From contig CAMCZF010000004.1 in the NCBI GenBank assembly GCA_945885775.1, positions 1 to 34,658 on the forward strand: a DNA stretch of 34,658 nucleotides. Direction: 5' to 3'. Every line of letters begins with the position of its first letter. The stretch's first letter is position 1. The stretch is from Rhodoferax sp. OV413 (GTDB lineage: Bacteria; Pseudomonadota; Gammaproteobacteria; Burkholderiales; Burkholderiaceae_C). A program made the position numbers and the translations under genes. Of the stretch, positions 1-34,658 are shown piece by piece. The notes under the pieces are model-generated. The model saw only the letters and a list, made by a program, of their open reading frames with translations, was not told the origin of the DNA and ran no database searches.

Positions 1-447
1 GGGGCCACTAACGGCTGGCGAATGAACGACGTGCTGGCTTCCAGCGAGGTGGTCAAGCTCATCCACGACGAGATACCCTTGGTGCCGGTAAGCGCATCAA
101 ACCTTGGTGAAACAGCCGAACGCTGGGGCTACGCCGACGCTGACGGCCATTGGGATGCTTCGGCCGGTGAAATAGGTGTAATCAGCAGCGTGACCCAAGC
201 CTTCTGCTCGGATTGCAACCGGGCCAGGTTGTCAACTGAGGGCAAGCTGTACCTCTGCCTCTTTGCCAACCAGGGCCATGACCTGCGGGCACTGCTGCGC
301 AACCAGGTGCCGCATGCTGACTTGGAGTCGGCAATTGGTCATATTTGGCGAGGCCGGGCAGATCGCTATTCCGAATTACGCAGTTCCCAGGCCCCAGACA
401 CCGGGGTCGGGCTGCGGCGGGTCGAAATGAGTTACATCGGTGGCTGA
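1..447 (+). CDS. moaA: GTP 3',8-cyclase MoaA, C-terminal part (5' truncated by window edge)
   Basis: Frame is open from base 1; C-terminal Fe-S motif [22 protein letters not shown] and terminal ...SYIGG typical of MoaA; followed by mobA and moeA. Confidence 0.95.
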
Positions 448-1081
448 CTTGATCGGGCCTGACGATATTACGGCGCTGATTCTGGCCGGCGGCCGCGGCT
501 CGCGCATGGGAGGCGTAGACAAAGGGTTGCAGAGCTTCAACGGCCTGCCGCTGGCGCTGCACACCTTGTCGCGGCTGCAAATGGGCGGCTTCGTGGGTCA
601 AACGCTGATCAACGCCAACCGTAATCTCGCCGCCTATGAATCCTTTGGCGCCTCTGTTTGGCCAGACGTACTGCCTGACTACGCCGGTCCATTGGCTGGC
701 TTTCTGACTGGCCTGGAGCGCTGCGAAACCGCTTTCCTGATGACTGTGCCCTGCGACACCCCGCGACTGCCGCTTGACCTGGTACCTCGTCTGGCCCAGG
801 CCCTGACCGACCAGGATGCCGATATCGCCATGGTTGCCGCACCCGAGGTGGATCATCACGGGACCCTAAGCCTTCGTGCTCAGCCGGTGTTTTGTCTGCT
901 CCGGGTCACGCTGCTGGAAAGTTTGGTGACGTTCACCCACCAGGGTGGGCGCAAAATTGATGCCTGGACCAAGCAGCACAAAACAGTGTTGGTACCATTC
1001 GATCTGGCCGGCGACGACCCACAGGCATTTTTCAATGCCAACACCTTGGCCGAGTTACGTGATTTGGAGGGCCGCAGTTGA
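440..1081 (+). CDS. mobA: Molybdenum cofactor guanylyltransferase MobA
   Basis: N-terminal [20 protein letters not shown] nucleotidyltransferase signature; GTG start overlapping the moaA stop. Confidence 0.94.
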
Positions 1082-2346
1082 GGCCGTCGCTGGCAGCCAT
1101 TGCAGCCGAACTGCAAGGTTATGACCCGCAGGCCTTGCGGGTGGACGAGGTCAATGCCTTCTTGTCGCGGCTCGCAGAACCCGTGACGGGGCATGAGCAC
1201 ATCGATCTGTTCCAGTCGCTGGGCCGGATTCTGGCGCAGGACTTGGTTTCTCCCATCAGTGTTCCAGCGCACGACAACTCTGCTATGGACGGCTATGCTT
1301 TCCGTGGCGCCACTTTATTACCTGATCGGGCCCTGGAGCTCAAAGTAGTGGGTACTGCGCTGGCAGGCGTTGCCTGGCGCGGCGAACTGGGCCCTGGCGA
1401 ATGCCTCAAGATCATGACTGGCGCCGTCATGCCAAGTGGCTTAGACACCGTGGCGCCTCAGGAGTTGGTGACCTTAAAGGATGAGCACATCATCATTCCA
1501 GCCGGAGTTTTGCGTCTAGGTGATAACCGCCGATTCAAGGGCGAAGACCTGGCTGAGGGACAAGCTGCGCTATTAAAAGGTGAGCGCATAAGCCCCGCAG
1601 CTCTTGGGCTGGTGGCCAGTTTGGGCATTAGACAATTGCCGGTCTTTCGGCGAATCAAGGTAGCCTATTTTTCCACCGGCGACGAGATATTGAGCCTGGG
1701 CGAGCCGCCGCGCGAGGGTGCGGTGTATGACAGCAACCGCTACACGGTCTTTGGCCTACTGACCAAGCTCGGCTGCGAGGTGATCGACCTTGGCGTGATC
1801 CGTGACGAGCCGGCTTTGTTGGAAGCCGCCTTTGCTGAAGCCGCCGAACGCTGTGATGCCATCATTACCAGTGGCGGCGTCAGCGTGGGCGAGGCTGACT
1901 TCACGAAAGCCATGATGAAAAAACTGGGCGATGTCGCATTCTGGAAAATTGCCATGCGCCCTGGGCGGCCGATGGCGGTCGGGCGAATCGGCAACGCGCT
2001 GCTGTTTGGCCTGCCCGGCAACCCGGTGGCCGTGATGGTCACTTTTATGGCCTTTGTGCGCCCGGCGCTGCTCCAGTTGATGGGCAGCACTGCCCCATCG
2101 CTGCCTTTGCTGAAGGCGCAAAGCCTGGAGACATTACGCAAAAAACCAGGTCGCACCGAATACCAACGTGGCATCGTCAGCAACGCCGCCGACGGGTCAC
2201 TGACGGTCAGGACAACCGGCAACCAGGGCTCTGGCGTGCTGAGCTCCATGGTCCAGGCCAACGGTTTGATCGTGTTGCACCACCATCAAGGTCACGTGGC
2301 ACCAGGTGACACAGTCGACGTCATGATGTTCGACGGCGCGATCTAG
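1078..2346 (+). CDS. moeA: Molybdopterin molybdenumtransferase MoeA
   Basis: Motifs [39 protein letters not shown] start overlapping the mobA stop. Confidence 0.95.
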
Positions 2347-2370
2347 ACCCGCCACCGAACCCGAAGCACC

Positions 2371-5300
2371 TTATTTGACCAGCACCACCTCAGGCGCAGG
2401 GCTTGCCGCCATGACAGGCGGCGCTGGGTGATGCGCAGCATCAGGGTCCAGCGTTGCTTCTTTCTTCGCACCCGGCGCATGCTTGCGTGCGAGCAGGGTG
2501 TACATGGTAGGCACGACAAAAATCGTCAACAAGGTCCCTAGACTCATGCCGCCCACGATCACCCAGCCGATCTGGCGTCGGCTTTCAGCACCGGCACCCG
2601 TTGCAAGTGCCAGGGGTAGTGCACCCAGAACCATCGCCCCGGTGGTCATCATGATAGGCCGTAGTCGTTGCGAAGCCGACTTCTTGATGGCAGATAGAGC
2701 ATCCAGGCCCTGCTCACGCAACTGGTTAGCGAACTCGACGATCAGAATGCCGTGCTTGGTAATTAAACCCACCAGCGTGATCAGACCGATTTGACTGAAG
2801 ACGTTTAGCGTCCCGCCCGAATATTTGAGGGCCAGCAGGGCACCTGCCATTGACAAGGGGACGCTAAGCAGAATAACAAATGGGTCGACAAAACTCTCAA
2901 ACTGCGCTGCCAAAACCAGAAAAATGAACACCATGGCCAGCACAAACACCAGTGACAGTGAGTCCGCCGACTTGCGGAATTCCCGGCTGGAGCCATTAAG
3001 GTCGGTGGCGTAACCTGGCTTGAGTACTTTCTTGGCTGTGGCATCCATGAAGTCCAACGCTTCTCCAACCGAGTAGTCTGCTGACAGGTTCGACGTGATC
3101 GATGCAGAGCGTCGCTGCCCGAAGTGGTTCAGCTCGCGCGGCACAACCACCTCACGAATCTTGACCAGCGCCGCCAGCGGAATCATGGTGTCATTGCGGC
3201 CACGTACAAAGATCTTTTCAATATCGTCCGGTGTGGCTCGCCCGCTGGCATTGGTTTGCACGATCACATCGTATTGCTCGCCATCACGCTTGTAGCGTGT
3301 CACCTTGCGCCCACCCAGCATCGTCTCGACAGCGCGTGCAATCAGGTCAACGCCGACCCCCATGTCCGCCGCACGCTCCCGATCGACCTCGAGTTTGATT
3401 TCAGGCTTATTCAGTCGTAAATCGGTATCAACCTGAACAAAGCCAGGATTTTTTGCCAACTCATCCTGAAACGCCCGCACGGTCTGCGCCAAATTTTGGT
3501 AACTGTCAGACGTGATGATGACAAAATTGATCGGCCTTTGGATGAACCCTTGCCCCAGTGACGGTGGCGTAACGGGAAATGCTGTCACCCCTGACATGCT
3601 GGCGACACGTGGTGTCATTTCTCGCGCCATCTCAATCGTGGTTCGTTTGCGGTCTTCCCAGGGAACGGCCCGGAAAAAGATATTACCCTGCGCGACAGTG
3701 GGGTTGCCAACGGTGGCGAACACCCGGTCAAACTCAGGATAACCCTCGCCGATGCGCTCAATGGCCTTGGCATAACGGTTGGTGTAGTCCAGGGTGGCGC
3801 CGTCGGGACCGTTGATCTGCGCGACGACCACACCTCGGTCTTCCAAGGGTGACAGTTCGCGCTTGAGGTCACCCAGAACGAACCAAGAAACAAAGCCGCT
3901 GCCCACCATCACCAACAGCACCACCCAGCGGTGCCGCAGTGTCCAGTTAAGCGTATGGTTGTAGCCACGGGTGATGGCCTGGAGAACCACCTCCATACCC
4001 CGATCGAACCATGACGGCTTAGGGTTGTGGCGCAACAGCACCGACGACAGCATGGGCGACAGGGTAAGCGCCACAATGCCCGACACCACCACAGCGCCAG
4101 CCAAGGCCAGCGCAAACTCGGTGAACAATCGACCAGTGCGGCCTGGTGCAAAGGCCAGCGGGGCGTAAACCGCCACCAGCGTCATGGTCATGGCCACAAT
4201 GGCAAAGCCAACCTCTCGCGCACCGCGAATGGCGGCCTGAAATGGTGCCATGCCATCCTCAATATGGCGATAGATATTCTCCAGCATGACGATGGCGTCG
4301 TCCACCACCAATCCGATAGCCAGCACCAGGGCCAGCAGCGTCAGGGTATTGATGCTGAAGCCAGCCAGCGCCATCAAAGCAAACGAACCGATGAGCGAAA
4401 CCGGAATGGTCAGCAGGGGGATGATGGACGCCCGCAAGGTCCGCAAAAACACAAAGATCACCAGCGCCACCAAAACCGACGCTTCTACGATGGTCATGAA
4501 CACGCCCTTTATTGAGCGGTCAATAAAGACAGAATTGTCATTAGCCACCTCGATTAGCACGCCCGGCGGTAGGTCGCGCTGGACTTTGACCATCAGTTGC
4601 CGCACACCTTTAGACAACTCAAGCGGATTAGCAGTCGCTTGGCGGATCACCCCAACGCCGATGGCATCGCGACCATTCAGTCGCACGCTTGAGCGCTCGT
4701 CGACGGGTCCCTGCTGCACTCGGGCGACATCGGCAATACGGATAGGCAGCCCGTTGACCGTGCGAATGACAACCTGCGCGAAGTCCTGGGGCCGCTGCAA
4801 ATCGGTCGCAGCGGTCACATTGAACTCACGCAGTCGGCTCTCGATACGTCCGGCCGGCACTTCCAGATTAGACCGACGAAGCGCATCCTCGAGGTCCTGA
4901 ATGGTCAAGCGGTAAGCGGCTAGTTTGTCTGGATCTACCCAGATTCGCATCGAAAACTTGCGTTCGCCCCGCACCACCACATCGGCAGCGCCTTTGGCCG
5001 TTTGCAGCACTGGCTTCACCAGTGTATTGGCCATCTCGGACAACTGCAGTGAATTATGCGTGTCCGAGCTCATCGCCAAAAAAATCACCGGGAAAGCATC
5101 GGCCTCCACTTTGGCGATCACAGGCTCATCGATACCCTGCGGCAGCCGTTGACGAACGCGAGTGACTTTGTCCCTGACGTCGGCCGCGGCCGAATCTGCG
5201 TCTCGGGTCAGGGCGAATCGCACCGATATCTGACTGCGCTCCTGTCGACTGGACGACGTGATGACATCGACCCCTTCAATGCCGGCCAACGAGTCCTCCA

Positions 5301-5499
5301 GCACCTTGGTCACCTGACCCTCCATGACCTCGCTCGATGCACCAGTGAACACGGTAGTCACAGAAACGACGGGTTCGTCAATCTTCGGATATTCACGAAC
5401 GGTAAGCCGGTCGAAAGACACCGCGCCGATCAGCACGACCAGCAGCGACAGCACGGTTGCGAAGACCGGACGTCGGATAGAGGTTTCAGCAAGTTGCAT
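2371..5499 (-). CDS. RND (HAE1-type) multidrug efflux transporter permease subunit
   Basis: 1042 aa; N-terminus MQLAETSIRRPVFATVLSLLVVLIGAVSFDRLTVREYPKIDEPVVSV; LALVLAIGLVVDDAIVMLENIYRHIE motif; downstream of adaptor gene. Confidence 0.95.
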   Translation of the reverse strand: MQLAETSIRRPVFATVLSLLVVLIGAVSFDRLTVREYPKIDEPVVSVTTVFTGASSEVMEGQVTKVLEDSLAGIEGVDVITSSSRQERSQISVRFALTRDADSAAADVRDKVTRVRQRLPQGIDEPVIAKVEADAFPVIFLAMSSDTHNSLQLSEMANTLVKPVLQTAKGAADVVVRGERKFSMRIWVDPDKLAAYRLTIQDLEDALRRSNLEVPAGRIESRLREFNVTAATDLQRPQDFAQVVIRTVNGLPIRIADVARVQQGPVDERSSVRLNGRDAIGVGVIRQATANPLELSKGVRQLMVKVQRDLPPGVLIEVANDNSVFIDRSIKGVFMTIVEASVLVALVIFVFLRTLRASIIPLLTIPVSLIGSFALMALAGFSINTLTLLALVLAIGLVVDDAIVMLENIYRHIEDGMAPFQAAIRGAREVGFAIVAMTMTLVAVYAPLAFAPGRTGRLFTEFALALAGAVVVSGIVALTLSPMLSSVLLRHNPKPSWFDRGMEVVLQAITRGYNHTLNWTLRHRWVVLLVMVGSGFVSWFVLGDLKRELSPLEDRGVVVAQINGPDGATLDYTNRYAKAIERIGEGYPEFDRVFATVGNPTVAQGNIFFRAVPWEDRKRTTIEMAREMTPRVASMSGVTAFPVTPPSLGQGFIQRPINFVIITSDSYQNLAQTVRAFQDELAKNPGFVQVDTDLRLNKPEIKLEVDRERAADMGVGVDLIARAVETMLGGRKVTRYKRDGEQYDVIVQTNASGRATPDDIEKIFVRGRNDTMIPLAALVKIREVVVPRELNHFGQRRSASITSNLSADYSVGEALDFMDATAKKVLKPGYATDLNGSSREFRKSADSLSLVFVLAMVFIFLVLAAQFESFVDPFVILLSVPLSMAGALLALKYSGGTLNVFSQIGLITLVGLITKHGILIVEFANQLREQGLDALSAIKKSASQRLRPIMMTTGAMVLGALPLALATGAGAESRRQIGWVIVGGMSLGTLLTIFVVPTMYTLLARKHAPGAKKEATLDPDAAHHPAPPVMAASPAPEVVLVK

Positions 5500-5517
5500 G
5501 GTGTGGCATTTCGGTAA

Positions 5518-7038
5518 TTAGCGGCTGGCCGCCGCGGCCGGAGGTGAGGCGCTCGGGCCAGGGGCGCTAGCGCCAGCGCCAGGAGCTCCAGCCTGAGGCG
5601 GTCGGCCCAGCTCAACCACGCGCAGCCCCGTACCATCCCGTTGCAACCTCTGCTGCCCAGCAACCACCACGGTTTGCCCCTCACTCAGACCATCGGTCAC
5701 CTCCACTTTGCCCGCGCGTCGGGCGCCAAGTTTGACCTCCTGGCGCTGAGACACGAACTTGGTATCAGGCGCTAGCGCTGGCGCAGAAGCGGCTACAGCC
5801 GGCGGCAGTGCGCCAGGCTCAACAACTTTAAACACAAATTGCCGGCCACCCTGAGGAACGATGGCCTCCTCAGGCACAACCAGGGCTGCTTCATTCACCG
5901 AGAACACGGCGGTCACGCGCGCAAACATGCCTGGCCTCAGCGGTGCGGGGCCTCCCGCAGGGGCTGCGCGTCCAGCCGCAGCGGCTGGCGTTGCAGGCCG
6001 AGCGCTTGGGGTAATCGCGTCCGGCGGACAACCCAGCGCCTCATAGGGACTGGCTGCACGTGACACAGGGCCAGACTCTGGCGCTGCATTGGGACGGGCC
6101 GCAGCCGGGCGTGCTGGTCGTGCCTTGGGGGCCGAGGCTGCCCCTGCAGGTGCAGCCGCCGGCCTGCCACCACCGCCAGCCCCCGGTGGGGTGGCAGCCT
6201 CACCCATGTTATTCGGCAGGACAGCTCGGACACCCACCGAGCGGCCATTGACGTCCAGCAAAGGGTCAAGCGCTTCGATGCGCGCCTTGAATTTACGTCC
6301 TGGCACGGCATCGAGCAGCAGTTCGACTTGCTGCTGAAGCTTTATTTTTCCTTGAAAACGCTCAGGCAAGCGGAAATCCACATACATGCTGCTGGTGTCT
6401 TCCAGGTTGACCAAGTCGGCCCCATCCTTGACGAAATCACCCAAGTTGATGTTTCTGATCCCCAATGTACCGTCAAAGGGCGCCAACAGGACCATGCGCG
6501 ACAACCGGGCGCAAGACAGTCCCAATTGGGCTTCTGCAACCTGCAAACTGGCGGCACTTTCATCCAGCACCCGCTTGGCCACGAAATTCTGGGCGACCAA
6601 CTCTTCATTCCGCTTTAAATTGGCTTTGGCGATGGAGACCTGCGCCAGTGCCTGACGCAGGTCAGCACGTTGTAAGGCATCATCAAGCTGAACAAGCATC
6701 TGCCCTTTGCGTACCCTAGCGCCATCGGTGAAGCCCAATTCCTTGATTCGGCCCGCTATTTCGGGGCGCAGCATCACGCTCTGGCGAGATCGAAGGGTTC
6801 CTACCGCCTGGGCATCGTCGCGCAACGACATGGTCTCGACTTTAGCAACCTCCACCCCCGCCGCTCGGGGAACAGCCGGGCCAGAAGCCGCTCTTGCCGG
6901 CGCACCAGCCGGTGCTCCCCCAGCGCCAGCCACTATTTCCTTAGGCCCCGTCGGTTTGGACTGGTACCACCAGGCCGCTCCTGAAACGGCCACAATGCCG
7001 AGAATAGCGACCACGGGGTAAATTATTTTTTTGACCAT
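5518..7038 (-). CDS. RND efflux periplasmic adaptor (membrane fusion) protein
   Basis: N-terminal membrane anchor; RPEIAGRIKELGFTDGARVRKGQMLVQLDD lipoyl-type domain, coiled-coil hairpin, beta-barrel; adjacent to RND permease. Confidence 0.93.
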   Translation of the reverse strand: MVKKIIYPVVAILGIVAVSGAAWWYQSKPTGPKEIVAGAGGAPAGAPARAASGPAVPRAAGVEVAKVETMSLRDDAQAVGTLRSRQSVMLRPEIAGRIKELGFTDGARVRKGQMLVQLDDALQRADLRQALAQVSIAKANLKRNEELVAQNFVAKRVLDESAASLQVAEAQLGLSCARLSRMVLLAPFDGTLGIRNINLGDFVKDGADLVNLEDTSSMYVDFRLPERFQGKIKLQQQVELLLDAVPGRKFKARIEALDPLLDVNGRSVGVRAVLPNNMGEAATPPGAGGGGRPAAAPAGAASAPKARPARPAAARPNAAPESGPVSRAASPYEALGCPPDAITPSARPATPAAAAGRAAPAGGPAPLRPGMFARVTAVFSVNEAALVVPEEAIVPQGGRQFVFKVVEPGALPPAVAASAPALAPDTKFVSQRQEVKLGARRAGKVEVTDGLSEGQTVVVAGQQRLQRDGTGLRVVELGRPPQAGAPGAGASAPGPSASPPAAAASR

Positions 7039-7213
7039 GAGCTTGCCGTTGCAACAAAGTTATCGAAGGTGCCAATGGCCTCGCGCCGAACGGCAAAACC
7101 GCAAATGTAGCAGCCCTTGCGCCAAATCAATGACAGGCCCAGCAATAAACTACACACAGGTTACACCAGCGTGGCGTTCATCGGCCGGTACGCAGATACG
7201 TCGCACTTTGGCT

Positions 7214-7663
7214 TCAGCGCGCCTGTAGCACCTGTGCGACGCCACGATTGGCTAAGGCATCGGCACGTTCATTACCTGGGTCACCGTTGTGACCCCTGAC
7301 CCAACGCCATTCGATCGCGTGGCCGGCCCCATTGACCAGGGCATCCAGCCTCTGCCAGAGGTCAACGTTTTTGACCGGCTGCTTCGCTGCGGTCTTCCAA
7401 GCCCTGGCCTTCCAACCTGGGAGCCATTCAGTCATTCCCTTGAGCACATACTGGCTATCTACATGCAAGATCACATGGCAGGGTCGTTTCAAGGCCGTCA
7501 GCGCTTCAATTACCGCCAACATCTCCATTCGATTATTTGTGGTTTCCAATTCGCCACCACACAATTCTTTTTGTATACCCTTCGATTTGAGTAGGGCACC
7601 CCAACCGCCCGGTCCAGGGTTGCCCTTGCAGGCGCCGTCGGTGTAGATCTCTATCCGGTTCAA
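7214..7663 (-). CDS. rnhA: Ribonuclease HI
   Basis: [68 protein letters not shown] start at 7663 with GGAG upstream, overlapping the methyltransferase stop; the longer ORF to 7888 is not the likely start. Confidence 0.94.
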
Positions 7664-8448
7664 TGCAGACTCCGTTTGTTGTCGTCTTCGCTTTTCTTGG
7701 GCCCGCTTAACACGGCACTGTTGGCCACAGAAACCGGTGCACGTTGGGCCACACGCGCCGCCTTCCAGTTCGGGCTGAGAAGGGTCACACCACGCACCCG
7801 CTTGACAGCGACTAGAAAGTAGGCAGCACCAAATATATGCCACCAGCGCGCGCCAGCGTGGTCCATCCAATCCATCCGCTCTAACCACCTGCCGCTCTGA
7901 AAAGTTGGCCGATAGCAGCCAAAACGGCCCACCTCAACCTCAAAACCCAAAAGACGCACCCAGTCTCGAAGCCGCAGGTAGCCAATAAACTCATTCTGCG
8001 GCAGGAACGACTGTGCCAATCCCAGCTTTTGGTAAGCGCGAACACGGCGTTGCCGCAATCCCCACAGACTCAGCGGGTTCAGTCCGGTGATGATCGCACG
8101 CCCTTCCGGCACCAGCACCCTTTCAACCTCTCTCAAGGTGGCGTGTGGGTCAGGCGACAATTCAAGCGCGTGCGGCAACACGACCAAGTCTAGGCTGTTG
8201 GCGGGGAAAGGCAAAGCTGAAAATTCTGTCACGAGGTGGGCGCGAGTCTGCGGTGCCTGGCACGCCAACCAGCGGTGTGGCATCCGGTTGGCAGCGAGCG
8301 CATCGATCTCTGACAAACCGAGCTGCAGCGCATGAAAACCGAACACATCGGCTACGGCCAAGTCAAATTGCTGGCGTTCCCACGCCAGCAGGTACTGCCC
8401 AAGCGGAGAGTTAAGCCAATGCTGCAAACCTATAATTTGGTCATTCAT
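7660..8448 (-). CDS. Class I SAM-dependent methyltransferase (YafS-like position next to rnhA)
   Basis: [45 protein letters not shown] typical of methyltransferase type 11; start chosen at [12 protein letters not shown] (ORF extends to 8487). Confidence 0.85.
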
Positions 8449-8568
8449 GAAATTTAAATCAGCCGCGGTCGCCGCAAGGGTCACCATTCAACCGCACAAC
8501 CAAAGACCACGGAGCAAGCAGTTGCAGAACACTGCGGCTCACAGGGTCCTGTCCTGGCTGACACTAAC

Positions 8569-10194
8569 GTGCCCCGAGTGATCAGAGTTTATCTGTTGCT
8601 GATAGGGTACTGCCTGGCCTGGCTACCTGGTGATGCCGTTGTCGCTCAGACTTTAATCCTTGATTCGCCAGCGTCCAAGGTGTTACCTGCGGTCGCTCAA
8701 GTCGTATCCCAGGACGTATTCGCCCGAATTGCTCAAGGCGATGCCGTGCCAGTCGTTGACATTAATCCGACCGCGACCTCAACGCCAACTTTGACGCCTA
8801 CCTTGAGGCCAATGCCTATTGGGCTATTGCCGCCTACTCCGGCAGCCGAGCCGACTGACTTATTGTCGATCGGTCTGACTGAGGTGGATGCGCGTCCAGT
8901 GGCTTCCTTACAAACTCCGAGTGACCTCTGGGAGCGGATCCGGCGCGGCTTTGCGATGCCCGACCTCAAAAACGACCTGGTTCGCGACCGGGAGCAGTGG
9001 TACAGCATCCGCCCAGATTACATATTCCGCATGGCCGAGCGTTCCCACAAGTACCTGTTCCATATTGTTGAAGAACTGGAGCGGCGCAACATGCCGGGCG
9101 AACTGGCATTACTGCCCTTCGTCGAAAGTGCATTTGATCCACAAGCAGTCTCATCAGCCAAGGCGGCTGGCATTTGGCAGTTCATGCCGGCCACGGGTAA
9201 GCAGTATGCGCTCAAGCAAAATGCCTTTCGTGATGACCGTCGGGACGTTCTGGCGTCTACCCGGGCGGCACTGGACTACTTGCAGAAACTCTATGAGCTG
9301 TTCGGTGACTGGCATTTGGCGTTGGCGGCCTACAACTGGGGCGAGGGCAGTGTCGGCCGGGCGATACTCAAAAACCAGAAAGCTGGCCAACCCAGCCGAT
9401 ATGTCGATCTGGCCATGCCGATGGAAACCCGGTTTTATGTACCCAAGCTTCAAGCCATCAAAAATATCGTTGCCAACCCGCAAGCTTTTGGCACGCAACT
9501 ACCACCCATCCAAAATCACCCTTTTTTTCAAACGGTAGACATCAAACGTGACATAGATGTGGCGCTGGCGGCAAAGCTGGCTGGCGTCAGTGTGAGTGAC
9601 TTCAAGGCTTTGAATCCCTCGGCCAGCCGGCCAGTGATCCTGGCCGGGGGGACGCCCCAAATTCTGTTGCCCTGGGACAATGCGCAGACCTTTCAGGACA
9701 ACCTGGCAGCCTTTGGTGGTGGTCGGCTAGCCAGTTGGACAGTCTGGATGGCGCCGACCAACATGCGGCCCGCCGATGCCGCCAAGCGTGTTGGCATGTC
9801 TGAGTCCGAACTGCGGAATATCAACAGCATCCCACCGAGGATGCTGATCCGGGCAGGCTCAAGTTTGCTGGTGCCGCGCTCCAGTAGCCTGAGCGCGGAT
9901 GTTGCGGAACGTGTGGCAGATCAGGGTCAACTTTCGCTGTCGCCCGAGCAAGTACTTAAACGCAGCGCAGTGAAGGCAGTCAAGGGTGAAACGGTGGCGA
10001 GTCTGGCCAAACGATACCGGGTAAGCCCGGCGGCGATCGCCGAATGGAACAAGGTCAGCGCATCGGCCACCTTCAAAGCCGGCCAGACCGTGGTGCTGTA
10101 CCTGCCGGCACGGGCAGAGCAACGTAAAAAAACGGCTCCAAGGCAAATCACCGCGAAACCGCGCCAAGGCTCAGCCCCGATCGCCAAGCGCTGA
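8569..10194 (+). CDS. mltD: MltD-like membrane-bound lytic murein transglycosylase with LysM domains
   Basis: SLT motif ALLPFVESAFDPQAVSSAKAAGIWQFMPATGKQYALKQN, AAYNWGEGSVGRAI; C-terminal LysM-like repeats; GTG start. Confidence 0.9.
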   Translation: MPRVIRVYLLLIGYCLAWLPGDAVVAQTLILDSPASKVLPAVAQVVSQDVFARIAQGDAVPVVDINPTATSTPTLTPTLRPMPIGLLPPTPAAEPTDLLSIGLTEVDARPVASLQTPSDLWERIRRGFAMPDLKNDLVRDREQWYSIRPDYIFRMAERSHKYLFHIVEELERRNMPGELALLPFVESAFDPQAVSSAKAAGIWQFMPATGKQYALKQNAFRDDRRDVLASTRAALDYLQKLYELFGDWHLALAAYNWGEGSVGRAILKNQKAGQPSRYVDLAMPMETRFYVPKLQAIKNIVANPQAFGTQLPPIQNHPFFQTVDIKRDIDVALAAKLAGVSVSDFKALNPSASRPVILAGGTPQILLPWDNAQTFQDNLAAFGGGRLASWTVWMAPTNMRPADAAKRVGMSESELRNINSIPPRMLIRAGSSLLVPRSSSLSADVAERVADQGQLSLSPEQVLKRSAVKAVKGETVASLAKRYRVSPAAIAEWNKVSASATFKAGQTVVLYLPARAEQRKKTAPRQITAKPRQGSAPIAKR

Positions 10195-10210
10195 GCCTGA
10201 CTGAGGGTGA

Positions 10211-11899
10211 TCAGACCTGCGCCTTGGCGCCCTGCGGTTGGAGGCAGATGAAAGCTTCAAATTCCTTGGCAGCAAGCGGCTCGCTGTACAAGTAACCCTG
10301 AAAAATATTGCAGCCAATGCGGACCAGAAAGTCGCGTTGAGCTACGGTTTCAACGCCTTCGGCAATCACTTGCAGCCCCAAAGAATGGCCCAGGGTCACG
10401 ATGGTGAGTGCAATGGCTGAATCATGGCTGTCAGTCATCACATCAGCGACAAATGACTTGTCAATCTTCAGCTGATCCAACGCGAGTTGTTTCAGATACT
10501 TAAGCGATGAATAACCAGTGCCGAAATCGTCGAGCGAAAAGCCGACACCGTGGGCTTTGAGCGTCGCCATGCTGCGCCGAACGCCCGACAGATCCTGAAT
10601 CAGAACACTCTCGGTCAGTTCAAGCTTCAATCGGTCTGGTCGGGCGTTGGTACGGGCGAGCACATCGAGCACGGCTTCGACAAAACCAGGTAACTGGAAC
10701 TGCTGGGGACTGACATTGACCGCCATCACGAGATGTGCCATCGCAGGGATGGTTGCCCAGCGGGCCAACTCTTGGCAGGCCACACCCAAAACCCAATTGC
10801 CAAGCTCCCGGATCACGCCGATTTGCTCCGCCAACGGAATAAAAATTTCCGCTGGAACCAGGCCCCGCCCGGGAAATGACCAACGCAACAGTGCTTCCGC
10901 GCCAATCATTCCGTACTGCACGTCGAACTGGGCCTGGTAGTGCAAAGACAATTGCTCTCGTTGCACCGCATGGCGCAACTCGTTGCCCATCCACGCCTGG
11001 TCATCCACCATCTTCTGCATGCCGGTGTCAAAAAACCGGTAGGTGTTTTTTCCAGCACTTTTGGCCTGGTACATCGCCATATCGGCATGGCGCATCAATT
11101 CATCCGCCGTCGTCGGCAGTTGGCCAAATAAATTAATTCCAACGCTAGCGTTCGCACGGTACTGAAGGGACTGGCTCTGAAAAGGCTCCGCCAACAGTGC
11201 TGCGATCTTGTGGTAGACGGTCTCGGCGTTGGCTGCTGCCTCTGCAGGATCAGAGCCTAGGGTTTGCAACAGGAGCACAAATTCATCGCCGCCAAATCGG
11301 GCGATGGTGTCCGCTTCACGCACGCAGGTTTGCAACCGTTCGGCCACTTCCAACAACAGTTGGTCACCCTGTGCATGACCACCGGGATCATTAACGTCCT
11401 TGAAGTTGTCAAGATCAATGAACATCAGGCCACAGTAGACCGGGTGCCGGGCACAGGCCGCCAGGGTCTGCTGCAGCCGGTCCATCAGCAGGGTGCGATT
11501 GGCCAATCCGGTCAGCGCATCATGGTAAGCCAGATGCTCGATCTCAGCGCTGGTCCGCGGCCGACGCGACAGGTCACTCTGCACAAACACCCACGGTGTC
11601 TTGGCGTCTGTGGCACTTAGGATCGGCGCCATGTCGATGCCAGTCCAAAAAGGTCGCCCGTCCTGGGCATAGTTCATCTGCTCGGAGCGCGCCGGTTCGC
11701 CGCGCGCCATAGCCTGCTCCAAGCGGTTCAGTTCATCGCGGTCGGTTTCTTCACCATGCAGCAGGTTGCAGGGTTGACCCAGAGCCTGCTGGCGGCTGTA
11801 GCCCGTCAGACGGACGAACGCCTCGTTCACAAACACAATGCGAGGCCAGCCAGCATGGGGAGCCCACGCCTCGGTGATCATCACCAGATCATTGTTCAC
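10211..11899 (-). CDS. PAS-GGDEF-EAL cyclic-di-GMP turnover protein
   Basis: PAS-like N-terminus; ARFGGDEFVLLLQ; GAEALLRW and DDFGTGYSSLKYL EAL signatures; GTG start at 11899. Confidence 0.94.
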   Translation of the reverse strand: MNNDLVMITEAWAPHAGWPRIVFVNEAFVRLTGYSRQQALGQPCNLLHGEETDRDELNRLEQAMARGEPARSEQMNYAQDGRPFWTGIDMAPILSATDAKTPWVFVQSDLSRRPRTSAEIEHLAYHDALTGLANRTLLMDRLQQTLAACARHPVYCGLMFIDLDNFKDVNDPGGHAQGDQLLLEVAERLQTCVREADTIARFGGDEFVLLLQTLGSDPAEAAANAETVYHKIAALLAEPFQSQSLQYRANASVGINLFGQLPTTADELMRHADMAMYQAKSAGKNTYRFFDTGMQKMVDDQAWMGNELRHAVQREQLSLHYQAQFDVQYGMIGAEALLRWSFPGRGLVPAEIFIPLAEQIGVIRELGNWVLGVACQELARWATIPAMAHLVMAVNVSPQQFQLPGFVEAVLDVLARTNARPDRLKLELTESVLIQDLSGVRRSMATLKAHGVGFSLDDFGTGYSSLKYLKQLALDQLKIDKSFVADVMTDSHDSAIALTIVTLGHSLGLQVIAEGVETVAQRDFLVRIGCNIFQGYLYSEPLAAKEFEAFICLQPQGAKAQV

Positions 11900-11917
11900 C
11901 TCAAGCCTCGTCGGCAG

Positions 11918-12331
11918 TTAGACGCGCCAACCAAGCATCAATATGGCGATATTGACCGCCAGAGCCAGCACCCAAATCAGGCTGCGCACGGTCGCCCACC
12001 CTCCCACATAACTGCCGATATAAGCCAACCGTAGCGTAATAAATACCAAGGCTAGGGCGTCGATGCGGCTTTGCGGGGCCGCTAACTGCTGGGCAATGAG
12101 CACCGCAGCAATGAAAAAGGGCAAGGCTTCAAAGCTGTTGGCCTGGGCAGCGTTGGCACGGGCGCGCCAACCTGCTTGAACAGCAAGCCAGGCCCTTGGG
12201 TTGCCGTTGTCATAACCACCATCCCGTCGTGACTTGCCGATAGCACCTGATTTGGCGATGCCTGCACAGACGACAGGTAACAATGCAGCCACCAAGACAC
12301 ACCAGTGGGCCAGGGAGAATTGGGTCGTCAT
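11918..12331 (-). CDS. MAPEG family membrane protein
   Basis: 137 aa, about 4 TM segments, RARANAAQANSFEALPFFIAAVLIA motif. Confidence 0.88.
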   Translation of the reverse strand: MTTQFSLAHWCVLVAALLPVVCAGIAKSGAIGKSRRDGGYDNGNPRAWLAVQAGWRARANAAQANSFEALPFFIAAVLIAQQLAAPQSRIDALALVFITLRLAYIGSYVGGWATVRSLIWVLALAVNIAILMLGWRV

Positions 12332-12385
12332 GGTGCGTGTGAATCCAAAAACATCAGTTTATAACAGCCGATCCGCATCGCTGTG

Positions 12386-12976
12386 CTAGCGCCGATCGAC
12401 CAAGGCATGGGCGATTGTGCCCAGGTCCACGTATTCCAGTTCGCTGCCGGCCGGCACACCGCGCGCCAGCCGGGTCAAGTTCAAACCCCGAGACTTGAGC
12501 GCCTCGCTGATGACATGCGCCGTCGCCTCGCCTTCTGCAGTAAAGTTGGTGGCCAGAATCACTTCTTGGACCAGGCCGTCACAAGCCCGGTCAAACAGTT
12601 TTTTCAGGCCGATGTCCTTGGGGCCAATGCCATCCAGCGGGCTGAGGCGGCCCATCAGAACAAAATAAAGACCGCGATAGGCCCCGGTTCGTTCCACCGC
12701 CGACTGATCGGCCGGGGTCTCGACAACGCAAAGTTTGGCCGCGTCACGTTGCGCATCAAGACAAGTCGCGCAGACCAAGCTCTGCGTGAAGGTATGGCAG
12801 CGTTCGCAATGGCAAACCTGTTCAGCGGCCTCGGCCAGAGCTCGGGACAGCGTCAGGGCACCGGTACGGTCATGCTGCAGCAAGTGAAAAGCCATGCGCG
12901 AAGCCGACTTGACGCCTACTCCTGGCAACCGGCGTAAGGCCTGAACCAAGGCCTCTAGCGCGTTGGCATCAGCCAC
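12386..12976 (-). CDS. recR: Recombination mediator RecR
   Basis: [25 protein letters not shown], zinc finger [18 protein letters not shown], Toprim [36 protein letters not shown]. Confidence 0.97.
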
Positions 12977-12990
12977 GGCTTTATCGCAGC

Positions 12991-13323
12991 TCAGAACGGG
13001 AACTTCATGCCGCCGGGCAGACCTGGCATGCCAGCTGTGAGCTTGCCCATTTTTTCAGCGGAGGTTTCCTCGGCCTTGCGCACGGCCGCATTGAACGCGG
13101 CAGCGACCAGGTCCTCGAGCATGTCTTTGTCCTCTGCCAGCAAGCTCGGGTCAATCGTCACGCGCTTGACATCGTGTTTGCAGGTCATAGTGACCTTGAC
13201 CAGGCCAGCGCCAGACTCGCCGCTGACCTCAATGAAGCCGAGCTCATCTTGGGCTTTCTTCATGTTGTCCTGCATGGCCTGGGCCTGCTTCATGAGACCA
13301 GCGAGTTGACCTTTGTTGAACAT
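12991..13323 (-). CDS. ybaB: YbaB/EbfC family nucleoid-associated protein
   Basis: [46 protein letters not shown]; internal ATG at 13323 chosen over the ORF start at 13416; dnaX-ybaB-recR synteny. Confidence 0.95.
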
Positions 13324-13412
13324 GGTATTCCTTGGGTGGTGATAGGTTGGGTTAAAAAAGCCCTGCCGGTACGTCAGGGTCCGATGCCGACCGCAGCCGT
13401 CGGTTCCCCAGT

Positions 13413-15236
13413 TCAACCCGGCTTGATGCTGCCTGGCACGATTTTCGCCCCAAAATCCCGCATCATCGACTGCACAAACGGATCATCAAAAATGATTTTT
13501 TCGGCCGCCAGCTGGCGCTCGGCAGCAACAGCTGCGTTGCGGCGGGCCGGGCTGTCGCCGACCCGGCCCACTTCGACCACCAGTCGTACGGCATGACCGG
13601 CCCCCTGCAAGGCTGCAGCGAGTCGGTCACGCGTGCCGGGCTGGTTGAGTGATTCGCGTTCTACCCGAAGCAGCCACTGGTCAGTGTCGCGTGCCACCAG
13701 CTGCGACTGCAGCGCCAGTTCACGCACCAGGGCCGCAATCGCCTCCTGCTCAATCAGCTGCTGCACCAGGGCATGCCAAAACGCCCCGTCCTCGGTGGGT
13801 ACCAGCGCGGGTGATTTCGGCGTGATCACAGCTTCAGCACGTGAATCAGCCTGTACGCGAACCGGTATTGCTTCAATATTTGTAGCTAACACCTGAGTAT
13901 CCACGGGGCCTAGGGCAGGATTTGACAAAAAAGTGGACAAAGGACGCGCACCTGAAGCAGCACTGAGAACGGGCAGTTGCTGACCTGGCCTAAACGCGGG
14001 CTTCACCGCTATTGGAGTCACAGAAAATTGAACCGGATCCGCCACCAACAGCGTGACCGCAGCGATGGATGGGGCTGCAGATGTGGGTTCAAACCCCAGT
14101 TTTAGAGTTTTTTTTTCCGGCTCCGCTGTTGCAGCGCCCCGCGGCTTGAACGCAAGCAGGCGCAAAAGCACCATGGTCAGCGCCGCATATTCGTCAGGCG
14201 CCAAGCCCAGTTCGCCACGGCCGTGCAGGCACAGGCTGTACAGCAGTTGGGTTTCGTCGGCAGGCATGGCTAGCGCCAGGACAGCGAGTTCAGCCGCTTC
14301 CGGGTCGGTCTCGTCGGCTTCACTGGGCACGGCCTGCAATACCGCCATACGTTGCAACACCGTGGCCATGTCTTCCAGGGTGGCCGCAGCGCTCAAACCG
14401 TGCAGACGCAATGCCTCTGAGGTTTGCACCACGGCCTTGCCATCACTTTGCGCAAGCGCCTGCAACAGGTTGAAAACATAGCTGCGGTCAACGCTGCCCA
14501 GCATCTGACGCACGGTGGGTTCCTGCAGCCGACCGGCACCAAAAGCAATCGCCTGATCGGTCAGGCTTAAAGCATCACGCATGGAGCCGCGCGCGGCACG
14601 CGACAACAGCCGCAATGATTGGGCGTCGGCATCCACTGCTTCAGCCTTCAGCACAAGCTGCAAGTGCTCACGGATGGTCTCAGGCGCCATCGGTCGCAAA
14701 TTAAATTGCAAACAACGGGACAACACAGTCACGGGCACCTTCTGCGGGTCCGTGGTAGCCAGCACAAATTTCAGGTAATCGGGCGGCTCTTCCAGTGTCT
14801 TCAACATGGCATTGAAGGCCGTGTTGCTGAGCATGTGCACCTCGTCAATCATGAAAACCTTGAAGCGCCCCTGTACCGGCTTGTAGACGGCCTGCTCCAA
14901 CAATGCCTGCACTTCGTCCACCCCACGGTTGGAGGCAGCATCCAACTCGGTGTAATCGATAAAGCGACCGCTGTCGATGTCGGTACAGGCCTGGCATACA
15001 CCGCAGGGTGTCGCTGTGATGCCGCCCTGCCCGTCTGGCCCCTGACAATTGAGCGACTTGGCCAAAATGCGCGACACCGTGGTTTTGCCGACGCCGCGGG
15101 TACCGGTGAACAGGTAAGCATGGTGCAGACGCTGTGTCGTCAGCGCATTGCCAAGCGCCTGCACCACATGGTCCTGCCCCACCATTTCGGTGAAATTGCG
15201 AGGCCGGTATTTGCGGGCGAGCACAAGGTAAGACAT
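13413..15236 (-). CDS. dnaX: DNA polymerase III subunits gamma/tau
   Basis: [60 protein letters not shown]; zinc module [33 protein letters not shown]. Confidence 0.98.
14108..14116 (-). promoter_or_regulatory. A9 slippery tract in dnaX (candidate transcriptional/ribosomal slippage site)
   Basis: Coding strand GAG CCG GAA AAA AAA ACT CTA; the -1 frame reads AAC TCT AAA ACT GGG GTT TGA, the +1 frame reads CTC TAA. Confidence 0.65.
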
Positions 15237-15298
15237 GGCTTGATTCTACGACCCGTGTCGGCTAGCACGTGGCGTCCTGAAACCAGGCCACACGGCCT

Positions 15299-15304
15299 TA
15301 CAAT
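15299..15304 (+). promoter_or_regulatory. Candidate -10 element (TACAAT) of the SRP RNA promoter
   Basis: TACAAT ends 7 nt before the inferred RNA 5' end at 15312; no convincing -35 seen. Confidence 0.5.
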
Positions 15305-15311
15305 CACCTGT

Positions 15312-15404
15312 GACGGGCCTTCCCGCATGGTAAAGCGGCCAACCGGGTCAGGTGGGGAACCAAGCAGCCCTAACTGTGGAGCCAGTGCCGGGGTCAGGCT
15401 CGTC
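15312..15404 (+). ncRNA. ffs: Small signal recognition particle RNA (4.5S RNA)
   Basis: GGTCAGGTGGGGAACCAAGCAGCCC conserved apical loop region, ...GGAGCCAGTGCCGGGGTC; terminal pairing GACGGGCC/GGCTCGTC. Confidence 0.93.
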
Positions 15405-15539
15405 AACCTTCAATTCGTTTTCGGACAACGAGTTGTGACCAAACCCATTGATAAAGCCATCGGGATTGGCTCTGAGCCGTCACAGGTGTCCAAAATCTAG
15501 GCGGGCCGTGCCCTCAGAAGGCAAAGCAACTCCTTGATA

Positions 15540-15567
15540 GCCGCCCCTATTCAGCCGCCCCTATTCA
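15540..15567. repeat. 14-bp perfect tandem duplication (GCCGCCCCTATTCA x2)
   Basis: Two adjacent identical copies at 15540-15553 and 15554-15567 across the 3' end of the BaiN-like gene. Confidence 0.9.
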
Positions 15568-16825
15568 ACCAGGTCAGTACTCCCTGCCCAGCTCGTCGGC
15601 CCGTTGCGAGGCAGGCGGTCAGCAAGTAACCGCCCGTTGGCGCTTCCCAGTCAAGCATTTCACCGGCGCAGAAAACGCCGGGAAGTACACCGACCATCAA
15701 TTCGGTGTCCAGTGCTTCAAATCGCACACCACCGGCGCTGCTAATCGCCTCATCAATCGGGCGAGGTGTCGCGAGCTCAATGGGCAAGGCCTTGATGGCG
15801 GCGGCCAAGGTTGCGGGATCCTGCAACTGCGCCTTGGTCAGGCACTCGTGAAGCACAGCCATTTTGATACCGTCCAAGCCAAGGCGACTTTTAAGGTGGC
15901 TTGACAATGACCGTGAGCCCCGTGGGTGGCCGACCTCAGACATAACCCGCTCCTCGTTCAGATCCGGCAACAGGTCTAGCTTGAACTCGGCTCGCCCGTC
16001 CCGCAGGATGCCTTCCCGCAACAGACTAGAGGCGGCATAAATCAGGCTGCCTTCTACCCCTGTGGCGGTGGCCACGAACTCACCCTTGCGCCGAAATGCA
16101 GGACCCGACAGCGGCGTCACTTCTATCGCCACCGATTTGAAAGCCTGCCCAGCAAAGCGGTCTCTGAAAAAAGGGGTCCATCCTCCGGTCCTGTCAAAGC
16201 CGCAGTTGCTGGGCCGCAGTGGCGCGACCGACACACCACAAGCCGACAAATTGGGAACCCACGCGCCGTCGGACCCGAGCCGGGCCCAGCTGGCCCCACC
16301 CAACGCAAGTACCACGGCGTCGCCAGTCACTTGCACCTGCCCCGCTGGGGTGGCGAACACCAATGCGATGTCGTTCCCATCAGACTGCGCCAATGCGCCA
16401 GTCCAACGGTGGCGCATGTGAAACCGCACGCCCAAACCGCTCGCAGGGTGCCGCAACCGCTGCAGCCAGGCGCGCAACAGGGGCGCCGCCTTCATATCGG
16501 TCGGGAAGACTCGCCCCGAACTGCCAACAAAAGTGCTGACCCCCAGCGCACTTGCCCAGTTACGCAGCGCGGCTGGACCAAAGGCGTTCAGCAACGGTGT
16601 CAGCGCGACCTGGCGCACACCAAACCGACTTTCAAACCGGTCGATTGGCTCTGAGTGGGTGAGGTTGAGTCCCCCTTTTCCTGCCAGCAGAAACTTGCGC
16701 CCGACTGAGGGCATGGCATCAAACAGTTCCACGGCCACGCCGGCGGCGGAAAGCACTTCGGCGGCCATTAATCCAGCCGGGCCGCCACCGACCACCAGCA
16801 CTTTGCGCGGTTTGTCAGAACTCAT
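15551..16825 (-). CDS. BaiN/HI0933 (YhiN)-family NAD(P)/FAD-dependent oxidoreductase
   Basis: KVLVVGGGPAGLMAAEVLSAAGVAVELFDAMPSVGRKFLLAGKGGLNLTHSEP; C-terminal GVFCAGEMLDWEAPTGGYLLTACLATGR. Confidence 0.93.
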   Translation of the reverse strand: MSSDKPRKVLVVGGGPAGLMAAEVLSAAGVAVELFDAMPSVGRKFLLAGKGGLNLTHSEPIDRFESRFGVRQVALTPLLNAFGPAALRNWASALGVSTFVGSSGRVFPTDMKAAPLLRAWLQRLRHPASGLGVRFHMRHRWTGALAQSDGNDIALVFATPAGQVQVTGDAVVLALGGASWARLGSDGAWVPNLSACGVSVAPLRPSNCGFDRTGGWTPFFRDRFAGQAFKSVAIEVTPLSGPAFRRKGEFVATATGVEGSLIYAASSLLREGILRDGRAEFKLDLLPDLNEERVMSEVGHPRGSRSLSSHLKSRLGLDGIKMAVLHECLTKAQLQDPATLAAAIKALPIELATPRPIDEAISSAGGVRFEALDTELMVGVLPGVFCAGEMLDWEAPTGGYLLTACLATGRRAGQGVLTWLNRGG

Positions 16826-19800
16826 CTTTTTTTTCTAAGACCACCATGGCGCCACGCGCCGTCAAAAAAGCCGCGTGCACCACCTCATCTGGGTAAGCGG
16901 ATTGCACCGCTTTCCGATACAGGCGCAATTGCTCCACCAAAGCGGTTTGTTGCAATGGCGCCGCAGACGATTTGTAATCCAGCACCCACCAGTGACCGTC
17001 GTGGCCCAGGTCACGTCGCTGTACCAATCGGTCCAACCGGAGGGTTTGGCCGCAATAAACCAGAGTCACCTCGTTGCCTGCCCAACTCAAGATCTGCGGG
17101 TCCCATGCCCAGGCGCCCTCGCCGTGCATGATCGCCTCAGCCATCGCCGCTGCCTGCGCGCCCTGCTCCGCGTCCAGGCCGAATTCCTGCGCCGCAGCGC
17201 GAATCGCAGTTATCGAGCCGTCCCCCCACTCCAGCACGCGGTGCATTGCCAAGCCCCGTCGCGCCAGCACCGGGTCGCTCGGGGACACATCTGCAAGACC
17301 CACGGCAACCCCAGGGGTGCCGGGTCTCGCATCGGCTGACACGGCCCGCGGCGGGCCAAGTGGCAAGCCCTTCAAGTCAAAGCCATCGGCCAGAGGCACC
17401 GGAGCCTGGTTGAGGCCCTGCTCTCCCAGTGCGACTTCATCGGCCAGCGGCTCCAACCGGCTCCACCAACTGCGCCCCGACCCCTGGTAAGGCTCAATGC
17501 TGGAGACAGCCAGGGTATGGCGGGCCCGGGTCATAGCCACATACAAGGTATTGAGTTCTTCTCGCTCCCGCTCACGCCGCTCGGCAGACAGTGCGTCGAC
17601 CGCACAGGCCGGTGGCTGGCTCTCGCTGGCCAGAAAAACAAAGCGAACCGGGGCTGGCGACTCACCCGGCCAGTCGACCAAGACACCCATGGTTTCGGCC
17701 TTGCGTTCTGGTGAGTCGGTATCAAGCAGCAGCACTGTGTGCGCCTCAAGCCCTTTGGCACCATGCACGGTGAGCAACCTCACAGCCTGCGATGCCGCCA
17801 CTGGTGGTGCCAACACACCGCCAGCCTTGAGGGCCCGGACAAATGCATAGGGCGTGGCATAGCGACCACCCCCGAGCTGCAGCGACACGCCCAGAACGGC
17901 CCGCAAATTGGCCAGAACCGCGTCGCGCTGACTCGGTGGTGCGGCCACTGCGAAACGGGTTAACACGTCGCCGTCGGTATAAATGGCTTGCAAAGCGTCG
18001 TGGGGCGGAAGCGTGTCCAACCACCCTTTCCAACGAGTCAAATCAGCCGATACCCCCCGCCCATCATGGGTTTTCAGCTGCAATTTTTGTAGCAGTTCAA
18101 ACCAAGAGAGCGGCTCATCACGACGCGCTAAAGCCAGGGACACCAGCACAGAATCGTCCAAATTGAACAAGGGTGACTTTAAAGCACGGGCCAGTGACAG
18201 ATCGTGCTGCGGTGACACCAGCGCATCAAGCAGCGCGACGACGTCCTGCACCTCACAGCACTCGATCAAATCGCACTTATCGCCAACATAGGCGGCAATC
18301 TGTAAATGGCGCAGCTCGTCCTGCAAGGGCAATAAACCAGCCCGTTTGCGCGACAACACCATGACATTCGCAGGGCCCAGGTCCTTGCCCTGGGCCTGCC
18401 AGTCGCCCAGCTGCTGTGCAATCCAGGCAGCTGCCCGCCGCGCCTCTTGGGCTCGCAGGCTGTCTTCTGGCAATTCGCGAGGCGTGCGCAAGCTATCACG
18501 CCAGCCCGAATTCTCCGCTGGCATGCCGTCGTTGGTCGGGTTAATCGGCGGTGCTGGGCGTGGGGTTTGTGGCAGCTTGCACACCAAACCCACCTGCGCT
18601 GAATCTGTCGTGTGCGCTCGAAATCCCGGGTAGTTGTCGCTCTGAGCGGCCTGCCCCATCACCAAGTTGACGCTGTCGACCACACAGCGGGCATTACGCC
18701 TCGTATGGTCACAGCTTAGCAAGTCACCGCCCAAGCCATCCCGCACAAAGGCTTGCGCCGCTTGGAACACCTGTGGCTCCGCCCGACGGAAGCGGTAGAT
18801 GCTCTGCTTCGGATCGCCCACCAAAAAAACGCTCGGCCGCTGCCCTCCAGCACCGGCATAGGCGCTGAGCCAACTGCGCAGCGCTTGCCACTGTAAGGGG
18901 TTGGTGTCCTGGAACTCATCAATCAGCAAGTGTTTGATACGAGCATCAAGCCGCTCCTGCACCCAGCCCGACAACACCGGATCCCCCAGCATGACCAGTG
19001 CCGCACGTTCGACATCGTTCATGTCCACCCAGCCGCGCTGTCGCTTGAGACTGGAGAAATCTTCAATCAGCCGCCGCGTCAGGCGGGTCATGCGCTGCTG
19101 GTAAAGCCAGGCGGCATGCTGCTGGCGCGCCTTCATCAAGCGCATCACCAGGGCTTGAGCGTCCCGAACCTGCTCGATATCCAAGAGTTTGTCGCTGAAC
19201 TTGCGTGGCTCGCCCTTGTCAGTCAGCAGTGCCGCGATGATCCCATCGACCTCGCTCGCGGCCAGGGCGACCTCCAAGGCAATGCCCTTCTCGGAAAAAG
19301 TCCTGGCCGTCGCACGGCCTAGGGCCGACGCAGCTTGTTGGACCGTCTGCCGCTCTGGCAGGCGTTGGCGCAGCAGGTCGTCAGGCTCAGCCAAGCCCGC
19401 GTAATCTGGGTACTGCGCGGTGAAATGGCGCACTGAACTCAGCACCACGCCATGCGCATCGGCAAGGCCAAACTCGGTCCGCTTATCCAGCGCAGCCTGT
19501 AAGGCCTTTTCAGTCTGGAAGCGGCCATGCGCAAAGACCACGGCATCAAAATCAGCCTTCAGCTGTGCTGCTTCCGTTCCCTCAGCGGCCAGGGCCGCGT
19601 AAAACCGCCGCCACACCAACGCCTTGGCAGGCGCATCATCCTCGAGCAGCTCATACTGGGTGGGCAAGCCCATCTGTTGGAGCACAGCCAAGGGAGCGCT
19701 GCGCAGCAAGGCAGCAAACCAGCTGTGAAAGGTCCGCACCTGCACCTGCCGGCCACTGGCAAGCACCTGTTGATATAAATTTGATAGCTGCTTAGCCAAG

Positions 19801-20168
19801 CTGGACAAGGCCTCAGGGCCATTTTGACTCACAACGCCACGGGTTTGCAGCGCTTCGGCGAGCTCTGCGGGGCTGGCCGCTGAAAACTCGGCCAACCAAG
19901 TTTGAAGGCGCTCGCGCATCTCTCCGGCAGCGCGCTTGGTAAAGGTGATCGCCAGTATTTCGTGGGGCTGCACGTGCAGGCAACCGCCTTCTGGGTCCAT
20001 CCCTTCGACCAGGGCACGCACAATGCGAGACACCAGCATCCAGGTTTTGCCAGCACCAGCGCAGGCCTCTACGGCAACGCTACGCCGGGGGTCACAGGCC
20101 ACGGCGTAGAAAGCTGTAGCGCTGACCGGACGCCCGTTGTGTTCGTAAGCGGCCTGCAACTCATTCAT
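16815..20168 (-). CDS. UvrD/AddA-like ATP-dependent helicase with C-terminal PD-(D/E)XK nuclease domain
   Basis: Walker A EACAGAGKTWMLVSRIVRAL, LLIDEFQDTNPLQWQAL, FLVGDPKQSIYRFRRAEP, LLTVHGAKGLEAHTVLLLD, LYVAMTRARHTL; nuclease motif WVLDYKSS; ATG at 20168 chosen over the ORF start at 20306, which lies inside the upstream gene. Confidence 0.92.
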   Translation of the reverse strand: MNELQAAYEHNGRPVSATAFYAVACDPRRSVAVEACAGAGKTWMLVSRIVRALVEGMDPEGGCLHVQPHEILAITFTKRAAGEMRERLQTWLAEFSAASPAELAEALQTRGVVSQNGPEALSSLAKQLSNLYQQVLASGRQVQVRTFHSWFAALLRSAPLAVLQQMGLPTQYELLEDDAPAKALVWRRFYAALAAEGTEAAQLKADFDAVVFAHGRFQTEKALQAALDKRTEFGLADAHGVVLSSVRHFTAQYPDYAGLAEPDDLLRQRLPERQTVQQAASALGRATARTFSEKGIALEVALAASEVDGIIAALLTDKGEPRKFSDKLLDIEQVRDAQALVMRLMKARQQHAAWLYQQRMTRLTRRLIEDFSSLKRQRGWVDMNDVERAALVMLGDPVLSGWVQERLDARIKHLLIDEFQDTNPLQWQALRSWLSAYAGAGGQRPSVFLVGDPKQSIYRFRRAEPQVFQAAQAFVRDGLGGDLLSCDHTRRNARCVVDSVNLVMGQAAQSDNYPGFRAHTTDSAQVGLVCKLPQTPRPAPPINPTNDGMPAENSGWRDSLRTPRELPEDSLRAQEARRAAAWIAQQLGDWQAQGKDLGPANVMVLSRKRAGLLPLQDELRHLQIAAYVGDKCDLIECCEVQDVVALLDALVSPQHDLSLARALKSPLFNLDDSVLVSLALARRDEPLSWFELLQKLQLKTHDGRGVSADLTRWKGWLDTLPPHDALQAIYTDGDVLTRFAVAAPPSQRDAVLANLRAVLGVSLQLGGGRYATPYAFVRALKAGGVLAPPVAASQAVRLLTVHGAKGLEAHTVLLLDTDSPERKAETMGVLVDWPGESPAPVRFVFLASESQPPACAVDALSAERREREREELNTLYVAMTRARHTLAVSSIEPYQGSGRSWWSRLEPLADEVALGEQGLNQAPVPLADGFDLKGLPLGPPRAVSADARPGTPGVAVGLADVSPSDPVLARRGLAMHRVLEWGDGSITAIRAAAQEFGLDAEQGAQAAAMAEAIMHGEGAWAWDPQILSWAGNEVTLVYCGQTLRLDRLVQRRDLGHDGHWWVLDYKSSAAPLQQTALVEQLRLYRKAVQSAYPDEVVHAAFLTARGAMVVLEKKDEF

Positions 20169-22695
20169 GCAGAACATCCTGCGACAGGCCGTCGTGCCAA
20201 AAATCCTTGCGACACAGACCACGCGCCGCGCAGTAGTCGCAGCTCTGCCCAGCCCCAATCGCCGGCAAAACCTCGCCCTCTGCCATTCGCGCCACATCCG
20301 ATGCAATCCCCGCTAAAAGTTGCATGCGCAATGCCTCAATGCCAGGCTGCGCGTAGCTCCGGGTTCCCTCCTTCTCAGACACGTTGACATAGCCCGCAGT
20401 GACGGCATCCTGACCCAACAAGGCCGCATAAAAAGCCAGCTGGGTGTCCTCCGACGGCGCCTTGATCCGCTGAGCCGTGGTTTGACGACCCTCGGTTTTG
20501 TAGTCCAGCACCAGGGCGCTGCCGTCAGCCAGTCGGTCCACGCGGTCGATCTGCCCAACCAAGGTCAACTGACCCAACGGCTGCTCTCGCCAGACCTCTG
20601 CCGCACCGAAGCGCGCGCCAGCGGACTCGTGCTCTGCCAACCAAGCGAGGTAGCCGGCCCGAATACGCGGCCAAGCTGCGGCAAAAGGCAGAAATTCAGC
20701 AGGCGACAAACCCAAATCAAGCGTACTTTTTTCTGCTGCCGATTGCATCAGGGCCAGTCGTGCCGACATTTCAGCGCTCGGCGCAGCCGCCAGGGTCTCA
20801 TGAAAATGCCCCAGTACCGCATGCAGCCAATTGCCAAAATCACGTTTATCCAGCCCAGCGTCGAGTTCATCGGCCTCCTGCAGCCGCAACTGGCGCAGGG
20901 CAAAAAACCGGTACGGACAGCGCCGAAGGTCTTCATAGGCCGAACTGGACAACCGGGACAATGGCAGGCTCTGAGCGCGCGGCTGTGGCCGGAGGCCAGG
21001 CTGTGGCACAAGCCGGTGCAGCGCTCGCGGGTCTTTTGCCAGGGCAGGCGATCGATCCAACTGTAGTTGTTGCACCAAGCCGCTGGGCAGCAAGCTCTCA
21101 CCACCTTCACTGGTTCGCCAAAGAATATCAATGGACGGAAACTGCAGGGCGTAGCGCCAAGCATCCCTGAGTGCCAGCGCCAGGCGCTCGCGGGACGGCA
21201 ACCCCAGCAGGAGCCGTTGTGCGGGTGTCCACGGCCCTGGCGGCTCCGGCGATACTGGCAGCCGCACTTCATCACATCCCGGAAACACCACGGCCGCAAA
21301 CGGTCGCCCCAACAATTGCGTGAGCGGCAAAATGTGCACTTGGGCCTGGGCCGGGTGAGGCGGCGAGAAGCTCACACTCTCCAGCGTTTGGGTGACCCAG
21401 CCAATAAATGCCGGCAAGCCCATGCGAGCCGCCAGATCCTCAAATTCTTGTTCTGCGCCCTGGCGTAACCTCAATATATCGAGCGCTGCCTGCCCCGCCG
21501 CGTCTTCCAGCAAAAGTGGCCACTGGCCGCTGGCCTGCAAGGCCAAGCGCAGAGCGGCCAGCCATTGCGACAGTGGCCGCGCCGGTTGCAAGCTGTCGCG
21601 GACGGCTTGAATTTGCGGGCCCAATGGTTCGTCTGGACCCGGCGCTTGCCAGTCACGCACCCCTTCACGCCTCAGGCGGGTCTCCAGCACCGAAACCTGC
21701 GCGGCATCGAACGCCGGGGCGTTTTTCAGCCAATCCAGCACCTGGTCAGCACTGGCGTCCCAGAGGCTGCTGCGCAAAAGCGCCATTAGCGAAGCAGCCG
21801 CGCGGGTCGTCGACAGGGTCCAGCCAGTCTCATCGCGGACGGCCACGCCGCGTTCGGCCAACATGGCTCTCACCCGGCGCGTCAGAACACGGTCCTGCGC
21901 CACCAGCGCCACCGGGGCATGCCCCGCCGCAATGTGGTTCAGCACGCATGCACTCGCCCGCTCGGCCTCGTCGTGTAAATCTTGCGCCGCATGAAAGGTG
22001 ATCTGCCCCTCGGTAGGCGACTGCAACTGATCAGGCAGCAGCGACAGCGCCATCGCCCTGTTGCCGCGCAGGGTCAGCAGAGCCTGGGTCAAACCCTCAT
22101 CCTGAAAACCCTCCAATACCACCAACATCTCAGGCTCACAGCTAAACACCTGATCAGTGGGGTAGTTCGAGCTGCCGACCCAGGCCAGCGCCAGTTGCGC
22201 TGCTGCCGCTTCCAGGGACAGGACCGGTTCTGCCATACCGGCCGTCAGCAGCGGCGCCAATGATGCCGCCCAGACAGCCCGTCGCTCTGGCGATACTGCA
22301 GCACCGACCCGGGCCAAACTCCAGGCAGCTTCCATCAGCTTGGGCGTTAAGGTCTCCTGGTGTTCGCCCAAGCCCGTGCGTTTCAACAAGGCTGCTGCTG
22401 TCAGCACATCACGCGCCGCATCCAGTCGCAAGTCGTTCGGATCGAACGCGGGAGCACCCAGGCTGCGCGACCAGTTGCTGGTTGTTTCAAAACGGGGTGC
22501 AAATTGCGCGTGCACCGTTGTGCTGGCCTGGCGCCGTTGCCAGGCGCTCATGGCCTCCGCCATCAATTGCGCAAACGGAAGCAGCACAACGACCCGGGTA
22601 GGATGCACGCGACGGCGTTCCAACTCAACGGACAGCAGCTCAATCACCCGGTCCCACGCCAAATCGGCGTGATGCTTCTGGGCTAATTCAGGCAT
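20161..22695 (-). CDS. AddB-like PD-(D/E)XK nuclease family protein
   Basis: C-terminal nuclease [10 protein letters not shown]; Fe-S-type cysteines [10 protein letters not shown] plus [10 protein letters not shown]; 8-bp overlap (ATGAATGA) with the helicase gene. Confidence 0.9.
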
Positions 22696-22782
22696 AGGTC
22701 AAAGACACTGGGTGATGGGGCTTGGTTTCTGTCACAATTTCCCCACTTTAACTGTATCGACCACTCGACTTTAGGAAATACC

Positions 22783-23115
22783 ATGGCCAGCGAACTCATT
22801 AAACACGTCACCGACGCAACATTTGACACAGACGTGCTGCAATCGAGCCAGCCCGTTCTTGTGGACTATTGGGCGGAGTGGTGCGGCCCTTGCAAGATGA
22901 TCGCGCCCATCCTAGACGAAGTCTCGTCCGCTTACGCAGGCAAATTGCAAATTGCAAAAATGAATGTGGACGAAAACCGGGACATTCCGGCCAAGTTCGG
23001 CATCCGTGGCATTCCGACTCTCATGCTGTTCAAGGACGGACAATTGGCTGCGACCAAAGTGGGCGCTATGAGCAAGGCCCAGATGACCGCGTTTATTGAC
23101 CAACAATTGGCATAA
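22783..23115 (+). CDS. trxA: Thioredoxin
   Basis: [20 protein letters not shown] active site, [14 protein letters not shown]. Confidence 0.98.
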
Positions 23116-23308
23116 TGCAACCGGTTAGCGATGGGGTTACCCGAGATCTTCACTAAGTTCAGTCGGGGCCTCGCTGATTGTTAAGGTCGCCGTTTCACCT
23201 TCTGCCACCTCATAGCCCTATTTTCCTGTCATAATCATCTGAGATCGCTGGCTTTCAACCTGAGCCGGTTCGAGTTCTTGGTTTAGAACGCTGTGGTTGC
23301 GGATACCG

Positions 23309-23358
23309 TTCCGCCACTCCCCAAACCTCCCCCCGGCATTTGTTTTCAACCCATTCAG
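23309..23358 (+). promoter_or_regulatory. C-rich, G-poor rut-like tract in the rho leader
   Basis: 50-nt stretch with 23 C and 5 G directly upstream of the rho RBS/ATG. Confidence 0.45.
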
Positions 23359-23367
23359 GGCTATTTC

Positions 23368-24633
23368 ATGCACTTAAACGAACTCAAGGCACTTCACGTG
23401 TCCGAAGTCCTCAAACAGGCCGAAGAGCTTGAAATCGAAAACACGGGGCGAATGCGCAAACAGGAGCTAATGTTTGCCATTATCAAGAAGCGGGCTCGTA
23501 CCGGCGAACAGATCATCGCCGATGGTGTGCTTGAAATCCTGCCAGATGGCTTTGGCTTCCTGCGCAGCCCTGACACCAGCTATACCGCCAGCACCGACGA
23601 CATCTACATCAGCCCCAGCCAGGTGCGCCGCTTCAACCTGCACACCGGCGACATGATTGAGGGTGAAGTCCGCACGCCCAAAGATGGTGAGCGCTACTTT
23701 GCCCTGAACAAGCTTGATCGGGTGAATGGCGGTGGGCCGGAGGACAACAAACACAAAGTGATGTTTGAAAACCTGACTCCACTGTTCCCCAAAGTGCAGA
23801 TGCGTCTAGAGCGGGAAAATGTCAAAACCGAGGAAAACATCACGGGGCGCGTGATTGACATTATTGCCCCGATTGGCAAAGGCCAACGCGCCCTGCTGGT
23901 GGCGCCGCCGAAAAGCGGCAAGACGGTGATGATGCAGCACATTGCCCACGCCATCTCAGCCAACTATCCGGATATCCATATGATGGTGCTTCTGGTAGAC
24001 GAGCGCCCTGAAGAGGTGACCGAGATGCAGCGCACCGTCAAAGGCGAAGTGATTGCCTCAACCTTTGATGAACCGGCAGCACGGCACGTCCATGTTGCTG
24101 AAATGGTTATCGAGCGTGCCAAACGGCTGGTTGAACTTAAAAAAGACGTGGTGATCTTGCTTGACTCCATCACCCGACTGGCCCGCGCCTACAACAATGT
24201 GGTTCCATCCAGCGGCAAGGTTCTGACAGGCGGCGTTGATTCCAACGCCCTGCAACGACCCAAAAGATTCCTGGGCGCCGCGCGCAATGTTGAAGAAGGG
24301 GGCTCGTTGACCATCATTGCCACAGCCTTGATCGACACGGGGAGTCGCATGGACGAAGTGATTTTTGAGGAATTCAAGGGTACTGGTAACTCCGAAATAC
24401 ACCTTGACCGCCGCCTTTACGAAAAGCGCGTGTTTCCATCGATCCAACTCAACCGAAGCGGCACCCGGCGCGAGGAGTTGTTGCTACAACCAGAAATTTT
24501 ACAAAAAACCCGTATTCTTCGGCAATTTCTGTACAACATGGATGAGATCGAGGCCATGGAAATGGTACTCAAGCAGATGCGTGCCACCAAGACCAACAGT
24601 GAATTCTTCGACATGATGCGTCGCGGTGGCTAG
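23368..24633 (+). CDS. rho: Transcription termination factor Rho
   Basis: [71 protein letters not shown] at 23368 with CAGGG upstream. Confidence 0.98.
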
Positions 24634-24635
24634 AC

Positions 24636-24641
24636 TATAAT
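24636..24641 (+). promoter_or_regulatory. Candidate -10 element (TATAAT) between rho and rpmE2
   Basis: Perfect TATAAT just after the rho stop; no clear -35 at standard spacing. Confidence 0.3.
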
Positions 24642-24663
24642 TTACCTCTTCACGCGACAAGTA

Positions 24664-24707
24664 CGACAGGCTTTGAATTGAGCAAGGGTTTGCTCGAGGG
24701 CCTGTCG
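24664..24707 (+). promoter_or_regulatory. Two-stem hairpin in the rpmE2 5' leader
   Basis: Outer stem CGACAGGC (24664-24671)/GCCTGTCG (24700-24707); inner stem GAGCAA (24680-24685)/TTGCTC (24690-24695). Confidence 0.55.
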
Positions 24708-24733
24708 CGGCTGACGCAACTGATGGAGAATCA

Positions 24734-24991
24734 ATGAAAACCGGCATTCACCCCAATTACCGCGACGTGTGCTTCATGGATCTGTCCAACGGGTTCAAGT
24801 TCGTCACACGCTCCTGTGCCAACGCTAAAGAGATGATCAAAATGGAAGATGGCCGCGAACTGCCGCTGTACAAACTTGATACCTCTAGTGAATCGCACCC
24901 GTTTTACACTGGCACTCAAAAATCGGTGGACAACATGGGCGGCCGCGTCGAGCGCTTCCGCAATCGTTTTGGAAAGACTGCGGCCAAATAA
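24734..24991 (+). CDS. rpmE2: 50S ribosomal protein L31 type B
   Basis: MKTGIHPNYRDVCFMDLSNGFKFVTRS...SHPFYTGTQKSVDNMGGRVERFRNRFG; lacks the CxxC zinc motif of type A L31. Confidence 0.96.
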   Translation: MKTGIHPNYRDVCFMDLSNGFKFVTRSCANAKEMIKMEDGRELPLYKLDTSSESHPFYTGTQKSVDNMGGRVERFRNRFGKTAAK

Positions 24992-25015
24992 GCCAGCAAA
25001 ACAGTTTCCAAGTAA

Positions 25016-25047
25016 GGGCAGCTCGGTTTACCGTGCTGCCTTTTTTT
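25016..25047 (+). terminator. Rho-independent terminator downstream of rpmE2
   Basis: GGCAGC-T-CGG-TTTA-CCG-T-GCTGCC stem-loop followed by TTTTTTT. Confidence 0.88.
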
Positions 25048-25054
25048 ATTTGAC

Positions 25055-26779
25055 ATGAACCGACCTAACCCAGCTATCGTGGCTCAGGCAGCCGTGCAGC
25101 GGCTACCGCGTGCAGCGCTGGCACTGTTCTGCCTAGCGTATATTCTGCCGGGTTTTATAGGTCGCGCACCCTGGCGATCGGACGACATCACCGCTTTTGG
25201 CTATATGGCAGCATTAGCAGCTGGGGCTAGCTCTTGGATGTCACCCCAAATCATGGGTCTCGTGCCCGAAGTAGACGCTCTTTTGCCCTACTGGCTCGGA
25301 GCCTGGGCCATACAGCTGGCGCCTTCTTGGGTGAGTCCCGAATTTGCCGCCAGAGTCCCATTTATTGGGCTGCTGATGGTCACGCTGATAGGGACATGGT
25401 ACGGCACTTACCAACTGGCCCGAAGCCCGCAAGCGCAGCCATTACCGTTCGCCTTTGGCGGCGAAGCCCTGCCGACCGATTACGCGCGCGCGCTTGCAGA
25501 TGGTGCCTTATTGGCACTGATTGCTTGCCTCGGGCTAGCCCAACCCGGCCATGAGACGACGCCCATTCTGGCGCAGCTCGGTTTCTCTGCTCTATTGTTC
25601 TATGGCTTTGCGGCTTTTCCAAGTCGCCTTAGCCTCCCGCTGTTGGCTACAGCCGTAGGTTTGGGCGGATTGGTGCTCTCGGGAGCGCCTACTCTCGCCA
25701 CCCTGCTGGGCTTAGGCGGGTCGCTGACCTTACTGCTAAACACCGGCGAAGGACCGGCCGAAGTCCGTTCTGCCAGGCTGCGGGCTGCGACCATGGCCGC
25801 CTTGGCGCTTCTGGCGGCATCTCTTGCTAGTGCGCTGCAGCTTTGGCATTGGCGCATCGCCTTGCCGCCGGCCGCCGGGCAAACCTGGCTTGGCATCGGC
25901 AACCTACTGGTCTGGTTCACTTGGCCGGCTTGGCCACTGGCCCTTTGGACCTTATGGCGATGGCGACGCCATTTAGTGCGCAATCTGAGTCGCCCCAGTC
26001 GGCACCTAGCCTTACCATTGTGGTTTATCCTGGTCACCCTGGGGACAACGCTCTCCACCACCTCACCAGAACGCACGCTACTGCTGGCTCTGCCAGCCCT
26101 CGCCTCGATGGCAGCATTTGCACTGCCAACACTTGGGCGAACCGTTGCGGCTCTCATCGACTGGTTCACACTCCTGTTCTTTTCAGGTTGTGCTGTCATC
26201 ATTTGGCTGGTGTGGGTGGCGATGCAAACAGGCGTCCCATGGCAACCGGCCGCCAATGTAGAGCGCCTGGCGCCTGGCTTTGTCCCGAGCTTTTCGATCG
26301 TGCCATTTCTTATCGCACTCGCCGCCAGCGGCGCCTGGGTCTGGCTGGTCAAGTGGCGCGCCGGTAGGCATCGGGCAGCGATCTGGAAAAGCATGGTTCT
26401 GCCAGCCGGAGGGGCTGCCCTGTGTTGGTTGCTGCTTATGACCCTGTGGTTACCGCTACTGGATTACGCGCGTAGCTATGTGACTCTGGTGCACCGCACT
26501 CTGATCACAATGCGCCCTGAGCAGGCTGGTGATTGCGCAAATAACTTTGGTCTGAACGTCGGTCAGATCACCGCGTTTGAGCTGCACGGCCACCTGCTTG
26601 TGAAACCCGCCGACACCGCCACAGAGTGCCGATGGCTGATTGTCAATCGGGATGCTGCCACATCGATGCCTGCCACCCTGGATTTATCGCCTTGGACGCT
26701 GATTTCGCAGCAAAGTCATCCGACCGACAACAGCGACAATTTATTGATCTACAAGCGCAAGGTCCAACCCACCCTCTAG
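25055..26779 (+). CDS. Large polytopic membrane protein, possibly GT-C glycosyltransferase-like
   Basis: 574 aa, many hydrophobic segments, PEVDALLPYWLGAWAIQLAPSWVSPEFAARVPFIGLL resembles ArnT/PMT-type proteins; short C-terminal soluble segment. Confidence 0.7.
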   Translation: MNRPNPAIVAQAAVQRLPRAALALFCLAYILPGFIGRAPWRSDDITAFGYMAALAAGASSWMSPQIMGLVPEVDALLPYWLGAWAIQLAPSWVSPEFAARVPFIGLLMVTLIGTWYGTYQLARSPQAQPLPFAFGGEALPTDYARALADGALLALIACLGLAQPGHETTPILAQLGFSALLFYGFAAFPSRLSLPLLATAVGLGGLVLSGAPTLATLLGLGGSLTLLLNTGEGPAEVRSARLRAATMAALALLAASLASALQLWHWRIALPPAAGQTWLGIGNLLVWFTWPAWPLALWTLWRWRRHLVRNLSRPSRHLALPLWFILVTLGTTLSTTSPERTLLLALPALASMAAFALPTLGRTVAALIDWFTLLFFSGCAVIIWLVWVAMQTGVPWQPAANVERLAPGFVPSFSIVPFLIALAASGAWVWLVKWRAGRHRAAIWKSMVLPAGGAALCWLLLMTLWLPLLDYARSYVTLVHRTLITMRPEQAGDCANNFGLNVGQITAFELHGHLLVKPADTATECRWLIVNRDAATSMPATLDLSPWTLISQQSHPTDNSDNLLIYKRKVQPTL

Positions 26780-26792
26780 GTCAAAAAATATC

Positions 26793-28124
26793 TCAGCCGA
26801 GTTGGCGAACGCGTTCCAGCGGGAAAATGATGCTGAATCTGGAACCTTGACCTGGCGTGCTTGCAATAGTCAGTTCGGCACCGTGACGCTGTACGACATG
26901 CTTGACAATTGCCAAGCCCAGCCCGGTACCCCCAGTGTCCCGAGAGCGGCTGCGATCGACGCGATAAAAGCGCTCGGTCAGCCGAGGAATATGCTCAGGG
27001 GCAATGCCCGGACCAGTGTCCCGCACAGAAAACTCAACGCTTCCATCCAGCAAAGTCTCAACGCCCACATGCACCTCACCGTTGAGAGACGTGTACCTGA
27101 CAGCGTTGGTGACTAGATTACTGGCAGCACTGAGGAGCTCGCTCGCCGACCCACTCAACTCGCACTGACCCTGACTGGCAAACACAATGTTCTGGATCCT
27201 CCCAGCTTTGGCGCAAAGCACCGCTGACAGCTCACGCGCCTCGCGTTCCAACTGCGCCATCATGATGGGCATAGACACCCAGTCTGCCAGCCCCGGCGGC
27301 GGGCTACCCTCCAGCCGCGACAGCATCAGCAAGTCATTCACCAGCGTTTGCATGCGTTGGGCTTGTAAGGCCATCGTACCCAGGTAGCGTTCGCGCTCGG
27401 TCTCGCTAAGCGTCAGGGTTTGCAGGGTCTCGACAAAACCGGAGAGAACCGTCAGAGGTGTACGAATTTCATGCGATACGTTGGCGACGAAATCTCGGCG
27501 CATCGCCTCGGCTTGCTCGAGCGCTGTCACGTCGCGCGACAGCAGCAGCAAGCGCCCCTCACCATAGGGGTGCAGTTGAATGGACAGACTGACCGGTCGC
27601 AAAGCCGTGCTGCCACGACCAGGAACGGCCAATTCATGGCTGTAGTCGCGCCCAGCCAAGTAGGCCGCAAAACCGGGATCGCGGACCAGATTACCCAAAT
27701 ACTGCTGCAAGTCGCGCCGGGCGTCGAGCCCGAAGTGCTGGGACGCCGTGTGGTTGAACCACTCGATTCGGCCCTGCGCATCAAGCAGCACCACGCCGTT
27801 TGGAGAGGCTTGCAAGGCGCCCAGAAAATCGTTCAAACGATCTTGGCTATCGCTGGTCATCCGCTCCCGCGCACGGACCAGGCGGCGCACTCTCTCGGCA
27901 ATTTCGCCCCACAGTCCAGAGGTAGGCGCTGGTTGCGCCACATCACCAGCGCGAACCCATCGCAGCAAGCGAGCGCCCCTGAAAGTATCCGCCATAAACC
28001 AGGCAAGGCCAAAGGCTACCACGCCTGCCAAAGCGCCTTTATCAGGCTGGACTGGCAGGACGAGCCAACCGCACAAGCCGCCAGCAACTTGGAACCCAAA
28101 AAAACCAACTGCGCGCCAAATCAT
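26793..28124 (-). CDS. phoR: Phosphate regulon sensor histidine kinase PhoR
   Basis: PAS, FVANVSHEIRTPLTVLSGFVETL, VRDTGPGIAPEHIPRLTERFYRVDRSRSRDTGGTGLGLAIVKHVVQRH; downstream of phoB. Confidence 0.96.
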   Translation of the reverse strand: MIWRAVGFFGFQVAGGLCGWLVLPVQPDKGALAGVVAFGLAWFMADTFRGARLLRWVRAGDVAQPAPTSGLWGEIAERVRRLVRARERMTSDSQDRLNDFLGALQASPNGVVLLDAQGRIEWFNHTASQHFGLDARRDLQQYLGNLVRDPGFAAYLAGRDYSHELAVPGRGSTALRPVSLSIQLHPYGEGRLLLLSRDVTALEQAEAMRRDFVANVSHEIRTPLTVLSGFVETLQTLTLSETERERYLGTMALQAQRMQTLVNDLLMLSRLEGSPPPGLADWVSMPIMMAQLEREARELSAVLCAKAGRIQNIVFASQGQCELSGSASELLSAASNLVTNAVRYTSLNGEVHVGVETLLDGSVEFSVRDTGPGIAPEHIPRLTERFYRVDRSRSRDTGGTGLGLAIVKHVVQRHGAELTIASTPGQGSRFSIIFPLERVRQLG

Positions 28125-28169
28125 GGCACAGCCTTTTTCAGATTAAACGCAGGCGAGACGGGGGCGTCT

Positions 28170-28892
28170 TCAGGCATTGGCCTGTGAGCGAGCCACCTGG
28201 GTGACCTGTGCAGTTAGCCTATAGCCGGCACCGCGAACCGTTTCAATCATTTGCCCAGCGGTTGCGCCAAGTGCTTCCCGCAAACGCTTGACGTGCACAT
28301 CCACCGTGCGTTCTTCAATGAAGACATGATCGCCCCAGACTTTATCAAGTAACTGTGAACGACTGTGCACACGCTCGGCATGGTTCATGAAGTAATGAAG
28401 CAACTTGAACTCGGTCGGCCCCAATTTCAACATCTGGTCCATGAAGGTCACGCGGTAGGTGGAGGCGTCAAGGGACAGGCCCGCAATTGCCACCGTTCCA
28501 CCGACCTGTTCGGGGGCACGTCGACGCAGTACCGCACGCACCCGAGCCAACAACTCCTTGGTGGAAAAGGGTTTTGCAATGTAATCGTCAGCACCGGCGT
28601 CGAGCCCAGCCACACGATCTATTTCATCACCACGCGCAGTAAGCATAATAATTGGAACCGCTTTGGTCCGCGAGTTGGCACGCCATCGCTTGGCCAGAGT
28701 AAGCCCACTTTCGCCGGGTAGCATCCAATCCAGCAAGATGACGTCTGGCAGAACTGCATCGAGCTCGCATTGGGCTGAAGTGCTGTCCATGGCCCAAATC
28801 GGTCTGAAACCGTTGTGCCGCAAATTTACAGCTATCAATTCGGCAATAGCGGGCTCATCCTCAACAATCAGCACACCGGGTTGCTGCCTCAT
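28170..28892 (-). CDS. phoB: Phosphate regulon response regulator PhoB
   Basis: VLIVEDEPAIAELIAVNLRHNGF, DVILLDWMLPGESGL, winged-helix HVFIEERTVDVHVKRLREAL. Confidence 0.97.
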   Translation of the reverse strand: MRQQPGVLIVEDEPAIAELIAVNLRHNGFRPIWAMDSTSAQCELDAVLPDVILLDWMLPGESGLTLAKRWRANSRTKAVPIIMLTARGDEIDRVAGLDAGADDYIAKPFSTKELLARVRAVLRRRAPEQVGGTVAIAGLSLDASTYRVTFMDQMLKLGPTEFKLLHYFMNHAERVHSRSQLLDKVWGDHVFIEERTVDVHVKRLREALGATAGQMIETVRGAGYRLTAQVTQVARSQANA

Positions 28893-29590
28893 TTCACCAC
28901 CGATTCAATTTGTTCCATTGGCGTATGGCGCACATCCGCGCCTTTGACCACATAGATGATGAACTCCGCGATGTTTTTCGCGTGATCACCGATTCGTTCG
29001 ATCGCTTTTGCGAGAAACAGCAAGTCTAGGCTGGGTGAAATCATACGAGGATCTTCCATCATATAGGTCACCAACTTACGCACAAAACCATCAAACTCGC
29101 GATCGATTTGATCGTCTTCTTTCAAGATAGACACAGCTGCTTGCGTGTCCAGACGAGCAAATGCATCAAGCGCTTTGCGCAGCAAGCCAGACGCAAGATC
29201 GGCAGCCACCCGCAACTCAAGCGAAGGCAGAGACCGTGGCGCACCACTGTCGATGATGGAACGCACCATGCGGGCAATTTTTTCAGCCTCATCGCCGACC
29301 CTCTCTAGGTTTGCCGTCGTTTTAGAAATAGCAATGAGCAACCTTAAATCACGCGCCGTCGGTTGGCGACGGGCGATGATGCTGGAGAGTTCACGGTCGA
29401 TGTCCACTTCCATGGCATTTACTCTCGCCTCGGCAGCTGAGACTTCATTGGCAACTTCAACGCTAAATTGAGACAGCGCGTAAATTGCCTGGCGAATCTG
29501 GGATTCGACCAAGCCACCGAGCTCCATGACCCGACTGGAAACAGCGCTCAACTCGCTGTCAAATTGGGTGGAGAGATGTTTTTCGGGCAT
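28889..29590 (-). CDS. phoU: Phosphate signalling complex protein PhoU
   Basis: KHLSTQFDSELSAVSSRVMELGGLVESQI; AIERIGDHAKNIAEFIIYVVKG; 4-bp overlap with phoB. Confidence 0.97.
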   Translation of the reverse strand: MPEKHLSTQFDSELSAVSSRVMELGGLVESQIRQAIYALSQFSVEVANEVSAAEARVNAMEVDIDRELSSIIARRQPTARDLRLLIAISKTTANLERVGDEAEKIARMVRSIIDSGAPRSLPSLELRVAADLASGLLRKALDAFARLDTQAAVSILKEDDQIDREFDGFVRKLVTYMMEDPRMISPSLDLLFLAKAIERIGDHAKNIAEFIIYVVKGADVRHTPMEQIESVVK

Positions 29591-29599
29591 GAGAGATCC

Positions 29600-30379
29600 T
29601 TATCCAAAGCGGCCGGTGATGTAGTCTTCAGTTTCTTTGCGGTTAGGCTTGAAAAAGATTTGCTCTGTAGCACCAAACTCAATCAAGTCACCAAGGTACA
29701 TATAGGCTGTGTAGTCGCTGCACCGAGCAGCTTGCTGCATGTTATGGGTCACGATTACCACTGTGTAATCCGACTTGAGCTCGGTGATCAGCTCTTCGAT
29801 CTTGGCCGTTGAAATCGGGTCTAGCGCCGAGCAGGGCTCATCAAGTAACAACACTTCGGGCTTGATGGCAATGCCCCGAGCAATGCACAAGCGCTGCTGT
29901 TGCCCACCCGACAAGCTCGAGCCGCTTTGGTGCAGTTTGTCTTTGACTTCTGTCCACAGTGCCGCTTTGCGCAAGGCCCATTCGATACGCTCCTCTAGGT
30001 CAGTGGCATTCAGGGACTCAAACAACTTTACACCGAAAGCCACATTGTCATAAATTGACATAGGGAAGGGGGTGGGCTTTTGAAACACCATGCCAACCTT
30101 GGCACGCAACAAGGCAACATCTTCTTTACTGGTCAGCAAGTTATCGCCGTCCAGAAGAATTTCCCCTTCGGCACGCTGTTCCGGATACAACTCGAACATT
30201 CGGTTAAAAACCCGCAGCAATGTCGACTTCCCGCATCCCGATGGGCCGATAAATGCGGTTACTTTCTTCTCAGGGATCTCGAGATTGATATTCTTCAGCG
30301 CATGAAACTTGCCGTAGTAAAAATCAAGATTTTTGACCGAAATTTTCGGCCGATCCAGCACTGCACTTGCAACATTCAT
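29600..30379 (-). CDS. pstB: Phosphate ABC transporter ATP-binding protein PstB
   Basis: [56 protein letters not shown]. Confidence 0.98.
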
Positions 30380-30424
30380 GGTGATCCAATCAATGATTGT
30401 CTTGTATTTAAATCGGTGACAGAG

Positions 30425-31309
30425 CTAGTTCTTGCTGCGAGTTAGCACCCGTGCCAAAACATTGAGCCCCAAGACTGTGACCGTGATGATGAAAACACCC
30501 GCCCAAGCCAGTTTTTGCCAGTTTTCGTAAGGACTCATGGCAAACTTAAATATGGTCACCGGCAAACTTGCCATCGGCTCCCCAAGGCTCGCCGTCCAAA
30601 ACTGGTTACTCAGCGCCGTGAACAACAATGGTGCGGTTTCGCCAGCAATTCTTGCGATCGCCAGTAACACGCCAGTCACAACCCCAGCTCTTGAAGCACG
30701 CAGCGTGATGCTAAGAATGACCTTCCACTTGGGTGCGCCAAGTGCATAAGCTGCCTCCCGCAGGCCAGACGGCACCAACTGGAGCATGTTCTCTGTCGTC
30801 CTGATCACGATGGGAATAACAATCAAAGCTAAAGCTATAACACCAGCTATGCCCGAAAAAGACTTGAACCGCACCACCACCACCGAATACACGAAAAGAC
30901 CAATCACAATAGAGGGTGCAGACAAAAGAATGTCATTGACAAAACGGGTCACCGACGCCAACCAGCCCCGCGTATCGAACTCGGCCAAATAAATTCCGGC
31001 CATGATACCAATCGGAGTCGCTACAAGCGCAGCCAGGCCGACCATCAGGAAAGACCCAAAAATGGCATTAGCGAGACCACCGACGTCGTTTGGCGGCGGT
31101 GTCATCTCGGTCATGGTCGTCCAGGTTATGCCGCTGACACCAAGCACGATGGTGTCGAACAAGATCCAAAAAAGCCAAAACAGACCAAATGACATTGCCA
31201 GCAGAGAAAGCGATAACGCCACCTGATTAACCAGTTTCCGACTGGCATAGTTGGAACGGCGAGTGGCTCGCAAATCCGCGTTTTTCAAAAGGTATTCACC
31301 GGTACTCAT
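30425..31309 (-). CDS. pstA: Phosphate ABC transporter permease PstA
   Basis: [48 protein letters not shown]; overlaps pstC by 4 bp. Confidence 0.97.
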
Positions 31310-32343
31310 GTCTTCGAACCCTCATTTTTCTTGAGCTGCGCCAATAACAATTTGGACAGACTGAGGATCACAAAGGTGATAAAGAAAAGTACCAACCCTA
31401 GATACATCAACGCAGCTTGGTGCAAGCCTTGACCAGCTTCCGCAAACTCATTGGCCAGCGCGGAGGTAATGCTGTTGGCCGCCTGGAACAAGCTCAGCGA
31501 ATCCAATTGATTGAAATTACCAATGACAAAGGTCACGGCCATCGTCTCGCCAATAGCGCGACCCAAGCCCAGCATAATGCCGCCAATCACGCCCGCCTTC
31601 GTGTAGGGCAACACCACTTTCGAAACGACCTCCCATGTCGTGGCACCGAGGCCGTAGGCTGATTCTTTCAGTAGTGTCGGAGTCACCTCGAACACGTCCC
31701 GCATGACTGCCGCTATGAAGGGAATAATCATGATCGCCAGGATGATTCCGGCCGACAGAATACCAATCCCGACCGGCGGCCCGGACACCAGTGCGCCGAG
31801 GTAAGGGACTCCTCCAAACAGAGCCTGCAACGGCAGTTGCACGTAGGTGGCGAGTACCGGCCCAAACACCAACAATCCCCACATTCCATAAACGATGGAC
31901 GGGACTGCAGCCAAAAGCTCAACGGCGGTACCCAAGGGTCGTTTGAGCCAAGCGGGTGCAAGCTCTGTCAGAAAAACGGCTATGCCAAAGCTGATCGGGA
32001 CCGCGATGATCAGCGCAATCAGCGATGTCATCAAGGTCCCGTAGATCATCACCAAGCCACCGAAATCCTCTTTCACGGGGTCCCAATTGGTGCTGGTCAA
32101 GAAACCAAAACCATATTTGCTGATGGCAGGCCAAGCGCTAATGGTAAGCGACGCGAGGATAGCCAGCAATATGGCCAAGGTGAACACCGCTGCACCCTTG
32201 GCGAGCCAACCGAAGGCTCGGTCCGCTATTGGGCCCGAGATGGGTCTTTTTCGGGGTGGTGGATTGGTCATAGTACGGCCCGTCTCACCGGTTGCACGGT
32301 CAAGGGACATGTCGGAAACAGGCCGTGTAGATGACACAATCAC
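31306..32343 (-). CDS. pstC: Phosphate ABC transporter permease PstC (start uncertain)
   Basis: [58 protein letters not shown]; alternative internal ATGs at M12 and M25. Confidence 0.95.
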
Positions 32344-32377
32344 ACCTCTGGGAAGGACGCCGCTGTTGCTGGTCTAA

Positions 32378-33421
32378 TTATTTGAACGCAATCGGCTTGC
32401 CCGATGCATCCTTGAGTTCACCCCAGGCTTTTTCGATGGCGGCAACAACCGGCTTAGGCATCGGCACGTAGTCCAGATCGTCTGCGGCTTTGTCACCATT
32501 TTTATAAGCCCAAGAGAAGAATTTGAGCGACTCGCTGCCATTCACTGGCTTGTCCTGCAGTTTATGCATCAAGATAAAGGTAGCACCAGAAATTGGCCAA
32601 GAATCTTTACCAGGCTGGTTGGTCAAGACCTGGTAAAAGGTCTTGGCCCAGTCTGCCCCGGCAGCAGCCGCTTTGAAGGCCGTGTCGTCAGGGGAAACAA
32701 ACGCTCCAGTTGAATTTTGCATCAAGGCGTAGGTCATCTTATTCTGCTTGACATAGGCATACTCCACATAGCCGATCGAGTTCGGCAGGCGGCCTACAAA
32801 AGCAGCCACACCCTCATTACCCTTGCCACCAGCACCTGTCGGCCAATTGACTGCTGTGCCCTCACCCACTTTGGTTTTCCACTCAGCATTCGCTTTGCTG
32901 AGGTAATTGGTGAAGAGAAATGTGGTTCCTGAACCATCGGCGCGGCGAACCGGCGCAATTGCAGCGTCAGGCAAGGCGAGAGTCGGGTTGAGCGCTTTGA
33001 TCGCCGCATCATCCCACTTCGTGATTTTGCCCAAGAAAATGTCACCAAGCACCTGTCCATTGAGCTTCATCTGGCCTGGATTGATGCCTTTGATGTTGAT
33101 CACCGGCACCACACCACCGATGACTGTAGGGAACTGAATTTGCCCTTTCTTGGCCAACTCGTCGTCGGTTAAGGGCATGTCTGACGCGCCAAAATCAACG
33201 GTCTTGGAATCAATTTGCTTGATGCCCGCACCTGAACCAACGGATTGGTAATTGACTTTTACACCGGTCGCCTTGTTGTAATCGGCTGCCCACTTGGAAT
33301 AGATCGGCGCAGGGAAGGAAGCTCCAGCACCGGTAATTTCTTGCGCCCACAAAGTATTGGCGGACAAGAGGGACAGCAGGCAGCCCGTGGCGACTACCGT
33401 GTTTTTGAATTTGAATGTCAT
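32378..33421 (-). CDS. pstS: Phosphate-binding protein PstS
   Basis: Signal peptide then QEITGAGASFPAPIYSKWAADYNKATGVKVNYQSVGSGAGIKQ; RADGSGTTFLFTNYLS. Confidence 0.98.
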   Translation of the reverse strand: MTFKFKNTVVATGCLLSLLSANTLWAQEITGAGASFPAPIYSKWAADYNKATGVKVNYQSVGSGAGIKQIDSKTVDFGASDMPLTDDELAKKGQIQFPTVIGGVVPVINIKGINPGQMKLNGQVLGDIFLGKITKWDDAAIKALNPTLALPDAAIAPVRRADGSGTTFLFTNYLSKANAEWKTKVGEGTAVNWPTGAGGKGNEGVAAFVGRLPNSIGYVEYAYVKQNKMTYALMQNSTGAFVSPDDTAFKAAAAGADWAKTFYQVLTNQPGKDSWPISGATFILMHKLQDKPVNGSESLKFFSWAYKNGDKAADDLDYVPMPKPVVAAIEKAWGELKDASGKPIAFK

Positions 33422-33471
33422 TGAAGTTCCTTTGGGGTTAAGTTGCGAAACTGGTTCTCCAGCTGTTAAGT

Positions 33472-33477
33472 ACTTTA
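33472..33477 (-). promoter_or_regulatory. Candidate -10 (TAAAGT) of the pstS promoter
   Basis: 10 nt downstream of the minus-strand Pho box. Confidence 0.5.
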
Positions 33478-33487
33478 AGCCCCCAAT

Positions 33488-33505
33488 GTGTCAATGTTGT
33501 GACAA
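33488..33505 (-). promoter_or_regulatory. Pho box (PhoB site) for pstS
   Basis: TTGTCAC AACA TTGACAC, 13/18 to CTGTCATAWAWCTGTCAY. Confidence 0.7.
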
Positions 33506-33551
33506 TTTTAAAACGCTTCAAGCCAGGATTCCATGCAAAGCATGAACAAGA

Positions 33552-33569
33552 CTGTCACGAAATCGTCAC
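33552..33569 (+). promoter_or_regulatory. Pho box (PhoB site) for ppk2
   Basis: CTGTCAC GAAA TCGTCAC, 14/18 to CTGTCATAWAWCTGTCAY. Confidence 0.72.
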
Positions 33570-33579
33570 CAATTTAAAC

Positions 33580-33585
33580 TATCGT
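33580..33585 (+). promoter_or_regulatory. Candidate -10 (TATCGT) of the ppk2 promoter
   Basis: 10 nt downstream of the plus-strand Pho box, mirroring the pstS arrangement. Confidence 0.4.
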
Positions 33586-33621
33586 CCGGCAACGTGTAAG
33601 CCTCGAGATCAGGACCATCCA

Positions 33622-34551
33622 TTGAACCCCGACGACAAAACTTTGGCAGACCGAATTGCGCATGACCTGCTGGACAGCTACGACGAGGAGTACGAACTTG
33701 AGCTTGAAGATCGATTTCTCGATACCGTATCAAACAAGGCGGGCCAGCTGACTTTGGCCGAGGTCCGGGACAACCGACGCCTCTACTTTCGTGAGCTGTT
33801 CCGGATGCAGGCAGAACTGGTCAAACTGCAGGACTGGGTCGTTAAAAGTGGCCAAAAAGTGGTTATCTTGTTCGAGGGTAGAGACGCGGCAGGTAAGGGC
33901 GGCGTCATCAAACGCATTACTCAGCGCCTTAACCCCCGTGTATGTCGCGTCGCTGCGTTGCCGGCGCCCAACGATCGCGAAAAAACTCAATGGTATTTTC
34001 AGCGGTATGTGTCGCACCTGCCCGCTGCCGGTGAACTGGTGCTTTTTGACCGTAGTTGGTACAACCGTGCTGGTGTCGAGCGAGTCATGGGGTTTTGCTC
34101 TGACGAGCAGTACGAAGAATTCTTTCGTTCAGTGACCGAATTCGAAAAAATGCTGGTTCGATCCGGTATTCAGCTGATCAAATACTGGTTTTCGATTTCT
34201 GACGACGAGCAGTATGCGCGCTTCCTTGGCCGCATTCATGACCCGCTCAAGCAATGGAAGCTCAGCCCCATGGACCTCGAGTCTCGGCGGCGTTGGGAAG
34301 ACTACACCAAGGCCAAAGAAGTGATGCTCGAGCGTACCCACATCGACCAGGCTCCCTGGTGGATCGTCCAGGCCGTGGACAAGAAAAAAGCGCGTCTGAA
34401 CTGCATTCATCACCTACTGGGGCAGATTCCATACGGCGAAATTGAACACCCAGCCATCGTCTTGCCAACGCGGGAGCGGCACGAGGACTACGTGCGCCAT
34501 CCCGTCCCAGAGATGCTATGGATGCCTCCCTGCCCACGGGCAAGGAATTGA
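33622..34551 (+). CDS. ppk2: Polyphosphate kinase 2 family protein
   Basis: VVILFEGRDAAGKGGVIKRITQRLNPRVCRVAALPAPNDREKTQWYFQRYVSHLPAAGELVLFDRSWYNRAGVERVMGF; TTG start at 33622 with AGGA upstream; the ATG at 33499 lies inside the pstS Pho box. Confidence 0.93.
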   Translation: MNPDDKTLADRIAHDLLDSYDEEYELELEDRFLDTVSNKAGQLTLAEVRDNRRLYFRELFRMQAELVKLQDWVVKSGQKVVILFEGRDAAGKGGVIKRITQRLNPRVCRVAALPAPNDREKTQWYFQRYVSHLPAAGELVLFDRSWYNRAGVERVMGFCSDEQYEEFFRSVTEFEKMLVRSGIQLIKYWFSISDDEQYARFLGRIHDPLKQWKLSPMDLESRRRWEDYTKAKEVMLERTHIDQAPWWIVQAVDKKKARLNCIHHLLGQIPYGEIEHPAIVLPTRERHEDYVRHPVPEMLWMPPCPRARN

Positions 34552-34658
34552 GACCGCTGAACGCCAAGAGCATGAACAGCCGTCTATCAGGAAGAGAGAC
34601 TTCGAGCAATCGAGGTGGATCCTCTGATGGATACGGCATCAAAGTGCCCAGGGTGTGA

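Follow-up and report, generated by a model that had tools for sequence, protein, structure and literature searches.

dnaX and its run of nine A's

The window, as we call the whole stretch of 34,658 nucleotides from Rhodoferax sp. OV413 that was analysed, carries on its minus strand a dnaX gene for a tau-like clamp-loader subunit. The encoded protein aligns with E. coli tau (PDB 8gj0, E=4.9e-113) and contains Pfam matches to the ATPase, the lid, domain III and tau domain V. The gene displays the following features:

13413..15236, minus strand: dnaX, tau-like clamp-loader subunit read in the zero frame (open reading frame and translation, 607 aa)
14142..15236, minus strand: DnaX domains I-III, comprising ATPase, lid and collar (Pfam and PDB alignment)
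14108..14116, minus strand: candidate slippery run A9, GAA AAA AAA ACT, in dnaX codons 374-377 (sequence and conservation)
14102..14104, minus strand: TAA, the stop for an mRNA with one A lost or two gained (simulated mRNAs)
14089..14091, minus strand: TGA, the stop for an mRNA with one A gained or for a -1 ribosomal shift (simulated mRNAs)
13428..13760, minus strand: tau domain V, polymerase alpha binding (Pfam PF12170, residues 493-603, E=1e-9)

Just upstream of dnaX, and divergent from it, lies a bacterial small SRP RNA gene (15312-15407, plus strand; Rfam RF00169, 62.4 bits), which is the single Rfam match in the window.

The A9 of dnaX has no counterpart elsewhere in the window, where 0.34 runs of nine A's or T's are expected by chance, and is one of four such runs in the 3.39 Mb draft genome. 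From the window by itself the run could be a chance occurrence; judged by its conservation among relatives, described below, it is not. The A9 runs found elsewhere in three genomes (G000, G129 and G064) were inspected, and no clear second case was recognised among them.

The run is located just past the end of domain III (residue 362 according to Pfam), and residues 1-374 of the window DnaX are covered by its alignment with crystallised E. coli gamma. We simulated dnaX mRNAs with 6-12 A's in the run and translated them. Those with 9, 12 or 6 A's gave full-length proteins of 607, 608 and 606 aa, so that the window tau needs no change of frame, unlike the product of a two-ORF dnaX. The other lengths gave truncated proteins: 377 aa with 8 A's (ending in EKKL), 378 aa with 11 (EKKKL), 382 aa with 10 (EKKNSKTGV) and 381 aa with 7. 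Domains I-III are common to the full-length and the predicted truncated DnaX, and tau domain V is absent from the latter; given the position of the run just after domain III, the truncated product would correspond to the whole clamp-loader core without the polymerase-binding domain. An earlier note on this DNA had claimed an A9 in dnaX with alternative frames leading to products of about 382 and 377 aa, ending at the junction between the ATPase/collar part and the linker; the run, both lengths and the position of the junction were all reproduced here.

Conservation of the run and of the out-of-frame stops

Of 53 congeneric (Rhodoferax) dnaX copies, 49 have an exact A9 at the corresponding position, a count that, like all those given below for relatives, takes no account of relatedness and is a guide rather than a probability, relatives not being independent trials. 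Sampling the Comamonadaceae with one genome per genus (120 genera) gave 77 genera with A9, one with A10, one with A8, two with the heptamer A_AAA_AAG and 39 with none of these. Among the named loci 73 of 80 carry A9, including those of Acidovorax, Comamonas testosteroni, Delftia acidovorans, Variovorax, Ramlibacter, Hydrogenophaga, Limnohabitans and Curvibacter, and the run is almost entirely missing from a panel drawn from the order's other families (exceptions L188, L190 and L196). On the DnaX tree (176 tips) the run-bearing rows fall almost all in one group, with 10 changes. The length is nine in 182 distinct genes, and A10 or A8 is found in only a handful; the linker around the run varies in sequence and length, with the run itself remaining constant.

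This constancy extends to the choice of codons. The residues EKK(T/S) are conserved at the site, and for the same residues the codon usage of each gene predicts retention of A9 in 9.4 of 126 genes. When the fourth codon of the run encodes serine it is AGY in 33 of 33 cases, compared with 41% of the serines elsewhere in the same genes, and in two loci (L026 and L246) Glu is replaced by Gln with the A9 kept. Stops in the shifted frames show a similar bias. A stop within 12 codons is present in the -1 frame of 84% of the 182 A9 genes, versus 23% in synonymous simulations, the median distance being 9 versus 46-48 codons; in the +1 frame the corresponding values are 98% and 72%. The latter figure is high because Leu CTG supplies C-TGA, and the +1-frame stop of the relatives is usually at codon 5 from the run. 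To remove this effect, the 30 A9 genes lacking a +1 stop at codon 5 were considered separately: 87% of them have a +1 stop within 12 codons, versus 14% with permuted codons. Both shifted frames are closed within 20 codons in 97.6% of the A9 genes and in 22% of the simulations. In the relatives, the run and its nearby stops are kept far beyond the expectation from codon usage, and these comparisons indicate that the stops are under selection in both shifted frames.

Several records depart from this pattern. One dnaX placed in the genus of the window (L049, genome G030) is without any run; its protein branches close to the clade's base in the trees, which makes a mis-binned contig possible. Two others, L041 (G012) and L050 (G039), possess an A10; their zero frame closes shortly downstream of it, and the C-terminal part of tau is encoded in another frame. 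They resemble the two-ORF genes described by Antonov et al., and an assembly error in the homopolymer is also possible. In Ramlibacter montanisoli (L299) an A7 replaces A9 and the fetched match has its zero frame interrupted at 362 aa, reflecting either a homopolymer sequencing error or a real two-ORF form. The dnaX linker of L120 (G204) reads GAN AAA AAG CCT GAA, with an N within the run, and its zero frame ends at 387 aa. Finally, a record titled Akkermansia muciniphila (L308) contains a Comamonadaceae-type dnaX with 83% identity to the query, so that its title or binning looks wrong.

Stimulatory elements and the Polaromonas-type heptamer

Shine-Dalgarno (SD)-like elements are not enriched upstream of A9 (12% of the A9 genes versus 22% simulated), and no downstream structure was found in the 182 A9 genes (mean z -0.22); the 61 nt downstream of the run in the window fold unremarkably (z -0.75). 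A downstream hairpin was rejected as stimulator on the lack of signal both in the window and across these genes. An upstream hairpin in the nascent RNA was likewise considered, and the slight shift observed (mean z -0.32 and -0.44) was not persuasive. The possession of two lysine tRNAs has been linked in a review to the use of slippage by Thermus (PMC5009743). Among ten other genomes checked here, eight encode tRNA-Lys CUU besides UUU and two (G037 and G223) UUU alone; the window's own draft genome shows UUU only, a reading weakened by its incompleteness (82% complete). The argument is weak in this family, since a Polaromonas-type genome (G155) also encodes both tRNA-Lys UUU and CUU.

The Polaromonas-type genes provide an internal contrast. 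In place of A9, A_AAA_AAG is found in each of the 30 loci fetched from the genus Polaromonas and in each of the five from a second genus (L341-L345). The heptamer is preceded, with small variations, by a conserved GGG AGY GCC GYC GAG CCN (L340 included), in which GGGAG is fixed 15 nt upstream, compared with 10 nt in E. coli dnaX. SD-like pairing is predicted in 93% of these genes versus 34% simulated, and no downstream structure was found in them. A stop within 12 codons is present in the -1 frame of 100% of them (26% simulated), and no such stop is kept in the +1 frame (24% versus 16%). Of the two stops, genes of the heptamer type thus retain only the one required for a -1 ribosomal shift, whereas the A9 type retains both. 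Besides GGGAG, the segment GCC GYC GAG, within the 20 nt upstream of the heptamer (L311-L345), is almost invariant in nucleotides, and it is common to two genera placed separately on the best DnaX tree.

The A9 and Polaromonas rows group together in a single clade that excludes the run-less rows tested (100/92). The best DnaX trees place Polaromonas inside the A9 rows, but DnaX rejects neither the alternative of a single A9 clade (p-AU 0.446) nor a single origin of the A_AAA_AAG type (p-AU 0.823).

These results bear on the remaining claims of the earlier note. It had described the site as lacking a strong upstream SD stimulator and as followed only by a weak hairpin, which agrees with the values above, and its proposal of Thermus-type slippage yielding a gamma-like subunit gains support from the run and the two stops kept in relatives. 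Alignment of relatives had been set beforehand as the comparison that could refute this proposal. The run and the nearby out-of-frame stops proved to be kept. Where AAG interrupts the run, in Polaromonas and the second genus, the E. coli frameshift heptamer is present instead, together with an SD-like element upstream of it, so that these relatives appear to retain the short product by different means.

A predicted slippage site, its alternatives and known systems

We propose that the A9 of dnaX is a programmed transcriptional slippage site that would allow tau and a gamma-like protein to be produced from one gene, a prediction to which we assign a probability of roughly 0.8. RNA polymerase would realign on the nine template T's, adding or losing A's, and the resulting dnaX mRNAs would carry A runs of mixed length. 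Those with 9 (or 6, or 12) A's would be read through to tau, while the others would meet a stop within a few codons in either of the other frames, giving a gamma-like product of about 377-382 aa (41 kDa) that possesses the ATPase and the collar and lacks the linker and the polymerase-binding domain. Both forms of the clamp-loader subunit would thus be obtained from one gene. The sequences show the run and the stops, place them at the domain boundary, and reveal a conservation of both that exceeds what codon usage would predict; from these we infer the slippage itself, how often it would occur, and that gamma would be made and used.

The +1 frame is never entered by -1 ribosomal frameshifting and is reachable by polymerase slippage, which makes its conserved stop the main argument for the latter. 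A -1 ribosomal shift on A_AAA_AAA, as performed by E. coli dnaX on A_AAA_AAG, would yield the 382 aa product only. In its favour, the heptamer lies in the frame required, conservation of the -1-frame stop is strong, and close relatives (Polaromonas) have the E. coli heptamer with an SD-like element. Such a shift would, however, leave the nine A's unexplained, seven being enough, as well as the AGY serines and the conserved +1-frame stop, and the A9 genes are without an SD or hairpin stimulator; as sole explanation we consider it unlikely. Since the frame reached by gaining one A is also the -1 frame, and A_AAA_AAA is usable as a weaker -1 site, ribosomal shifting could nevertheless contribute to the output of a slippage site.

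It is very improbable that the run is a chance by-product of a conserved EKK(T/S)L linker peptide and involves no recoding. The conservation of the EKK(T/S) residues fits this explanation, and Leu CTG alone creates the +1-frame stop in many synonymous simulations, but it accounts neither for a codon choice so far from that of the genes themselves (9.4 of 126 expected) nor for the invariable AGY serines, the A's kept when Q replaces E, the near -1-frame stop (median 9 versus 46-48 codons) or the different slippery signal occupying the site in two genera. Least probable of all is a contingency locus acting by phase variation at the DNA level. Homopolymers do change in length, and a few genomes have A10, the frame being split in two of these (L041 and L050); the length of nine in 182 distinct genes, with only a handful of A10 or A8, argues against it. 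Moreover, dnaX is an essential replication gene, as established for E. coli, so that switching it off is not a tenable phase.

If slippage operates at A9, the family would present one essential gene and one short product reached in two ways, by polymerase slippage in most genera and by SD-stimulated -1 frameshifting in Polaromonas and the second genus, a scheme that we regard as reasonably probable. Selection would then act to maintain the short clamp-loader subunit, and the decoding step behind it would be exchangeable. A 2012 review stated that most bacteria are without dnaX frameshift signals and may not make gamma (PMC3290774). In this family a signal has been retained in dozens of genera, and a different one takes its place where it is absent, which indicates that the short form is under selection. 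The prediction is directly testable, as the family has cultured members (Comamonas testosteroni, Delftia, Acidovorax, Variovorax). In the part of the literature that was searched for dnaX in Comamonas, Polaromonas and Burkholderia, no report of the site was found. The genome-wide slippage survey of 2005 excluded truncating sites by design (PMC1088944), which may be why the dnaX site is missing there.

The kind of site is already known, from slippage in Thermus dnaX, frameshifting in E. coli dnaX and the two-ORF dnaX genes with poly-A runs; the window site is a predicted addition to the Thermus kind, and what appears to be new is the fixation of A9 across a family and the alternation there of two decoding mechanisms, as proposed above. 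In Thermus thermophilus, transcriptional slippage at an A9 in dnaX (Larsen et al. 2000, as summarised in PMC5009743 and PMC1088944) was measured to give about 50% short product. The window gene resembles it in its sense-strand A9, its tau in a single open frame, the near stops in both other frames and the short clamp-loader product; it differs in that slippage, measured in Thermus, is here predicted from sequence, and in its distant, proteobacterial host family. With two-ORF dnaX (Antonov et al. 2013, PMC3711429) it shares a poly-A run that joins or splits the gamma and tau frames, but its tau is the zero-frame product, and within the genus only L041 and L050 look two-ORF. E. coli dnaX is the same gene with the outcome that is predicted here, and its -1 frame likewise meets a stop shortly after the shift; it uses A_AAA_AAG with the SD AGGGAG and a stem-loop, whereas the window has A_AAA_AAA within A9, lacks the SD element and a stable hairpin, and has a conserved +1-frame stop. 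The Polaromonas-type genes resemble that of E. coli in their heptamer and GGGAG core, and differ from it in the wider spacing and in the lack of a detected downstream structure.
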